Positions 1 through 64,000 of a stretch of DNA of 64,000 nt are shown one piece after another. The notes beneath the pieces were generated by a model. The model had not been told where the DNA came from and searched no databases. It saw only the letters and a list, made by a program, of their open reading frames with translations. The translations under genes and the position numbers were made by a program. The stretch is from positions 7,687,185 through 7,751,184 of the forward strand of contig NZ_JAZHRR010000001.1 in assembly GCF_036924515.1 (NCBI RefSeq). The letters are read 5' to 3'. The stretch's first letter is position 1, and each line of letters starts with the position of its first letter. The DNA comes from Bradyrhizobium sp. AZCC 1610. GTDB taxonomy: Bacteria; Pseudomonadota; Alphaproteobacteria; Rhizobiales; Xanthobacteraceae.

Positions 1-318
1 TTTTCCAAAATGGAAGACTGTCATAGCAGCGTCGCGGCCGGCCATACCGTTCCACAGCCTCAGAACGTGCACGACGCGCGCGATCTCGATTGGCTTGCTT
101 GTGCCCGGGCTGACCGCGTTTACGTCGGCTGCTGACTTTTCGACATAATCCAGCAACGCAACCGCTGCTCCAAAATCGTCCACAAGCCGGCTGATCTGGA
201 CGAGATTGAATATCAGCACCATAGCGCCCGGGTGTTCTGCTGGCGGTAGCGCGTCGACAAACGGCTGCAGAAAGCCCACGTCATACACACCAGGCGATCC
301 GATTGCTAAATCGAGCAT
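1..318 (-). CDS. hypothetical protein, C-terminus cut by window edge
   Basis: An open frame runs from an ATG at 316-318 on the minus strand to the left edge of the window without a stop, giving 106 codons. A GAGG stretch about 8 bases upstream of the ATG can serve as ribosome binding site. The visible chain begins MLDLAIGSPGVYDV and is moderately hydrophobic, with no signal peptide or motif I recognise. Codons are GC-rich at third positions like neighbouring real genes. The product is unknown. It is transcribed in the same direction as the ribbon-helix-helix and small genes upstream, so it could be the last gene of that short run. Confidence 0.5.
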   Translation of the reverse strand, partial: MLDLAIGSPGVYDVGFLQPFVDALPPAEHPGAMVLIFNLVQISRLVDDFGAAVALLDYVEKSAADVNAVSPGTSKPIEIARVVHVLRLWNGMAGRDAAMTVFHFGK

Positions 319-359
319 TTGTGCCTCAAGCCTTCATTCGAGAGTGTAGGGGCCGGCGC

Positions 360-455
360 TCATCCTTTCCGATGAACCTTCAAAGCTAATTCGACCAATC
401 GGCGTATCGCCTCAGAGCGGCTTGCGACGCCATTCTTCGTAGCCCAAGCCCCGGA
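360..455 (-). pseudogene. remnant of a ribbon-helix-helix protein (C-terminal 31 codons)
   Basis: Directly after the stop codon of the gene at 456-656, and in the same frame, lie 31 codons ending in TGA. They read ...NGVASRSEAIRRLVELALKV. This closely matches the C-terminus of the intact ribbon-helix-helix protein at 688-897 (...NDAPNRSEAIRRLVELASKA), and the match is visible at DNA level too. There is no start codon and the N-terminal half is absent. I read it as the decayed end of a second, duplicated copy. Confidence 0.55.
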
Positions 456-656
456 TCACCCAACAGAGATAGTGGCACCACTCGCCCGAAGCGCTTGCGC
501 AAGAGCTTCCGCTTCGGCGAGGCCGGTGCCGTGCGGCAAGTTGAAAGAGACCTGTTTGTGATCCAGGCCGATCGCCTGATCTGTATTGATAACGACGAAG
601 CACGGTTCGCCTGCTTGGCGCTCTTTAACTTCCGCCGCGAATTTCGATGAAGGCAT
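456..656 (-). CDS. small hypothetical protein (66 aa)
   Basis: The ATG at 654-656 has GGAG seven bases upstream, and an in-frame TTG at 668 is a weaker alternative. The 66-residue product is soluble, with no signal peptide. It starts MPSSKFAAEVKERQAG and ends in an Ala/Leu/Glu-rich helix followed by ATISVG. It lies 31 bases downstream of the ribbon-helix-helix gene (688-897) in the same direction, so the two are probably co-transcribed. A pair made of an RHH gene and a small partner recalls toxin-antitoxin operons, but nothing in this chain resembles a known toxin, so that is only a possibility. Confidence 0.45.
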   Translation of the reverse strand: MPSSKFAAEVKERQAGEPCFVVINTDQAIGLDHKQVSFNLPHGTGLAEAEALAQALRASGATISVG

Positions 657-687
657 TTCTAGCTCCAAATTTGAGTGTCACTCACCG

Positions 688-897
688 TCACTTCGCCTTT
701 GAGGCTAGCTCGACCAAGCGGCGTATCGCTTCTGATCGATTGGGCGCGTCGTTTTTCGCTGACCAGGCATCAATCTTGGCCGCAAGCTCTTCCGACAGCC
801 GCACGGCCGAAACAGGATCGTGACCGGTTGCCGGACGCCCGCGCGATTTGTTGTTTACACTAATTGACTTCTTCAGGCGAGGTCTCTGATGGCCCAT
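688..897 (-). CDS. ribbon-helix-helix (CopG/Arc-type) protein
   Basis: This 69-residue basic protein has a Lys/Arg-rich N-terminus including RGRPATG. It then shows the classic RHH pattern: a short strand (PVSAVRLSEEL), helix A (AAKIDAWSAKN) and helix B (RSEAIRRLVELAS). Such proteins bind operators as dimers, often as antitoxins or autoregulators. The frame stays open upstream to 993, but the homologous part begins after the Met at 897, so I start there. The gene lies 20 bases downstream of the L,D-transpeptidase in the same direction. The truncated copy at 360-455 shares its C-terminal sequence. Confidence 0.7.
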   Translation of the reverse strand: MGHQRPRLKKSISVNNKSRGRPATGHDPVSAVRLSEELAAKIDAWSAKNDAPNRSEAIRRLVELASKAK

Positions 898-917
898 CGC
901 TGACGTCAGATAGGTAT

Positions 918-2156
918 TTAGCACCGGCTCGATGGGAAGCCGGCACGGGCCGCATCGCACAGAGCCAGCTTGGAGAACGACGTACCAAACCATTTGCTCG
1001 TCAACGAGCCATCACCATCGATCCAGAGGATCGGCGGCAGTTGCGGCAGGTAGGATGCATACGGCATCACTTTCGCGAGCGTCACTCTGCCCGGGAACTG
1101 TGCGAGGAAAACCTTGTTCATTCCGCCGTCAAGCCCGCTGTAGATCGGGGCAGCCGGCAAATTGTCTTCAAGCAATTGCGCGTACGCGCGCTCGTCGGCG
1201 CGCTGCTTTTTCAGCGCTCGCCGCGCGATTTCGGGGTTGACGACGAAGGGCGGACATTTTTCGTTCGCGTTGAACACGAGCGGGTGCGGCGAATTCGGCG
1301 GAGGTTGCGCATCGAATACATAGCGGCGGTTGCACACATCCACCTTGGGTTCGAGCCCCGTCGTCTCGAAATGATCGTTGCCGACCTTGAGCATTTTCCA
1401 GAAGGCCAGGTTGGGACTGTTTCGATGCCGCGCCAGATTCGCCGGCGTCAGGCGGAACGGATAGGCCTGGACCTGGAACGACGGCCGGCCGCGGAGTGAG
1501 TCGCGCGCCAGCGAATAGATTTCGCTGATCTGTTCGTCGGTCATGGCATAGCAACCGCTCGACCAGCAGTCGCCGTGGATCATGAGGAAGCTGCCGTTGC
1601 GCTTGTTTGCCCTGTCGAAGCTGTTGGGGTAGCCGAGGTTGATCGAAAGATAGAAGTTGGAGTTGGGATTCATCAACTCGGGTGTAACTGTATAAAACCC
1701 TTCCGGAGCCTGTCGGTCGCCCTCGTACAACTTCGGCCCGAGGTCGCCCGACCACCGGCAGATCGGATAGGTCTTGAGGAATTGGAAACGGCCGGCCGTG
1801 TCCTGCTTCCAGACGTCGAGCTCCGCCTCTTCCTTGAACAGACGCACAACGATAGGTGAGTATTTTGGCATCTTCTTCTGTTCGAGAAGCGCGAGCAGCT
1901 CGGCCGGTAATTCCTGTGTCGCCTTGGCCGGCAACGGCTTGCTGCTTTCGCCAAGGCACGTGACCGGCGTCAAGGCAGCGGCAAAAGCCGCCGCCAGCAC
2001 GAGAGCCTTAGCCGTTCCGATTGAATCGGAACGGGGCTCTCGCTTCTTGTTTTGACGCGTTTTCTTGACGCGAACCGGTACCCACCCCGGATCAAGTCCG
2101 GGGCAGGCTTTCGCTGGAAAACGCTCTAGTGCACGTCGGACCATGGCGCGTATCAC
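918..2156 (-). CDS. L,D-transpeptidase (YkuD/YafK-type) family protein
   Basis: L,D-transpeptidases form 3-3 cross-links in peptidoglycan or attach proteins to it in the periplasm. The catalytic signature is clear: His194 in MIHGDCWSSGC and the nucleophile Cys202, followed by YAMTD. Residues 50-69 form a hydrophobic stretch (ALVLAAAFAAALTPVTC) that looks like a signal peptide or lipoprotein-like export signal. Residues 1-48 are odd: they are encoded by a short palindromic interspersed repeat (2012-2131), and no start codon lies between the repeat and the export signal. The start is therefore uncertain (ATG at 2156 or 2144). The family often needs no other enzyme, and no cell-wall genes lie nearby. 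The family call is firm; the cellular role is not. Confidence 0.85.
   Translation of the reverse strand: MIRAMVRRALERFPAKACPGLDPGWVPVRVKKTRQNKKREPRSDSIGTAKALVLAAAFAAALTPVTCLGESSKPLPAKATQELPAELLALLEQKKMPKYSPIVVRLFKEEAELDVWKQDTAGRFQFLKTYPICRWSGDLGPKLYEGDRQAPEGFYTVTPELMNPNSNFYLSINLGYPNSFDRANKRNGSFLMIHGDCWSSGCYAMTDEQISEIYSLARDSLRGRPSFQVQAYPFRLTPANLARHRNSPNLAFWKMLKVGNDHFETTGLEPKVDVCNRRYVFDAQPPPNSPHPLVFNANEKCPPFVVNPEIARRALKKQRADERAYAQLLEDNLPAAPIYSGLDGGMNKVFLAQFPGRVTLAKVMPYASYLPQLPPILWIDGDGSLTSKWFGTSFSKLALCDAARAGFPSSRC
2012..2131. repeat. short palindromic interspersed repeat overlapping the L,D-transpeptidase 5' end
   Basis: Two hairpins can be read. The first has 11-base arms around one central base at 2012-2034 (ccgttccgatt / aatcggaacgg). 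The second has 7-base arms at 2085-2103 (ccccgga / tccgggg). Between them is a GACGCG-containing stretch, and the element ends in a tail reading ttcgctggaaaacgctcta. From memory this arrangement recurs between genes in Bradyrhizobium genomes. Here it lies inside the reading frame of the downstream gene. Confidence 0.6.
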
Positions 2157-2189
2157 TGCTGTACCTCCAGCCCTTCCGCCCGCGCGCCG

Positions 2190-2867
2190 CTACTTCTCAA
2201 ACCCGACGAACACCGTAGCCTCCTCGACCGACTTCCGCTCCGACACCACCGCATTCGCCGGAAAAGTTTCATCCGGCCAGCCCAGCGCGATGCTTTTCAT
2301 GATGACCTGATCGTCGGCAATCCCTGCGTGCTCGCGCACCACGGGGGATTGCATGATGCCCTGGCTGTTGATCACGGCGCCCAGCCCGCGAGACCAGGCG
2401 GCATTGACCAGGGCGGTGGCCACAGCGCCGCAATCGAAGGGCGTATCGTCGCTGCCGTCAAGCGCGCGATCATAGGTGATGATCACGCAGACCGGCGCGT
2501 CGAACTGGCGGAAGCCGCGCAGCACCCAATCCTGGCGCTTGTCCTTGTTATCGCGCTCGATCCCCATCGCGGCGAATAATTGCTTGGCGACGCCGACCTG
2601 CCTGTCGCGGTGCTTGCCTGCAAAGGCCTGACCCGTGCGGAATTCGCGCGACTGCGGGATGCCCGCCACCATCCGCTCGGTGTTGCCGGCGCGGATCCGA
2701 TCCAGCGGTTCGCCTGATATGACGTAGAAATTCCAGGGCTGGGTGTTCATCGACGACGGAGCGCGCATCGCCAAACCAATGACTTCCGCAATCAGCGCCT
2801 TGGGTACTGGATCAGGTTTGTAACCGCGGATACTCCGGCGACCGAGAATAACGTCATCAAACTGCAT
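2190..2867 (-). CDS. nitroreductase family protein
   Basis: This 225-residue cytoplasmic flavoprotein belongs to the nitroreductase family, which uses FMN and NAD(P)H to reduce nitroaromatics, quinones or related compounds. The N-terminal signature RRSIRGYKPDPVP and the following RAPSSMNTQPWNFYV carry the conserved Arg/Ser/Asn residues that hold FMN phosphate and define the dimer interface. The C-terminal IALGWPDE segment is also typical. Length fits the family. It stands alone, followed by the L,D-transpeptidase in the same direction, 33 bases away. The substrate cannot be told from sequence. Confidence 0.88.
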   Translation of the reverse strand: MQFDDVILGRRSIRGYKPDPVPKALIAEVIGLAMRAPSSMNTQPWNFYVISGEPLDRIRAGNTERMVAGIPQSREFRTGQAFAGKHRDRQVGVAKQLFAAMGIERDNKDKRQDWVLRGFRQFDAPVCVIITYDRALDGSDDTPFDCGAVATALVNAAWSRGLGAVINSQGIMQSPVVREHAGIADDQVIMKSIALGWPDETFPANAVVSERKSVEEATVFVGFEK

Positions 2868-3462
2868 CTGTGTGGGATTCCGCTGACAAGCTCTGAAACA
2901 GCTCGGATTTTCGCGGTTTCTGCACCCTCGCGCAAGCGACGGCGGCGTGTCCTCAACGGTCCAGCCACGCGGAACATGATCGCATCAATATTGCGCTCAC
3001 GCTGTCGTTTAGCGAATTCCGGGATGATGAAATTGTGCCGCTGATTTGCCCGACGTGTCAAGTTTTCGGCCCAAACCGTCGGTTGCGGCGGCCGCCGGCT
3101 ACTTTGCATGGGGTTGTTTTCGATATTTTTGGTGGGAGCCGCGGCGACCCGGCGCGACGGCACCGTCCGGAAGGCGCGTCGCTCCGCCGGCGCTCAAGAA
3201 TTGTCCAGCCGATCCATTTGAACGGCTCCGCCGCTGCCAGATGGCCGTTTTGCTACCCCAGGCTGCTGTCTGGTCCAATCCTGAACCGGGCGGCCGGACC
3301 GCTGTTTAAGGGGCCTGCGGGTTCATCTTACTGGCAGCTTTACGAAGCCCAGAGGGGTACACTGGCTGACAGCACCTCACCGCTGTAGGCTATTCGCGGG
3401 CTGGCCGCCCCTGGCTCGCCCGCACTCTGCAAAAAAGGGAGCAAAAGGGAGGGAGACGTCCG
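2868..3462. other. intergenic region, no gene supported
   Basis: About 595 bases lie between the divergent nitroreductase and TRAP binding-protein genes. Frames on both strands (for example 3035-3388 plus) have no ribosome binding site and no recognisable product. It presumably holds both promoters. A purine-rich ribosome binding site (AGGGAGGGAG) lies just before the ATG at 3463. Confidence 0.5.
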
Positions 3463-4572
3463 ATGAAAATGAGTTCGCTCAGGAAAGTCGCACTGTTCGC
3501 TGCAACCTCTGCCACATTGGCGTTCGCGGGCACAGCGCTCGCCCAACAGCCTCGAGTCCTCAAGATACAATCGGCGGTTCCGCCATCGTCCACTACGCAC
3601 GATGCTCTCAAGTTTTTTGCCGAGCGCGTCGACAAGCTGACCGGCGGCAATCTCAAGATCGAGGCGCTGCCCGGCGGCGCGGTCGTTCCGCCGTTCGAGA
3701 TCCTGGATGCCACGCACAAGAAGGTAATCGACGGTGCCTATGGCATCTCCTACTGGTGGTACGGCAAGAGCGTCACCGCGACGCTGTTCGCCAATACACC
3801 GGCCGGCATTTTTGGCATGGATGCTATCGACTTCATTGGATGGGTTTACGAGGGCGGCGGCCTCGATCTGTGGAACGAGTTCTATCAGAAGGAGCTCAAG
3901 CTCAATCTGGTGGCATTTCCGAGTATTCCGCCGAGCCCGCAGGCGCTCGGCTGGTTCAAGCGTCCGATCAAGGACCTGCCGGACTTCAAGGGAATGAAGT
4001 GTCGCCAGACCGGCATCGTCTCCCAGCTCTACGCCAAAATGGGTATGGCGGTCGTCAACATGCCGGGTGGTGAGATCTTGCCCGCCGCAGAGCGCGGCAC
4101 GATCGATTGTGCCGAGTGGGTCGGCGGAATTGAGGATCTGCGGCTCGGCCTGCATACGGTCTGGAAATACCACTACACACCCGGCATGCATGAGAGCGCC
4201 TCGGTCGCCGAGATCGCGATCAACAAGGACGTGTGGGACAGCCTGCCGCCGCAGAACCAGGAGGCCATCAAGTCGGCTACATCAGAGACATTCCTGCGCT
4301 GGTGGGCCAGCTTCCAGCGACAAAACGCGGACGCGATCGCAGAGTTCAAGGAGAAGCACGGCGTTAAGCTCCTGACGACACCGCCCGAGGTCAATCAGGC
4401 CTTCCTCAAGACGTGGGACGAATTTGCCGCGGCGGAGGCGGCGAAGAACCCCTTCTTCAAGAAAGTCTACGAATCTCAGAAGGCCTATGCCGCCAAGGTC
4501 GTGCCCGCCAAGCGCTTCATGTTTCCGTCCTACGCATTGCAGGCGGACCATTATTGGCCCGTTAAAGAATAA
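3463..4572 (+). CDS. dctP: TRAP transporter solute-binding protein (DctP/TakP-like)
   Basis: This is the periplasmic binding component of a TRAP carrier: 369 residues with a Sec signal peptide cleaved after GTALA (about residue 27). The mature part shows the DctP fold, including a central RQTG segment whose arginine normally salt-bridges the substrate carboxylate, and ERGTIDCAEWVGG, typical of the TakP subgroup that binds 2-oxo acids or lactate. The gene has a strong AGGGAGGGAG ribosome binding site. It faces the permease genes dctM and dctQ (4656-6773) rather than preceding them, with a hairpin between. The pairing with those permeases is inferred from proximity, and the substrate is not certain. 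Confidence 0.88.
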   Translation: MKMSSLRKVALFAATSATLAFAGTALAQQPRVLKIQSAVPPSSTTHDALKFFAERVDKLTGGNLKIEALPGGAVVPPFEILDATHKKVIDGAYGISYWWYGKSVTATLFANTPAGIFGMDAIDFIGWVYEGGGLDLWNEFYQKELKLNLVAFPSIPPSPQALGWFKRPIKDLPDFKGMKCRQTGIVSQLYAKMGMAVVNMPGGEILPAAERGTIDCAEWVGGIEDLRLGLHTVWKYHYTPGMHESASVAEIAINKDVWDSLPPQNQEAIKSATSETFLRWWASFQRQNADAIAEFKEKHGVKLLTTPPEVNQAFLKTWDEFAAAEAAKNPFFKKVYESQKAYAAKVVPAKRFMFPSYALQADHYWPVKE

Positions 4573-4602
4573 GACGGGCTCCGGCGAAGGGATGACATTG
4601 CA

Positions 4603-4628
4603 GGAAAGGCGGCCTTGGCCGCCTTTCC
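4603..4628. terminator. bidirectional hairpin terminator between dctP and dctM
   Basis: A perfect 12-base inverted repeat, ggaaaggcggcc / ggccgcctttcc, with a 2-base centre lies between the two convergent stop codons. The arms are A/T-rich at their bases on either strand, so it can terminate transcription from both sides. Confidence 0.7.
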
Positions 4629-4655
4629 TTGATATGGATAAGCAGCCGATCGCGC

Positions 4656-6191
4656 TTACCTGACAAGGTTCGGCAACCACAGTGCGATTTGCGGGAACAA
4701 CAGCAGCAGCGCCAAGACTATGACCTGAATCACCATATAATCGGACATGCCCCTGTAAATCGTGCTCAAGCTCCATTGCGGAACGACGTTCCGCAAGTAG
4801 TACGCCGACATTGCAACGGGCGGGCTCAAATACGAAGTCTGCATATTGATGGCGGTCAGTGCGCCAAACCAAATCAGCAGGTCGAGCTTGTTCAAACCGA
4901 ACTGAAGCTTTTCGACCACGGGCAAAACGATCGGAAGAAAGACCAGGATGATCACGGGCCATTCGAACGGCCAGCCGAGGACGAAAAAGATCACCATGAT
5001 CAACGCCAGCTTCCACCAGTCACTCAGCGGAAGGGCGAGCAGATAGTTGGTAATCAAGTTCGCCGTACCCAGCTTGGTGAAGACAGCGCCGAACACCGTC
5101 GAGGCCACCGCCAGAAACAGCACCATGGCCGAGGTCACCATCGTGCCGATAGCCGCGTTGGTGATCGACTGCATGCTGAGCCGGCCGTAAAAGAATGCAA
5201 GGAGGATGGCGCCGAAAGCCCCGCACGAGGCTGCCTCGGTCGGGGTGGCGATTCCACCGACGATGGTTCCGAGGGTAAATCCGATCAGCGCGCTGAGAGG
5301 CGTAATGCCGAGCATGACGGCGCGGAAGTACGCGTTCCGGAAGTAGGGATAGGCCATCAGAATTGCTAACACCGAAGCGATGGCCGATAGGCTAAGCGGG
5401 CCGATCGCAAACGACGGACGCGGTACACGCGCTTGGCTCAACAACAAATCGAGCAGCAAATACGCCAATGCGACCAAGCACACGAGGCCCAATCCGACTA
5501 CAGGAGCGCCTACCTTTTCCGTGGTCATCGCGTCATAGGTGGCTCTGCGCTCCTCCATGGTCATGGCTGGACCGAGCTTCGGATTGATCAAGCTGCGGAC
5601 GAGCGTATAGGCGATATAACAGCCAGCGAGCAGAAAGCCCGGGCCGAACGCCGCTGAATAAAGAAGGTTGACGGGCACGCCCATGACCGGGCCCATGACT
5701 ACCAGCATCACGCTCGGAGGGACCAGAATGCCGAGCGTACCGCCGGCGGCGATTGCACCCGCTGACAGCCGCGCGTCGTAGCCGGTTTTGATCATCATCG
5801 ATCCGGCCATGATGCCGAGCACGGTCACCGCAGCGCCCACGATGCCGGTCGCCATCGCGAAAATAGTCGCCGTTAGAATCACGGCCAAATAGAGCGATCC
5901 GCGCACCGGCGCGAGAACGCTGCGCAAAGCCACGAACAGCCGCTCCATGAGTCCGGCCTGTTCGGTCATGTAACCCATGAAAATGAACAGCGGCACGGCG
6001 GGAAAGATCTCGTCTTTCATCGTGCCCCAGATTTGCAGGTAGCCCAGATTGAAAGTCTGCTCCCACCCGAGGCCAATGCCACCAAAAACAAGGGCGAGAA
6101 ACAGCAAGGTGAAGGAAATCGGGAAACCGATGAAAATGACGAGGACCATACCGACGAGCATGGCAATTCCGAGAGCTTCGGCGGCGGTCAT
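4656..6191 (-). CDS. dctM: TRAP transporter large permease
   Basis: This 511-residue inner-membrane protein has about 13-14 hydrophobic segments spread over its whole length. That is longer than the minimal DctM of about 430 residues, because a central linker with extra helices sits around residues 210-290. DctM is the ion-coupled channel of TRAP carriers. Hallmarks are the MATGIVGAAVTVLG segment, GILVPPSVMLVV, and the second-repeat motif GGIATPTEAASCGAFGA. It lies 6 bases downstream of dctQ and is co-transcribed with it. The family call is secure; the transported compound is unknown. Confidence 0.9.
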   Translation of the reverse strand: MTAAEALGIAMLVGMVLVIFIGFPISFTLLFLALVFGGIGLGWEQTFNLGYLQIWGTMKDEIFPAVPLFIFMGYMTEQAGLMERLFVALRSVLAPVRGSLYLAVILTATIFAMATGIVGAAVTVLGIMAGSMMIKTGYDARLSAGAIAAGGTLGILVPPSVMLVVMGPVMGVPVNLLYSAAFGPGFLLAGCYIAYTLVRSLINPKLGPAMTMEERRATYDAMTTEKVGAPVVGLGLVCLVALAYLLLDLLLSQARVPRPSFAIGPLSLSAIASVLAILMAYPYFRNAYFRAVMLGITPLSALIGFTLGTIVGGIATPTEAASCGAFGAILLAFFYGRLSMQSITNAAIGTMVTSAMVLFLAVASTVFGAVFTKLGTANLITNYLLALPLSDWWKLALIMVIFFVLGWPFEWPVIILVFLPIVLPVVEKLQFGLNKLDLLIWFGALTAINMQTSYLSPPVAMSAYYLRNVVPQWSLSTIYRGMSDYMVIQVIVLALLLLFPQIALWLPNLVR

Positions 6192-6197
6192 GGTTCT

Positions 6198-6773
6198 TTA
6201 GACCTCGATCTTCTCGTGCCTGGCCAAGAATGCGCCGGTTCGCCAAGCCCAGAGGCTCTTCATCAGCTCCGAGATACCCTGCAGGAACAGCATGAAGGCC
6301 GTCAGCGGAATAACCCCGCGCAGCGGCCACAGGACCGGCGTCCACGCGCCAGAACTTCCGCGTTCGTCGATCGAGAGTGAGTACAAGAAATCGTCAATCG
6401 AGAGGAAGAACAGCACGACCATTGTCGGCAGGAAGAACAGCAGGAACGCCAGGCTGTCGATCATGCCTTTCGTGCGATCCGAGAATGTTTCCCACAGTAC
6501 ATCGGTGCGGATGTGAGCGCCCTTCAGGAGCGCCAATGCCGAGCCCAGCATGAACAAGGTCGCGTAGGACATCGTCGTCACATCGAGGGCCCAGACCGTC
6601 GGATCCGCCAGGACGTAGCGGGCAAAAACCTCGACCACATTGGCGCAAATCAGGGGAATGATCGAGAGGACGAAGAGGTACCCGGACAATTCCGTGAACC
6701 TGTCGATGCTGCGGATGACGGCCAAATAGCCGCGGGATGGCATGGGCTTTGGCGAAGCAGAAATGTTGGCCAT
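6198..6773 (-). CDS. dctQ: TRAP transporter small permease
   Basis: This 191-residue protein has four hydrophobic segments (roughly residues 30-50, 68-88, 108-128 and 148-168), the DctQ arrangement. The conserved VFARYVL motif follows the first segment. DctQ pairs with DctM in the inner membrane and is needed for transport. The gene begins the dctQM operon. Upstream in the same direction, 366 bases away, is the sugar-acid aldolase gene at 7140-7778, which suggests but does not prove a shared substrate theme. Confidence 0.87.
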   Translation of the reverse strand: MANISASPKPMPSRGYLAVIRSIDRFTELSGYLFVLSIIPLICANVVEVFARYVLADPTVWALDVTTMSYATLFMLGSALALLKGAHIRTDVLWETFSDRTKGMIDSLAFLLFFLPTMVVLFFLSIDDFLYSLSIDERGSSGAWTPVLWPLRGVIPLTAFMLFLQGISELMKSLWAWRTGAFLARHEKIEV

Positions 6774-7139
6774 TGCAGTATGCCCAGACGGCGCTCGCCG
6801 TGGACTTCCCCATAAGAGTAAACCGTCCAGTGCGACCCACCGCTCCTCTCAAATGATCCCGATGCTAGCTTAGCGGCCGTCCGGGTGCCAGCGGATGAAT
6901 GGCCGCGGCGATCGGTCAGGATTGCGATGCACAATTGGGCAGAAAAGCAATCCCAAGGCGACAAACAGATTGGCGCCCGTAGGGACCGAACGTCTGGTGG
7001 GCACTCCTCGGACTCACACGTTTCGCCAGTTCGGTCTCAGCCGGGGCGGATAGACGAGCGACCGCAGGTGGAGAATGTTGGATCCCAGGTCCTCTCCCTC
7101 CGCCAGGCCTTCGCGGATGCTTCAGCGCGGCGAGCCCGC
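6774..7139. other. intergenic region upstream of dctQM
   Basis: This 366-base stretch lies between the stop of the KDPGal aldolase and the start of dctQ. A long plus-strand frame (6885-7847) crosses it but continues antisense through the aldolase and has no family resemblance. The stretch probably carries the dctQM promoter; I see no strong hairpin or operator. Confidence 0.4.
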
Positions 7140-7778
7140 CTACTTCGCCCGCTGAATGGCCATGTCGTACGCCTCGATCGTCGCCTTGGCGCGAACAGCT
7201 ACTTCCGCGGTTTTCATGCCGGGCTTGTAGAGGCTGCTGCCGAGGCCGAACGCAACAATGCCGGCCTTGGTATAGTCCGCGAAGTTTTGGTCGGAGACGC
7301 CACCCACGGCGGCGATCATCAGGTCTGCGGGAAGCACGGCGCGAATGGCGGTGATCCCCGCGGCGCCAAGCACGCTCGCCGGAAAGAATTTGAGGCCGGA
7401 GGCGCCCGCCTTGGCGGCATGCAGCGCCTCCGTCGGGGTAAAGACACCGGGCATCGTGACCATGCCGTGCGCCCGGGCGCGGGCAATGATTTCGGGATCG
7501 ACGTTGGGGGTTACCAGGAGCCGGCCGCCAACGTCATGGAGCCGCTCGACGGCTTCCAGCGTCAGGACAGTGCCGGCACCCACCAGGATCCCGGCTGGGG
7601 CCTTCTTGACGGCGATCTCGATGGAGCGGAATGGATCCGGCGAGTTGAGCGGAATCTCGATCGCCGTCATGCCGCTGTCGATCAGCGCGCTAACGATATC
7701 CGTCGCTTCCTCAGGCCTCACGCCGCGCAGGATCGCGATCAGCGGACGCTTCATCGGGGGGAACGGGACAACGCTCAT
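7140..7778 (-). CDS. dgoA: 2-dehydro-3-deoxy-6-phosphogalactonate aldolase
   Basis: This class I aldolase of 212 residues cleaves KDPGal to pyruvate and glyceraldehyde 3-phosphate in the De Ley-Doudoroff (galactonate) route. The KDPG/KDPGal aldolase signatures are present: ILRGV with Arg18, EIPLNS with Glu41, VGAGTVL, and LKFFPA with the Schiff-base Lys130. It starts immediately after the stop codon of the kinase gene (TGA directly followed by ATG), so the two are translationally coupled. Pairing with a DgoK-type kinase favours KDPGal over KDPG as substrate. Confidence 0.9.
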   Translation of the reverse strand: MSVVPFPPMKRPLIAILRGVRPEEATDIVSALIDSGMTAIEIPLNSPDPFRSIEIAVKKAPAGILVGAGTVLTLEAVERLHDVGGRLLVTPNVDPEIIARARAHGMVTMPGVFTPTEALHAAKAGASGLKFFPASVLGAAGITAIRAVLPADLMIAAVGGVSDQNFADYTKAGIVAFGLGSSLYKPGMKTAEVAVRAKATIEAYDMAIQRAK

Positions 7779-8690
7779 TCATACACTCCAAATCGATTCC
7801 GCGGCCATCGAAAGGCCGCGACGGGCCGCATCCTCGGCCCCGATTGATCGGATAGGAACGGAAACCGTGTCAAACGCCAACTGGTAAAGCATCTGGAGCC
7901 TCCCTGACGCCACCAGCATGATGCCCGTCCTGGGTACGTCGGCGAGCCCCGCCGCCAATTCGAGACCGATCAGGGTGCCGGATATTTTCTCGCGGGCCGA
8001 GGCTGGCGTGCCGCCGTAGAGGAGCTGACCCGATCGCACCTGGAATAGCAGATTGGCGGCGAACGCAGGCGCCTCGAACGCGGCAATGACCGCCGACTTG
8101 AAGGCGTCGATATCTTCCGCTTGAACGGCGCCGGTCACCGCGTGGGACAGGATCGTTTCGCGCGACACGACGTCGAACAGCTCTCCCGTCATGAACGTGG
8201 CGAAGCGTTCGACGGTCGCCCCGCGCGCCCTGACCCACTTCGAATGCGTGCCCGGCATGCAGATGGTCGCGTTGCCGGCCGCGTCTAAGCCTAAGGCACC
8301 GAGCAACTGGGTCTCCTCGCCGCGCATGACGTCCGGCGCCCTGGGGTCGCGTTGTGCGATTCCTGGAAGGATGCGGATGTCACGGTCTCGTCCCGGCACC
8401 GCGACGGCATGTTTCAGGATCGATGCGAGCGGCGCCGGCGTATCGACATATCCGGCTTCAATCCATCCCCCTCGGGCACCAGCCATGCCGCAGACGACCA
8501 CGGGCAGCCCATCCGCGGCGCCGATGGCCTGCAGATGCGATTGCAGCACGGTCGGAAAGCCAAGCTTGCCTGCCGCCATCATGCCCTCGTGGCTGCGCCT
8601 TTCCCCGAGCACGTCGCCAGTCCGATCGACGAGCCAAAGTCGAAAACTGCTCGTGCCCCAATCGACCGCGACATATGCAGCCTCGCTCAT
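7779..8690 (-). CDS. dgoK: 2-dehydro-3-deoxygalactonokinase
   Basis: This 303-residue sugar-acid kinase phosphorylates 2-dehydro-3-deoxygalactonate with ATP, the step before DgoA. The N-terminal phosphate-binding strand VDWGTSSFRLW, the VVCGMAGARGGW motif and CMPGTHSKWV are characteristic of DgoK. It is the first gene of the dgoKA pair. No galactonate dehydratase or dgo regulator is in view, so galactonate, galactose or another source of KDGal cannot be distinguished here. The TRAP genes downstream may bring in an acid substrate. Confidence 0.9.
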   Translation of the reverse strand: MSEAAYVAVDWGTSSFRLWLVDRTGDVLGERRSHEGMMAAGKLGFPTVLQSHLQAIGAADGLPVVVCGMAGARGGWIEAGYVDTPAPLASILKHAVAVPGRDRDIRILPGIAQRDPRAPDVMRGEETQLLGALGLDAAGNATICMPGTHSKWVRARGATVERFATFMTGELFDVVSRETILSHAVTGAVQAEDIDAFKSAVIAAFEAPAFAANLLFQVRSGQLLYGGTPASAREKISGTLIGLELAAGLADVPRTGIMLVASGRLQMLYQLAFDTVSVPIRSIGAEDAARRGLSMAAESIWSV

Positions 8691-8838
8691 CTCAACTCCG
8701 TCCCGCTGCTACCCGCGCCTCAAGGACATGGTACCACGCCGGTCTGCCGGCGAGCTACGCCAGCTTCCATTTGATTTACCGAGATGCAACCAGCATGATC
8801 TCAATGGCAACGGAATCGAGCTGACCAGTGGCCGGCCG

Positions 8839-10041
8839 TCATATGACGTAGGGAGGATAGGCTACGTCCAGGCCTGCGACGAGCTTGCCCAGCTCGCTCA
8901 AGTGCTGGTGGGAGAACAGCAGGTGCTGGCGCGCGGCCTGCACGTCGCTGAGGGCCCGCAGCAGGCGGCTCCCACGGTAAGCGGCGGCGCCGCCGCCAAG
9001 GTGGTGCGCAGTGGACGTCACCTCCACGCTCGTGTCGCAGGCGTGCATGCCAGCCAGGCAAATGCGAGCCTGAAGTTGCCGGCTAATCGGCTCGCCTCGT
9101 TCGGCGTGCGTGTGGGCCTCACCGACCGCGTCGCGCAATCCGGCCCGGGCCGCCCGCAGTCGCGTGTCTGCGACGGCCAGTTCGGCCATCGAGATCGGTG
9201 CGTCGGCCAATTGGCCGCGCCGCGCGGTCCGACCTTCGCGCGCCTGCCGCGAAACCTCGTCGACGGCGCCGCGGGCGATGCCGAGCGGGACGGCGACGAG
9301 GGTCGGCAGCAGCGTCGTGTAGATGGGCAGCCGCCATAACGTGCCGTCGGGCCACGGCCGGTCGGCGAAGCGAGCGCAGCGATCCGGGTAGACCGGAACT
9401 TCGGCGGCGGCGACGTGGTGGCTGCCGGTCCCGCGGAGGCCCACGACATCCCAGGTGTCCTCGATCGTCAGGTCGGCCACGGGCACGAACACGATGTGCG
9501 GCACGGGATCGATTCCATCGGCCTGTTGGAACAGTGCGCCGAGGCCGACCCATGCACTGTGGAGGCAGTTGCTCGTGAATGGCCAGCGGCCGCTCAGCAT
9601 GGCTCGGCCGTGGTCGCTGACCACCCGGCCGACCGGGGCGAACATGGTGGCGCTGCCTTGATCCGGGTCGGCGAACACCGTGCCGGCGCCCGTTGCGGGC
9701 ATGTAGCCGGCGAACACGTTGCTTCCCGCGCCGATCGCCGCGCACCACCCGGCGCTGCCGTCGACTGCCGCGATGCGCTCCATGACGTCCATCACCTCTG
9801 TGATCGGCGCCTCCATTCCACCGAGGGCTGCCGGGATCAGCAGGCGGTTGATCCCTGTGTCGCGCAGGGCAGCGACGATCGCGTCGGGGAGGCGACGGCT
9901 GCGCTCGATTTCATCGGCTGCGGCGTGGACGAGATCAAGGACTCCGTCCACGGCCCGCTTCGTTTGAGCCGCATCATGCGCCATCGAGCCCACCATAAGG
10001 CGGCCGTTCTTCTTCATGCGGTCAACAGGCTTCATGTGCAT
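8839..10041 (-). CDS. acyl-CoA dehydrogenase-fold flavin monooxygenase-like protein
   Basis: This roughly 400-residue protein has the acyl-CoA dehydrogenase fold in the version used by flavin-dependent (group D) monooxygenases and related desulfurisation enzymes. DGSAGWCAAIGAG in the first third, the W-x-F-T-S-N segment, and a C-terminal domain rich in SVEVTSTAHHLGGG all fit. These enzymes use reduced flavin from a partner reductase, and none is in view. The ATG at 10039-10041 overlaps the TGA of the small upstream frame (TGATG), which suggests coupled translation. A later ATG at 9984 better matches the usual N-terminus. The substrate is unknown. Confidence 0.75.
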   Translation of the reverse strand: MHMKPVDRMKKNGRLMVGSMAHDAAQTKRAVDGVLDLVHAAADEIERSRRLPDAIVAALRDTGINRLLIPAALGGMEAPITEVMDVMERIAAVDGSAGWCAAIGAGSNVFAGYMPATGAGTVFADPDQGSATMFAPVGRVVSDHGRAMLSGRWPFTSNCLHSAWVGLGALFQQADGIDPVPHIVFVPVADLTIEDTWDVVGLRGTGSHHVAAAEVPVYPDRCARFADRPWPDGTLWRLPIYTTLLPTLVAVPLGIARGAVDEVSRQAREGRTARRGQLADAPISMAELAVADTRLRAARAGLRDAVGEAHTHAERGEPISRQLQARICLAGMHACDTSVEVTSTAHHLGGGAAAYRGSRLLRALSDVQAARQHLLFSHQHLSELGKLVAGLDVAYPPYVI

Positions 10042-10217
10042 CACCTAATCTCCCTCATTCGATGAGCTCGATCACCGGGACGCCACTCGCGGGCTGCTCC
10101 GCTGCGGCCTCGCTGTTCGGCGGTGGCGAGAATGCGTCGGAGCCGCGCGCGAGCTACTTTGTCTGAGATCGCTGGATCGATCGCTGCGGCATTCGCGACA
10201 AGCTTATTGTTGCTCAT
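10041..10217 (-). CDS. small hypothetical protein (58 aa)
   Basis: The frame begins at ATG 10217 and ends in a TGA overlapping the ATG of the monooxygenase-like gene. The product starts MSNNKLVANAAAIDPAISDK and is very Arg/Ala-rich, with no known motif. The stop-start overlap is the main support for expression. The frame continues upstream to 10355, overlapping the LysE gene, but without a better start. It may be only a leader peptide or not a gene at all. Confidence 0.3.
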   Translation of the reverse strand: MSNNKLVANAAAIDPAISDKVARARLRRILATAEQRGRSGAAREWRPGDRAHRMREIR

Positions 10218-10336
10218 GGTGGCCTCGCAGTTCGCAGACGGCTGGCAGAGGATGCGCAGCGCCGGAAGTGCCCTGATACGCGACGCACGATCGACCGACC
10301 GGTGTCCTGTCGATGGTGCCAGTTCTACCGTCGCCG

Positions 10337-10951
10337 TCAGACGATGCGGGCGCATAGCGCGGCTCCCAGGGCCATCAGGAGGACCCCAGCTAGACCGTTA
10401 AGCCGATCCAGCGCGGCTTCCTGCAAGCTCCGAAACATGGTGTTCGTGCTGAGGGCGAGGACCAGATACCAGGATGCACTGCCGAGCATCACCCCGATGG
10501 GCGTCGCCAGCGCGGGATCCATGATCAGCGGTTTGCCGGCTTCCAGCGCGGACGCGACGCCCAGGTACGGCAGTATCGTCATCGGGTTGGCGGCGGCGAT
10601 CAGCAGGGTCGATGTATAGGCCGAAAACAAATCTCCGCATGTCGCGCCGTGCGCCGCGGGTGTGGACACGAGGATGGTTCTGAGGCCCATCAGGACCAGG
10701 ACGACCCCTCCAGTGATGCGCAGCGGCGTGTGCAGGATGAGCGCCATCTGCGTCAACAGGGTCGCGCTCAGCGCGGCCAGGCAACTGAATATGCCGTGCG
10801 CTGTCGCCGCACCCATGCCGCTCGCGATCCCAAACCAAACACCGAATGCCAGCGTCCGCTGTACGCACATCAAGCCAACCGGACCGAACGGGATAGCGAC
10901 GCACAGGCCTAGTGCCACCGCCGGCAGAAAGGCCGCGATGAACGATGTCAT
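10337..10951 (-). CDS. LysE/RhtB family exporter
   Basis: This 204-residue inner-membrane protein has five to six hydrophobic segments and the LysE family hallmark near the N-terminus (IPFGPVGLMCVQRTL), followed by G-rich helix 2 and the ANPMTILPYL motif in the middle. Such carriers export amino acids or related metabolites. The start overlaps the stop of the upstream DUF1127 gene by ATGA, so both are in one operon, possibly with the flavin enzyme downstream. The exported compound is unknown. Confidence 0.85.
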   Translation of the reverse strand: MTSFIAAFLPAVALGLCVAIPFGPVGLMCVQRTLAFGVWFGIASGMGAATAHGIFSCLAALSATLLTQMALILHTPLRITGGVVLVLMGLRTILVSTPAAHGATCGDLFSAYTSTLLIAAANPMTILPYLGVASALEAGKPLIMDPALATPIGVMLGSASWYLVLALSTNTMFRSLQEAALDRLNGLAGVLLMALGAALCARIV

Positions 10952-11169
10952 TTCCAGAAGGGCTTGGCTGCTTCGGCGATCGCCTGTTGCCGCGTCACGC
11001 CGATGTCCTTGAGAGCGTGGTCATCAAGCTCTGCCAGGGCTTGCCGCTGCCGCGACCGCTCCGAACACCGGACACACCAGTGTAGGAACCGTAATCCCCA
11101 TCCAGGTCGACGATGGCTGGATGCCGCGACTTCCTTCCAACTCGTGAACGAATTGCCAACAACGGACAT
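10948..11169 (-). CDS. DUF1127 (YjiS-like) small protein
   Basis: The ATG at 11167-11169 is preceded at ideal distance by AGGAGGA, so this start is preferred over the longer open frame reaching 11289. The C-terminal half shows the YjiS-like signature R-Q-x-L-x-x-L-D-D-x-x-L-x-D-I-G-V-T-R-Q-x-A, present as ALAELDDHALKDIGVTRQQA. Family members are small basic proteins, in some species RNA-binding or linked to phosphate and carbon metabolism. The stop overlaps the LysE start (ATGA), indicating co-expression. Confidence 0.85.
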   Translation of the reverse strand: MSVVGNSFTSWKEVAASSHRRPGWGLRFLHWCVRCSERSRQRQALAELDDHALKDIGVTRQQAIAEAAKPFWK

Positions 11170-11572
11170 GATAAGTCCTCCTGATACGTCAGAAGTTGCG
11201 GACAGAACTATCGACATGCGCGTCGCTGGCGTGTGAGCTTGTTCACCCCTCACGCATTCGTGCGATGACGAACCATGGTCGGCGGTCAAGGTATGCTTGT
11301 GGTCTCAACGCGAGCGGCCACCGTCGTGGCGGGCCCGCGTACCCGCGCACGATCGCATCGCGCTCCGCGTAGCCCGCCGTCTGTCAATATCGGCGCTGCT
11401 GCCTGACACCGCGCGCTTCAGCGGCCCAACGTTAGAAAACGAAGCGGTATGACGGAAGGTCCAATTTGCGGATAATCAATCAGTCCAATTCGGGCGGCGC
11501 CTCGGGACTGTTAGTTGTCGGATTGACCTGAGCGCGTAGCGCTCGCCCGATCACTTCGTTCGCCGCGTGCCG
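11170..11572. other. intergenic region, no gene supported
   Basis: This 403-base stretch lies between the DUF1127 gene and the MocR regulator stop. It must contain the promoter for the DUF1127-LysE operon. No frame with a good start, no clear terminator and no repeat from the other families in this window was found. Confidence 0.4.
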
Positions 11573-13069
11573 TCACCTCAAGCGACATCGCTCACGCCGC
11601 TTCGGGCGTCGAGGCACACGTTCATCGAAGCACCGGCGCAGCCGCCTCAGCCCTTCGGCAATCCGCGCCGCCTCGATCGCCCCATACCCCAGGACGATGG
11701 CAGCCTGACGCTTTCCGTCCACCCGCGAGACCGTTTGAATGGCGACGCCGAGATCAAAGGCTCGTGATGCAATCGCCTCGATATCATCAACCGACGCTGC
11801 TCGCGCGTAGGCGGCGACATGCAGCCCGGTGCTCGATGGAACAAGGTCGAGGTCATCGACGAAGTTCCTCTTGATCGCCGTGGTCAGCACCTCATGCCGT
11901 TCGCTATAGATGCGGCTCACCCTGCGAATGTGGCGCGCAAACGCGCCCTCGTCGATGAACTGCGCCAAGGCGCTCTGCGCTATTGTCGCCGTATGCCAGT
12001 CGGTGACATGCTTCACCTTGTGCGCCGCTTCTCGCAGCGACGGCGGCACGACCATGAAGCCCAGCCGGAGAGTCGGCAGCAACGTCTTTGAAAACGTGCC
12101 GACATATACAACGCGACCGGTCGTATCCAGGGTCTGAAGCGGCTCGAGCGGGCGCCCGCCGAAGCGAAACTCGCTGTCATAGTCGTCCTCAATGACAACG
12201 GCGTTGTTGCGCTCGGCCCAGGCAAGCAGCGCACGTCGACGCGACAGGCTCATGGCCACGCCGAGGGGATACTGATGCGACGGCGTCACGTAGACGGCTT
12301 TTGCCTCGGCCGGCAGCGCCTCCACGACCAGACCTTCGCTATCGACCGGCACACCGATCACGCGCGCACCCAGCGTCTTGAACAGATACCTGGGAGGCCG
12401 ATAGCCCGGATCCTCCACCGCAATGACATCGCCGGGCTCGAGAAGCACGCGAGCGATGATGTCGAGTGCCTGCTGGGTGCCATTGGTCACGATGACGTCG
12501 TCGGGCGATCCGGAAACGCTGCGTGAGATGCCGATGTGGCGAGATATCGCCGCGCGCAGGTCCCAATTGCCCGCAGGAAGCTCGTAACCGCTTGCCGCTA
12601 TCTCGCGCGAGCGCAGCGCACGGGCGACGACCCGCCGCCAGGCCCGGTGTGGAAACAGCGAAGCGTCTGTAAACCCGGTTCTGAAGTCGAAAGGCGCCCC
12701 GTGGAAAAATTCCGGCGGCGGAAGCGTTATCGTCTCCCAAACTCCACGCACCTGAAACGCGCGGACCGTCGATCGCCTTGTTTTCGACGCCGGACGTTTT
12801 GCCTCGAACTGATGGCTGACGAACGTCCCGGCGCCGGTATGGGATGTCGCGAATCCTTCCGCGAGAAGGCTTTCATACGCGACCGTCACCGTCGATCGCG
12901 CAACCGTCAGCCCGGCGGCCAGTTCGCGCGTGGGAGGCAGCCGCTCTCCAGGCCGAAGGCGCCCGTCCAGAATTGCCTGCCGGATCTGACGGTAGATCTC
13001 ACCACTGAGGTCATTTCGATCAACAAGACTGATATGAAAAGCCACAGTCCCAGGCCCTCTGCTTCGCAT
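11573..13069 (-). CDS. MocR/PdxR-type GntR regulator with aminotransferase domain
   Basis: This is a GntR-family winged-helix protein of about 500 residues fused to a fold-type I aminotransferase-like domain. The DNA-binding part reads GEIYRQIRQAILDGRLRPGERLPPTRELA, given here only to its first conserved half, the GERLPPTRELA wing. The effector domain holds the PLP lysine in FSKTLLPTLRLG and the ATP-free binding motif VIEDDYDSEFR. Members regulate PLP, GABA, taurine or amino-acid metabolism. Starts at 13069 (ATG) or 13045 (GTG) are both possible; the frame extends upstream to 13159 without similarity. It is divergent from the TctC gene at 13399 and may control it. Confidence 0.88.
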   Translation of the reverse strand: MRSRGPGTVAFHISLVDRNDLSGEIYRQIRQAILDGRLRPGERLPPTRELAAGLTVARSTVTVAYESLLAEGFATSHTGAGTFVSHQFEAKRPASKTRRSTVRAFQVRGVWETITLPPPEFFHGAPFDFRTGFTDASLFPHRAWRRVVARALRSREIAASGYELPAGNWDLRAAISRHIGISRSVSGSPDDVIVTNGTQQALDIIARVLLEPGDVIAVEDPGYRPPRYLFKTLGARVIGVPVDSEGLVVEALPAEAKAVYVTPSHQYPLGVAMSLSRRRALLAWAERNNAVVIEDDYDSEFRFGGRPLEPLQTLDTTGRVVYVGTFSKTLLPTLRLGFMVVPPSLREAAHKVKHVTDWHTATIAQSALAQFIDEGAFARHIRRVSRIYSERHEVLTTAIKRNFVDDLDLVPSSTGLHVAAYARAASVDDIEAIASRAFDLGVAIQTVSRVDGKRQAAIVLGYGAIEAARIAEGLRRLRRCFDERVPRRPKRRERCRLR

Positions 13070-13281
13070 TGGACTGGCAACCCTGCACAAAGGTGAACGT
13101 TCCATCACACCGCTTCGCAGATGCGGTGATCGCAACCGCAGGTTCCGTGAGCGAGGCATCGCCTCTGCGAGGGAAGTGGAGTCGGACCGCCAGATCGCCC
13201 GGCGTTGGCATCTTCGTACATGTCGCTTGGATCATAAGGGGGCTACACTACTTTTGTATTTGATTTGCAGATGTGCATTCA

Positions 13282-13300
13282 GCATGATCTGAAGTCATGC
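13282..13300. promoter_or_regulatory. inverted repeat upstream of the TctC gene, possible operator
   Basis: The repeat is gcatga - 7 bases - tcatgc, perfect over six bases per arm, in the 329-base gap between the MocR regulator and the TctC gene it faces. It lies about 100 bases before the TctC start. Assignment to MocR is a guess from position. Confidence 0.3.
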
Positions 13301-13398
13301 GGCACACCACGCTGTTTGCTGCGGCGCGGTTTCGCCAACGAGCGCATGTCCGCAACAATGCGGCACGCCAACAAAGAAAAACTCTGGAGGACGCCCAC

Positions 13399-14391
13399 GT
13401 GATCAACCGGCATTTAAGAAGCGTGCTCACAGGCGTTGGCCTCTTGCTTGCCGCGCTTTCGACGCAGGCCTCCGCGCAATCGATCTCCAAAACCGTGACG
13501 CTGGTGGTGCCCTTTGCGGCCGGCGGTGGCACGGACACCGTCGCTCGCCTCATTGGCGAGCGGATGTCGCGGACGCTCGGCCAGACCGTGATCATCGAGA
13601 ACGTGGTCGGAGGCGGCAGCACGCTGGCCAATGATCGTGTGGCCCGGTCGGCGCCCGACGGTTCGACCATCCTGATCAATCACGTCGCGCTGCTCGCGGC
13701 GCCCAGCCTGTTCACCAACCTGCGGTATGATACGAAAACGGCGTTCGAGCCGGTCGGCCTCGTCAACAATGCGCCGATGGTCCTGATCGGCCGCAAGTCG
13801 ATCCCCGGCGAGGGACCGAAGGACCATGTCGCCTGGATCAAGGCGCAGGGCGACAAGGCGAACTTCGCGCATGGTGGTCTCGGGACAAACAGTCATTTGT
13901 GCGCCGTGATGATGGGCAATGTGCTCGGCTTCAAGCCGACGGTCGTGGCTTATCGCGGATCAGCCCCCGCAATCGGTGATCTCCTGGCGGGGCAGATCGA
14001 TCTTTTGTGGGATCAGGTGACCAACGCGCTGCCGCAGATTCAGGCCGGAAAACTTCACGGCATCGCCATTACGTCGCCGAAACGTCTCGAGCAATTGAAG
14101 GAGGTGCCGACCACCGCCGAGCTCGGCATGCCCGAGGTCAGCTACTCGATGTGGCATGGGCTCTACGTGGCAAAGGGCACGCCCAAGGAGACCATCAATG
14201 CGCTGAATTCGGCGCTCCGCGCGGCGCTGTCCGAGCCGGAGCTATTGGAGAAGCTGAAGCAGCTCGGAACCCTGCCATTCCCCGACGGTGAGTTGACGCC
14301 TGAGGCGCATGCACGCCTGTTCGCCGCCGACCTGCCACGCGTGGCAAAGCTCATCGAGAGCTCGGGAATCAAGGCGAGCGAAGCGAAGTAG
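13399..14391 (+). CDS. Bug/TctC-family periplasmic binding protein
   Basis: The GTG at 13399 is preceded by GGAGG at good spacing and opens directly onto a signal peptide (VLTGVGLLLAALSTQASA), so it is preferred over the ATG at 13297. The mature part is a Bug-family solute binder: VVPFAAGGGTDTVAR, GQTVIIENVVGGG and the PDGSTIL segment are characteristic, and the C-terminal YSMWHGLYVAKGTPKE is the second typical block. Bug proteins bind carboxylates for TctAB-type carriers, but TctA/B genes are absent here, as is common for the many orphan family members. Confidence 0.88.
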   Translation: MINRHLRSVLTGVGLLLAALSTQASAQSISKTVTLVVPFAAGGGTDTVARLIGERMSRTLGQTVIIENVVGGGSTLANDRVARSAPDGSTILINHVALLAAPSLFTNLRYDTKTAFEPVGLVNNAPMVLIGRKSIPGEGPKDHVAWIKAQGDKANFAHGGLGTNSHLCAVMMGNVLGFKPTVVAYRGSAPAIGDLLAGQIDLLWDQVTNALPQIQAGKLHGIAITSPKRLEQLKEVPTTAELGMPEVSYSMWHGLYVAKGTPKETINALNSALRAALSEPELLEKLKQLGTLPFPDGELTPEAHARLFAADLPRVAKLIESSGIKASEAK

Positions 14392-14440
14392 GGCGCCTCG
14401 CGCGATGCGGAAGGGCTGCACTGAAATCGGCGCAGCTCCT

Positions 14441-17400
14441 TCACACGATCAGATCGTGCGGTGCATGGGGGCTGGCGCCGCTCCACGAATGGTCCGGGCC
14501 GTTACTGAAGTTGTCCGACCAGTGATGCTTCGAATTGTCCGGCGTGTGATGTTTTGCCGAAGCCATCTCTATCGCTTGTGCAACCTCTGAAATCGCCAGC
14601 GGTTCGCTGGTCTTCGCACTGTACCAGTGGTGACCGATGGATGCCGAAGCATGGTCCATATCTGCGGCGCCTGAAGTTCCAAGAACGGAAATCTTGTCCT
14701 TGAAGTGGAACGAGTCGCCATGCCCATGCTTATGGGCAGCCGCTGAGCTAAATGTCACGAGAACAGTTGTTGGCTCGAAATCAGCGGCCCCGTGCTTGGA
14801 CGCGGTATCGTGCTTGCCTGAATTCGAATGGTGACTGTGTCCGTCGTGCTTCCACATGTAAGCATGGTCTTCGATCCGCTGCGGCGCGTCACCATCGTCG
14901 TTCAGCACGGTAATGCATGTATTGTGGACGATGGTATCGAGCGTCGAGGTCTGATCCAGCGCGAGGCCATGATCCTCTGTTTCTGTAACGTGAACACGCT
15001 GTGGTTCGATTGACGGTCCGCTTGTGAGAGCAATCGCTTCGTCATCATTGGTGTGCTCGGTTGGCTGCGTCCGCGCTTCGTCAAGGCGGGAAAAGTCGAA
15101 GCTGTCGCCGTTCGAAGCTGTTGGCAACGTCCAGTTTCCGCTGTCGAGGTGCGCGCCGTCACTGTCGGTCCAGTCAGGCGAAGCGTCGGCGGCGACCGTC
15201 GTGATGACAGCCGCGTCGGCTTCGGCCGTTGCGGCCAGCGCAGGATCGATGGGCTCGGCAGCGACCACGACTGGCGCCGCCGTCGGCTCCGGGACGAAAT
15301 CCGAAGCCTGAACGGTCACCATTCCCTCCAGATGAATTTCCAGCAGAGCGGAATTGCCGATATCGAGGGTCTGATCTGTCGGATTGACGTACAGAATGGT
15401 TTGATTCGTTGCGCTGTCATAGAGCCAGGCGATCGTATGTGCCGGTACGGATGTGCTTGTGGACGTCAGTGCCAGAAAGGCAAGTGCGCCGAGAGCCGTT
15501 AAATCGATCCTGTCGGACCCCGATCTGAAATCAGTGATAACGTCGAACCGGCCCGCGCGTGAATCAGTTGCGGACAAGAAAACGAAACGGTCCTCACCAT
15601 TGCTGCCCGTGAGCTTGTCCGCTCCATATCCACCGATGATGGTATCGCAGCCATTGTTGCCGTTGATCGTATCGCTTCCCGAGCCTCCGTAGATCTTGTC
15701 ATCCCCGTCATTGCCCTTGACCGTGTCATTGCCGGAGCCGGCGTAGATCAGATCGCATTTGCCGGTGCCGTTGATGGTGTCATTACCGGCGCCTCCATAG
15801 ATGATCTGACCATGATGACCGCCGCCCGCGATGCTGTCGCCTCTGGGGGTGCCGTAAACGTACGGCGGATCGCAGATCACGTCCTTCCCGGTCGCCAGGT
15901 AGTCGAAATCGTTGGGGTCGGCATCGCTGGCGCCGTGGACGGTGATTGTTATCACCTGTTCCGTGCCATCGATGGTGGTCACCGTGAAGCTGTCGGTCAG
16001 CGTGTCGCCGGCGTCGAGCGCCTGCACCGCGCAGTTGTTGTCGTCGAGCTTGTAGGTCCACACGCCGTCCGTCGTCATCGTGAAGGTGCCATAGCCGGCA
16101 TCGCTGGCCGTCGGGCAGGTGACGGCCGTAAAACCGGGCGCGTTGTCGACGTCGGTATTGGTGAGCGTGCCGGTCGCCGTAGGCTCGTCGCACTTGGCGC
16201 CGCTGTCCTCGATCACCGAGCCGGCCGTGGCGCCGGAAATGACTGCCGCGTCGTTGGCGCCGTTGATGGTGACTGTCACCACTTGGACGGTGCCGTCGAT
16301 GGTGGTCACCGTGAAGGTGTCGGTCAGCGTATCGCCGACATTGAGTGCCTGCACCGCGCTGTTGGCCTGGTCGATGGTGTAGGCCCACACGCCATTCGCC
16401 GCCAGCGTGAAGGTGCCGAAGCCGCGCGCGCTCGCGGTTGGCGAGTTCACGGCCGTGAAAGTATTGGGCGCATTGTCGACGTCGGTGTTGGTGAGCGTGC
16501 CGGTGGCGCTCGGTGCGCCGAGCGTGGTATTGGCGACGCCGCTGGCTTCGATAACTGTGCCTGATGTGGCGCCGGAAATGATGGCCGCGTCGTTGGTGCC
16601 GTTGATGGCGATCGTGAAGGTTTGATCGGCCGAGAGCGTGCCGTCGGATACGGTGATCGTGAAGTCCGCTGTCGTGGGCGCAACTAGCGCATTGATCGCG
16701 TCACTATCCGGAACGAACGTATAGGCGCCGGTCGTGCTATCGACGTAAAGCGTACCGTAGGGACCGGCCCTCGATACATCGTACGTTACCCCGTCGATTA
16801 AGGTGCTGCCGGCGGTTCCCCCGCTGATGCCGAAGGTCAGTGTGGCGTCGCTGTTGGGACTGCTGGCAAGGAAAGTGCCGCTTGTCGCGGTGAAAACGTC
16901 AAAGACCGCGGTGTCGGTTTCGGTCGGCCCGGCGACCGCATTCAGCGTCGGCGGCGTTGGCTGCGGGGGCGGCAGTTGTCCGATAATCATCTCCGGCGCT
17001 GATGCGAGGATCACCGCGGGCAAAGCAGGCAAATCCCGCGCTGGGGAAGGACCATCAATCTGAATGAAATTGATCGGTTGCACCGGCAGCCGCTCGAGGG
17101 GAGGAGGCGTGCTCGACCCGGTTGAACCCAGCCCCTTCTCATAGGTGGCGAGCGCTTCCTGCTGGGCCGCCTGCAATTCGGCCATGCGCGCCGCGGAGTT
17201 CGTGCTCTGACTCACGCTGACCGAGGACCCCTGCGGACGCAGGATGACGGTCTGTCCGGGATCCTCAACGAGGAAATATCGAGGGATCACCTCCTTGGTG
17301 ACCAGCTCGAATGCGCCATGCTCGAGGTCCTTGTATGTGATGCTGCCATCGTCCAGGAATGTGACGTTCGGGTCGGCGGCCTGGACTTTCTTCGTAAGCG

Positions 17401-17611
17401 AGAAGGTCAGTGCCGTGAGCCACAGCATGCCGAACCCGCCGGCATGAGCCCGGCTTCGCGGATCGCCGACTGTGGCTTGAGCGGAAGTGCAGGTCACGCG
17501 CCTAAGGGTGCCGAAGCCGGCCGCGGTCTGAACGTTGCCGATAGTTTGGGGAAGCGGGGCCGCAGCGGCCTTCCGTTCGTCCCCAGTCTCGACGTGGGAC
17601 CCGACGAGCAT
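14441..17611 (-). CDS. large VCBS/RTX repeat protein with His-rich C-terminus
   Basis: This surface or secreted protein of about 1,056 residues starts at ATG 17611, or 17674 by an extended frame. An N-terminal hydrophobic stretch (FGMLWLTALTF) and a FecR-like linker region precede a proline-rich segment. A cadherin/Ig-like module and two VCBS repeats follow (each with GTLTNTDVDNAP and TFTVTTIDGT). Next come RTX nonapeptides (GGAGNDTIN type, about nt 15570-15810), expected to bind calcium. The last 180 residues are acidic and then strongly His-rich. The second VCBS repeat and the RTX block contain cysteines where repeat one has Ser or Ala, which is unusual for the class. Type I secretion is likely by family, but no exporter genes are in the window. 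It is divergent from the FecR-domain gene. Confidence 0.85.
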   Translation of the reverse strand: MLVGSHVETGDERKAAAAPLPQTIGNVQTAAGFGTLRRVTCTSAQATVGDPRSRAHAGGFGMLWLTALTFSLTKKVQAADPNVTFLDDGSITYKDLEHGAFELVTKEVIPRYFLVEDPGQTVILRPQGSSVSVSQSTNSAARMAELQAAQQEALATYEKGLGSTGSSTPPPLERLPVQPINFIQIDGPSPARDLPALPAVILASAPEMIIGQLPPPQPTPPTLNAVAGPTETDTAVFDVFTATSGTFLASSPNSDATLTFGISGGTAGSTLIDGVTYDVSRAGPYGTLYVDSTTGAYTFVPDSDAINALVAPTTADFTITVSDGTLSADQTFTIAINGTNDAAIISGATSGTVIEASGVANTTLGAPSATGTLTNTDVDNAPNTFTAVNSPTASARGFGTFTLAANGVWAYTIDQANSAVQALNVGDTLTDTFTVTTIDGTVQVVTVTINGANDAAVISGATAGSVIEDSGAKCDEPTATGTLTNTDVDNAPGFTAVTCPTASDAGYGTFTMTTDGVWTYKLDDNNCAVQALDAGDTLTDSFTVTTIDGTEQVITITVHGASDADPNDFDYLATGKDVICDPPYVYGTPRGDSIAGGGHHGQIIYGGAGNDTINGTGKCDLIYAGSGNDTVKGNDGDDKIYGGSGSDTINGNNGCDTIIGGYGADKLTGSNGEDRFVFLSATDSRAGRFDVITDFRSGSDRIDLTALGALAFLALTSTSTSVPAHTIAWLYDSATNQTILYVNPTDQTLDIGNSALLEIHLEGMVTVQASDFVPEPTAAPVVVAAEPIDPALAATAEADAAVITTVAADASPDWTDSDGAHLDSGNWTLPTASNGDSFDFSRLDEARTQPTEHTNDDEAIALTSGPSIEPQRVHVTETEDHGLALDQTSTLDTIVHNTCITVLNDDGDAPQRIEDHAYMWKHDGHSHHSNSGKHDTASKHGAADFEPTTVLVTFSSAAAHKHGHGDSFHFKDKISVLGTSGAADMDHASASIGHHWYSAKTSEPLAISEVAQAIEMASAKHHTPDNSKHHWSDNFSNGPDHSWSGASPHAPHDLIV

Positions 17612-17753
17612 GGCTTCAACCCCCGCCCTCGTGCGAAATCTTCGTGGTCTGGCTTTGCCAGCCCAAAAGGTCAAAATATCCTCATGCGGCCAGCCGAAGG
17701 CTAGCCGCCAAGACCTCCAAGCTACCCCAATCCATGGGCGTTAGGCTTTAGGC

Positions 17754-17775
17754 TCAAAAGGAGTAATCCTTTTGA
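17754..17775. promoter_or_regulatory. inverted repeat between VCBS/RTX and FecR-domain genes
   Basis: A perfect 9-base inverted repeat, tcaaaagga / tccttttga, with a 4-base loop sits in the divergent intergenic region. It is not followed by a T-tract in the direction of either gene, and lies 140 bases from either start, so an operator or RNA hairpin fits better than a terminator. Confidence 0.35.
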
Positions 17776-17901
17776 ACGGTGGGTAGAGGATGCCTTCTCC
17801 CGGCATCGGGTCTAAGGTTGGGGTCTAATGTCGCCCTGGCCGACGGTTCAAAGAGCCAGTGAGCGGTCTCTCGGACAAGATCTTCTCAGGAAGGGGGGAT
17901 C

Positions 17902-18558
17902 ATGTGCACGCATGCGATTGCCGTATTGGTGACAGGTTTCGTTCTGACGGCGGGCGGGCTTTTCGCCGGACCGGCTCACGCGCAACGCGATATCGCCAAG
18001 CCCGCCGTTCAGGATCTCGCATCAAGACCAATTGGAAAAATTGTTGTCGCCACGGGTTCGGTCACCCTTGAACGTGCGGGTGCGATGGTCGTTCAGGCGA
18101 GTACCGCAGGTCAAGCTGGTCAGGCAAAGGTAGGCGATCTCGTCTATCAGGGCGATGCGGTTGCGACCGGCGCCGACGGCCGGGTCGGCATCAACTTCAC
18201 CGACGGCACTTCCTTTAATCTGTCGAACAGCGCGCGCATGGTTTTGAACGAGTTCGTGTACGATCCAAATAGTACGTCCAATGCGTCCTTGTTCAATCTA
18301 ACCAAGGGAACCTTCACCTTCGTCGCGGGCAAAGTCGCGAAGACCGGCGATATGAAGGTCGACACGCCGGTCGCGACGATGGGCGTTCGAGGCACCACGC
18401 CACGCGTCGAAATTTCAGACGACGGGACGGTCAGATTTTCCACCCTCATTGAAGAAGGCAAGAGCAGGGTCGCGCGAAAGCCGGGGGCACCGGCGGCGCA
18501 GCAACCCGACCCAAAGCCTTATCCCAAGACAAATCTGAACATCTGTCGGGGGTGCTAG
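17902..18558 (+). CDS. FecR-domain exported protein
   Basis: This 218-residue protein has a signal peptide ending at GPAHA (about residue 27) and then a FecR-type domain: GKIVVATGSV, KVGDLVYQGDAVATG, DGTSFNLSNSARMVL and VDTPVATMGVRGT. No transmembrane anchor is seen after the signal, so unlike the TonB-linked anti-sigma FecR it is probably a free periplasmic or surface protein. The C-terminus is Pro-rich and ends in two cysteines. A GGAAGGGGGG ribosome binding site precedes the ATG. It is divergent from the VCBS/RTX gene, whose N-terminal linker resembles FecR-associated sequence, so the two may work in one surface system. Confidence 0.85.
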   Translation: MCTHAIAVLVTGFVLTAGGLFAGPAHAQRDIAKPAVQDLASRPIGKIVVATGSVTLERAGAMVVQASTAGQAGQAKVGDLVYQGDAVATGADGRVGINFTDGTSFNLSNSARMVLNEFVYDPNSTSNASLFNLTKGTFTFVAGKVAKTGDMKVDTPVATMGVRGTTPRVEISDDGTVRFSTLIEEGKSRVARKPGAPAAQQPDPKPYPKTNLNICRGC

Positions 18559-18654
18559 GCATGTTCGCGGTGCGAGAGACTTGGCAGCCAGGCAGGTCCG
18601 GGAGTTCAAATCGACGGCCGCCCATTCTCCGGTGCCAAGATCGGAGAGCCTGAT

Positions 18655-19530
18655 ATGAGATGCAGTGCGAGCGGGCGCATCATTCAGGGCCTCGCGCCTG
18701 CTTTTGTCTTGCTGCTGCTCGGGTCACCGGCTGCCGCGCAGAGCCCCAGGAAGAGCGACTATCTCGGGAACATCGAGCTGTGCAACGGCTCGGATCGCAC
18801 GTCGCTTGCAGCCCGGATCAATGGTTGCACGGCGCTCATCGATTCCGGTCAAGGGACGACGACGACGACGGCGCTTGCGATTGCCTATAACAATCGCGGC
18901 AATGCCCACACGGCAAAGGAAGACTTTGACCGCGCCATCCTGGATTTCGATCAATCGATCAAGCTCGATCCAACTTTCGCAAAGCCCTTCAACAACCGCG
19001 GCGCGGCCTACTTGAGGAAAGGCGAATACGATCTCGCCCTCAAAGCGCTGGACGACGCGATCAAGCTCAACCCGAACTACGCCAGAGCTTTCGTCAACCG
19101 GGCCGGAGTCTACCTGAAAAAGAACCAGTACGATCGCGCGGCGCGAGACTACGACGAGGCAATTCGCCTTGAGCCCAATCTGGAAGCAGCGTGGAGCGGA
19201 CGCTGCTGGACCCGGGCCATCCTCGGCTCGTTGCAAGCGGCGCTTGAGGACTGCAACAAGGTGCTTCAGTCGTGGCCGAACGACGCCGCCACGTATGACT
19301 CGCGTGGACTGATCCACCTGAAGATGGGGCAAGCTAACGCGGCGATCGATGATTTCAGTTCCGCGCTGCGAGTAGATTCGAAGCTGGCGAGTGCGCTCTA
19401 TGGGCGCGGGCTCGCCAGGCTCAAGAACGGCGACAGGGCTGGCGGCGATGCCGATATTTCCGCGGCAAAGACGATCCAGGCCGGAATCGATGACGACTTC
19501 ATGCGCTATGGCGTGCGCGGCAGTAACTAA
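18655..19530 (+). CDS. TPR-repeat exported protein
   Basis: This 291-residue protein has a signal peptide (FVLLLLGSPAAAQS, cleavage near residue 29). A row of tetratricopeptide repeats begins near residue 75: NNRGNAHTAKEDFDRAILDF is the first, and at least five repeats follow with the W4-L7-G8-Y11-A20-A27-P32 pattern (A-x-x-x-x-G-x-x-x). TPRs mediate protein binding. It lies 96 bases downstream of the FecR-domain gene in the same direction, so it likely shares that operon. The specific partner is unknown. Confidence 0.87.
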   Translation: MRCSASGRIIQGLAPAFVLLLLGSPAAAQSPRKSDYLGNIELCNGSDRTSLAARINGCTALIDSGQGTTTTTALAIAYNNRGNAHTAKEDFDRAILDFDQSIKLDPTFAKPFNNRGAAYLRKGEYDLALKALDDAIKLNPNYARAFVNRAGVYLKKNQYDRAARDYDEAIRLEPNLEAAWSGRCWTRAILGSLQAALEDCNKVLQSWPNDAATYDSRGLIHLKMGQANAAIDDFSSALRVDSKLASALYGRGLARLKNGDRAGGDADISAAKTIQAGIDDDFMRYGVRGSN

Positions 19531-19571
19531 TCAGGCGCGGCGAACTCGTCGTGAAACGATGCCGCGCCTGA
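19531..19571. terminator. hairpin between convergent TPR and TctC genes
   Basis: An 11-base perfect stem (tcaggcgcggc / gccgcgcctga) with a 19-base loop starts right after the TPR stop codon and ends just before the stop of the convergent gene. There is no T-run, so termination on either strand is likely but not certain. Confidence 0.5.
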
Positions 19572-19580
19572 GCTGCGAGG

Positions 19581-20561
19581 CTAATCCAGCTTCACGTTCG
19601 CATCGGTCACGACCTTACGCCAGCGCTCGACTTCCGATGACACCATTTTCGCGAACGCAGGGCCCGTGACATCGGGAACATCGGAGCCGTTGCGCTCCCA
19701 GGCTTCCTTGATGGCGGGTGTCTGCATCGCCTTCTGCACTTCCTTGGCCATCTGCTGCACAATCGCCGGCGGCGTGTTCTTGGGTGCGAACAGGCCGTAC
19801 CAGGTCGATACTTCATAACCGGGAAGGCCTGCTTCCGCGGCGGTCGGAAGATCGGGGAATGCAGCCACGCGTTTCGGCGCGGCGACCGCAAGCGCGCGCA
19901 ACTGCCCGGCCCTGACGGGCCCGGCCGACGAGCCGAGCCCGTCAAACACGACCGGCACGTGGCCGGCGATGAGGTCCTGCATCGCGGGCCCGGCCCCGCG
20001 ATAGGGGACGTGCTGGATGTTGGTCTTGGTCAGGATCTTGAACAACTCGCCCGCTAGGTGATGCGTGGTACCGGCTCCGGCAGAACCGTAGTTCAATTTG
20101 CCCGGATTGGCCTTGGCGTAGGTGATGAATTCAGCCAGCGTTTTGGCAGCGACCTTTTCGGGATTGACGACGACGACCTGGGGCGGCCGCGCGACCAAGG
20201 CAACTGCAACGAAGTCCTTCTCGAAATTGTAGTCGAGATTGGGATAGAGCGACGGTGCAATGGCGTGATGCGCCGCGCCCATGAAGAAGGTGTAGCCGTC
20301 CGGCGCGGCCTTCGACGCGAGCGATGCGCCAACGGTGCCGCCTGCGCCGGCGCGGTTTTCGATCAGCACGCGCTTGCCCAGCTGCGTGTCGAGCTGGGCC
20401 GCCAGCGGACGGGCAAAGGCATCGGTGCCGCCGCCGGCCGCAAACGGGACGATGAAGGTGATCGGCTTCTCCGGCCATGATTGGGCCTGCGCCTGGCCGG
20501 CTAGGGCGGATACGACCGCCAGGACTGTAAACAGGACGCACCGAACAACTCTTGGCTTCAC
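19581..20561 (-). CDS. Bug/TctC-family periplasmic binding protein
   Basis: This 326-residue protein has a signal peptide cleaved after ALAGQAQA (about residue 26). The Bug family hallmarks follow: ITFIVPFAAGGGTDAFARP, GKRVLIENRAGAGG, KAAPDGYTFFM, and in the second lobe VSTWYGLFAPKNTPP. It binds a carboxylate or similar metabolite for a TctAB carrier; neither membrane subunit is nearby. It stands alone, convergent with the TPR gene. Confidence 0.88.
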   Translation of the reverse strand: MKPRVVRCVLFTVLAVVSALAGQAQAQSWPEKPITFIVPFAAGGGTDAFARPLAAQLDTQLGKRVLIENRAGAGGTVGASLASKAAPDGYTFFMGAAHHAIAPSLYPNLDYNFEKDFVAVALVARPPQVVVVNPEKVAAKTLAEFITYAKANPGKLNYGSAGAGTTHHLAGELFKILTKTNIQHVPYRGAGPAMQDLIAGHVPVVFDGLGSSAGPVRAGQLRALAVAAPKRVAAFPDLPTAAEAGLPGYEVSTWYGLFAPKNTPPAIVQQMAKEVQKAMQTPAIKEAWERNGSDVPDVTGPAFAKMVSSEVERWRKVVTDANVKLD

Positions 20562-21035
20562 AGGATATTCCTCCGGTTATTGCAGATTGGCGTCCGCCAT
20601 TGGCGGCGCGATTGTGATTTTTGCTTCCCTGATTCCGGTGTTAGCCCGGAATGGGCGGGCCAGCGGGCCCTACCGTATGCAAGATGCCACGCATGATCCA
20701 TCAAAATGAGCGGCCGGAACGGGCAGGCACCGGGACGTTTGGTCGCTCCCGCGGACAGCGGCGCCCGCTGCTCCAGTAAACGGCTGCGCCGAAGGCGATC
20801 CGGGAGGGGCGTATACGGCTATTGTGCGCGGATTGAGGCGGAAACGCCGGGTCCGGCAAGGCGCGCGGCAAAGGGGTTTTTGGTAGCTCAGCCCATTGCG
20901 GGACTACGCGCAAAAGCCGCTCGCGAACTTGATTATTCGCTTGCATGAAGAAATTTCGGCCTCCTCGCACGGTCCAAATGGACTTCGGTTGCAAAGGCCA
21001 ATATGCTCGCTCTGGGTGTGTGGGGAAAAACGCTT
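20562..21035. other. intergenic region, no gene supported
   Basis: This 474-base stretch lies between divergent genes (Bug protein and secreted protease). It should hold both promoters. Open frames on either strand are short, lack ribosome binding sites and resemble nothing. Confidence 0.4.
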
Positions 21036-22292
21036 ATGAAATGCCGTGCTGCTGCGGTCGCAGTGTTATTGTCTACGATTTTTGCCAGTTCGAATGCCGA
21101 GGCGCGCGGGCCCTACGGCTCGATCAGCGTCGGCAACTGGAAGGGTGGGGCCTACACCAACGACGAGACCGGGTCTTTCACGCACTGTGCAGCCGGCGCC
21201 CGATACGCCAGCGGCGTCTTTTTTCTCGTGATGATCGACAGCAATGGCGGGTGGAGCCTCGGCTTCATGCACGAACAATGGAGGCTGACGACCGGGGAGG
21301 CGTTTCCGCTTACCCTGACATTCGACGGCCAGCAACCGTTCAACGTTCACGGCGTGCCGATCGCCGACAAGCTGGTTCGCGTTCCGATGCCGAGCAATTC
21401 CTCGCTCATCGCCCAATTTCGAAAGGCGAAGGCGATGACGGCCTTTACGCAAGGCCAGCTCTTCCAGTTCAATCTCGACCAGACCGGGCAGCTATTGCCG
21501 GTATTGGCGCATTGCGTTGCCAAGGTCAGGCAATCGGGCGTAACCGCTGCCAGTGATTTCTCGGTCCTTCCCGCAGCCAAGGCGGTCGCTGCAGCGGCAT
21601 CGGACTCGGCGCCGGCCAAGCCCGACAGACTGTTCGACCAGAAGGGCACCGGCTTCCTGGTGAGTTCGAATGGACACCTCGTGACCAATGCGCACGTGGT
21701 GCAGGGCTGCGTCAGCGACATTCAGGGCAATCCGTCCGGCGAGGCGCCCGCCAAACTGCGCCTGGTGTCGAGCGACGAAACCAACGATCTTGCTCTTTTG
21801 CAAGTGACGGGCTCGTTCAAGGACGTCGCCAGAATCAGGGACAAGGCGATCCAGTCCGGCGACAGCGTGGTGGCGATCGGCTATCCATTCCATGGACTGC
21901 TGACATCCGATTTCACGGTAACAACCGGGATCGTGAGCTCGCTCAGCGGCATCCTGAACGATACGCGCTTTCTCCAGATCAGCGCGGCCGTTCAACCCGG
22001 CAACAGCGGCGGGCCGCTATTGGCCTCGAGCGGCGACGTGGTCGGCGTGGTTGCGGCCAAACTGAATGCCATCAAGTTCGTGAGGGCAACGGGCAACATT
22101 CCCGAGAACATCAATTTCGCCATCAAGACCGGGGCGTTGAGGGATTTTCTCGATAACAGCGTGGTGCCGTATCAGATTTCCGACGCCAAGGCCGAATTGA
22201 AGACGGCCGACATCGCGCGCAATGCGAGAGCGTTTACGTTCCTGATTTCCTGCAAGGCCAAGGCGAGGGAAAAAGAGACCGCAAAGAACTAG
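21036..22292 (+). CDS. secreted trypsin-like serine protease with N-terminal extension
   Basis: A signal peptide (VAVLLSTIFASSNAEA) is followed by about 150 residues of unknown fold, an Ala-rich linker, and a S1C-type protease domain. The catalytic triad is readable: His in TNAHVVQG, Asp in TNDLALLQV, and Ser in QPGNSGGPLL. No PDZ domain follows, unlike DegP/DegQ. Two ATG starts are possible, 21003 and 21036; the second sits right before the signal peptide. The N-terminal extension may bind the substrate or regulate activity. It acts in the periplasm or outside. No obvious operon partner. Confidence 0.82.
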   Translation: MKCRAAAVAVLLSTIFASSNAEARGPYGSISVGNWKGGAYTNDETGSFTHCAAGARYASGVFFLVMIDSNGGWSLGFMHEQWRLTTGEAFPLTLTFDGQQPFNVHGVPIADKLVRVPMPSNSSLIAQFRKAKAMTAFTQGQLFQFNLDQTGQLLPVLAHCVAKVRQSGVTAASDFSVLPAAKAVAAAASDSAPAKPDRLFDQKGTGFLVSSNGHLVTNAHVVQGCVSDIQGNPSGEAPAKLRLVSSDETNDLALLQVTGSFKDVARIRDKAIQSGDSVVAIGYPFHGLLTSDFTVTTGIVSSLSGILNDTRFLQISAAVQPGNSGGPLLASSGDVVGVVAAKLNAIKFVRATGNIPENINFAIKTGALRDFLDNSVVPYQISDAKAELKTADIARNARAFTFLISCKAKAREKETAKN

Positions 22293-22478
22293 GGACAGAC
22301 GCCGCCCGCCGTTTACGCACTGGTCACTGCCATCTCCGGTCAAGTGCCTTATGGCGTTCGGCCGTGAACGCAACGCACACCTTCGCCGCGTCAACATGAC
22401 GTGCCGCTAGCTCGAAACCTGGGGCAAGACCAGCCGGATGGCCCGGCGGCCTTCGGGCCATGCAACGCTTACCGCGAA

Positions 22479-22775
22479 TTAGCTGCGGGTTTGGGCAGCT
22501 CGGGCATTCCAGCTACTCCAGCTCACGCTGGCGAGGCTTCGCTGGTCGGTCGCGAGCGGCCGCCGGGTCTGCCGCTCATAGGCCGCGATGATGTGCTGCG
22601 ACTGCCGGATTTTCTGCTCGAGTTCAGCAATCGCCTTCTGCGTCTTGCCGGTCCTGCTCGATTGGGCAGGCTCGCCCACCATGAACCTCGCGGTCTCGAT
22701 GCTCTTCAAGGTCTCGCGAAGCTTCTTGAGCTGGGCGCGGTGCCACGCAATGGCGCTATCACTGTCTACCGGCAT
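22479..22775 (-). CDS. small hypothetical protein with coiled-coil helix
   Basis: This 98-residue frame is preceded by an excellent AGGAGGG ribosome binding site six bases before the ATG. The product is highly charged and helical, with heptad-like Leu/Ile spacing in the first 70 residues (WHRAQLKKLRETLKSIETA and KAIAELEQKIRQSQHIIAAY), suggesting a coiled coil, then a polar tail. No signal peptide or membrane segment. I do not recognise the family. Confidence 0.6.
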   Translation of the reverse strand: MPVDSDSAIAWHRAQLKKLRETLKSIETARFMVGEPAQSSRTGKTQKAIAELEQKIRQSQHIIAAYERQTRRPLATDQRSLASVSWSSWNARAAQTRS

Positions 22776-23028
22776 GCAAACCCTCCTGATTCGTGGCCGA
22801 ATCTAGCACGCATCGGGCAAGTTGGGCCAAGGGGTGGCGGCCGCAGGTCATCGGGGTCACCGGTTTCGCAAGGTGCGGTCCGGCCGTTCCCGATTTCGAC
22901 CCTTTTTTGCCATCGAAGCGACCGCGGACGAGCCTTCAAACAACAAACTTGCATGGCGAGCTGTGCTCAGCGCGGTCCCTCTTATCATCCTGGCGGCAGA
23001 ATGCCGGCCCGGCGCAATGGAGCGTGCG

Positions 23029-23226
23029 ATGAGCGAAGTTGAATTCGATCGAATTGTCGATGCCGTGCGGAAGGAAGTCGCGCTTGCACCGGCGTTGAAT
23101 TCGTTGACCGGGTTGCGGGCTTCCGACTGGCGAGCGAAGGCCGCCGGCGACAAGCCAACGTCCCGACGCCGCGCTCCCATGGCCAGGATTCGTCACGTAG
23201 GCGAGGGGCGGAAGCGATACAGGTGA
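23029..23226 (+). CDS. small hypothetical basic protein (65 aa)
   Basis: The ATG at 23029 has GGAG at six bases' spacing. The product begins MSEVEFDRIVDAVRKEV and becomes strongly basic in its second half (TSRRRAPMARIRH). No domain is recognised. The frame extends upstream to 22822, but that part has no support. It is followed 18 bases later by the frameshifted small gene at 23245 in the same direction, and the two may be one transcription unit. Confidence 0.4.
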   Translation: MSEVEFDRIVDAVRKEVALAPALNSLTGLRASDWRAKAAGDKPTSRRRAPMARIRHVGEGRKRYR

Positions 23227-23244
23227 AACGGGACAGGTGAGCTA

Positions 23245-23515
23245 ATGGAACGATCAGTGTTTGAAATCGTGAAGGCGCCGCTAGGTTGGTCGGTATTTGC
23301 CGACAACGTCAAGATCGGCGGCGTCTACGATTCGCGAGGCGCCGCCTCTCGAGGCCGCCGCACTGGCCGCATCCTATTCTATCAGCGACGGCGTCGGCGT
23401 TCAGATCAACGTGCCCGGCGCGGAGGAAGAAAAGCCGAGATGGGCTGTCGCGTTTGAAATCGCGGCCGCCATCCTGCCAACGAGGAGCGGGCGCGAGCGA
23501 GGCAGCTCACGGTAA
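23245..23515 (+). pseudogene. frameshifted small conserved hypothetical gene
   Basis: The first 29 codons read MERSVFEIVKAPLGWSVFAD... and the coherent continuation (REAPPLEAAALAAS..., then GVGVQINVPGAEEE) is in the next frame. The change of frame falls at about 23332, as if one base were inserted or two lost. Together the parts make a plausible 90-residue cytoplasmic protein of a type I recall as common in Bradyrhizobium. Read in the first frame alone, the product ends in a long Arg-rich run that looks like out-of-frame translation. Confidence 0.55.
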
Positions 23516-23679
23516 AGCCCGTGCGAAGGCAATCGCCCGATCTTGACTGATGGCCTCCACTACCTGGGAAGACTTTCGAACTAGCATGAGCTTGTCTGCG
23601 CAGTCGCGAGCCATGCGTGGATCGATACTGGCCGCCGTCGGTTTTCCGCCGGCGGCCTTTCATTTCACACCCCACGCTT

Positions 23680-24249
23680 TCATTTCACGTCGTCGAACGG
23701 CGACACCGCGGGGCTGCCGACGCGCATCCGCTTGATGCGGCGCACCGCCATCGGCGCGCCGTCGGACTGGTACTGCAGTTCGTATTTCTTGCCGTTCCTG
23801 TCGACTGCGCTGCAGGTGATGCTGGAAAGTTCGAGCGTCACGAAGTTGCCGACCTGCTTGCAGAGGCCGGCGGTCGATTCGACTGACGGCACCGGCAGGC
23901 CGTCGGCCTTCGGCCGGTCCTTGGATTTCAGCAGCATCCGGTCGATCGGCAATTCGTACAGATTGGCCTCCGGCCTTCGCCCATTGTCGCCGGAGAACGT
24001 GATGATGTGGCTGCCATCGTCAGGATCGTCGAGCGCCACGGTAAAGTTCGCCCTGCCTTCCTCGGTCTGGAAAAAGGCAACGGCCCGGCAGGCAAAGTCC
24101 CGTCCCGCGACCTTGAGCGTGCTGCACTTGCCGGACATCATCGCGAAGATGACGGTATCGGGCTCTTGCCGCTGAAGTTCGTCCGAGGCGCGGGCCGGCA
24201 CTGCAATGAAAATGATGGCAAGGGCGAAAGCATGCCGGCAAAATTTCAT
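23680..24249 (-). CDS. hypothetical exported protein
   Basis: Starting at ATG 24249, a 189-residue product has a clear signal peptide (RHAFALAIIFIAVPARAS) and a mature domain with four cysteines spaced as two likely disulfides (GKC..FAC near residues 45-55; LCK..TCS near 140-155). The C-terminus reads YELQYQSDGAPMAVRRIKRMRVG. No family is recognised. It is probably periplasmic. Earlier in-frame Met codons up to 24318 exist but would bury the signal peptide. Confidence 0.6.
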   Translation of the reverse strand: MKFCRHAFALAIIFIAVPARASDELQRQEPDTVIFAMMSGKCSTLKVAGRDFACRAVAFFQTEEGRANFTVALDDPDDGSHIITFSGDNGRRPEANLYELPIDRMLLKSKDRPKADGLPVPSVESTAGLCKQVGNFVTLELSSITCSAVDRNGKKYELQYQSDGAPMAVRRIKRMRVGSPAVSPFDDVK

Positions 24250-24356
24250 GGTCATGCCGGTTTGATAGGACATGGCGCGCTGTGTGACCAGAGTCTCGCA
24301 AGGTTCCGGCAACAGCATGAGGGCAAGGTAGCCCGGTGTTGCGATGCCGAACGCCG

Positions 24357-24836
24357 TCAGAAATCAAGCGGCGCGTTGTCGACCACTTCCTTCATGACGA
24401 AGAAGGTCCGGGTCTGGCGGACGCCCGGCAGCGCGATCAATTGTTCGCCATGGATGCGGTTGAAATCCTCCATGTCGCCGACACGGATCTTGAGGAAATA
24501 GTCGAAATCGCCGGCCACCAGATGGCAATCGAGCACGAATTTTAGTTGCGCGATTGCCCGCTCGAAGGCGGCAAAGCTTTCCGGTGTGGAGCGGTCGAGC
24601 ACGACGCCCACCATGACCAGCGCCCCTTTGCCGACCTTGCGCGGCGCCACCATCGCCCTGACCTGGGCGATATAGCCCTCGTCGAACAGGCGCTGGGTGC
24701 GGCGGTGACAGGTCGCGGCGCTGACACCAGCCGTTTCGGCCAGCTCGGCATTGGTCAGCCGGCCGCTATTCTGCAGCAAACGCAATATCTTAAGATCGAT
24801 GCGGTCGAGCCTGCCGGCCATGAAAGAAGCTTTCAC
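24357..24836 (-). CDS. acdR: Lrp/AsnC-family regulator, likely AcdR (LrpL)
   Basis: This 159-residue protein has an N-terminal helix-turn-helix (LDRIDLKILRLLQNSGRLTN then AELAETAGVSAATCHRR) and the C-terminal Lrp effector (RAM) domain (DCHLVAGDFDYFLKI). It is divergently transcribed from the ACC deaminase gene across a 136-base gap, the arrangement seen for acdR/acdS in pseudomonads and lrpL/acdS in rhizobia. There the Lrp protein activates acdS in response to ACC. Symbol assigned by context. Alternative start at 24821. Confidence 0.87.
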   Translation of the reverse strand: MKASFMAGRLDRIDLKILRLLQNSGRLTNAELAETAGVSAATCHRRTQRLFDEGYIAQVRAMVAPRKVGKGALVMVGVVLDRSTPESFAAFERAIAQLKFVLDCHLVAGDFDYFLKIRVGDMEDFNRIHGEQLIALPGVRQTRTFFVMKEVVDNAPLDF

Positions 24837-24844
24837 TCATATGC

Positions 24845-24862
24845 ATAATAGCGGACGATTAT
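24845..24862. promoter_or_regulatory. candidate Lrp box in the acdR-acdS intergenic region
   Basis: The A/T-rich inverted repeat ataat - 8 bases - attat lies just upstream of acdR within the divergent promoter region. Lrp-type regulators favour such short A/T-rich dyads. Assigned by position and composition only. Confidence 0.35.
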
Positions 24863-24972
24863 CCCGACAGTAGCGGAATATTTTCGCAAAGTGACCGATA
24901 ATTTTGAGAGCACCTTTCCAGGATCCGATGATAGGGCGTTTCCCGGACATCAGACCATCAACGGGGACGACG

Positions 24973-25986
24973 ATGCTGGAGAAATTCGAACGCTATCCGC
25001 TCACCTTCGGGCCCACCCATATCGAAAAGCTGGAGCGGCTGTCGCAGCATCTCGGCGGCAAGGTCGAGCTCTACGCCAAGCGGGAGGATTGCAATTCGGG
25101 GTTGGCCTTCGGCGGCAACAAGCTGCGCAAGCTCGAATACATCATCCCCGATGCGATCGCTTCCAATGCCGACACGCTGGTCTCGATCGGCGGCGTGCAG
25201 TCCAACCACACCCGCATGGTCGCAGCGGTTGCGGCCAAGATCGGCATGAAGTGCCGCCTGGTGCAGGAAAGCTGGGTGCCGCATGAGGACGCCGTCTACG
25301 ACCGCGTCGGCAATATCCTGCTCAGCCGCGTCATGGGCGCCGACGTCCAGATGGTCGATGAAGGTTTCGACATCGGCATCCGCCAAAGCTGGGAAGAGGC
25401 AATCGCGGATGTGAAGGCCAAGGGCGGCAAGCCCTATGCGATCCCGGCCGGCGCCTCCGTGCATAAATATGGCGGGCTCGGCTATGTCGGCTTTGCGGAA
25501 GAAGTCAGGGCGCAGGAGAAGGAGCAGGGCTTCGCCTTCGACTACATCGTGGTCTGCACGGTCACCGGCTCGACCCATGCCGGCATGCTGGTGGGATTTG
25601 CCAAGGACGGCCGCGCCCGAAAGGTGATCGGCATCGACGCTTCCTTCACTCCGGCCCAGACCAAGGCGCAGGTGCTCGATATCGCCCGTGGCACCGCCGG
25701 CCTCGTTGAATTGGGCCAAGGGATCGTCGAGGACGATGTCGTCCTGATTGAGGACTACGCCTATCCGGCCTATGGCGTTCCCTCAGAGGAAACCAAGGAA
25801 GCGATCCGGCTGTGCGCGCGCCTCGAAGGCATGATCACCGATCCCGTCTACGAGGGAAAATCCATGCAGGGCATGATCGACCTCGTGAACAAGGGCTATT
25901 TCCCGGCGGGCTCGAAGGTGCTCTACGCCCATCTCGGCGGCGCGCCCGCGATCAACGGATACGCCTACGCGTTCCGTAATGGATGA
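24973..25986 (+). CDS. acdS: 1-aminocyclopropane-1-carboxylate deaminase
   Basis: ACC deaminase is a PLP enzyme that degrades the ethylene precursor ACC to 2-oxobutyrate and ammonia, promoting root growth and nodulation in plant-associated bacteria. The 337-residue chain from ATG 24973 has the PLP lysine in [10 protein letters not shown] and the glycine-rich PTGS-like loop VTGSTHAG. It keeps the two residues that separate true ACC deaminases from D-cysteine desulfhydrases: Glu294 (in VYEGKS) and Leu321 (in YAHLGG), matching Glu295 and Leu322 of the Pseudomonas enzyme. Upstream ATGs at 24904 and 24928 are in frame but precede unrelated sequence. Divergent from acdR. Confidence 0.93.
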
Positions 25987-25993
25987 GATGGGG

Positions 25994-27877
25994 TTAACTG
26001 TCCGCCGCCTTCACCAGCGCGAGCAGTTCGTCGCCGTAATGTTCGAGCTTCTTGTCGCCGATGCCCGGGATGTTGCGGAGCTCGTTGATTGTCGCAGGCC
26101 GCGCGGCGGCGATGCCGTCGATGGTGGAATCGTGCAGCACGACATAGGCCGGCACGCTGCGCTGGCGCGCGATGTCGGCGCGCCAGGCCCGCAGCGCCGC
26201 CTGCAGGCCGGCGTCGGCGGGCTTGGTCTCGGCGCGCGGCGCCAGATCGCCGCGCCTTGATTTGGCGCGGCTGGCGCGAATGCGCGTGCCGGGCGCCGCC
26301 TCGCGCAGCATGATGTCCGTCTCGCCTCTCAGGACTCCGCGTGCGCTCTCGGTCAGCTTCAGTGCGTTGTATGCCTCGCTGTCCGCGCGCAGGTGGCCCA
26401 TGGCAACCAACTGGCGGATCACGGCGCGCCACTGCTTTTCGTTCAGATCATTTCCGATGCCGAACACGGTCAACTTGTCATGTCCGAACTGCGTGACCTT
26501 CTCGGTCATGCGGCCGACCAGCACGTCGATCAGATGCATGGCGCCGAAACGCTGGCCCGTGCGGTAAGCGCAGGACAAAAGTTTTTGCGCGGCGACCTTG
26601 CCGTCGCGAAGCTGCGGCGGCGTTAGACAGTTGTCGCAATTGCCGCAGTTGCCGCCGGTGACTTCCTCGCCGAAATAGCCGAGCAGGCGGCTGCGCCGGC
26701 AGCCCGCAGTTTCCGCCAGCGCCACCAGCGCATCGAGCTTGCCGATCGATACGCGCTTGAACGCGTCGGCGCCGGTTGATTCGTCGATCATTCGGCGCTG
26801 CTGCACGATGTCGGACAGGCCATAGGCCATCCAGGCGCTGGAGGGCTTGCCGTCGCGTCCGGCGCGTCCGGTTTCCTGGTAATAGGCCTCAATGCTTTTC
26901 GGCAGGTCGAGATGCGCCACAAAGCGCACGTCCGGCTTGTCGATGCCCATGCCGAACGCGATGGTGGCGACGATCACGACGCCGTCCTCGTTGATGAAGC
27001 GATCCTGGTTTCGGGCGCGCAAGCCTGCGTCAAGCCCGGCGTGATAGGGCAGCGCCGGGATGCCGGCGCTGGTCAGGGCTGCCGCGGTGTCCTCGACCTT
27101 GGCGCGCGACAGGCAATAGACGATGCCGGCGTCGCCCGCGTGGCGTTCGCTGATGAAGGCCTTGAGCTGAGCCGGGGCGTTCTGTTTCTCGACGATTTCA
27201 TAACGAATATTGGGGCGGTCGAAACTCGCGACGAAGCTTGGTGCGCCGGCAAGCCCGAGCCGGGCGATGATCTCCTTGCGCGTCATCTCATCGGCGGTCG
27301 CGGTCAGTGCGATGCGCGGCACGTCCGGAAAGCGTTCGGCGATCATCGACAGCCCGATATATTCGGGGCGGAAATCGTGCCCCCATTGTGACACGCAATG
27401 CGCCTCGTCGATCGCGAACAGCGCGATATTGGCCTGGCCGAGCAAGGTGAGGCAGCGTGGTGTCAACAATCGTTCAGGCGCGACGTAGAGCAGGTCGAGG
27501 TCGCCGGCGAGCAGCCGCCGCTCGACTTCCGAGGCTTCGTCAAACGACAGCGTCGAGTTCAACACCGCCGCGTTGACGCCGGCCTCCAGCAGTCCCGCGA
27601 CCTGGTCGCGCATCAGCGCGATCAGCGGCGACACCACGATGCCGCAGCCTTCGCGCAACAGAGACGGCAGTTGATAGCACAGCGACTTGCCGCCGCCGGT
27701 CGGCATCAGCACCAGGCAGTTGCCTCCGTCCGTCACGTGCCGCACGATTTCCTCCTGCGCGCCGCGGAAGGCAGGCAGGCCGAACACGTGATTCAGTACC
27801 GAAAGCGCGTCCCGAGCGGTTCCCGAGCAGCTATTGAGGGCTGTGTTCGCTTCCATATCGGCTTCAAAAGGGGTCAA
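25994..27877 (-). CDS. recQ: ATP-dependent DNA helicase RecQ
   Basis: This 627-residue 3'-5' helicase acts in recombination and fork repair. It has Walker A PTGGGKS at residues 59-65, the DEAH box in [19 protein letters not shown], motif VI in [10 protein letters not shown], the RecQ zinc cysteines ([10 protein letters not shown]) in the RQC region, and a C-terminal HRDC domain of about 80 residues ending [17 protein letters not shown]. All domains are intact. Starts at 27877 or 27856. Convergent with acdS, with stop codons 7 bases apart, and divergent from the cytochrome gene. Confidence 0.95.
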
Positions 27878-27954
27878 CAGGCGGTGATCGATGCCGTCTC
27901 GGGCGAACGAGGCCGGGATGTCCGTGTTAGAACACGGCCGAACAACAAATTCAA

Positions 27955-29322
27955 ATGAGCATGACCAGGTCGTCTCGGCTCATCGCAAGCGGTATCGCTG
28001 TCATGCTGATCGCCGGCGTGGCGACGGCTTTTGCGATTGTTTGGCGGCCGGTCATTGCGGCGATCGATCCCCCGGCGCCACCCGCGTTCGATGCCGCCCT
28101 GATCAAGCGCGGCCGCGATCTCGCGGCGATCGGCAATTGCAACGAATGCCACACCGTGCGCGGGGGAAAAAACTTTGCCGGTGGCCTGCCGGTGCCGACG
28201 CCGTTCGGAACGATCTACTCCTCCAACATCACGCCGGATGCCGAGACCGGGATTGGCCAATGGTCGGAAGCAGCATTCCGCCGCGCGATGCGCGACGGGG
28301 TCAACCGTAAGGGCGAGCACCTCTATCCGACCTTTCCCTACGATCATTTCACCCATGTTTCCGATGAAGACGACCGGGCACTCTATGCCTTCCTGATGAC
28401 GCGACAACCGGTCCATGCGCCCTCGCGCGAAAACCAGATTTCCTTTCCGCTTAACCAGCGGCCAGTCATCGCCGGGTGGAAACTGTTGTTCCTTCGCCGC
28501 GATACCTATCAGCCCGACGCGACCAAAAGCGCCGAATGGAATCGCGGCGCCTATCTGGTCGCCGGCCTTGCCCATTGCGGCGCTTGCCACACGCCGCGCA
28601 ACACGCTTGGCGCGGAACGCGTGAACGCCCAGTTTGCCGGAGGCGACGTCGATAATTGGCTCGCCTATGCCCTGAACGACCGCTCGCATGCGCCGGTGCC
28701 ATGGGATGCCGACGCCCTGTACATGTACTTGCGCAGCGGCTGGCATCCCGCTCACGGCACGGCGCGTGGGCCGATGGCACAAGTGGTCAGCAATCTGTCG
28801 TCGGTGCCGGATAGCGATGTCCGCGCCATCGCGGTCTATATGGCCGACATATCAGGGGTACCGACGCCAGACCGCAAACGAGAAGGCGAGGCAGCGCTCG
28901 CGCAAGCCAGATCACCGGCTCAGGCCTCGCAGACCGACATGGCTGGCGCGACGATCTATGCCGGCGCCTGTGCATCCTGCCATGAGACGAGCCGGCCGCT
29001 ACCCTATGGCGGCGTCAATCTCGCGCTCAGCACGGCAGTCTCCAGCCCCGATCCGCGCAATCTCGCCAATGTCGTGCTGTCGGGCGTCTCGGCCGTCGAA
29101 GGCGAACGCAGCCCGATCATGCCGAGCTTTGCCGATAGCATGAACGACGCGCAGATGGCAGTCCTGCTGAACTATCTGCGCGCTCGCTTCAGCAAGCAGC
29201 CGGCGTGGATCGGCGTTGAAAAAACCGTCGCGGACGCGCGCCGCGCCATGACGGTCTACCTCCAGACATCGGCCGGGCCGCGTAATGCTCCGGCCGATCC
29301 TCAGCAGCGAGAAAAGCCATGA
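27955..29322 (+). CDS. triheme c-type cytochrome subunit of a molybdenum hydroxylase
   Basis: This 455-residue protein has an N-terminal membrane anchor or signal (residues 9-30) and three CxxCH heme sites: CNECH at 62-66, CGACH at 207-211 and CASCH at 338-342. That is the layout of the cytochrome subunit of alcohol and aldehyde dehydrogenase complexes at the periplasmic face. It passes electrons from the Mo/Fe-S subunits encoded next to it into the respiratory chain. The stop overlaps the start of the 2Fe-2S subunit gene (ATGA), marking one operon. Confidence 0.9.
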
Positions 29323-29816
29323 TGACATTGAAGGTCAACGGTCGGGAGCATCAGGTGGATGCCGATCCGGATACGCCGCTGCTCTATGTGCTGCGCGAAG
29401 ACATCAAGCTCAACGCCGCCAAATTCGGCTGCGGATTAGGCCAATGCGGCTCATGCACGGTGATCGTCGACGGCAAGGCCGTGCTCTCCTGCGTGACGCC
29501 GATGATTTTGCTGGAAGGCAAGCAAGTGACGACGCTTGAGGGCCTCGGCACGGCGTCCAAACCCGCGCCGATCCAGCGCGCCTTTATGGAAGAGCAGGCA
29601 GCACAATGCGGCTACTGCATCGCCGGAATCATGATGCGGGCGCAGGCCCTTCTGCAGAGAAACTCCAGACCGACCAACGAGCAGATCGTTTCCGAGCTTG
29701 AGCCCCATCTGTGTCGTTGCGGCACCCACATGCGCATCCTGCGCGCGGTGCATCGTGCCGCAAGGTTGATGGACACGGCGGATGCGTCGTCGACAGCCGA
29801 CGGGAGAGCCCGATGA
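29319..29816 (+). CDS. 2Fe-2S subunit of a molybdenum hydroxylase
   Basis: This 165-residue protein of the xanthine-oxidase small-subunit type carries two 2Fe-2S clusters. The plant ferredoxin-like cluster is held by the CGLGQCGSC region (with a fourth Cys at VLSCVTP), and the second by the QCGYC and HLCRCGTH cysteines. It relays electrons between the Mo site and the cytochrome subunit. It lacks a signal peptide and would travel with the TAT-exported Mo subunit. It overlaps both neighbours by ATGA. Homologues include the small subunits of isoquinoline 1-oxidoreductase and NicA. Confidence 0.92.
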   Translation: MMTLKVNGREHQVDADPDTPLLYVLREDIKLNAAKFGCGLGQCGSCTVIVDGKAVLSCVTPMILLEGKQVTTLEGLGTASKPAPIQRAFMEEQAAQCGYCIAGIMMRAQALLQRNSRPTNEQIVSELEPHLCRCGTHMRILRAVHRAARLMDTADASSTADGRAR

Positions 29817-32047
29817 ACGCCTCAGTGATTATCGATCGCCGCCGTGTGCTGGCAGGCGGCGGCGCGCTGATCGTCAGCTTCTCGTTATCAGGAGCTTTGG
29901 CGCAGCAGCAAGACGCGCCCACAGCAGTTCCCGCACCGAGCCCGCCCGGCAGCTTGAAAACGTCGCCCTATCTCGACGCGTGGATCCGCATCGACGCCAA
30001 TGGCAGTATCGAGGTGTTCACGGGCAAGGCCGAACTGGGTCAGGGCTTCAAGACGGCGTTTCAGCAGATCGCGGCTGAGGAGCTCGACGTTGCCTTTGAA
30101 TCCCTCAAGGTGACGACGGCGGACACGCGCCTGACCGCGAACGAAGGCTATACGGCAGGTAGCAACTCCATGAAGGACAGCGGTACGGCGATCCAGAATG
30201 CGGCGGCACAGGCGCGCGAACTGCTGATTGCAGAAGCAGCAAGGCGGCTTGGTCTGCCGGTCGAGAATCTGCGAACGGCAGACGGTGCGGTGATCGCACC
30301 GGATGGCAAACGTCTGTCGTATGGTGAACTCGTCCGGGACGATATGCTGCATGTCCAGGCGCAGCCGAAGTCGAAACTGAAGGACCCGGCGACATTCAAG
30401 GTCATTGGCCGGCCTGTGCCGCGCGTCGATATCCCCGCCAAGGTTACCGGCGGTGCGGCCTATGTTCAGGACATGCGGCTGCCCGGGATGGTGCATGCCC
30501 GCGTCGTGCGGCCGCCGAGCTACGGCGCGCAGCTGACCGAATGCGATACCGCCGCGGTCGAGAAGCTGCCCGGCGTCGTCAAGGTGGTGCGTGACGGCAA
30601 TTTCCTTGCGGTGGTCGCGGAAAAGGAGTTCCAGTCGATCAAGGCGATGAATGCGCTTGCCACCGCCGCGAAGTGGCAGGAGACCGCAAGCTTGCCGAAG
30701 CAGGACGATCTGCCGCGCGTCTTGACCGGCTTGCCTTCGCAGAACACGACCATCCTTGAGCGCAACAATCCCGCAGTCAGTGGCCAGAGGACAATCGAAG
30801 CGACCTATACGCGGCCCTATCATGCGCACGGATCGATCGGACCGTCCTGTGCCGTGGCGCAATTGATCGATGGTGCGATGACGGTATGGACGCATACGCA
30901 AGGCGTCTATCCCGATCGTCAGGGCATCGCCGAAATGCTGCGTATGCCTCCGGCCAGCGTTCACCTGATCCATGTCGAAGGCTCTGGCTGCTATGGCCAT
31001 AATGGCGCCGACGATGCCGCGGCCGACGCCGCGCTGATCGCCCGTGCATTGCCCGGCCGCCCCGTTCGCGTGCAATGGATGCGCGAACAGGAACATGCCT
31101 GGGAGCCGTTCGGCCCGGCGATGGTGACGAAACTCAAGGCATCGCTCGACAGCAATGGCAAGATCGCCGGCTGGCATTTCGAGGTCTGGAGCAATACGCA
31201 CTCGATGCGGCCGGGCGGCGCCGGATCGATGCTGGCGGCGCAGCACATGGCGCAACCCTTTGCCGTGCCTGCTCCGAGGCCGCTGCCGCTGCCGGAAGGC
31301 GGCGGCGACCGCAACGCAATCCCGATTTACACGTTTCCCAACGCGCAGGTGGTACACCACTTCATCCCGGCGATGCCGCTCCGGATTTCGGCGATGCGCG
31401 CGCTTGGCGCCTATCACAACGTGTTTGCGATCGAGAGCTTTATGGACGAACTCGCAGGCCTCGCCGATGTCGACCCCGTCGAATTCCGTTTGAAACATCT
31501 TGAGGATCAGCGTGGCCGTGCCGTGATCGAAAAGGCGGCGCTGAGTTTCGGATGGAAGAGCGGCCAGAAAGCGCCGCAGGATCGCGGCTTCGGCTTTGCC
31601 TTTGCGCGTTACAAGAATCTGGCGGCCTATTGCGCTATTGCTTCCGAGGTTGAGGTAGATCGGGAGACCGGCCGTCCTCGTCTGGTCCGCGCGGTGGCGG
31701 CGGTTGACAGCGGGCAGGTGGTCAATCCGGACGGGTTGATCAACCAGATCGAAGGCGCAATCGTGCAGTCAATGAGCTGGACATTGTACGAAAGCGTTAC
31801 CTTCGACGATACCAGGATAACAAGCATCGACTGGCAGACCTATCCGATCCTGCGTTTCGATGCCGTGCCTGAAAGCATCGAGGTTCACATCATCGACCGG
31901 CCGGGGCAGCCGTTTCTCGGCAGTGGCGAAACCGGGCAGGGGCCGGCGGCGGCATCGATTGCAAACGCCATTGCCAATGCCACGGGAAAGCGGTTGCGGA
32001 ATTTGCCGCTGACGCGCAAGCGCATCAAGGAGGCGATCGACGCGTGA
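29813..32047 (+). CDS. molybdopterin-dependent aldehyde/N-heterocycle oxidoreductase, large subunit
   Basis: This 744-residue catalytic subunit starts at ATG 29813, overlapping the previous stop by ATGA; the frame open to 29711 is rejected. An N-terminal twin-Arg-like signal (DRRRVLAGGGALIVSF) indicates folded export. The xanthine-dehydrogenase-type Mo domains follow, and the active-site glutamate appears as Glu706 in GSGETGQGP. It is of the IorB/aldehyde-dehydrogenase type that works with separate 2Fe-2S and cytochrome subunits. CoxD/CoxE-like maturation genes lie just downstream on the other strand. The substrate (aldehyde or N-heteroaromatic) cannot be told. Confidence 0.9.
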   Translation: MNASVIIDRRRVLAGGGALIVSFSLSGALAQQQDAPTAVPAPSPPGSLKTSPYLDAWIRIDANGSIEVFTGKAELGQGFKTAFQQIAAEELDVAFESLKVTTADTRLTANEGYTAGSNSMKDSGTAIQNAAAQARELLIAEAARRLGLPVENLRTADGAVIAPDGKRLSYGELVRDDMLHVQAQPKSKLKDPATFKVIGRPVPRVDIPAKVTGGAAYVQDMRLPGMVHARVVRPPSYGAQLTECDTAAVEKLPGVVKVVRDGNFLAVVAEKEFQSIKAMNALATAAKWQETASLPKQDDLPRVLTGLPSQNTTILERNNPAVSGQRTIEATYTRPYHAHGSIGPSCAVAQLIDGAMTVWTHTQGVYPDRQGIAEMLRMPPASVHLIHVEGSGCYGHNGADDAAADAALIARALPGRPVRVQWMREQEHAWEPFGPAMVTKLKASLDSNGKIAGWHFEVWSNTHSMRPGGAGSMLAAQHMAQPFAVPAPRPLPLPEGGGDRNAIPIYTFPNAQVVHHFIPAMPLRISAMRALGAYHNVFAIESFMDELAGLADVDPVEFRLKHLEDQRGRAVIEKAALSFGWKSGQKAPQDRGFGFAFARYKNLAAYCAIASEVEVDRETGRPRLVRAVAAVDSGQVVNPDGLINQIEGAIVQSMSWTLYESVTFDDTRITSIDWQTYPILRFDAVPESIEVHIIDRPGQPFLGSGETGQGPAAASIANAIANATGKRLRNLPLTRKRIKEAIDA

Positions 32048-32053
32048 AGGCGC

Positions 32054-33430
32054 TTACTGATAGCTTGCCACGATATCGGACACCGCGCGTTCGAGTTGCT
32101 TCGCGGTCGCGCATTGGCGGACGACGGTGCAGAAGGTCGAATAGCGTGGCATTTCGGAATCGCCCCAGCCCCAGGCCATCCGGCCCTCCGGATTGAGCCA
32201 GACCAGCCGCTTCGACCGCTCGGCGATGCGGCGTAGGATGTCGGCGCGGGGATCGAGGTTGTTGCTGCGGGCGTCGCCGAGCACGATCACGGTAGTTCGC
32301 GGTGTGATCGCGCTCATCCAACCGTGTTCGAAATCGGAAAAAGAGTTGCCGTAATCGGACGAGCCGAAGCCAACCTTGGACATGATCTCGGCCATCGCCT
32401 CTTCGGGCGATTTGGATTCCAGGATGTCGCTGACCTCGATCAGATGTCCGGAGAACGCAAACGAGCGGACGTCGTCCACAACCTCGTGCAGGCTGTGGAT
32501 CAGCAGCAGGAAGAAATCCGACACCCGCGCCACCGAACCCGAGACGTCGCAGATTGCCACGATCTTCGGCTTGTCGCGGTGCCGCCGCTTCCACGCGGTG
32601 AGGAACGGCACGCCGCCCCAGGCGGCGTTGCGGCGGATGGTACGACGAACGTCGAGATGGCCGCGGCGCTGTCGCTTGCGCGGCTTGGAGTAGCGCTCGC
32701 GCAGCCGGCGCGCGATCTGGCGGATGAGTTGGCGCATCTGTTCGACCTGCCGCGGCTCGATCCGCGACAGCGGCGCATTGCGCAAAATCTCGTTGCGCAG
32801 GTTTTCGGCTTCCTCGCGCCCGTACAGCATCAGCGCCTGCGAGACGGTATCGCGGACCGTGCCGCGCAGACCGTCCAGGGCGTTGGTCAGTCGCTCGGCC
32901 AGACCAGGGTTGGTCGCGGCGAGATTGTCGAGATCGTCGCGCAGTTGCTGGATACCCATCTGGTCGAGGATGCGGCCGGAGAAGATGCCGCGCTGCGTGA
33001 AATAGCGGATGTCGGACAGCGAGGCTGCGCTCGCCGCGTTGGCGATGGCAGATGAAATCTGGTTGCGGTCCTGCGCCAACAGCATCTGCGCGAGTTGGCC
33101 GAGCCCGTCGGCCTGCTCGTCGCCGCCGCTTGAATCGCCCGGCGAATCGGACGCCGCGCTGGATCCGGACGGATCCTGCTCGTCTGCCTTGCCGTCCTCG
33201 GGCGGTGACTGCAGCTCAGGCTGATCGAAGAACAGATCGAAGCAATCGCCGAGCGCCTTCTTCTCATCCTGCGTCTTGGCGAGCGTCAGCAGAAAGGTGT
33301 CGCGCAGGATAGTGCGGTCGGCAAAGCCGACCTTGGAGACGGCCCGCATCGCGTCGATGCTTTCGGCCGGCGAGAGCCTGACGCCTGCGCCCCGCGCCGC
33401 ACGAAAGAAGCGATGCAGGTTCTCTCTCAT
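32054..33430 (-). CDS. CoxE-type VWA-domain protein
   Basis: This 458-residue protein has a C-terminal von Willebrand A domain with the metal-binding DVSGSVARVS motif and an N-terminal helical region of CoxE type. In CO dehydrogenase (cox) clusters, CoxE partners the MoxR-type AAA ATPase CoxD for assembly of the Mo active site. The gene is 7 bases downstream of the CoxD-like gene. It is convergent with the Mo-hydroxylase operon, with only 6 bases between stop codons. The maturation role is inferred from neighbours and family. Confidence 0.88.
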   Translation of the reverse strand: MRENLHRFFRAARGAGVRLSPAESIDAMRAVSKVGFADRTILRDTFLLTLAKTQDEKKALGDCFDLFFDQPELQSPPEDGKADEQDPSGSSAASDSPGDSSGGDEQADGLGQLAQMLLAQDRNQISSAIANAASAASLSDIRYFTQRGIFSGRILDQMGIQQLRDDLDNLAATNPGLAERLTNALDGLRGTVRDTVSQALMLYGREEAENLRNEILRNAPLSRIEPRQVEQMRQLIRQIARRLRERYSKPRKRQRRGHLDVRRTIRRNAAWGGVPFLTAWKRRHRDKPKIVAICDVSGSVARVSDFFLLLIHSLHEVVDDVRSFAFSGHLIEVSDILESKSPEEAMAEIMSKVGFGSSDYGNSFSDFEHGWMSAITPRTTVIVLGDARSNNLDPRADILRRIAERSKRLVWLNPEGRMAWGWGDSEMPRYSTFCTVVRQCATAKQLERAVSDIVASYQ

Positions 33431-33437
33431 TCGCCCG

Positions 33438-34385
33438 TCACCCGAAGACGTTTTGACGCGAGGCCTTGGCGATAAAGGTGGAGACCTGAGGCATGGTGGC
33501 CTCGATGTCCGCCTCGTATTTCAGGAGAACGTTCAGCGTGTCCTTGACTACCTCGTGACCAAGCTCGGGCGCCTGCAGCAGAACCAGAACGCGCGCCCAG
33601 TCGATGGTCTCGCTGACCGACGGCAGTTTCTTCAGATCGAGCGTCCGGATCTCGTGGATGAAGCCCACCATCTGCTTGCGCAGCGTTTGCGAAATGCCGG
33701 GCACCCGGCTTTCGACGATCCGCTCTTCCAGCTTCTGCTCGGGAAAGCCGATATGCAGATGCAGGCAGCGCCGCTTCAGCGCATCGCCGAGATCGCGCTC
33801 GCTGTTCGAGGTCAGGATCACCGTCGGCGGCGCGACCGCGACGATCGTTCCGAGTTCCGGAATCGTCACCTGGAAGTCGCTGAGAATTTCGAGGAGGAGC
33901 GATTCGAACTCCGCGTCCGATTTGTCGATTTCGTCGATCAGCAGCACGCAGCCGGCCGGCTGTTCCAGTGCCTGCAGCAGCGGCCGCGGCTCGACGAATT
34001 CCTTGGAGAAGAAGACATCGCCGAAATCGTGAAGCTGATTGAGCGCGGCTTCCAGCGTCGGAGCGCCACCGAGAACTTCGCCGAGCTTGTCTTTCAGGAT
34101 CTGCGTGTACAGAAGCTGCTTGGCGTATTTCCACTCGTAGAGCGCCTTGGCTTCGTCCAGCCCTTCGTAGCATTGCAGGCGGATCATCTTCATGCCGCGC
34201 CATGCGGCGATCGCCTTCGCCAGCTCGGTCTTGCCGACACCGGCGGGACCTTCGACCAGAATGGGTTTCTCGATCTGCTGCGCCAGATAGACCGCGGTCG
34301 CGATCTGGCGGCTTGCAATATAGCCTTGCGCCGCAAGGCCGCTTTCCACTGCCTCGATCGAGGCCGACGGCCTGATATCAGCCAC
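33438..34385 (-). CDS. MoxR-family AAA ATPase, CoxD-like
   Basis: This 315-residue ATPase has Walker A GPAGVGKT (46-53), Walker B LLIDEIDK with Asp151-Glu152, and a sensor-1 segment ILTSNSERDLGDALKRRC. MoxR ATPases act as chaperones with VWA-domain partners to activate metalloenzymes. CoxD inserts sulfur or copper into CO dehydrogenase. It leads the two-gene coxD-coxE-like operon. Together with the adjacent Mo-hydroxylase it forms a typical maturation-plus-enzyme locus. Confidence 0.9.
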   Translation of the reverse strand: MADIRPSASIEAVESGLAAQGYIASRQIATAVYLAQQIEKPILVEGPAGVGKTELAKAIAAWRGMKMIRLQCYEGLDEAKALYEWKYAKQLLYTQILKDKLGEVLGGAPTLEAALNQLHDFGDVFFSKEFVEPRPLLQALEQPAGCVLLIDEIDKSDAEFESLLLEILSDFQVTIPELGTIVAVAPPTVILTSNSERDLGDALKRRCLHLHIGFPEQKLEERIVESRVPGISQTLRKQMVGFIHEIRTLDLKKLPSVSETIDWARVLVLLQAPELGHEVVKDTLNVLLKYEADIEATMPQVSTFIAKASRQNVFG

Positions 34386-34494
34386 GGGGTTTCAACTCCG
34401 AATTCGATGGATTTCGGAATGTTCTGCCTGCGTTCCCGGCAAAGAACAAGCGCCGTTTAGGCATAACGAGGGCGCAAATTCCGGTATTTTCCGC

Positions 34495-35130
34495 CTAGCG
34501 CAATGCCAGCCCGGTCGCCGCCTCAAGCTCCGTGATTGCCTGCGCTGCGTTGACCACCTTGATCGTGGTCATGCCCATCTCGCGTGCCGGCTTCAGGTTG
34601 ACGCCGAGGTCGTCGAGATAGACGCAGCTTTTGGGATCGACCTGCAGCGTCTCGACCATCATCCGGTAGATGCGCGAGTCGGGTTTTCGCAGGCCGATTT
34701 TTGCCGACTCGATGACGTGGTCGAACAGCGCCATCACCTCGGCGACATAGAGCGTGCGGCCGCTGTGGCTGCCGATGGCGTTGGCGGGAAGGTTGTTGGT
34801 GATGCAGCCGGTCTTGAACCGCGCCTTCACGCGCGTGAGTGCCTCGACCATCTCGGGCCGCAGATCGCCTGACAGCAGCGGCAGCACGTCCTTGCCGCGA
34901 ACCGCCGCGCCCAGCGCCAGCGATTCGGCCGCGAACAATTCGTCGAAGGCTTCGATATCGACCTCGGCGCGTTCGAACTTCGCCCAGGCGTTTTCAAGAT
35001 GATTGGCGGCATTGGTGCGCCGGATGATGTCGGCAGGCAGTCCACGCTCGGTCTCGAACCGTGTAAACGCCTCGAACGGCGAGGTGGTCAGCACGCCGCC
35101 GAAATCCCAGATCACTGCCTCGATCATCAT
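34495..35130 (-). CDS. HAD-superfamily hydrolase
   Basis: This 211-residue phosphatase-like enzyme has the HAD nucleophile motif WDFGGVLT (Asp9), motif II as CITNN, the lysine in SAKIGLRKPDSRIY, and motif IV as YLDDLGVN. The frame is open upstream to 35865, antisense to the protease gene, but the family starts at MMIEAVIWD, so 35130 is chosen; a short AGGCAGGG precedes it. It is of the type resembling epoxide-hydrolase N-domain or small-molecule phosphatases. The substrate is unknown. It is convergent with neither gene and 109 bases downstream of the MoxR gene on the same strand. Confidence 0.85.
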   Translation of the reverse strand: MMIEAVIWDFGGVLTTSPFEAFTRFETERGLPADIIRRTNAANHLENAWAKFERAEVDIEAFDELFAAESLALGAAVRGKDVLPLLSGDLRPEMVEALTRVKARFKTGCITNNLPANAIGSHSGRTLYVAEVMALFDHVIESAKIGLRKPDSRIYRMMVETLQVDPKSCVYLDDLGVNLKPAREMGMTTIKVVNAAQAITELEAATGLALR

Positions 35131-35238
35131 GCCCTGCCTGAAATAAATGTGTCGGCGAGCGGCTAACACGAATTGCCTGCTGGAACCAGTGCGATCGGGC
35201 GCTTGGCGACATGCGCAGCGCGGGCTATTGCTGCGCCG

Positions 35239-36012
35239 ATGAAAATCCTGCCTCGCTTGATTGCCGGCCTTGTTGCCAGCCTTGCCCTGCTGCTGCCCGT
35301 TCCCGCGCCCGCCATCGTTGGCGGCGGCGCGCCGTCGACGGAAGGCGTGGCCCGCTCGGTCGTTACCATCGTCGGCTCGCGCGGCAATTTTTGCACCGGC
35401 GCGTTGATCGCACCGAAGCTGGTGCTGACCGCGGCGCATTGCGTGCAGCCCGGCGCGGACTACAAGATCGTCGAATATGGCGCGGACCGGCAGCCGTCGC
35501 TGCAGGACGTCAAGGCGGTCGCCATTCATCCCGGCTTCAATATGCAGGCCATGCAGGCGCATCGTGCGACGGCGGATGTCGCGTTGCTGCAATTGGCCGC
35601 GCCGCCCAAGGGAAAGACGCTGGCCGTGCTCGGATCGCCTGATATCCCGATTGCCGTCGGCAGCCGTTTTTCCATCGCAGGCATCGGCGTGACCGTGCGC
35701 GGCGACGGCAAGAGCGGCGGCACCATACGCGTCACCGGTCTGGTCGCGACCGGCAAGCCGGGGACGCTGCAGATCAGGCTTGTCGATCCCGTGGGGCAGG
35801 GCACGCGTGAGGGGCTCGGCGCCTGCACCGGCGATTCCGGCGCGCCGGTTTTTGAGGACAAGCAAAGCGGCCCCGTTATCGTTGGCGTGGTGAGTTGGTC
35901 GACCGGGCCGAACGGAAGCGCTGGCTGCGGCGGCATGACCGGCGTCACGCCGCTGACGCTCTACCGGGATTGGATATTGCAGGCGGCACAGAAGTGGGGT
36001 GTGGGGTTATAA
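35239..36012 (+). CDS. secreted trypsin-like serine protease
   Basis: Starting at ATG 35239 (residue 23 of the open frame), this 257-residue protein has a signal peptide (LIAGLVASLALLLPVPAPA). A chymotrypsin-type domain begins at IVGGGAP, the classical zymogen-like N-terminus. Triad residues are His in LTAAHCV, Asp in TADVALLQ and Ser in CTGDSGAPV. Paired cysteines (FCTGAL/AHC, ACTGDS/GCGG) suggest disulfides. It is a periplasmic or extracellular protease. Its 5' end overlaps nothing coding, and it is divergent from the HAD gene. Confidence 0.88.
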   Translation: MKILPRLIAGLVASLALLLPVPAPAIVGGGAPSTEGVARSVVTIVGSRGNFCTGALIAPKLVLTAAHCVQPGADYKIVEYGADRQPSLQDVKAVAIHPGFNMQAMQAHRATADVALLQLAAPPKGKTLAVLGSPDIPIAVGSRFSIAGIGVTVRGDGKSGGTIRVTGLVATGKPGTLQIRLVDPVGQGTREGLGACTGDSGAPVFEDKQSGPVIVGVVSWSTGPNGSAGCGGMTGVTPLTLYRDWILQAAQKWGVGL

Positions 36013-36025
36013 CTACATTACAACC

Positions 36026-36153
36026 GTCGTCCCTGCGAACGCAGGGACCCATACGCCGCGGCCCATCGGCAGGGCGATGGCGTTAGTTGTCTTCGTAGCA
36101 ACTGGCATCGGTGGTTATGGGTCCCTGCGTTCGCATGCGTTCGCAGGGACGAC
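36026..36153. repeat. long palindromic interspersed repeat
   Basis: Outer arms gtcgtccctgcgaacgca (36026-36043) and tgcgttcgcagggacgac (36136-36153) are exact reverse complements over 18 bases. The element lies between the protease stop and the stop of the convergent acyl-CoA synthetase gene, and could also act as a terminator. This family (containing the CCTGCGAACGCAGG core) is known to me from Bradyrhizobium and Rhodopseudomonas intergenic regions. Confidence 0.65.
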
Positions 36154-36174
36154 AATGACCGCTGAGCCAGCCGG

Positions 36175-38397
36175 CTAATGCTTTGCCGCCTTGTTCGCGG
36201 CGGCGTTGTTGAGCACGATCAGGCCGTCAACGGCGACGCCGACCTTGCTGTTGATCAAAAATGGATTCACATCGATCGACGCGATGCGGTTGCCGGCGTC
36301 GGCCATCAAATAAGACAGGCCGACCAGCGCCTTCACCGCGGAAGGCTCGTGCAGCGCCGGCTTGCCGCGATAGCCCTTCATTTTCACGCCGGCCTTGGTC
36401 CTGGCAATCAGCTGCTTCGCCTCGGCTTCATCCAGCGGTGCGCCGGCGAGCGCGACGTCCTTCATCAGTTCGATATCGACGCCGCCGGTGCCGAACAGCA
36501 CTACCGGCCCCATCTCGGCGTCGAGCGAGGCGCCGACCACGAGTTCAAGGTCGGCCTTGACCTGCTGCGCGATCAGAATGCCTTCGAGCTTCGGCTTGCC
36601 TTTCAGCTTCGTCACCCGTGCGGTGATATCGTTGAACGCTTTTTTCACCTCGGCCGCGCTGTTGAGGTTCAGCACCACGCCGCCGATATCCGACTTGTGC
36701 AGGATGTCGGCGCTGACGACCTTGGCGACCACGGGAAAGCCAATTTTCTTGGCGATTTTCACCGCTTCCGCCGCAGTCTGCGCGATCTCTTCCTTTGAAA
36801 CCGGGATGCCATAGGCCTTAAGAAGCTTTTTCGAAGCGACTTCGTCCAGCGCAGCGGCGCCGTTGGCGGCCTTGAGCGTCTTCTCCAGCACCGCACGCGC
36901 GGATGCCTTCGAGCTCGACACGATGTCGGGCACTTCCTTGCGCAGGGAAGAATATTCAATCAGCGACTTGATCGCGCCGACCGCGCGGTCAAGACCCTGC
37001 ATGACCGCGATGTTCGGCAGCGATTTGCGCAAGGCCTTGGTGAATTCGGTAAATCCGATCGACATCGCGCTGATGTAGACCACGGGTTTGCTGGCGGCGC
37101 CGGCCATCTCGTTGACGATCCGTAAGTTGCGTTCGCGCAATTCATGCGGCGCCTTCGGCAGTTCGGCGTCGATGATAACGATGTCGGTGTCGGGGTCGTC
37201 GATCATGATCTTGATCGAGTTCATGTAGACCGAGGGGTCCACGACCGCGGCAAAACCGGCATCGAGGGGATTGCCGACGATGCTGCCGGGACCGAGCATC
37301 TTTGCCAGTTGCTCGGTTGCATTCGGGCTGAGCGGCGCGAAGTTCATGCCGGCCGAATAGAACGCGTCGATCAGGAGGCCGCGCTTGCCGCCGGATAGCG
37401 ACACCGCGGCGATTCGGTTGCCCTTCGGCGGATCGGCATGGACGAAACATTCGGTGGTTTCGATCAGTTCGTCGAGCCCGCGGACGCGGATCACGCCTTC
37501 GCGCGTTGAGATCGCGTCAAATGTTTCGATCGAGCCGGCGAGCGCGCCGGTATGCGCCATCGCGGCGGCGCGGCCGCCCTCGGAAGCGCCGAGCTTGAGT
37601 GCGATCACGGGCTTGCCGGCGGCGCGTGCGGCCTTGCAGGCTTCGCGAAACACCTTCGTGTTCCGGACGCCTTCGAGATAGACCACAATGACGCGGATCG
37701 ACGGATCGGCCGCGAAATAGGCCATCAGGTCGGGCGTCTCCAGGCCGGTCTCGTTGCCGGTCGTGACCATGTAGCCGACACCGACACCGCGATCTTCCAG
37801 CGTCTGGCGGATCGCCATCACGATCGCGCCGGATTGCCCGGCAATCGCGACCGGGCCTGCTTCCATGGTGACGATACGATCGTCGATATTGGTGAACAGC
37901 TTTTCGCCCGCGCTCAGATTGCCGAGGCAGTTCGGGCCGGTGACGGCGAGGCCGGTCTCGCGCACCGCCTCCTTCAATTCGAGCGCCAGCCGCTGGCTGT
38001 CCTCGTCCTGCAACTCGCTGAAGCCCGAAGTGACGATGGTGGCCGAGCGTGCGCCGGCCGCTGCGGCGTCACGAATCACTTGCACCGCGAAACGCGCCGG
38101 CACCAGCACCAGCACGTGATCGGGCTTTTCCGGCAGGCTGGCGAAATCCTTGTAGCAGGGCACGCCCCAGATCGTTTCGCGCTTGGCGTTGACCGGGAAC
38201 AGTCCGCCTTCGTACTTGTACTTGATCAGATTGTTCCAGATACGCTCGGCATAGTTGCCGGGCTTGTCGGTGGCGCCGACCAGCACGATATTGCGCGGAT
38301 GCAGCATCGGATGGATGCTCTTGACGATGTCGCTGGCGTCAGGCGAAGGCGACCATTTTTCGGCCTGATGCGATGCGGTGCTTGCCTGAGCGTCCAT
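36175..38397 (-). CDS. ADP-forming acyl/acetyl-CoA synthetase (fused alpha-beta)
   Basis: This 740-residue protein combines the CoA-binding and ligase domains (alpha, residues 30-500) with an ATP-grasp domain (beta, about 500-740). That is the NDP-forming acyl-CoA synthetase architecture, which interconverts acyl-CoA, ADP and phosphate with free acid, CoA and ATP. The NIVLVGATDKPGNY motif binds CoA, and MAHTGALAG carries the phosphohistidine. The ATP-grasp part shows GFPVVAKVVSADILHKSD. An AAGGGATATCC site precedes the ATG. The acid substrate is unknown; acetate is common but not assured. Confidence 0.9.
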   Translation of the reverse strand: MDAQASTASHQAEKWSPSPDASDIVKSIHPMLHPRNIVLVGATDKPGNYAERIWNNLIKYKYEGGLFPVNAKRETIWGVPCYKDFASLPEKPDHVLVLVPARFAVQVIRDAAAAGARSATIVTSGFSELQDEDSQRLALELKEAVRETGLAVTGPNCLGNLSAGEKLFTNIDDRIVTMEAGPVAIAGQSGAIVMAIRQTLEDRGVGVGYMVTTGNETGLETPDLMAYFAADPSIRVIVVYLEGVRNTKVFREACKAARAAGKPVIALKLGASEGGRAAAMAHTGALAGSIETFDAISTREGVIRVRGLDELIETTECFVHADPPKGNRIAAVSLSGGKRGLLIDAFYSAGMNFAPLSPNATEQLAKMLGPGSIVGNPLDAGFAAVVDPSVYMNSIKIMIDDPDTDIVIIDAELPKAPHELRERNLRIVNEMAGAASKPVVYISAMSIGFTEFTKALRKSLPNIAVMQGLDRAVGAIKSLIEYSSLRKEVPDIVSSSKASARAVLEKTLKAANGAAALDEVASKKLLKAYGIPVSKEEIAQTAAEAVKIAKKIGFPVVAKVVSADILHKSDIGGVVLNLNSAAEVKKAFNDITARVTKLKGKPKLEGILIAQQVKADLELVVGASLDAEMGPVVLFGTGGVDIELMKDVALAGAPLDEAEAKQLIARTKAGVKMKGYRGKPALHEPSAVKALVGLSYLMADAGNRIASIDVNPFLINSKVGVAVDGLIVLNNAAANKAAKH

Positions 38398-38568
38398 GGA
38401 TATCCCTTAACTCTGTTGTTTTCCTTGGCCGCGGCGATCGAGGACGAACGCCGCGCCATGATGTTCTTATGATTAAGGCCTTTCTATTGGGACTTGACGG
38501 GGGTGGCAACACGCGTTGCGTGCGCAGCGCCATTCGCGCCGCGCACGATATCCCGGCTTGCGGAGAAT

Positions 38569-39147
38569 TCAGCGTGAACCCGGCGCGTCACCGATCATCG
38601 TGGCATGCACAAGATAGCGCTCAGGTCCCTGCGTCAGCGCGTCGAACGGCCAGCAGGTCGACAGCACCAGTTGATATCCGTCTGCGAGCGGATCAATGCC
38701 GGAAGTATCAAAGCGCACGACCGCGGTGGCATCCACTCGGTAGTGGAAGTGTTTGCCGTCGCTTCGCATCACGTTGATCTCGTCACCGATCACGACATTC
38801 TTCAGGAAAGCGAAATGCGTATCGCGATGCGCCGAATAGACGGCGACGCCGCGCTCGCCGGCATCGGGCGTCCGTTCGACGTGCCCCGGACCGAAGGCGA
38901 GCGCCTGGCCGCTGCTTCCCGAAAGCACGATGGCGCGGGCATGGAGCCGCTTCACTTCGATGCGGGCGACCGGCCATGTATCCGCCCACGACCACGGCTT
39001 TGTCTCGCGCCCGGTGGCGATGGTTTTCTCGAAGGCGCGTTCCAGCAGAACTTGCGCCAGCAGCGCCTTGGCGTGGATGTAGGCCCCTTGGCCGAACAGG
39101 ATCAGGCCGATGAGGGTGAGAAGCAGGGGAAGGACGAAGCGGGGCAT
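38569..39147 (-). CDS. class GN sortase
   Basis: This is a 192-residue transpeptidase of the proteobacterial sortase class. It has an N-terminal membrane anchor (FVLPLLLTLIGLILFGQG). The catalytic residues are His107 in YSAHRDTHF, Cys165 in LSTCWPF and Arg177 in GPERYLVHA. Class GN sortases pair with one VIT/VWA substrate ending in an LPxTA motif, and exactly that gene lies upstream (39380-41653). ATG 39147 is chosen; longer starts (39165, 39219) enter the interspersed repeat. Both genes are on the same strand, 232 bases apart. Confidence 0.9.
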   Translation of the reverse strand: MPRFVLPLLLTLIGLILFGQGAYIHAKALLAQVLLERAFEKTIATGRETKPWSWADTWPVARIEVKRLHARAIVLSGSSGQALAFGPGHVERTPDAGERGVAVYSAHRDTHFAFLKNVVIGDEINVMRSDGKHFHYRVDATAVVRFDTSGIDPLADGYQLVLSTCWPFDALTQGPERYLVHATMIGDAPGSR

Positions 39148-39158
39148 CTTGTTACTTC

Positions 39159-39280
39159 CCGTCATTGCGGGCCAACGGGTCGCGCGAATGCGCGCCCGAT
39201 GACAGGCTCCGCGAAGCAATCCATCGCATCAGGAAAAGAAAGAATGGATTGCATCGTCGCTTCGCTCCTCGCAATGACGG
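39159..39280. repeat. interspersed repeat (CCGTCATTGCG family) between sortase and its substrate
   Basis: The element starts with ccgtcattgc and ends with gcaatgacgg, its reverse complement, with an internal caatcc / ggattgc pair. The same ends are found at 44821-44906 and 63527-63637 in this window. It lies between the stop of the sortase substrate and the sortase start, and may reduce read-through between them. Confidence 0.7.
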
Positions 39281-39379
39281 CTTTGGAAAAAGCGGCGCGC
39301 GCGGCCCTGGGGGGACGGGTGGAAGCCGCGCGCGCTCTGGAAAGAGGAGGTTGGGGAGGCCTCCTCCTTTCAGCCGATG

Positions 39380-41653
39380 TCAACGCAGTGACATCTGACG
39401 TCGATTGAATACGAACAGGATCAGGCTGAGCGTGAGCAGGATCACACCCGCAATCATCTTCAGTTCGGCGTCAGTCGCCGTCTTCGGCAACGTGACCGTG
39501 CTGGGCGCCTGGGTGACGACGGGCTGCGCTCGCTTCAGCGCGGCGACCTGAACCCGCGCCTCCTCCGTATCCGCGCGCCGTTCCGTCGGCATTGCAGGAG
39601 CGCGTGGGCGTTCGCCGAACACCTTTTCAAAGTCCCAGCCGGCCGGCAGGTTGATCGGCAGTTCCGAGACCTTGAGCGGCTCGCCTTGGGGGCGGCTCGG
39701 AGTCTTGTCGACCGCGACCAGGCTGGTCAGCCGCGTGACGAGCTGATGCTCGAGCGCCAGCGCCAGAATGGTCTTGTCGGCATCTTCCGGGCTGGCCTGC
39801 CGCGTGGTGCGCGCAACTTCCGCATCCGCGATCTTGCGGCGCGCCCAGAGCTTGGACAGGCCCTTGCCTTCGGCCGCGTTCGCCAGCGGAAGGGTGACGA
39901 CCCAGGGACGGTCGCCGATACGGCCCTTGATCTCGACCGAGCCCGCGAGCTTGTCGAGCTTGGCCGCCAGAACCAGCGGCTCGTCGCGATAGACGTCAGG
40001 GATCGCGACCGGCGTGATGTCGGCGCTGGCGTCGGAAAATCTTGCGGTGAGATTGGTCACCGCTGGATTCTCCAGTTTGGCGAACAGGCCGCGCATGCGT
40101 TCCTCGACCTGTTCCACCGAGCCGATATGGGTGAAGGTGCCGCGGCCGAGTTCGGCGGCGCGCGTCATCAGGTAGGTATTCGGGGCCGAGCCGATGCCGA
40201 CCATGAAGATGCGCGAGCGGCCGCGTAGCGCGCTGACGGTTTCGAACAATTGCTGCTCGTTGCCGATCGCGCCGTCGGTCAGGAAGACGACCTGGCGGAC
40301 GTAGTTGGTATCGCTGATGGTGTCGGACAACGCCGCGCGCATCGCCGGCACCATTTCGGTGCCGCCATTGGCCTGCAGCGCGCCGACAAAGGAGGCGGCC
40401 CGGCCGATATGCTCCCTGTCGGCCGGCACGGCCGCCGGGAACAGCACGTCCATGGTGTGATCGAACCGGATCACGTTGAAGCGGTCGCCGGGCTGCAGAC
40501 GGCCGAGCGCGTAGATCAGGCTCGCCTTGGCCTGGATGATCGAGACGCCGCCCATCGAGCCGGAATTGTCGATCACGAAGATCACCTCGCGCGGCAGCGG
40601 TTTCTGCTGCGTCTGCTCGACCGAAGGCGGTGTAACGAAGGCGAGCAGGTAATCGCTGTCGCCGACGCGCTCGCGGAATAATCCTACCGACGGCGCCTTC
40701 TCGGCCACCGGCTTCCAGGTCAGCTCGAAATCGCGGTCGGCCGGCACAGGGCCTTCGGCAAGGCGCAGAATGCTCGTGTTGGCGTCTGGTTTTTCGGTCT
40801 TGATCGCATGATGGTGGCTCTTGATTTCGCCAAGCGGGAAACCAGCCTGCAGCCGCACGGTGATGCGGGTCGGATTGATCGGCGCGTTCGTCGCGGGATC
40901 GAGCACTTCGGGCGAGATGCGGTCGCGATCCGGCACGGGATCGGATTTGACCGAACCCCAGCCACTGCCATCGGGCCGGAAGTCGACGCTTTGCACCACG
41001 GGCGCGGGATTGTAGCGCGGGGCGACCACCATCGGCACCCGCAGCGAGAACTCGTCGCCGGATTGCTGGACTGGCTCCTGATATTCGATCTGCACCAGCA
41101 CGGTTTCGCCGGGGCCGATATTGGCGACCGAATTGGTGAAGATGTTCGGCCGCTCCTGTTCGGTCAGCGCCGCCTTCTGTCCGTTCTGCTTCGCTTGTTC
41201 GTAGACGATCTTGGCCTGCTGCCGCTGCTTGATGTCGCCGACCACGACGCGATCGCCGATCACCATCTTCAGCGTGTCGACGGCGCCGCCCGACGGGAGC
41301 GGATAGACATAGACCGCCTCGACCCAATCTTGCGTCGGGTTGCGGAAAATCTGGGTGACGCGGGCGCGAACCGTGGGACCCGATACGATGAGGTCGACAT
41401 CGATGCCGAGCCGCGACGCATCGGCGTAGCCGTCGTCCGTCTTGAGGAGCAACGAACCAGAGCGCGCGTCACCAGGCTTGACGAAGGCGGCTTGCAGGCG
41501 TTCCGCGGACCAGGCCGGCTCAAAGCTCAAAAATAATGCCGCAAATCCGACCAGGATTACGGCAACGCCCTGCATCACAAAGAACAGCACCAGCCTGATC
41601 AGGTTGGGCTGTTCGCTGCGTTTGTCGGCTTCAATTTCGTCGCATGTCGTCAT
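39380..41653 (-). CDS. proteobacterial sortase substrate (VIT + VWA, LPKTAT motif)
   Basis: This 757-residue membrane-exported protein has an N-terminal hydrophobic segment (LVLFFVMQGVAVILVGFAALFL), a VIT domain (about residues 70-200), and a VWA domain with the metal-dependent adhesion motif IDNSGSMGGVS. The C-terminus has a sorting signal: the LPKTATD motif near residue 722, then a hydrophobic segment (MIAGVILLTLSLILFVF) and RR. This is the family called marine proteobacterial sortase target protein. The longer frame to 41938 lacks support; ATG 41653 has GGGAG upstream. It would be anchored at the cell surface by the adjacent sortase. Confidence 0.92.
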   Translation of the reverse strand: MTTCDEIEADKRSEQPNLIRLVLFFVMQGVAVILVGFAALFLSFEPAWSAERLQAAFVKPGDARSGSLLLKTDDGYADASRLGIDVDLIVSGPTVRARVTQIFRNPTQDWVEAVYVYPLPSGGAVDTLKMVIGDRVVVGDIKQRQQAKIVYEQAKQNGQKAALTEQERPNIFTNSVANIGPGETVLVQIEYQEPVQQSGDEFSLRVPMVVAPRYNPAPVVQSVDFRPDGSGWGSVKSDPVPDRDRISPEVLDPATNAPINPTRITVRLQAGFPLGEIKSHHHAIKTEKPDANTSILRLAEGPVPADRDFELTWKPVAEKAPSVGLFRERVGDSDYLLAFVTPPSVEQTQQKPLPREVIFVIDNSGSMGGVSIIQAKASLIYALGRLQPGDRFNVIRFDHTMDVLFPAAVPADREHIGRAASFVGALQANGGTEMVPAMRAALSDTISDTNYVRQVVFLTDGAIGNEQQLFETVSALRGRSRIFMVGIGSAPNTYLMTRAAELGRGTFTHIGSVEQVEERMRGLFAKLENPAVTNLTARFSDASADITPVAIPDVYRDEPLVLAAKLDKLAGSVEIKGRIGDRPWVVTLPLANAAEGKGLSKLWARRKIADAEVARTTRQASPEDADKTILALALEHQLVTRLTSLVAVDKTPSRPQGEPLKVSELPINLPAGWDFEKVFGERPRAPAMPTERRADTEEARVQVAALKRAQPVVTQAPSTVTLPKTATDAELKMIAGVILLTLSLILFVFNRRQMSLR

Positions 41654-41842
41654 GTCGCTCACTCCCGAACGGCGTTTTTCGCCGTGGCGTGAAGGTGCGG
41701 AAATCAGTGATTTGGCGCGAGCGGAATGATCGGCCTTGTTCGGTCGCCAGCCACCGCGCTCCGCCACGGGCGGGGCGGTTTTGTGCGGGTTTGTGATGGA
41801 TTGTGCGTCTGCTAGACTGGCGCGCGCAAACCAGGGGTGACG

Positions 41843-42610
41843 ATGCCGACGCCGGACAAGCAGCTTTCCGCCGAGCAAAGCCGGCAGATCGCGGACACCA
41901 TTCGTGAGGAAGTCGCCCGTCGCCGCATCTCCCGGCAATCGCTGGCGGAGCTTGCAAAACTCAGCCTGTCGACTCTGGAGAAGGTGCTGGGCGGCCGCCG
42001 TCCGTTCACGCTCGCCACCACAGTGCGGCTTGAGCAGGCGCTCGGCGTCTCCCTGCGCAAGACGCCGGAGGCGGCGCCAGCGCCTGCGGCTGCCCTCAAT
42101 GGCGAGGTTGCGCCCGATGGGCTCGGCGCCTATTCGCGCCGCGCGGTGGCCTGGATCGAAGGCACCTACGTCACGGTGCGTCCCTCGTTCGGCGACAAGG
42201 ACGCGATCTTCGCCTACCGCACCGAGATATCATGGGACGCGGCGGTCTCATCGCTGGTGTTTCACGAGAGCGAACGGCAGGACGCGGCCTTCACCCAGTT
42301 CGGCGAGGTGGCGGTACCGAACCAGTCCGGCCACATCTATCTCGTCACCAACCGGCACGGCCAGCACCGCCTGATCACGGTGGCGCGGCTGGCGATTTCG
42401 GGCGAGATGTACGGCATCATCACGACACTGCTCGCAGGCCGCGGCTCGCTGTTGACGCCGATCGCTGCGCCAATCGCCTATCTGCCGATCACGATGGTTG
42501 CCAGCCCGACCTTTGGCAGGGTTTCGTCCGGCGACCCCAACTATGCGGTTTACCGCCAGCATTTGCGCCGGACGACCGATGAGCCGTTTGCGATGTTCCT
42601 GCCGGGGTAG
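41843..42610 (+). CDS. XRE-type helix-turn-helix protein with C-terminal sensor-like domain
   Basis: This 255-residue protein has an N-terminal XRE-like helix-turn-helix (about residues 10-65: SRQSLAELAKLSLSTLEKVLGG) and a C-terminal domain of about 150 residues with no name I can give (YVTVRPSFGDKDAIFAYRTEI, then VYRQHLRRTTDEP). The start ATG 41843 has AGGGG before it; the GTG at 41837 is an alternative. It is divergent from the sortase substrate gene and may regulate that locus. Function is otherwise unknown. Confidence 0.72.
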   Translation: MPTPDKQLSAEQSRQIADTIREEVARRRISRQSLAELAKLSLSTLEKVLGGRRPFTLATTVRLEQALGVSLRKTPEAAPAPAAALNGEVAPDGLGAYSRRAVAWIEGTYVTVRPSFGDKDAIFAYRTEISWDAAVSSLVFHESERQDAAFTQFGEVAVPNQSGHIYLVTNRHGQHRLITVARLAISGEMYGIITTLLAGRGSLLTPIAAPIAYLPITMVASPTFGRVSSGDPNYAVYRQHLRRTTDEPFAMFLPG

Positions 42611-42789
42611 TGCTCTCAGGCCTTGCATTCCCGGTGAAATAGACTATATGGGCCATATTCGAATAATCGCTCTGCCTTGTTGACCGAACCGAAAACCGGC
42701 TCCTTTCCCCAAGACATCGTTAAATCGGATCAAGCCTGCGCGGAGGTCGTGCAGGCAAAAGCGCTTTCGCGCATCTTGGAGATAGTTAC

Positions 42790-42999
42790 ATGGCTACCGG
42801 AACAGTTAAGTGGTTCAACGCGACCAAGGGTTTTGGCTTCATTCAGCCCGATGATGGTGGAACGGACGTTTTCGTTCACATTTCGGCCGTCGAACGCGCA
42901 GGTCTGAGCTCGCTCAATGAAGGTCAGAAGATCTCGTTCGAAGCGAAGAAGGACCCGATGCGCGGCAAGACCAGCGCCGAGAACCTTCGCGTCGACTAA
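42790..42999 (+). CDS. csp: cold-shock protein
   Basis: This 69-residue CspA-family protein folds as a five-strand OB barrel and binds single-stranded RNA and DNA. Both nucleic-acid-binding motifs are present: KGFGFI (RNP1) and VFVHIS (RNP2). The transcript likely has a long 5' untranslated region (from about 42640), as in other csp genes, with TTGGAG as ribosome binding site. A strong terminator follows. No function beyond general RNA chaperoning can be inferred. Confidence 0.93.
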
Positions 43000-43062
43000 A
43001 GGTTGCCGATTCGGGATTTCCACGGATGTACTGGGATCCTCTGATTGGCCTCTGATACAAGA

Positions 43063-43091
43063 GCCCGCCGGTGATGAACCGGCGGGCTTTT
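43063..43091 (+). terminator. rho-independent terminator of the csp gene
   Basis: A 9-base stem (gcccgccgg / ccggcgggc) with a 7-base loop is followed by TTTT. It lies 64 bases after the csp stop and ends 25 bases before the stop of the convergent acyl-CoA synthetase. Confidence 0.85.
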
Positions 43092-43115
43092 CGTTTGTCG
43101 CATGCCGGCGCGCGA

Positions 43116-44669
43116 TCATGAAGCAATGGCCGCTTTGTCGGTCGGCTTCGGCGCGCTGAAATTCTTTCGCAATGTCGGCTTGTGAATTTTCCCCGTGGCG
43201 TTGCGCGGCAGGGCGTCGACGAACTCGATCAGGCGCGGACATTTGAACCGCGCCAGATTGGTCTGGCAGTGCGCATGGATCTCCTCCGGCCGGAGCGTAT
43301 GGCCGGGCTTGACCGCCACGATCGCCATGCCGACTTCACCCCATTGCTCGTTCGGGATACCGATCACGGCGGCCTCGGCGATTGCCGTGAGCTGATGCAG
43401 CACGCTCTCGACCTCGGCCGGATAGACGTTCTCGCCGCCGGAAATGTACATGTCCTTCCAGCGGTCGACGATGTAGTAGAAGCCTTCTTCATCGACGCGT
43501 GTGGCATCGCCGGTGTGCAGCCATCCGTCGGTGAAGGACGATTGGTTGGCGTCCGGCCTGTTCCAGTAGCCCGGCGTGACGTTCGGTCCCTTGACCCAGA
43601 GCTCGCCGAGCTCGCCGACATCCGCATCCGTCCCGTCCGGGCGAACGATCCGCACTTCCGTATGCAGCACCGGCTTGCCGGACGAGCCGGCCTTGCGCGC
43701 GGCGTCTTCCTTGTCGAGCGTGAGCACGGCCGGACTGGTCTCGGTCATGCCGTAACCCTGCTGCAGGGCGACGCCGCGGGCTTCCCATATTTTCAGCAGC
43801 GGCACCGGCATCGGCGCGCCGCCGACGCCGCCGATCACGAGCCGGCTGAAATCGGCCGTTGCGAATAACGGATGCTGCGACATGAACTGGTAGATCGCGG
43901 GCACGCCGAAGAACTGGTTGATGCCGTATGTGGGATCGCTGATCAGCTGCAGCGCGAGAGCGGGATCGAACGCGCGCATGATCAGCACGGTGCCGCCGGC
44001 ATGCAGCACCGGATTGGTGTAGCAATTCAGCCCGCCGGTGTGGAACAGCGGCAGCACCGTGAGCAGTACCGACGATGGCGAGATATAGGCGGGGCCGCCG
44101 AGATTGACGCAGTTCCAGAACGTCATGCCATGGGTGATGATCGCGCCCTTGGGCAAGCCGGTGGTGCCCGAGGTATACATGATGGTCGAGATATCGTCAT
44201 GCGTGACATGTTCGAACCGGTCGAGCGGCCTGGATGTGTCGATCGCCGCTTCATAGGAGCCATCAGGTCCGAGCAATAGCGCTGACGAAACGTTGCAGAG
44301 CTTTGCGACCGTCAGCGCAACTTCGGCGAGATCAGTGTCGTGGATCATCACCTTCGGCGAGGAATCGCCGACGATGAACTGCAATTCGGGAACCGTAAGC
44401 CGCGTGTTCAGCGGCAGGAATACCGCGCCGATCCGACCGCAGGCGAACTGCACCTCGAGCGTATCTGACGTGTTCAGCGCCAGCACAGCGACGCGGTCGC
44501 CGCGCGTGACGCCGAGTTTGTCGCGCAGATGGGTGGCAAGACGCGAAATCCGCGCATCGAACTGCGCGTAGGAAAGCCGGCGTTCGCTGGCGAGGTCGAT
44601 GGCAGCGATCTTGTCCGGCGTGCGGCGGCCGAAATGCGCAATCCAGTCGTAATGGCGAACCGACGACAT
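43116..44669 (-). CDS. AMP-forming acyl-CoA synthetase
   Basis: This 517-residue ANL-superfamily ligase activates a carboxylic acid as acyl-AMP and then acyl-CoA. Motifs are MYTSGTTGLPKG (P-loop), YGMTETSP, the GDA TRVDEEG/YYIVDRWKDM region, and the C-terminal lysine in NATGKIHKPTL. The ATG at 44669 has GGAGGAAGC upstream; the longer frame runs into a repeat. Fatty or aromatic acids are likely substrates. It stands between the csp gene and the accessory region, separated from the other acyl-CoA genes at 58.5 kb by the inserted DNA. Confidence 0.9.
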   Translation of the reverse strand: MSSVRHYDWIAHFGRRTPDKIAAIDLASERRLSYAQFDARISRLATHLRDKLGVTRGDRVAVLALNTSDTLEVQFACGRIGAVFLPLNTRLTVPELQFIVGDSSPKVMIHDTDLAEVALTVAKLCNVSSALLLGPDGSYEAAIDTSRPLDRFEHVTHDDISTIMYTSGTTGLPKGAIITHGMTFWNCVNLGGPAYISPSSVLLTVLPLFHTGGLNCYTNPVLHAGGTVLIMRAFDPALALQLISDPTYGINQFFGVPAIYQFMSQHPLFATADFSRLVIGGVGGAPMPVPLLKIWEARGVALQQGYGMTETSPAVLTLDKEDAARKAGSSGKPVLHTEVRIVRPDGTDADVGELGELWVKGPNVTPGYWNRPDANQSSFTDGWLHTGDATRVDEEGFYYIVDRWKDMYISGGENVYPAEVESVLHQLTAIAEAAVIGIPNEQWGEVGMAIVAVKPGHTLRPEEIHAHCQTNLARFKCPRLIEFVDALPRNATGKIHKPTLRKNFSAPKPTDKAAIAS

Positions 44670-44820
44670 GCTTCCTCCACGTCCGGCGGTCTTGCGCCGC
44701 CGGTTTTGCTCGATGGCATTCTGTCCAGTAGATGAGGCGTCATATGGGGACACTGTCTTGCGTGGAGTAGCTGGGGCGGGGATTGGTGGGGCGGTTCCGG
44801 GCGGTGCCGCCCAACAGGCG

Positions 44821-44906
44821 CCGTCATTGCGAGGAGCGTAGCGACGAAGCAATCCAGACTTTCCTGCGCCGCACGATGGATTGCTTCGCTACGCTCGCAA
44901 TGACGG
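44821..44906. repeat. interspersed repeat (CCGTCATTGCG family)
   Basis: An 86-base near-perfect palindrome: ccgtcattgcgag...gaagcaatcca on the left and tggattgcttcg...ctcgcaatgacgg on the right. It matches the ends of the elements at 39159-39280 and 63527-63637. Confidence 0.75.
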
Positions 44907-45000
44907 TGAGTGGCTCCAGCGCCCAATTAATCTCAATCGGCAAACACGACTTCACGATCTCGCGGCCTGATTTGCCCGAGGCTTGCTATCGAATTTCCTC

Positions 45001-45440
45001 AACCCTCCAGTCAGAGGGCGCAGGGAATGCCGGGTGCACGCTGCACCCGCGGTCTCGTGTGCAATAGGCACAAAAAATGCGCACACGAGCATACAGGGCA
45101 GCGGAGGCATCCGACATTCCCTGCGCAATGGCTTTACGGCTTATATCGTGCTCTCCCCGGCGGGCCGGGCTCGTTGTCACCGTCGCCTCGCGGATATCGC
45201 GCTCGATCCAATTGGATCGATGCGCAACGCGAGACTTGACGCCAGCATCGGGGCGTCAGGACCACACGACTTCGCCGTACGCATCAGCACCGTTCGTCAA
45301 AGGCACATCCACGTCCACCGCATCCCATCCCGCGCTTGTGACGATCGCGAAACGCCCCTCGTACCGGGACGGGACGAAATCGATATATTGCTGATTTGGC
45401 CTCGTCGTCAAGTAAAATTCGGAAAATCCGAAATCCGCAC
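45001..45440. repeat. probable Bradyrhizobium multi-copy intergenic element
   Basis: The stretch beginning gcgcagggaatgccgggtgc and continuing through ctccccggcgggccgggctc is, as far as I recall, a sequence repeated many times in Bradyrhizobium genomes. There it gives rise to spurious hypothetical proteins in several frames. Only one copy is in this window, so the repetition is from memory. It abuts the restriction operon. Confidence 0.45.
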
Positions 45441-45537
45441 TTGTGTTGCTGGAGCGCCGAGATATCCTTCGGCCGCTTCGGTCCAGAAAATCGCAGTTGG
45501 CCTTGTTGCTGTAAAACCTATAGACGGTTAGTAAGGG

Positions 45538-45555
45538 ACTCACTCGTCCGTGAGT
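45538..45555. promoter_or_regulatory. inverted repeat upstream of hsdR
   Basis: Perfect 6-base arms actcac / gtgagt flank 6 bases, 39 bases before the hsdR ATG. It could be an operator for the restriction operon; there is no controller-protein gene nearby. Confidence 0.25.
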
Positions 45556-45594
45556 TGTGATGCTGTCGGCGACTAGGGAAACGCAGATCGTTAA

Positions 45595-48132
45595 ATGAAG
45601 GAGGCCACCGCCCGCATAAAAATAAACAAGCTGCTTGAAGCAGCGGGCTGGCGTTTTTTCTCGGACTCAAAAGGGCCAGCGAACGTCCAGCTTGAACCAA
45701 GCGTCGCACTCACAAAGCATACCCTCGATAATCTTGGTGAGAACTTCGAGAAGGTCTCCAAAGGCTTCATCGATTTCCTGCTGCTCAACGAAAAGGGGTT
45801 TCCGTTCATCGTCCTCGAAGCGAAGGCGGAAGACAAGAATCCGCTCGTTGGCAAGGAGCAGGCGCGGAAGTATGCGAAGTCTCAAAATTGTCGCTTCGTC
45901 ATACTCTCCAATGGAAACCTGCACTACTTCTGGGACCTCGAAAGGGGCAATCCCTACGTCATCACGAGTTTTCCAACCCCGGTCTCCGTTACCGGCTACC
46001 AGAAAAGCGTCCCTAACCCAAAATGCCTCATCGAGGAAGTCGTCGAAAATGACTACGTGGCACTCACGCAGCGACCCAACTATGCCTCCGAGGCCGCCTG
46101 GAAAAGCGATGCCGAGCGCCCTCGGTTCATCGAGCTAAACGGACTTCGTTTCCTTCGCCCGTACCAGAAGCGAGCCATTGTGGCCATTCAGCAAACAGTG
46201 GCGAAAGGTGGCGACCGCTTTCTCTTGGAAATGGCCACTGGTACCGGGAAAACGCTCACCTCGGCTGCGATCATCAAACTGTTTCTTCGGACGGGCAATG
46301 CCCGCCGTGTGCTTTTCCTGGTAGACAGGCTCGAGCTGGAGGACCAAGCACTAAAAGCTTTCAGAAAGGTGCTCGCAAACGACTACAAGAGCGTCATCTA
46401 CAAAGAGAACCGCGATGACTGGCGTCACGCCGAAATCGTTGTCTCCACCGTCCAGTCGCTGCTCTTCAACAATAAATACCACCAGCTCTTTTCGCCCACC
46501 GACTTCGATCTCGTCATCTCTGACGAAGCGCACCGTTCTATCGGCGGCAATGCCCGCGCCGTCTTCGATTACTTCATCGGCTATAAACTCGGCCTTACAG
46601 CTACTCCCCGCGACTACCTCAAGAAATTTGTTAAAGATAAGTCCACGAGCAAAGATCCTCGCGAGTTCGAGCGCCGTCTGTTGCTCGATACCTACCGGAC
46701 TTTCGGCTGCGAGGACGGCCAGCCCACTTTCCGATACTCGCTGCTCGATGGCGTCAAAGACGGCTACCTCGTCAACCCAACCGTCGTAGACGCCCGCAGC
46801 GAAGTGACCACCCAGCTTCTGTCGGACGGGGGCTTTGTCGTCGAGTTCAAGGACGAGGAGGGGGACGACCAGAAGGAAACATACAAGCAACGACAATTTG
46901 AGAAGCGGTTTTTCTCGCCTGCCACCAATCAGCTCTTTTGCAAGGCCTTCCTGGAGAACGCCCTGCGCGATCCGATCAGCGGTGAGATTGGCAAGTCGAT
47001 CATTTTTGCCGTGAGCCAGAACCATGCGGCCAAGCTGGCGCAGATTCTGAACGGGATGGCAGACCGTATATTCCCCGGTAAATATCAATCGGACTTTGCC
47101 GTTCAAGTCACGTCGCATGTTGACGGTGCGCAGCAATACACGATCAACTTTGCAAACAATAATCTGCTTGGATCAGCGAATTTTATCCCCACTTATAAAA
47201 CCAGTAAGGCCCGCGTCTGCATTACCGTCGGCATGATGACCACCGGTTATGATTGCCCGGATATCCTCAATTTGGGCCTTTTTCGTCCGATCTTCTCTCC
47301 AACGGACTTCATTCAAATCAAGGGGCGCGGAACTCGCAAGCACGACTTCCGGGAGCAGCTTTTTGACGAGACGATAAGGGAGAGTGTGAAGGAGCCACAG
47401 AAATCCGGATTCAAGCTGTTCGACTTCTTCGCAAACTGCGAATATTTCGAGGAAGAATTCGATTACGACCAGGTTATCAAGCTTCCCAAACCGAAATCCG
47501 GGACCGGTGAAGGAGGCGAGGAAGCTACAGGTGGCGGCTCCACGGGAGCCATTTACGAGCACCTCGACGACGACATTCTTCTCACGCTCAAAGAGGAGGA
47601 TATCGGCCACGGGGGCATGAGGATTGATCGAGAATTTTACGCTAGGTTCGAGGATGTCGTGCGTGAGAATGCTTTCGTCGCGGCCAGCGTTGAGGCTGGT
47701 GAGTGGGATCGCGTCATCGATTACTTGAACAAGGAAATTTTCGACAAGCCGAGTGAATACTACTCCCTTGAGAAGCTACGGAGAGCTGCAGGTGTAGATC
47801 GGCGCCTCACGCTCCGTGAAATACTCGAAAAAATCTTTGGTTTGATTCCACGTTTCAAATCCAAGGACGATCTCCTGGAGGAGGAGTTCTCAAAGTTTGT
47901 TGCTGACTACAAGCCCGACGAAGCCGGGGCCATTCCGGCCATCAAGAACTATTTCAAGGCCTATGCTGCAAGCGATCAGATTCGTCACATCATTGAGTCC
48001 GGTCACCTGACCGATTTGGCCACGAACCCCATTTTCTCGACGAGAGAATTTAGGGCCGTGCCCGCGAAATACCGGAAGCTCATCCCTGAATACGTCAAGG
48101 ACTATGTCTCCTTGAACCAGTTCGTCACCTAG
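45595..48132 (+). CDS. hsdR: type I restriction enzyme R subunit (HsdR)
   Basis: This 845-residue protein is the translocating and cutting subunit. The N-terminal nuclease domain is recognisable by Asp60 and Glu75-x-Lys77 in FIDFLLL...IVLEAK (PD-(D/E)xK type). The SF2 helicase motor has Walker A ATGTGKT (214-220), the DEAH box at 310-313, motif III LTATP, and motif VI QIKGRGTRKH. An acidic C-terminal region follows (EEEFDYDQ..., KEEDIGH). It is a short form of HsdR, like EcoAI-type enzymes. The stop is 8 bases before the methylase-specificity gene. AT content by eye is higher than in flanking genes, fitting horizontal transfer. Confidence 0.92.
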   Translation: MKEATARIKINKLLEAAGWRFFSDSKGPANVQLEPSVALTKHTLDNLGENFEKVSKGFIDFLLLNEKGFPFIVLEAKAEDKNPLVGKEQARKYAKSQNCRFVILSNGNLHYFWDLERGNPYVITSFPTPVSVTGYQKSVPNPKCLIEEVVENDYVALTQRPNYASEAAWKSDAERPRFIELNGLRFLRPYQKRAIVAIQQTVAKGGDRFLLEMATGTGKTLTSAAIIKLFLRTGNARRVLFLVDRLELEDQALKAFRKVLANDYKSVIYKENRDDWRHAEIVVSTVQSLLFNNKYHQLFSPTDFDLVISDEAHRSIGGNARAVFDYFIGYKLGLTATPRDYLKKFVKDKSTSKDPREFERRLLLDTYRTFGCEDGQPTFRYSLLDGVKDGYLVNPTVVDARSEVTTQLLSDGGFVVEFKDEEGDDQKETYKQRQFEKRFFSPATNQLFCKAFLENALRDPISGEIGKSIIFAVSQNHAAKLAQILNGMADRIFPGKYQSDFAVQVTSHVDGAQQYTINFANNNLLGSANFIPTYKTSKARVCITVGMMTTGYDCPDILNLGLFRPIFSPTDFIQIKGRGTRKHDFREQLFDETIRESVKEPQKSGFKLFDFFANCEYFEEEFDYDQVIKLPKPKSGTGEGGEEATGGGSTGAIYEHLDDDILLTLKEEDIGHGGMRIDREFYARFEDVVRENAFVAASVEAGEWDRVIDYLNKEIFDKPSEYYSLEKLRRAAGVDRRLTLREILEKIFGLIPRFKSKDDLLEEEFSKFVADYKPDEAGAIPAIKNYFKAYAASDQIRHIIESGHLTDLATNPIFSTREFRAVPAKYRKLIPEYVKDYVSLNQFVT

Positions 48133-48140
48133 GAACCCGA

Positions 48141-50684
48141 ATGCTCGACACTGACACTAAACGGCGCATCGATACGGCGCGTGACATCCTCGTGGGCAAG
48201 GTCCCCGATCCCAAGTCCCAAGTCGAACAGATCACCATCGCTCTGATCTACAAGTTCATGGATGACATGGACGCTGAAGCTGAGGAGTTGGGAGGTAAGC
48301 GCAAGTTTTTCACTGGCGACTTCGCCCGATTTGGCTGGGCCCAACTGATGCGTACGGGCATTGGAGGTCATGAAATGCTCGGCCTCTATGCCGAAGGCAT
48401 CTCCACGATGCCGGAGAATCCTGGCATACCGCTGCTTTTCCGCGACATTTTCAAGAACGCCTACCTCCCGTACCGCGACCCCGAGACGCTCAAGGCATTT
48501 TTAAAAATCATAGACGAATTCACTTACGATCACAGCGAACGCCTCGGCGACGCATTCGAGTATCTCCTGTCGGTCCTCGGCTCGCAGGGCGATGCCGGAC
48601 AGTTCCGTACGCCGCGCCACATCATTGATTTCATTGTTGAGATCCTCGATCCGAAAAAGAACGAGAGCGTGCTTGATCCAGCGTGCGGCACAGCAGGCTT
48701 TTTGATTTCAGCTTATAAGCATATTCTGAAAGCAAATAGCTCACCCACGGCGGTTAGCTCGAAAGCCATCGACGAAAATGACAAGGCGGCGCTTGACTCA
48801 TCCAGAATCCCTCCATCTCGCGGTGATCTGCTCACGCCCGAAGAGCGCGGTGCACTCGCTAGCAACTTTAAGGGTTACGACATCTCGCCAGACATGGTGC
48901 GCCTTTCTCTGGTGAATCTTTATCTCCATGGTTTTTCCGATCCGCACATTTACGAATACGACACACTAACCTCTGAGGATCGTTGGAATGAATTTGCCGA
49001 CATAATCCTTGCCAACCCGCCTTTCATGTCTCCCAAGGGAGGAATCAAGCCTCACCGCCGCTTCTCTATTCAGGCCAAGCGCAGCGAAGTTCTTTTTGTG
49101 GACTACATGGCCGAGCATCTCACGCCTTGTGGGCGCGCGGGCATTATCGTCCCGGAGGGTATCATTTTCCAGAGTCAGACCGCTTACACCGAGCTGCGTC
49201 GAATGCTCGTCGAGAATTCATTAGTCGCTGTCGTCTCGCTGCCGGCAGGATGCTTCAATCCCTATTCTGGAGTTAAGACGTCCATTTTGCTCCTCGACAA
49301 ATCTCTCGCCAAAGATGCCGAAACTATCGCCTTCTTCAAGGTGGAGAACGACGGCTTCGGCCTCGGTGCCCAGAGGCGAGCCATTGGAGGAAGCGAGCTC
49401 CCGCAGATCAGGGCTGAACTTAACGCCTACCTTCATGCCTTGCGAAACAAGCAATCTACAGCCGACCTTCGACTCACCTGCGGTCTAATTGTGCCGAAAG
49501 AAAAGATCGTTGAAAACGGCGACTATAATCTTAGTGGCGAGCGTTATCGAGAATTGATCGATCGCGAAACAACATTTCCAAAGGTTAAGCTTGGCGAGCT
49601 ACTCAAACTGGAATTCGGCACGCGTATCACCAAAAAAGATTACGAAGGAACGCTCTTTCCGGTCTACGGAGGAGGAGGGGAAAGCTTTCGTACCGATTCG
49701 TTTACTCGGGAAAACGATATCGTGATTTCGCGTTTTGCGATGTCAGCCGAATGCGTCCGAGCGGTCGCAGGTAAGTTCTACTTGCTCGATTCAGGGTTCA
49801 CGTTTTCGATTTCGGAAAAATTCATAGGCCTTGCGACAAAGACGTTTGTCGCTCAAGTTTTGCTAAACAGCCAAGATCGTATCTATCGCTGCGCTCGAGG
49901 TCATGCTCAAAAGAACATTGACATAGACGCATTCAAGGCTCTCGAAATCCCCCTGCCACCGTTGGCGCTGCAAAATGAGATCGTGGCCGAGATCGAGGGC
50001 TATCAGAAAGTCATCGGCGGCGCCCGGACTGTCCTCGACCACTACCGCCCGCACATCCCGATCCATCCTGAATGGCCGATGGTTGGGCTCGGCGAAGTAA
50101 TCGAGAGCAAGCCTAAGAATGGGTATTCCGGTAGCCCGGTGGATCGTCCCACGAACGTGAAAGTATTGTCCCTGAGCGCGACGACGTCGGGAAAGATGGA
50201 CCTATCGAAATTTAAGTATCTCGATGAGGACATTCCATTGGAGTCTTCTTGTCGATGTCGGCGCGGGGATATCTACCTCCAACGAGGCAACACAAGGGAA
50301 TTGGTGGGTACGGCCGCGATATTCGACGCAGACGAACAGAATTTTATTTACCCCGACCTGATGATTCGCGTTCGAGCGGATGAATCAAAGATTCGAAGCA
50401 GCTATTTGCTAACCGTTCTTCAGAGCGAGCCCGTTCGCGAGTTCATTGTCAGAAACGCCGTAGGCGCTGCCGGCAGCATGCCCAAGATCAATCAGGGTAT
50501 CGTCGAGCGTATTCCGGTTCCGCTTCCACCGCTCGCCACGCAGGAAGCCCTTGTAGCCGAGATCGAAGCCGAGCAAGCCTTAGTCGCTGGTAACCACGAA
50601 CTGATCATCCGCTTCGAACAAAAGGTCCAATCGACCCTTGCTCGAATCTGGGGCGAACAAGAGTCAGTCGTTACGGAGGCATAA
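48141..50684 (+). CDS. hsdMS: type I modification-specificity fusion protein (HsdM-HsdS)
   Basis: This 847-residue single chain combines two subunits that are normally separate. Residues 1-460 are the N6-adenine methylase: helical N-domain, SAM motif DPACGTAGF (179-187) and catalytic NPPF (292-295). Residues about 470-847 form the specificity part, with two target-recognition domains (starting FPKVKLGELL and WPMVGLGEVI). Each is followed by the conserved spacer-helix sequence (EIPLPPLALQNEIVAEIE and PVPLPPLATQEALVAEIE), so the half-sites are defined by two different TRDs. An AGGAACCCGA site precedes the ATG. It methylates DNA at a bipartite site that HsdR reads as self. Confidence 0.92.
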   Translation: MLDTDTKRRIDTARDILVGKVPDPKSQVEQITIALIYKFMDDMDAEAEELGGKRKFFTGDFARFGWAQLMRTGIGGHEMLGLYAEGISTMPENPGIPLLFRDIFKNAYLPYRDPETLKAFLKIIDEFTYDHSERLGDAFEYLLSVLGSQGDAGQFRTPRHIIDFIVEILDPKKNESVLDPACGTAGFLISAYKHILKANSSPTAVSSKAIDENDKAALDSSRIPPSRGDLLTPEERGALASNFKGYDISPDMVRLSLVNLYLHGFSDPHIYEYDTLTSEDRWNEFADIILANPPFMSPKGGIKPHRRFSIQAKRSEVLFVDYMAEHLTPCGRAGIIVPEGIIFQSQTAYTELRRMLVENSLVAVVSLPAGCFNPYSGVKTSILLLDKSLAKDAETIAFFKVENDGFGLGAQRRAIGGSELPQIRAELNAYLHALRNKQSTADLRLTCGLIVPKEKIVENGDYNLSGERYRELIDRETTFPKVKLGELLKLEFGTRITKKDYEGTLFPVYGGGGESFRTDSFTRENDIVISRFAMSAECVRAVAGKFYLLDSGFTFSISEKFIGLATKTFVAQVLLNSQDRIYRCARGHAQKNIDIDAFKALEIPLPPLALQNEIVAEIEGYQKVIGGARTVLDHYRPHIPIHPEWPMVGLGEVIESKPKNGYSGSPVDRPTNVKVLSLSATTSGKMDLSKFKYLDEDIPLESSCRCRRGDIYLQRGNTRELVGTAAIFDADEQNFIYPDLMIRVRADESKIRSSYLLTVLQSEPVREFIVRNAVGAAGSMPKINQGIVERIPVPLPPLATQEALVAEIEAEQALVAGNHELIIRFEQKVQSTLARIWGEQESVVTEA

Positions 50685-50688
50685 GCAA

Positions 50689-51411
50689 ATGGAAGAGGCG
50701 GCTGAACTCGCCAACTATCTGCCACTCTCATTCAAAACGCCAAAGGAGCAGGAATATATCGAATTTCTCTGGGACGCCTTCGAAATGAACTACACGAACG
50801 GTAAGTACCAATTTGCTTTCCTTGCCTATCATATGCTCACCATGAGCTTCGTCTATTTTAACATTTGGCAGATCAAGCAGACTGAGCCGGGCGACTTCGA
50901 GAAGGGTCTTATCGGATTTGGGCGCGATGAGAAAACCTTGATCGAGGCGACTTCACCGTTTGCATTCAGCATTGTCCCTGAACGCACGATGTTGCGCTTC
51001 CTAAAGCTTATCGCCTGCGACAATGGAAAGATTGGCACCTATGTTAAGCTGGTGGATGACCGCAACAATTCGGCCCACCCAAATGGCAACATATATTTCA
51101 GCACCCCGGCAGCGGTGGACATCAAGATCACTGAGATTCTCCGCGTCGTGGACGAGATCCAGAGGCATTCAAGACCAGTTATAGAAAGATGTTATCGGGA
51201 ATTTTTGCTCAAGAGCCACGACCCAGACGAACGGGAGTACTCGGAGGCCAGTGATCAAATACGCGAGGCGTTGATCCACGCAAACTATATGTCCCAACGG
51301 GACATAGGCGTTTGTCTTGAGTATAATCTTGGTGATCTTCGCGAGTTCGACGAATTCCCCAGCATTGAAGCGCTTCATCAGCAGCTTCATGCTGCCTACG
51401 GCAATGCTTGA
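50689..51411 (+). CDS. hypothetical HEPN-like protein, third gene of the restriction operon
   Basis: This 240-residue mostly helical protein starts at ATG 50689, with GGAGG inside the end of the methylase gene, four bases after its stop. The notable motif is VDDRNNSAHPNG (Arg125-x4-His130), which matches the R-x4-6-H signature of HEPN ribonucleases, surrounded by predicted helices. No other catalytic motif is seen. HEPN nucleases are frequent partners of restriction systems (PrrC with EcoprrI is the classic case), which supports an anti-phage back-up role. The HEPN assignment rests on this motif and on context only; the rest of the chain is unlike any family I know. Confidence 0.6.
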   Translation: MEEAAELANYLPLSFKTPKEQEYIEFLWDAFEMNYTNGKYQFAFLAYHMLTMSFVYFNIWQIKQTEPGDFEKGLIGFGRDEKTLIEATSPFAFSIVPERTMLRFLKLIACDNGKIGTYVKLVDDRNNSAHPNGNIYFSTPAAVDIKITEILRVVDEIQRHSRPVIERCYREFLLKSHDPDEREYSEASDQIREALIHANYMSQRDIGVCLEYNLGDLREFDEFPSIEALHQQLHAAYGNA

Positions 51412-51474
51412 ACGACGACTTGCTTTCTGGGGCGCCAGTCTATCGGCCGCCGCCATCGACGGCGTGGCGCCTCC

Positions 51475-52125
51475 TCACGAACCCCGCAGCAATTCGCTGA
51501 TCACGTTGAACTGGTTGTCGCGAAACTCGACCATATAGCCGTCCTTGATCGGACGGTAGTCCGTCGGCGATGTGTTGAGCTTGACGCCTGGCATCAGCAT
51601 CGGCAGCGCTACGCCCTTGAGGTTGGCCGCCTGCGCCATGATGTTTTGGCGACTCAGGTCGTCTTTGCACTGCGTCAGCACCACGACCAGCGCCTGGGCA
51701 ACCATGTAGCCATAGCCTGCCGCCAGATTGGCTGGATCGATATTGGGCAGCCGCGCCTTCATGAAATCCCGGTAGGCGACCAGATCGGGGTCGGTGGAGT
51801 CGGCCGCATAAGGTTTTAGCGCCCCGACCGACATGATGCCGGTCGCCGCTTCGAGCCCGGCCGGCACCATCACCGTTTCCTTGTTGGCGCAGCCTGAGGA
51901 GATGAAACGCATCGGACGCCAGCCGGTTTCGTAGGCTTTTCGGATCGCTTGCGCGCACGCGCGCGGCGTCACGCTGTAGATCAGGAAGACGTCGGCCTTG
52001 GTGTTGGCGAGCGTGAGGATCTGCGAATCCACCGTGGGATCGGCGACCTCGAAACTCGCAGCCATCGCGATCATCTTGTCGGCGTCCGCTGACGCGACCG
52101 AGGACATCGCGTCAGGCCGAATTCG
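51475..52125 (-). pseudogene. C-terminal half of a branched-chain amino acid-type binding protein
   Basis: About 210 residues match the second lobe of a LivK-like (type I periplasmic) binding protein: ASFEVADPTVDSQILTL, ADVFLIYSVTPRACAQAIR, the RFISSGC core and a C-terminal EFRDNQFNVISELL. The stop codon is intact. There is no signal peptide or first lobe; homology begins near 52100 (DADKMIAM...) with no proper start. The matching first lobe lies at 57690-58285 on the same strand. Together they are one gene split by about 5.6 kb of other DNA. Confidence 0.75.
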
Positions 52126-52151
52126 CAGCATGGTGTTCGGTTTGTCGTGTA

Positions 52152-52370
52152 CTAGGTCGGCTTGCGCACGGCAGTGGAAACGGTCTCGTGTGCACGCACC
52201 GGGGTGCAGGTCGTAACTACGAGCGCAAACCGGCTGCACTGCCAGTCAGCGCCGAGCGCGGCGCTGGTGGGTGATGTCAGGTTGACCGACAGTAATGCCG
52301 CTACGCAGGCAAACATCACGTACGCCGCGATTAGCACCGCTACCTTGTGGGCCCTTGGGTGGGAAATCAT
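52152..52370 (-). CDS. small hypothetical membrane or exported protein (72 aa)
   Basis: ATG 52370 is preceded by AGGAGCCAAGG. The 72-residue product has one hydrophobic segment (VAVLIAAYVMFACVAALL), likely a signal anchor, and two cysteines after it (WQCSRFALVVTTC). It follows the OpgC-like gene by 34 bases in the same direction. The frame continues upstream to 52505, overlapping that gene, but this start has the better site. Function unknown. Confidence 0.5.
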   Translation of the reverse strand: MISHPRAHKVAVLIAAYVMFACVAALLSVNLTSPTSAALGADWQCSRFALVVTTCTPVRAHETVSTAVRKPT

Positions 52371-52404
52371 GGCCTTGGCTCCTGTACGATGGCCCCCTTG
52401 TGAT

Positions 52405-53790
52405 CTAATTCGCATCCTGACCCACATTTTTCGCTGGTGGCCCGAAGGCGTATGCGATTGCTGGCGCTGGATCAGCACCGCAGCCGGACTTGCGCACCGG
52501 AGCAAACAACATCTTTATTCGATCAACCTCGTCGGCACGGGCAAGCAGCGTGGGCGGAATGTCAACGCCGAGCGCCTTGGCTGTCTTGAGATTGATGACC
52601 AGCTCAAACTTGGTTGGCCGCTCGACGGGCAGGTCGGCGGGCTTCGCGTGCGGCTGCTGCCTGGGTTTGATCTTGATCAAGTTCAGCAGCGTCGCCGCCA
52701 GAATCATCACCAGGACGCCACCAACACTGAGCGCGATCTGCATCGTCAGCCCCTCCGAGATGTCGAGCAGCGCCAGGTGGCTGGCGAACGTCAGCAGAAC
52801 GCCGAGGCAGTAGATTGGCAGCGAATTCTGGCCACAGCGGATCGCGCCGCGCATCACCGCCGTCGTCAGCCCTCGCCAATTGTGAGGTACGAACCACGCT
52901 GCCAAAACCGCAAGGGCCAAAAAATGCAGCAGTCGCAATGGATCGAGATTCGATTTGTCCATCGGGTAAAGCAGCGTCAGCAGCGCCTGCGGGACCAGCG
53001 CTTCCAGCGGTTTGATGCTCGAGCTCAATGCGATGCTGAGGCTGAACACCAGATAGAGAACGGCAGCCACAAGCGCGGTACGTGAGATCACCCACTGCCG
53101 GAATCTCTTGCCCTCGATCATCCACCACGCGCCAAGCACGACCAGCAGCTGCCAAGCCAGCGGATTGAAGGCCCAGTGGCCGTTCGGCCACGCCGGGACG
53201 GTCCAGCCGAAGGCATGCACCAGCGCATAAAGCGCCAGCGAGGCGCCAAGCGCCACATTCGGCACTCGCAGCAGCAGCCACAGCAGCGGCGCGAACAAGA
53301 GGTGAAGAAGCACGAAGACCGGCAACACGTCGGCATTGACTAGACGGTATTGCAGGACCGCTGCGCGCGCGAGCGTCGCGCCCGGATGGTCCAGCAAGAT
53401 ACGCGTATTGCTCTCGTCAGCAAGACGGCCACCGCCTGCGAGGTGAACCATGATGGCGCAGGCGAGCGTGAGCAGCAGAAATGCGACATAAATGTCCCAG
53501 CTTCGGTGCAGCGTCCGGCTGACCACTCCGGTCCAGCCCTCGCAGCGCCACGCCTTGCCGTAGGCCAGTGCGCAGGTTACGCCCGAGACGAACATGAATA
53601 CTTCCGCGGCATCGCTGAAGCCGTAGTTCCGCAGCGTCAGCCAAGTTCCGATGTTGTTGGGGACATGGTCAAGAAAGATGCACCACAGTGCGATGCCGCG
53701 GCAGGCGTCAATGCGCAGGTCGCGGCCCTGGCCTTTCAGCTCCGGCAGCTCGCCGATCAATAGCTTTGGGGTGGCGATTCGATCGTGCAT
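52405..53790 (-). CDS. OpgC-like membrane acyltransferase with foreign C-terminal tail
   Basis: The first about 385 residues (from ATG 53790) match the OpgC family, multi-pass inner-membrane proteins that succinylate osmoregulated periplasmic glucans. The N-terminal [21 protein letters not shown] and about 10 membrane segments fit. After residue about 385 the chain reads [20 protein letters not shown] and [18 protein letters not shown]. This is the C-terminal end of the ABC_sub_bind binding-protein family, unrelated to OpgC. The usual stop of that tail (E-V-I-E-stop) appears destroyed by one extra base near 52525, which adds 40 unrelated residues. The start is uncertain; the frame is open to 53961. 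Confidence 0.65.
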
Positions 53791-54396
53791 CTGGTTGCCC
53801 CATCCGACGTGCGAGCACGCTTCAAGAGGGACCGAATTGATAAAAACATCGCCGCCGCACTGCCGGATCGTACCAACGCCGCAGTTTGGCGCTGCTTCAC
53901 GCCGAACCCGGCGACGAAAGCTATTGCGATAACGATCATATGGCGGCGCTTGGTAGAACATCCTAGCGCGTGAGGCTATTGACGATCATCGTTCAACGGC
54001 ACAGCGCGTCAATCAGCCGGAGGTCCACACAGAGAGGTTCCTAGGTCCTATGATCAAGGTACCGTACAGATCTCGGCATCAATTGACATCCGTCAGACGC
54101 ATCATGGACGTTCACCATTGCGCATGGACGAAGGAGACTCTGAGCCCCGCGAGTCTCGTCGTCCGCACTCGCTTTTTCGGTGTCCTACCGTGAGGTGATT
54201 ACAATTGCAGCACACAACGGCATTCGGCTCCTACCTTGAGTGGCTGACGGTGGACCGCTGGTTGGGCCAAGGATGGAGGATGGATGGTTTCGGGAGCCAG
54301 TCTTCCGACAGCCTCTTCCTCGCCAAAGACCTGAAGGTGGGTGTATGATTTTCCTTTATTTGGATCTCCGTGCAATGGGATGACGGAGAGCTTTTC
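53791..54396. other. intergenic region, no gene supported
   Basis: This 606-base stretch lies between divergent OpgC-like and response-regulator genes. Frames on either strand lack ribosome binding sites or similarity. It lies within the DNA that splits the binding-protein gene and probably contains the regulator promoter. Confidence 0.4.
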
Positions 54397-55059
54397 ATGA
54401 AAGTTCTTATTGTCGACGACCATGCATTGATTCGCGAGGCGTTGCACGCTGTCCTGAAACAACTGAAGCAAGAAGCCGTCATATTTGAAGCTTCGAACAG
54501 CCGTCAGGCAATGCACATAGTCGAGGAACATCCCGACATCAGCCTCATTTTACTTGATATCAATTTGCCGGATCGAGATGGCTTCTCTGTCCTCCGCGAA
54601 CTGCGAGACCGCTATCCGACCATTGCTATCATCATTCTTTCGTCCTCGGATGATCAAGACACAGTCAAGCGCGCTTTCAAACTTGGCGCTCTGGGTTTCA
54701 TCCCGAAAACTACCAAACGAGAGGTCATGCTTAACGCCATTAAGTTAGTGTTCTCCGGCGGTATTTACATTCCCTCGGAAATTCTGGAGGAAGCAACGTC
54801 TCCGCGGCTTACAAACGAGCTAGCGACGCGCGACTCTCTTAAAGGTCTCGGGTTGACCGATCGGCAGATTGAAGTGCTTGCGCTCCTGATGAAGGGAAAA
54901 AGCAACAAGGTCATTGCCAAGACCCTCAATATGGCAGTGCCGACAGTGAAGAACCACATCACGGTCGTTCTCAAGGCGCTCGGCGTAACGAGCCGCACCG
55001 AGGCAGTAATAAAAGTAGGAAAAATGGGCTGGGAATCGTCGCCGAAATCTGAATCATAA
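54397..55059 (+). CDS. LuxR/NarL-type response regulator
   Basis: This 220-residue two-domain regulator has a receiver domain with the acidic pair VDD (7-8), phospho-acceptor Asp54 in ILLDINLP and Lys104 in FIPKTT. Its LuxR-type helix-turn-helix is at residues 155-215 (LTDRQIEVLALLMKGKSNKVI and VPTVKNHI). ATG 54397 has GGAGAG upstream. It is convergent with the hybrid histidine kinase, their ends overlapping by 6 bases, which suggests the kinase is its partner. Confidence 0.92.
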   Translation: MKVLIVDDHALIREALHAVLKQLKQEAVIFEASNSRQAMHIVEEHPDISLILLDINLPDRDGFSVLRELRDRYPTIAIIILSSSDDQDTVKRAFKLGALGFIPKTTKREVMLNAIKLVFSGGIYIPSEILEEATSPRLTNELATRDSLKGLGLTDRQIEVLALLMKGKSNKVIAKTLNMAVPTVKNHITVVLKALGVTSRTEAVIKVGKMGWESSPKSES

Positions 55060-57159
55060 AGCCGGCCCGGTATCTCTCCTATCGTCATGATCCATAAAGA
55101 GCTCTTGCATGACAGCGCGGAGCCGCATTGGGTCGACAGGCTTGTGCAGTAAAACGTATCCTCTATCCTTAGCGTCACGTAATGGTTCAGGTGCCGTATC
55201 GCCGCTGATGAGAATAGCTGGAATTGATGAACCAAACGCCGCATTGATTTGTTCAATGGCTCGGATCCCCGTCTTTCCGCTCGCAAGATGATAGTCCGAG
55301 ATTATAAGATCGGGGCGTTGTTGGCGCTCAGCAAGTTGGATAAGTGCCGCTTCGTCGGATCCGGCGGTAAGGACGGAGTATCCCCATTTGCCAAGCAATC
55401 CGCCCGTTCCCTCCTGCACAATTGGGGCATCGGCAATAACAAGAATTACCCTGCCTTCGACCGCAAAGGCTACGGGGTGAGGTGAGTCGACGGGCTCGGT
55501 GGACGTGACGCATTCATCGGCCATCGGAACCAGGATTGCGAATCGCGAACCTCGGCCCACAGTCGAAGCTAAGTCGATTTGATGGTTGAGAAGTAGGCGA
55601 AGCCTGTCGACAATAGCCAAGCCGAGCCCCAGGCCGCCGTACCGGTACCGTTCTGGGGCAGCAAGTTGAAAAAACTCGCCAAAGATATTCTGCTTCTGAT
55701 CCTCAGGAATGCCGGGACCGCTATCCCATACTTCGATACGCAACATTTCACCGCGCCGACGACAGCCGACAATGATCCCGCCGCGCAATGTATAGCGCAC
55801 AGCATTGGATACCAAGTTGAAGAGTATGCGTTCGAGCAGCATGGCGTCGCTCCTCACCCAGGAGTCACTTCGCCTAACGCGTAGACGCAAGCCCTTTGCT
55901 AGCGTTGCCTGATCAAACGTCGTCTCAATTTTTTGCAACAGGCGCGCGATCGGGAATTCAGTCAGTTTGGGTGTAAGGATCCCAGCATCGAGTCTGGACA
56001 TATCCAGGAGCGAATTGAACATTTCATCCATTTCTTTGCGCGTTGCATCGACCAGCTCGATCGTCCTTGTCCTTTCCCCCGATCTGAGCGGCGTGCGCAG
56101 CTGTGCAATAAACAAGCCTAGTGCATGTAATGGCTGCCGCAAATCGTGGCTTGCCATGGCAAGAAAGCGCGATTTTGCTGCATTTGCGAGCTCAAGCTCT
56201 TGCGTACGCTCTGCGACCTTCCGTTCTAGTTCGATCTGCGCGCGGCGCAGACGTTTCTCCCCCTTCTTGCGCACCTCGACGTCGGCGCTCAACAGCAAGC
56301 TTGGAACGGTAATACTGATCAAGAACATCAACACCAGCAGGAATGAAGCGTTGAGATCCGCGGTCGTGAAGGGGCCGCCGCCCGTGAGTGTCCCCCAAAT
56401 CGTGATGCCGGAAAGCACCAGCGCAACCGTTGCGGTGTCACGTGGACCGCGGCGCAGCGCCGCCCACAACATTGGCAGGATCGCAAGAAAACCCAGCGGA
56501 TCTCGGCTCGGCGTTTGCTCGATCAGGGGACTGAAAGCAATGAGTCCAACGGCCGCCGCTGTTGCGAGGACGCCGACCGTCTCCAAAAAGTCATTGCGGT
56601 TGAAAGCATGGAAGTGGCTTGATGCCCAAAGCACGATAACGGGGGCAATGACCAGCGCGCCGGTCACATCTCCCAGCCACCATGTGACCCAGGCGTTCGC
56701 GAAATTCGTCCGTTCGATGTACCCGGCAGTTGCCAGGCTGGTCAGTCCAATGCTGGCGCTGATCGGCGTCGCGATCACGAAGCAAATCAGAGCAAACTTC
56801 GCGACAGAATTTGGCGTCGAAAAAGTATTACATCCGCTCGACCATCGATTGATCAGGTAAGCGCCAACAACCGCTTCAAGAGAGTTGCCGGTAGCAATCG
56901 CAATTGCGGTGGCAACCGAGCCGGCGGTCATCGCATTGGCAATCACCGCCGCCGCGAAAATTGCGGGCCAAGTCCGATATCCCCACAACAGCACCGCCGC
57001 CAGCGCGACACCCGTCGGCGGCCAAATTGGCGTTGCACTGGGATGAAGAGAGGCGAGAGCAAGGCCGGCTTTTGCCAGGGCGAAATAGATCACTCCAATT
57101 GCGACCAGACCGCCGGCATAGCTAGTGCCTCGGCGGAAATTTAACCCGGACCAAGCCAT
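55054..57159 (-). CDS. MASE1-domain hybrid histidine kinase
   Basis: This 701-residue inner-membrane sensor starts at ATG 57159, which avoids overlap with the DUF3551 gene. Residues about 10-295 hold eight membrane segments of MASE1 type, including the PIWPPTGVALAA motif. A coiled linker leads to the HisKA domain with His338 in MASHDLRQPLHALG, the HATPase (N-box NLVSNAVRYT, DSGPGIPE and GGLGLGLAI), and a C-terminal receiver with Asp622 in LIISDYHL. The receiver's acidic pocket is atypical: the usual DD is VIADAP. It probably signals to the neighbouring response regulator. The ligand is unknown. Confidence 0.9.
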   Translation of the reverse strand: MAWSGLNFRRGTSYAGGLVAIGVIYFALAKAGLALASLHPSATPIWPPTGVALAAVLLWGYRTWPAIFAAAVIANAMTAGSVATAIAIATGNSLEAVVGAYLINRWSSGCNTFSTPNSVAKFALICFVIATPISASIGLTSLATAGYIERTNFANAWVTWWLGDVTGALVIAPVIVLWASSHFHAFNRNDFLETVGVLATAAAVGLIAFSPLIEQTPSRDPLGFLAILPMLWAALRRGPRDTATVALVLSGITIWGTLTGGGPFTTADLNASFLLVLMFLISITVPSLLLSADVEVRKKGEKRLRRAQIELERKVAERTQELELANAAKSRFLAMASHDLRQPLHALGLFIAQLRTPLRSGERTRTIELVDATRKEMDEMFNSLLDMSRLDAGILTPKLTEFPIARLLQKIETTFDQATLAKGLRLRVRRSDSWVRSDAMLLERILFNLVSNAVRYTLRGGIIVGCRRRGEMLRIEVWDSGPGIPEDQKQNIFGEFFQLAAPERYRYGGLGLGLAIVDRLRLLLNHQIDLASTVGRGSRFAILVPMADECVTSTEPVDSPHPVAFAVEGRVILVIADAPIVQEGTGGLLGKWGYSVLTAGSDEAALIQLAERQQRPDLIISDYHLASGKTGIRAIEQINAAFGSSIPAILISGDTAPEPLRDAKDRGYVLLHKPVDPMRLRAVMQELFMDHDDRRDTGPAL

Positions 57160-57185
57160 CTGATTTGCTCGTGAGGCACGCGGCG

Positions 57186-57434
57186 TCACCGACGACGCGG
57201 CCTGGCAGGAATTGTCAGGACGGCGGCGTTCGCGAGATAAGGATTGACCCCGCAGTAGGCCGTGCGGCCCGATGCGGTGGCCTGACATTGCTGGTAGCTA
57301 GTGAATCCGCAATCGCCCGCGCCAGCATAGTCGTCGCCTTGCAGGCAATACCGGTACTCGCTAGCCACGACCGGGGCGACGCTGGTTGCGAAGATGGTCG
57401 CAGACGTCGCGAGGGCAAGAAAGAGGGTACGCAT
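57186..57434 (-). CDS. DUF3551 small secreted protein
   Basis: This 82-residue protein starts at ATG 57434 with GGGGGAG upstream. A signal peptide (LFLALATSATIFATSVAPVVA) precedes a short cysteine-containing domain: YRYCLQGDDYAGAGDCGF, QQCQATASG and AYCGVNPY. This four-cysteine pattern is the DUF3551 family, common and often multi-copy in Bradyrhizobium. Function unknown. It lies just upstream of the kinase gene in the same direction. Confidence 0.85.
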   Translation of the reverse strand: MRTLFLALATSATIFATSVAPVVASEYRYCLQGDDYAGAGDCGFTSYQQCQATASGRTAYCGVNPYLANAAVLTIPARPRRR

Positions 57435-57689
57435 TTTTCTCCCCCACATTGAAGTGCCCCAGTTGACGCTGGGACCAACCGTGCGGCGCCGATGTGAACC
57501 GGCTCACATCGGCGGATGCAAATTTTTGAGATCGACCGCGCAGATTGGTAAGGAAGCCTGTCAAGCTCGCGCCAGCAAATCGAGCGACAATCCAACTTAC
57601 CTTGTTGGGCGGGAGCGGTTCTGTGAGGGCATGCGGGCGGGGCGATGTCGGAGATGGGTCACAGGACTAAGCCGCTCGCGCGGTAGGGC

Positions 57690-58285
57690 GCTGCGGCGAG
57701 CCGCCGCGCAGATAATCCTTTCCAGCGTCGTCGTTCTGATAAAGGATCGCAAAGCGCGCATTGGGATTTTTTGCGCGGGCGAAGCGCACCTCGATGCCGG
57801 CTTCCTCGACATAGTTGGGCGCCCAGGGCAGCGCCATCAGCCAGGGTTGATGGGTCGGATCGTTCCATTTCGAGGCGGAGCTGATCAGGAACAGATGCGG
57901 CACCTTGGCGCCGTTGAGATACTTCGCGGTCGCAGAACTCGGCGCGGTGCCCATGGTTCCGAACATGAACGCGACGCCGTCATTCTCGACCAGGCGGCGC
58001 GTTCGCCTCGACCGTCTTCGGCGGCGAGAAGCCATCGTCGAGCGAGACCATGTTGAGCTTGCGTCCGTTGACGCCGCCTTTCTCGTTGACCAGGTCGAAA
58101 TAGGCCGCAAAAGCCTTGCCGGTGACACTGAGCGCCGACGCCGGGCCGCTATATGGCATGATGTTGCCGAACTTGATCTCGGTGTCGGTAATGCCGGGTT
58201 GGTGGGCGGAGGCTGTAGTCGTTGCAGTAAGGGAGAACAGCGCTGCAAAGAGAACGGCGGAGACGAACTTGCTCGATCGGATCAT
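57690..58285 (-). pseudogene. N-terminal half of a branched-chain amino acid-type binding protein, frameshifted
   Basis: The ATG at 58285 with GGGGAGGATG opens onto a signal peptide (FVSAVLFAALFSLTATTTASA) and the first lobe of a LivK-like protein (GITDTEIKFGNIMPYSGPAS). A one-base insertion at about 58002 breaks the frame after KTVEA; the next frame continues RRLVENDGVAFMFGTMGT up to NDDAGKDYLRG, where homology ends. The remainder of the same protein is at 51475-52125. At the junction only about 8 codons are missing. Confidence 0.75.
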
Positions 58286-58497
58286 GCTTCATCCTCCCCG
58301 GCGAATGGCCGCTGACCTCTTATTGGCTTTGAGCCAAGGCTAGGGCATGCTCATTGAGCCGGTCTTGCGTTCAGTTGCTGGACGCGGCATGCGTCGGAAA
58401 ACGACGGGCGCAACAGATTGTCTGCAGATAATGCCAGCCGCTCAACGCAAGTTTGAGCGAGCCAAATCGGGGCATCGTGACTCCGCGGGAGGAAACC

Positions 58498-59652
58498 ATG
58501 CTGGAGCGAACGAAAGTGCAAAGCCCGTTCTACACGGCCGAACACGAAGCGTTCCGCGATGTGATGCGCCGCTTCGTGGCGCGCGAGATCGAGCCCTATG
58601 CCCATGAATGGGACGAGGCCGGCGAGTTTCCGCGCGAGCTTTATCGGAAAGCTTCCGAGATCGGGCTGTTCGGGCTCGGCTTTCCGGAGGAATATGGCGG
58701 TGTCGCCGCCGACCAGTTCATGAAAATCGTGGCATCGCAGGAGTTGGCGCGCGCCGGCGCCGGCGGGATCAGCTCGAGCCTGATGAGCCATACCATCGGT
58801 TCGCCGCCGATCGCGCGGGCCGCGAGGCCTGAGGTCAAGGCCCGGGTGCTGCCGCAGGTGCTGTCGGGTGAGAAGATTTCCGCGCTCGCGATCACCGAGC
58901 CCAGCGGCGGCTCCGACGTCGCCAATCTCCGCACCAAGGCGCGGCGTGACGGCGGCCATTATGTCGTCAGTGGCGAAAAGACTTTCATCACCTCGGGCAT
59001 GCGGGCCGATTACCTGACGGTCGCGGTGCGGACCGGCGGCGAGGGACCGGGCGGGGTTAGCCTGCTCCTGATCGAGGGCGACACGCCGGGCCTGTCGCGC
59101 ACGAAGCTGAAGAAGATGGGCTGGTGGGCGTCCGATACCGCCACGCTGCACTTCGATGAATGCCGGGTGCCGGCCGAAAACCTGATCGGCGAGGAGGGGC
59201 AGGGCTTCAAGATCATCATGCACAATTTCAACAGCGAGCGCATGGGCATGGCTGCGAGCTGCACGGCCTATGCCCGCGTCTGCGTCGAGGAGGCGATTGC
59301 CTATGCCAAGGAGCGCAAGACGTTTGGCAAGCCGATCGCGCAGCATCAGGTCATCAGGCACAAGCTGGTCGACATGGCGCAGAAGGTCGCGGCGTCGCAG
59401 GCGATGCTGGAAATGCTGGCATGGCGGCTCGGGCAAGGCGAAAGCCCCGTCGCCGAAATCTGCATGATGAAGAACCAGGCGACCCAGACCATGGCGTTCT
59501 GCGCCTCCGAGGCGGTGCAGATTTTTGGCGGCGCCGGCTTCATTCGTGGCGTCAAGGTCGAGCGCATCTACCGCGAGGTCAAGGTCAACGCCATCGGCGG
59601 TGGCACTGAGGAGATCATGAAGGATCTCGCCTCAAGGCAGATGGGGTTGTGA
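58498..59652 (+). CDS. acyl-CoA dehydrogenase
   Basis: This 384-residue FAD enzyme of the acyl-CoA dehydrogenase family starts at ATG 58498, with GGGAGGAAACC upstream. Signatures include ALAITEPSGGSDVANLRT and FGKPIAQHQVIRHKL. The usual C-terminal catalytic Glu of medium-chain enzymes (YEGT) is replaced by GGGT. A glutamate in the FNSERMGMAA segment aligns with the base of isovaleryl-CoA and long-chain enzymes (LER), so a branched substrate is plausible. It leads the 58.5-63.5 kb cluster. It is divergent from the split binding-protein gene. Confidence 0.9.
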   Translation: MLERTKVQSPFYTAEHEAFRDVMRRFVAREIEPYAHEWDEAGEFPRELYRKASEIGLFGLGFPEEYGGVAADQFMKIVASQELARAGAGGISSSLMSHTIGSPPIARAARPEVKARVLPQVLSGEKISALAITEPSGGSDVANLRTKARRDGGHYVVSGEKTFITSGMRADYLTVAVRTGGEGPGGVSLLLIEGDTPGLSRTKLKKMGWWASDTATLHFDECRVPAENLIGEEGQGFKIIMHNFNSERMGMAASCTAYARVCVEEAIAYAKERKTFGKPIAQHQVIRHKLVDMAQKVAASQAMLEMLAWRLGQGESPVAEICMMKNQATQTMAFCASEAVQIFGGAGFIRGVKVERIYREVKVNAIGGGTEEIMKDLASRQMGL

Positions 59653-59663
59653 CGTTCTTTCTC

Positions 59664-59776
59664 CGTCATGCCCGGGCAGAAGCGCGAAGCGCGTCTTCGC
59701 GCTAGATGACCCGGGCATCCACGCCTTGCTGCACTGGAAGAAGACGTGGATGGCCGGGACAAGCCCGGCCATGACG
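59664..59776. repeat. interspersed palindromic repeat between the two acyl-CoA dehydrogenase genes
   Basis: It starts cgtcatgcccgggc and ends cggccatgacg, with internal pairs (cccgggc / gatgacccgggc, gccgggac / aagcccggcc). It is a different family from the CCGTCATTGCG elements, and familiar to me from Bradyrhizobium. The frame of the downstream gene is open through it, but the gene proper starts after it. Confidence 0.6.
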
Positions 59777-59809
59777 CAAGTGAAAATACCAATTGGAGCT
59801 TGGCCAAAA

Positions 59810-60961
59810 ATGCTCTTCACCGCCGACCACGACGAACCGCGCCGCGCCTTGCAAAAGTTCATCGCTGCCGAGATCAATCCCTTTGTCGACGAATGGGAGA
59901 AGAACGACATCTTCCCCGCGCATGAGCTGTTCAAGAAGCTCGGCGATCTCGGCTTCCTCGGCCTCAACAAGCCGGTCGAATTCGGCGGCCAGGGGCTCGA
60001 CTACTCCTACGCGCTGATGATGGCGGAAGAACTCGGCGCCATCACTTGCGGCGGCGTGCCGATGGCGATCGGGGTGCAAACCGATATGGCAACGCCCGCG
60101 CTGGCGCGGTTCGGCTCGGATCAAGTGCGGCGCGAGTTTCTTAGCCCCGCGATCGCCGGCGATGCGGTGGCCTGCATCGGTGTCTCGGAGCCGGGCGCCG
60201 GCTCCGATGTCGCCTCGATCAAGACGCAGGCGCGCTCCGATGGCGACGATTACGTCATCAACGGCGGCAAGATGTGGATCACCAACGGCGTGCAGGCCGA
60301 CTGGATCTGTCTGCTCGCCAATACCAGCGACGACCAGGTCCATCGCAACAAGTCGCTGATCTGCGTGCCCATGAAAGCCAAGGGCGTGCAGGTCGCGCGC
60401 AAGCTCGACAAGATGGGCATGCGCTCCTCCGACACCGCGCAGATCTTCTTTGACAATGTCCGGGTGCCGAAGCGCAACCGGATCGGCGAGGAGGGCAAGG
60501 GCTTTACTTACCAGATGGTGCAGTTCCAGGAGGAGCGGCTGTGGGGCGCGGCGGCCTGCCTCAAGGCGCATGAATTCATCATCGCCGAGACGATCGAATA
60601 CACGCGCAATCGAAAGGCGTTCGGAAAGTCGATCCTCGACAACCAGACCGTCCATTTCAAGCTTGCGGAGATGCAGACCGAGGTCGAACTGCTGCGCGCG
60701 CTAATCTACCGCGCCGCCGAGGCGCTGATCGCGGGCGAGGACGTGACGCGGCTTGCGACCATGGCCAAGCTCAAGGCCGGGCGTTTGGGCCGCGAACTCA
60801 CCGATGCCTGCCTGCAGTTCTGGGGCGGCATGGGTTTCATGAACGAGACGCCGGTCAGCCGGGCCTATCGCGACAGCCGCCTGACCTCGATCGGCGGCGG
60901 CGCCGACGAGGTGATGCTGACGGTGCTGTGCAAGATGATGGGCACGCTGCCGAAAAGCTAA
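59810..60961 (+). CDS. acyl-CoA dehydrogenase, AtuD-like
   Basis: This 383-residue FAD enzyme starts at ATG 59810, beyond the repeat. It has CIGVSEPGAGSDVASIKT, FGKSILDNQTVHFKLAEM, and the GGGADEV end lacking the medium-chain catalytic Glu. The likely base is in FQEERLWGAA. The long N-terminal match (FTADHDEP, NPFVDEWEKNDIFP, GAITCGGVPMAIGVQTDM) reminds me of citronellyl-CoA dehydrogenase AtuD. The neighbouring carboxylase would supply the geranyl-CoA carboxylase step of that pathway. The AtuD assignment is from memory and needs alignment. Confidence 0.82.
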   Translation: MLFTADHDEPRRALQKFIAAEINPFVDEWEKNDIFPAHELFKKLGDLGFLGLNKPVEFGGQGLDYSYALMMAEELGAITCGGVPMAIGVQTDMATPALARFGSDQVRREFLSPAIAGDAVACIGVSEPGAGSDVASIKTQARSDGDDYVINGGKMWITNGVQADWICLLANTSDDQVHRNKSLICVPMKAKGVQVARKLDKMGMRSSDTAQIFFDNVRVPKRNRIGEEGKGFTYQMVQFQEERLWGAAACLKAHEFIIAETIEYTRNRKAFGKSILDNQTVHFKLAEMQTEVELLRALIYRAAEALIAGEDVTRLATMAKLKAGRLGRELTDACLQFWGGMGFMNETPVSRAYRDSRLTSIGGGADEVMLTVLCKMMGTLPKS

Positions 60962-60996
60962 TAAGAACAGCCAAGGTAACGACAAGGGAACGCCTG

Positions 60997-61653
60997 ATGA
61001 TCACGCTCTATCACTGCGACGGCGCACGCTCGTTCCGTCCGCTCTGGATGCTGGAAGAGATGGGGCTGCCCTATGAGCTGAAAATGCTGCCGTTTCCGCC
61101 GCGGGTGTTCGCCAAGGAATATCTCGCGATCAATCCGCTCGGCACCATTCCGTTCATGATCGACGGCGAGACCAAAATGACGGAGTCCTCCGGCATCTGC
61201 TATTACCTCGGCACCAAATATGGGCCGTCGCCGCTGGTGGTCGGGATGGATGACCCCGCTTATGGCGCCTTCCTGAACTGGATGTATTTCAGCGACGCTA
61301 CGCTGACCTTTCCGCAAACGCTGGTGCTGAGATACAGCCAGCTCGAACCGGAGGAGCGGCGGAACCCGCAGGTGGCCGGCGATTACACGAAATGGTTCCT
61401 CGGCCGGCTGCGCGCTGTCGAGGCAGCCACCGCGAATGCCGAAACCTTGTGCGCCGGCCGCTTCACCGCGGCCGACATCGTGAACGGCTATGCGCTGCGG
61501 CTGGCGGGCAATATCGGGCTCGCCAGGGATTTCGGCCCCAATGTCGCCGCCTATTGGGCCAGGCTGCAGGAACGCGACGGCTACCAGCGCGCCGTGGCGG
61601 CGGAACGCAAGGCCGGTGTTGAACAGAATGTGGCCCCTCGGATCCGAGCCTGA
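60997..61653 (+). CDS. glutathione S-transferase family protein
   Basis: This 218-residue cytosolic protein starts at ATG 60997 (GGGAAC upstream). It has a thioredoxin-like N-domain (ITLYHCDGARSFRPLW with the catalytic Ser/Cys region, and the cis-Pro GTIPFMID) and the all-helical C-domain ending in YQRAVAAERKAG. It may conjugate or isomerise intermediates of the surrounding pathway. It lies 35 bases after the AtuD-like gene in the same direction, so it is probably co-transcribed. Confidence 0.9.
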   Translation: MITLYHCDGARSFRPLWMLEEMGLPYELKMLPFPPRVFAKEYLAINPLGTIPFMIDGETKMTESSGICYYLGTKYGPSPLVVGMDDPAYGAFLNWMYFSDATLTFPQTLVLRYSQLEPEERRNPQVAGDYTKWFLGRLRAVEAATANAETLCAGRFTAADIVNGYALRLAGNIGLARDFGPNVAAYWARLQERDGYQRAVAAERKAGVEQNVAPRIRA

Positions 61654-61769
61654 AGGGACGCCGATCCAGGCCTTCGAATTAACCTTTCCCGGTCGGTGAC
61701 AGGCACCGAATTTCCGCTATGGTTGACCCCGTCGCAGCGGCCCAAAGAGCCGCGCGAGGAGGACGAACC

Positions 61770-62591
61770 ATGGACGACATCGGCCACAAATCCGGCCATC
61801 TGATGCTGATCACTCCGGAGCGCGTTTTTTACGCGGGCCTGCTCGGCCGCCCGCGGGCGCGCTGCTCGGGCGCGTTCAATATCTATGTCTCGATCGAGGG
61901 CGGGCTGTGGCTCACCACCGCCGATGGCCGCGAGAGCTATGGCGAGATGGTCGCCGTGCTCCCGAACGTCAGGCACACCATTGCCAGCGACCATCGTTCG
62001 GTGCTCAGCATCGTGATCGAGCCGGAGAGCGTTCGCCCCGGTGTGCTCGAAGACCTTGCCAAACGCCTCGCGGGGCCTGAAGGCGAAGTTTTCACCAGCC
62101 GAATCCGCGCCGCCTATCTCGAACTGCGCGAGCATCATGCCGGCGACGAGTTCTCCAGCGCCGAATTCGATACCCTGTGTCTTGGTGAAGCGCTGCCGCG
62201 GCGCGAACTCGATGCCCGCGTGGCGCGCGCGATCGTGCAGATCGGAAAATTCTCCGGCGAGCCGGTGACGGCGGCGAGTTGCGCCACGGAGGCCGGATTG
62301 TCGCCGTCGCGCTTCCTGCATTTGTTCAAGGAAGAAACCGGCATTTCCTTCCGTTCGTTCCGCGCCTGGAAGCGGGCGCGGCATTTGCTGCATTTCGCCA
62401 ACCAGGACATCAACCTTGCGCATCTGGCGCAGGATATCGGCTATCCCGACTCCACGCATTTCAGCCACTCGATCCGCCGCTTCTATGGATTGAAGCCGCG
62501 CGCGATCTTTTCAGGCTCGCGCGATCTGGCGATCTATAGCCACCACCACGCCGCCGCCGACAATAGCGGGTGGACGCAAGAAGCCGGCTGA
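61770..62591 (+). CDS. AraC-family transcriptional regulator
   Basis: This 273-residue regulator starts at ATG 61770, with GAGGAGGACG upstream. The C-terminal AraC helix-turn-helix pair is clear: AASCATEAGLSPSRFLHLFK and NLAHLAQDIGYPDSTHFSHS, then RRFYGLKPRAI. The N-terminal 150 residues form a ligand-binding region of non-arabinose type. It probably controls the surrounding acyl-CoA genes. The open frame upstream to 61719 is rejected for lack of a site. Confidence 0.9.
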   Translation: MDDIGHKSGHLMLITPERVFYAGLLGRPRARCSGAFNIYVSIEGGLWLTTADGRESYGEMVAVLPNVRHTIASDHRSVLSIVIEPESVRPGVLEDLAKRLAGPEGEVFTSRIRAAYLELREHHAGDEFSSAEFDTLCLGEALPRRELDARVARAIVQIGKFSGEPVTAASCATEAGLSPSRFLHLFKEETGISFRSFRAWKRARHLLHFANQDINLAHLAQDIGYPDSTHFSHSIRRFYGLKPRAIFSGSRDLAIYSHHHAAADNSGWTQEAG

Positions 62592-62657
62592 TGCGGGACG
62601 CATGATCGCGCTGGGCATTTTCGCGATCTCTCGCGTCCCGCTTTCGAAGGTTGATCC

Positions 62658-63524
62658 ATGGGCGACAAGGCCGTCATTACCTGCTCGCTGAACGGCGTGC
62701 TGACCGATCCGAAGCAGCACAACGTGCCTGTCACGCCGGAGCAGATGGCGCGCGAGGCCAGGGCTGCCTTCAACGCCGGCGCCAGCATCATGCATATCCA
62801 TCTGCGCCAGCAGGAGCCAAACAAGGGGCATCTGCCGTCCTGGGACGTCAACGTCAGCAAGGAAATCCAGCAGGCGATTCGCGAGGCCTGTCCCGGCGTC
62901 ATCATCAACCACACCACGGGTACGTCAGGTCCCAAATATCACGGCGCGCTCGACTGCGTGCGCGAGACCAGGCCCGAGATTGCGGCCTGCAACGCCGGTT
63001 CTCTAAATTATCTCAAGGTGAAGTCCGACAACACCTGGGCTTGGCCGCCGATGATGTTCGATAATTCGGTCGAGAAGGTGCAGGACTATCTCGACGTGAT
63101 GAAGGAGGCGGGCACGATCCCGGAGTTCGAATGCTTTGATGTCGGCATCGTGCGCTGCGTCGGCATGTACCGGCAGACCGGGATGTACTCCGGACCGCTT
63201 GAGTATAATTTCGTGATGGGCGTCGCGTCCGGCATGCCGGCCGATCCGGACCTGCTGCCGATCCTGTTGAAGCTGAAGCTGCCGGAAGCGCATTGGCAGG
63301 TGACCGCGATCGGCCGCGCCGAAATCTGGCCGCTGCACCAGCGCTGCGCCGATCTCGGCGGCCACCTCCGCACCGGGCTTGAGGACACCTTCTATCTTGC
63401 CGACGGCACCAAGGTGACCTCCAACGGGCAGTTGATCGAAGCTATCGCCGCCTGCGCGCGGCGCGCGGGCCGTGAAATCGCGAGCCCCGCCGAAGCGCGG
63501 CAGATATTTGGGACAAGGCATTAG
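62658..63524 (+). CDS. BKACE-family (3-keto-5-aminohexanoate cleavage-like) enzyme
   Basis: This 288-residue Zn-dependent enzyme belongs to the beta-keto acid cleavage family, which splits beta-keto acids with acetyl-CoA to give acetoacetate and a new CoA ester. The metal site is His46 and His48 in SIMHIHLR, with the glutamate in IGRAEIWPL. ITCSLNGV and NHTTGTSGPK are typical. Many members have unassigned substrates. It fits a degradative cluster with dehydrogenases and a carboxylase. Confidence 0.88.
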   Translation: MGDKAVITCSLNGVLTDPKQHNVPVTPEQMAREARAAFNAGASIMHIHLRQQEPNKGHLPSWDVNVSKEIQQAIREACPGVIINHTTGTSGPKYHGALDCVRETRPEIAACNAGSLNYLKVKSDNTWAWPPMMFDNSVEKVQDYLDVMKEAGTIPEFECFDVGIVRCVGMYRQTGMYSGPLEYNFVMGVASGMPADPDLLPILLKLKLPEAHWQVTAIGRAEIWPLHQRCADLGGHLRTGLEDTFYLADGTKVTSNGQLIEAIAACARRAGREIASPAEARQIFGTRH

Positions 63525-63526
63525 TG

Positions 63527-63637
63527 CCGTCATTGCGAGCGAAGCGAAGCAATCCATCGTGACGCACAAAAAGTATGGATTGCTTCGTCGCTTCGCTCCC
63601 TTGCGCAAACGCTCCGCGTTTGTCGCAGGCAATGACG
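63527..63637. repeat. interspersed repeat (CCGTCATTGCG family)
   Basis: It begins ccgtcattgcgagcgaagcg and ends gcaatgacg, with caatcca / tggattgc pairs inside. It matches the elements at 39159-39280 and 44821-44906. It sits between the BKACE gene and the carboxylase gene. Confidence 0.7.
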
Positions 63638-63650
63638 AGCAGGAGAGTTA

Positions 63651-64000
63651 ATGGCTGTAATCGAATCGACCATCGTTCCCTCCAGCGCCGCCTACAAGGC
63701 CAATCGCGACGGCATGCTGGCGCTGATTGCGCGGATGCGTTCGCTCGAAGATCGCACACGGGCCGCATCGGCCGCGGCAAGGGACCGCTTCCACAAACGC
63801 GGACAGTTGCTGCCGCGCGAGCGCGTCGCGCTGGTGCTCGACCCCGGCTCCCCCTTCATCGAACTATCGACGCTCGCCGGCTACATGTTCGACGTGGCGG
63901 ATGCGGAGAAGAGCGTGCCGGGCGGCGGCGTGATCGCGGGCATCGGCTTTGTCTCAGGCATCCGCTGCATGGTCAGCGCCAACGATTCCGGTATCGATGC
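63651..64000 (+). CDS. acyl-CoA carboxylase beta subunit, 3' end cut by window
   Basis: ATG 63651 follows AGGAGAG. The visible 116 residues (RDGMLALIARMRSLEDRTRA, GQLLPRERVALVLDPGSPF, ELSTLAGYMFD, VPGGGVIAGIGFVSG) are the start of a carboxyltransferase (beta) subunit of biotin-dependent acyl-CoA carboxylases such as methylcrotonyl- or geranyl-CoA carboxylase. The gene runs off the right edge. The alpha subunit with biotin would be expected downstream. Confidence 0.87.
   Translation, partial: MAVIESTIVPSSAAYKANRDGMLALIARMRSLEDRTRAASAAARDRFHKRGQLLPRERVALVLDPGSPFIELSTLAGYMFDVADAEKSVPGGGVIAGIGFVSGIRCMVSANDSGID

Follow-up and report, generated by a model that had tools for sequence, protein, structure and literature searches.

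What does the small gene do that closes a type I restriction-modification operon in Bradyrhizobium sp. AZCC 1610, and does it belong to the restriction system at all? Both HEPN genes linked to restriction-modification systems and type I operons with embedded defence genes are already known as kinds (PMC12255303, PMC11411939). Restriction-modification systems are tied to at least 16 HEPN clades by Anantharaman et al. (2013), who propose a back-up logic for them (PMC3710099). PrrC, a HEPN RNase, is described as being held by a type I complex and freed by anti-restriction (PMC3710099, PMC12707154). Reported embedded defence genes include DarTG2 in EPEC (PMC12255303) and TgvAB in Vibrio (PMC11411939), and insertion into the hsd operon as a possible recombination hot spot has been suggested (PMC12255303). 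A sequence-only reading of the Bradyrhizobium gene had taken its product for a HEPN nuclease because of an Arg125-x4-His130 motif, its tight spacing to the preceding gene and its place in a compact HsdR/HsdMS/HEPN operon. Here, we followed up these claims.

The operon and its third gene

The window, i.e. the whole stretch of 64,000 nucleotides that was analyzed, is the last 64 kb of a one-contig chromosome of 7.75 Mb. The following features are relevant:

45595..48132, + strand: hsdR, 845-aa restriction/translocation subunit with an HSDR_N nuclease region (1.9e-6) and a ResIII/SF2 motor (ResIII 1.2e-38)
48141..50684, + strand: hsdMS, N6-adenine methyltransferase (residues ~1-480; N6_Mtase 2.7e-45) fused to a two-domain specificity subunit (~481-847; Methylase_S 1.5e-15, two stretches)
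50675..50679, + strand: GGAGG within the end of hsdMS, likely ribosome-binding site of the third gene as read from the sequence
50689..51411, + strand: third gene, ATG start, encoding the 240-aa predicted HEPN-fold protein P0001
51061..51078, + strand: R125-N-N-S-A-H130, putative HEPN ribonuclease motif
51412..51474: right edge of the segment that is absent from sister genomes

The identities of hsdR and hsdMS as type I R, M and S genes are firm by Pfam and PADLOC. HsdR combines a nuclease with an SF2 motor, HsdM is an N6-methylase and HsdS has recognition domains, the M and S parts being fused here. The NCBIfam model closest to HsdR is that of the EcoAI/FtnUII type I R subunit (1.9e-64, under the model cut-off), and the closest named relatives of the hsdR-hsdMS-HEPN operon are from Bradyrhizobium. 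All three genes lie on the same strand. The gap between hsdR and hsdMS is 8 nt, and the third gene starts 4 nt downstream of the hsdMS stop codon TAA (50682-50684), just as the sequence-only reading had claimed; 9 nt separate the GGAGG from the ATG. As the next gene in the 3' direction (51475-52239) is on the opposite strand, the third gene is the operon's last. A promoter/terminator scan gave chance-level results only, and no tRNA was found by ARAGORN between positions 40000 and 60000. GC3 is 0.61-0.67 in the operon compared with 0.74-0.78 in three neighbors, a fourth nearby gene being at 0.61. Upstream of hsdR, a long imperfect palindrome resembling a dispersed repeat was seen in the sequence (44823-44911).

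P0001 is a predicted HEPN-fold protein

P0001 has no family match in Pfam, NCBIfam, PADLOC or PHROGs, and searching solved structures with the single sequence and with a profile returned nothing relevant. The motif Arg125-x4-His130, earlier presented as a HEPN signature, is present, but when P0001 was shuffled, Rx4-6H turned up in 69% and R[NDH]x3-5H in 14% of the cases. Given this chance-level frequency, Rx4-6H by itself is uninformative, and the R-x4-H motif was dropped as stand-alone evidence for a HEPN protein. It is the conservation of the two residues that withstood the follow-up. Three Rx4-6H matches occur in P0001 (at 125, 170 and 192) and only that at 125 is conserved: R125 is found in all 290 aligned relatives, down to ~26% identity, and H130 in 288 (it is missing in P0111 and P0233), and the residue after the motif arginine is N or D in all 290. 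The alignment is redundant and contains 21 clusters at 70% identity, across which R125 and H130 are among four fully conserved residues. Unlike the bare motif, this conservation, together with the operon linkage described below, exceeds chance.

Most members of the family share weak Pfam matches, and these are to HEPN families; many are weakly similar to HEPN_RiboL-PSP (PF18735) and HEPN_Swt1 (PF18731). A relative from locus L057 scores 16.7 and 15.1 bits against Pfam HEPN models with gathering cut-offs of 27.5 and 28.4. The predicted model of P0001 is all helical, with a HEPN part at residues ~8-168 and a helical C-terminal part at ~161-240. Models of two distant branches had pLDDT values of 93.5 and 88.4. 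In agreement with the proposed fold, comparison of the models placed mainly solved HEPN domains at the top, the best structural match being the HEPN domain of AbiA (PDB 8oz7), with scores that are middling for helical proteins. Foldseek, run against the PDB and against viral models, was weak on its own: unrelated proteins ranked first and the best HEPN came at rank 3 (E 1.4, probability 0.84). Taken together, the conserved R-x4-6-H with a polar residue after the arginine, the weak Pfam HEPN matches and the fold matches of the all-helical models support the assignment of P0001 to the HEPN fold.

The family comprised 2,728 clusters in one search and 522 in another, and the names among the best 120 rows of each were 'hypothetical protein' or none. 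The genome loci span Pseudomonadota, Verrucomicrobiota, Planctomycetota, Acidobacteriota, Bacteroidota, Spirochaetota and others. The gene is rare, being present in two of 398 Pseudomonadota genomes, in one plasmid record and in one record filed as phage, and a second P0001 homolog was not found in its own genome at E 0.001. A plasmid search with the gut HEPN query yielded the Paracoccus copy again and nothing else; one with the R-M-S fusion of the gut HEPN yielded two records, covering 56-58% of the fusion. Zero relatives emerged from the viral contigs scanned with either HEPN query. Such scans miss relatives, as HsdM-led viral loci do carry HEPN. The family, its tie to HsdM-HsdS and the variable slot between hsdMS and HEPN (see below) are undescribed in the literature searched, with the caveat that a 2024 preprint by Payne on embedded defences might cover part of this.

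The HEPN gene is linked to hsdM and hsdS

We collected 58 P0001-led loci, made up of 55 genome contigs, one plasmid, one record filed as phage and one sister genome. HsdM or HsdS similarity was found upstream on the same strand in 50 of them, any match before HEPN in the fetched stretch, usually within 8 kb, being counted as upstream. The homologs thus do lie near restriction genes. In seven of the eight other loci, the contig starts inside the HEPN gene or at most 1.03 kb from it, and in one of these (L005) an Mrr gene is still visible upstream. The eighth (L054) has 7.7 kb of upstream DNA with no hsd match and a broken HEPN frame, and is the only locus of the 58 that is clearly away from hsdM/hsdS.

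HEPN directly follows hsdMS in 29 of the 50 linked loci, with gaps of -1 to 29 nt (mostly -1 or 3), and other DNA lies between the two in 21. Together with seven HsdM-led viral loci (six direct, one with an insert), the 65 loci divide into 35 direct, 22 with insert and eight with neither. The viral locus with an insert, L107, has hsdM followed by a 385-aa ORF with no Pfam match and then HEPN. In four loci (L011, L023, L045, L055) HsdS is present and an HsdM match is absent. Forty of the 58 P0001-led loci have a full-length HEPN frame. Within contigs it is interrupted or shortened in 4/29 direct and 6/21 insert loci, by decay or assembly error; contig ends truncate it in two further insert loci.

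Divergence of the three proteins is correlated. Distance matrices gave r values of 0.65 for HEPN-HsdM, 0.65 for HEPN-HsdR and 0.88 for HsdR-HsdM (n=31, Mantel p 0.001 each). The HEPN of L057 is 30% identical and keeps the motif. It starts 2 nt downstream of a 976-aa fusion protein in which HSDR_N, N6_Mtase and Methylase_S are joined, and that record gave no match to a separate HsdR. The motor HsdR may therefore be dispensable, and this one record offers a lead that the constant neighbor of HEPN is the methylase-specificity part.

HEPN is a common but replaceable third gene

Looking from the side of the restriction genes, 14 loci from the viral collection were found with HsdM. A profile detected HEPN in seven and not in six, and one locus (L108) was cut, so that HEPN is present in 7 of the 13 evaluable loci. 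L103 and L104, both HEPN-less, share an identical HsdM. In a sample of 396 Pseudomonadota genomes, four had an HsdM match of at least 70%: two with HEPN, one cut and one (G029) with a DUF6602 gene at the third-gene position instead. A HEPN match was also absent from G541 (HsdM 56%). No P0001 match was found in 55 enterobacterial plasmid records with 60-80% HsdR, and the two of them that were opened, E. coli IncF plasmids (L094 7989-15537 and L095 3-7551), have a TrlF gene in place of HEPN at the third-gene position. They carry a related HsdR (64.5%) and a short HsdMS of 677 aa, with the TrlF-family gene after it.

For an HsdM tree, we took the window and 74 loci and used the 54 rows in which the match covered 85% of the query. 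Of the 50 inner branches of the tree, 23 are open, and several rows sit on long branches. On this tree, the eight HEPN-less rows require six changes. L102 and L105, whose HsdM are closely related (path 0.16), differ in having a metallophosphatase-nSTAND gene versus HEPN plus DUF3644. From the presence and absence of HEPN among HsdM loci and from the exchanged genes we conclude that HEPN is an accessory, and with about half of the sampled HsdM relatives lacking it, the restriction system does not need it. Hence the compact HsdR/HsdMS/HEPN operon proposed earlier exists in the window but is no fixed unit, given the HEPN-less relatives and the variable inserts.

Two side observations concern the same loci. 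The DUF3644 gene of L105 (9976-11265) lies 3' of HEPN, and DUF3644 overlaps another HEPN clade in Table 1 of PMC3710099. HsdM-HsdS fusions of only 645-677 aa occur in L021, L030, L040, L105, L094 and L012 and show one Methylase_S stretch (L012 shows no such stretch), compared with two in the 847-aa protein of the window; these short fusions would presumably have to act as dimers.

An exchangeable slot between hsdMS and HEPN

The DNA between hsdMS and HEPN holds genes recognized by Pfam or PADLOC in 17 of the 21 insert loci, and in two more (L014, L046) it was scanned and gave no match:

L016, L020: Mrr/PDC-S02
L028, L051, L055: SIR2 + HerA
L007, L008, L018, L053: AAA_13/SMC-type ATPases, PDC-S06 kind or similar
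L004: putAbiC
L039: RT UG13b
L023: two CTD10 genes, one with DUF2326 (PDC-M68B)
L049: AAA_21 ATPase
L026, L027, L047: DUF4917
L045: HATPase_c protein
L014, 4277-6280: 667-aa slot gene with no Pfam/PADLOC match
L046, 6711-7997: 428-aa slot gene with no Pfam/PADLOC match

By name, 13 of the 17 recognized inserts are defence-associated, DUF4917 and HATPase_c not being shown to be so. The L018 protein also weakly matches the PADLOC PrrC model (4e-8). In L006 and L022, HsdM was matched in part only, which makes the gap uncertain, and the ORFs in it have no match. Relatives of the operon thus carry embedded defence genes, whereas in the window nothing is inserted. The 14 insert rows require nine changes on the HsdM tree, at least four of them imposed by well-supported branches, indicating that insertion recurs. 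As described in the cited sections, DarTG2, TgvAB and PrrC lie between hsdS and hsdR or inside the type I cluster (PMC12255303, PMC11411939), whereas the slot found here lies between the hsdMS fusion and a 3' HEPN gene. Looking into the slot is also a simple way to find new defence genes, the unannotated ones of L014 and L046 being good candidates. A second variable position was noticed between hsdR and hsdMS, where L006 has a KilA-N gene (4915-5760) and similar gaps are seen in L027, L035, L039, L046 and L052.

Proposed function and alternatives

Like PrrC of EcoprrI (type IC), which forms a second line behind restriction (PMC3710099, PMC12707154), P0001 is a HEPN protein encoded in a type I operon. 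Unlike PrrC with its N-terminal ABC ATPase, it is a bare 240-aa protein following an HsdM-HsdS fusion, and its gene is the last of the operon instead of lying between hsdS and hsdR. No PrrC-like sensor or ATPase domain was detected by Pfam, and with this, its size and its all-helical model, membership in PrrC/RloC was rejected. So was membership in the HEPN-MNT toxin-antitoxin systems: the neighbors are hsdMS upstream and the opposite-strand gene downstream, and none is an MNT gene. From the restriction-linked clades in the cited sections of PMC3710099, P0001 differs in matching no Pfam HEPN model, and the fusions given there are with REases, helicases and ATPases, whereas P0001 is linked to a methylase-specificity gene. 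In Table 1 of that paper, RiboL-PSP-HEPN, the nearest relative of P0001 by Pfam, appears in the company of endoRNase L-PSP and ParB rather than of type I operons. Compared with HEPN_RiboL-PSP and HEPN_Swt1, P0001 has an added helical C-terminal part, another context and no L-PSP domain that we could find.

Given the operon linkage, the invariant R...H pair and the PrrC precedent, a back-up role is the simplest reading. We predict, with a probability of about 0.6, that the product of the third gene is a HEPN ribonuclease and serves type I restriction as a second-line effector. This stand-alone protein, tied to one clade of HsdR plus HsdM-HsdS-fusion operons, would most likely be a dimeric, metal-independent endoribonuclease that is kept inactive for as long as HsdMS/HsdR stays undisturbed. 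Once this complex was upset by an anti-restriction protein of a phage, or by DNA that is damaged or unmodified, HEPN would be set free, cleave RNA of the cell and arrest growth, backing up DNA restriction. HEPN would be one exchangeable module of a defence chassis in which the third-gene position and the hsdMS-HEPN gap accept other genes, many of them for defence. If P0001 is a restriction-coupled RNase, its 240 residues and lack of an ATPase make it simpler than PrrC as a model of the way in which a DNA-restriction complex restrains and triggers a suicide nuclease. Against the ribonuclease reading we counted the case of AbiA (PMC11077055), the middling fold scores, the missing ATPase or sensor, the HEPN-less half of the HsdM relatives and the interrupted frames.

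AbiA, a reverse-transcriptase-like protein with a C-terminal HEPN, carries the motif RNSNPVSH, yet the cited sections report no RNase activity, continued defence by motif mutants and a requirement of the HEPN domain for dimerization (PMC11077055). By this precedent, P0001 could be a non-catalytic subunit that dimerizes HsdMS/HsdR, serves it as a scaffold, or binds RNA but does not cleave it, and its good conservation across phyla and its divergence in step with HsdM and HsdR would fit such a role. We consider it rather unlikely, as a pure scaffold hardly explains why R125 and H130 make up half of the only four residues that all 21 clusters share, and related HsdM-HsdS proteins manage without HEPN. 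A gene that is patchy among HsdM relatives (7/13) and exchanges with TrlF, DUF6602 or metallophosphatase-nSTAND genes could also be a passenger, i.e. a stand-alone toxin or addiction module that sits in a defence operon but is functionally unconnected to restriction. This is improbable in view of the single broken copy apart from hsdM/hsdS among 58 loci, the window HEPN having no accompanying antitoxin gene, and the correlated divergence.

The slot genes admit two further readings. HEPN is the next gene after the recognized inserts, mostly within a few nt (400 nt in L007), and might regulate the slot effectors or be the second, 3' partner in a two-gene toxin system formed with whichever gene occupies the slot. 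We give this little credence: the window and 29 of the 50 HEPN-led loci have no slot gene, the slot genes are mutually unrelated, several match known systems in their own right (SIR2-HerA, RT UG13b), and the HEPN frame is interrupted or shortened in 6/21 slot loci. The same interruptions reduce the odds of a modular immune chassis, in which HsdR/HsdMS would sense foreign DNA, HEPN, as a shared RNase output, would directly read the state of HsdMS, and unrelated defence effectors would be swapped in the slot under the same sensing. HEPN also occurs next to an R-M-S fusion where a separate HsdR was not found. We give this extended form of the back-up role a fairly low probability.

The operon lies on an inserted segment

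Of 60 sister genomes sampled, we fetched eight with both flanks of the operon close together; they hold 73 bp to ~20 kb between the large flanking blocks. In G420, the window blocks ending at 44678 and starting at 51475 stand 73 bp apart, and in G417 those ending at 45435 and starting at 51467 stand ~260 bp apart. DNA common with the sister genomes restarts at 51467-51475, only 55-63 nt past the HEPN stop, so that HEPN is the last gene carried on the inserted piece. On the left, the boundary is less sharp. HsdR, HsdM, HsdS and HEPN were all missing by tblastn from the fetched regions of the eight sisters. In three sisters, a 1143-aa ORF occupies the site of the operon (L135 2060-5491, L136 3597-7028, L137 6343-9774).

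The gene to the right of the operon (51475-52404 region), which by its look we take to be substrate-binding-protein-like, resembles the sister genomes only up to ~52089, and in some of them the match to block 52121-52404 lies at another place. This break in similarity indicates a second rearrangement junction at ~52090-52120, and the gene looks truncated.
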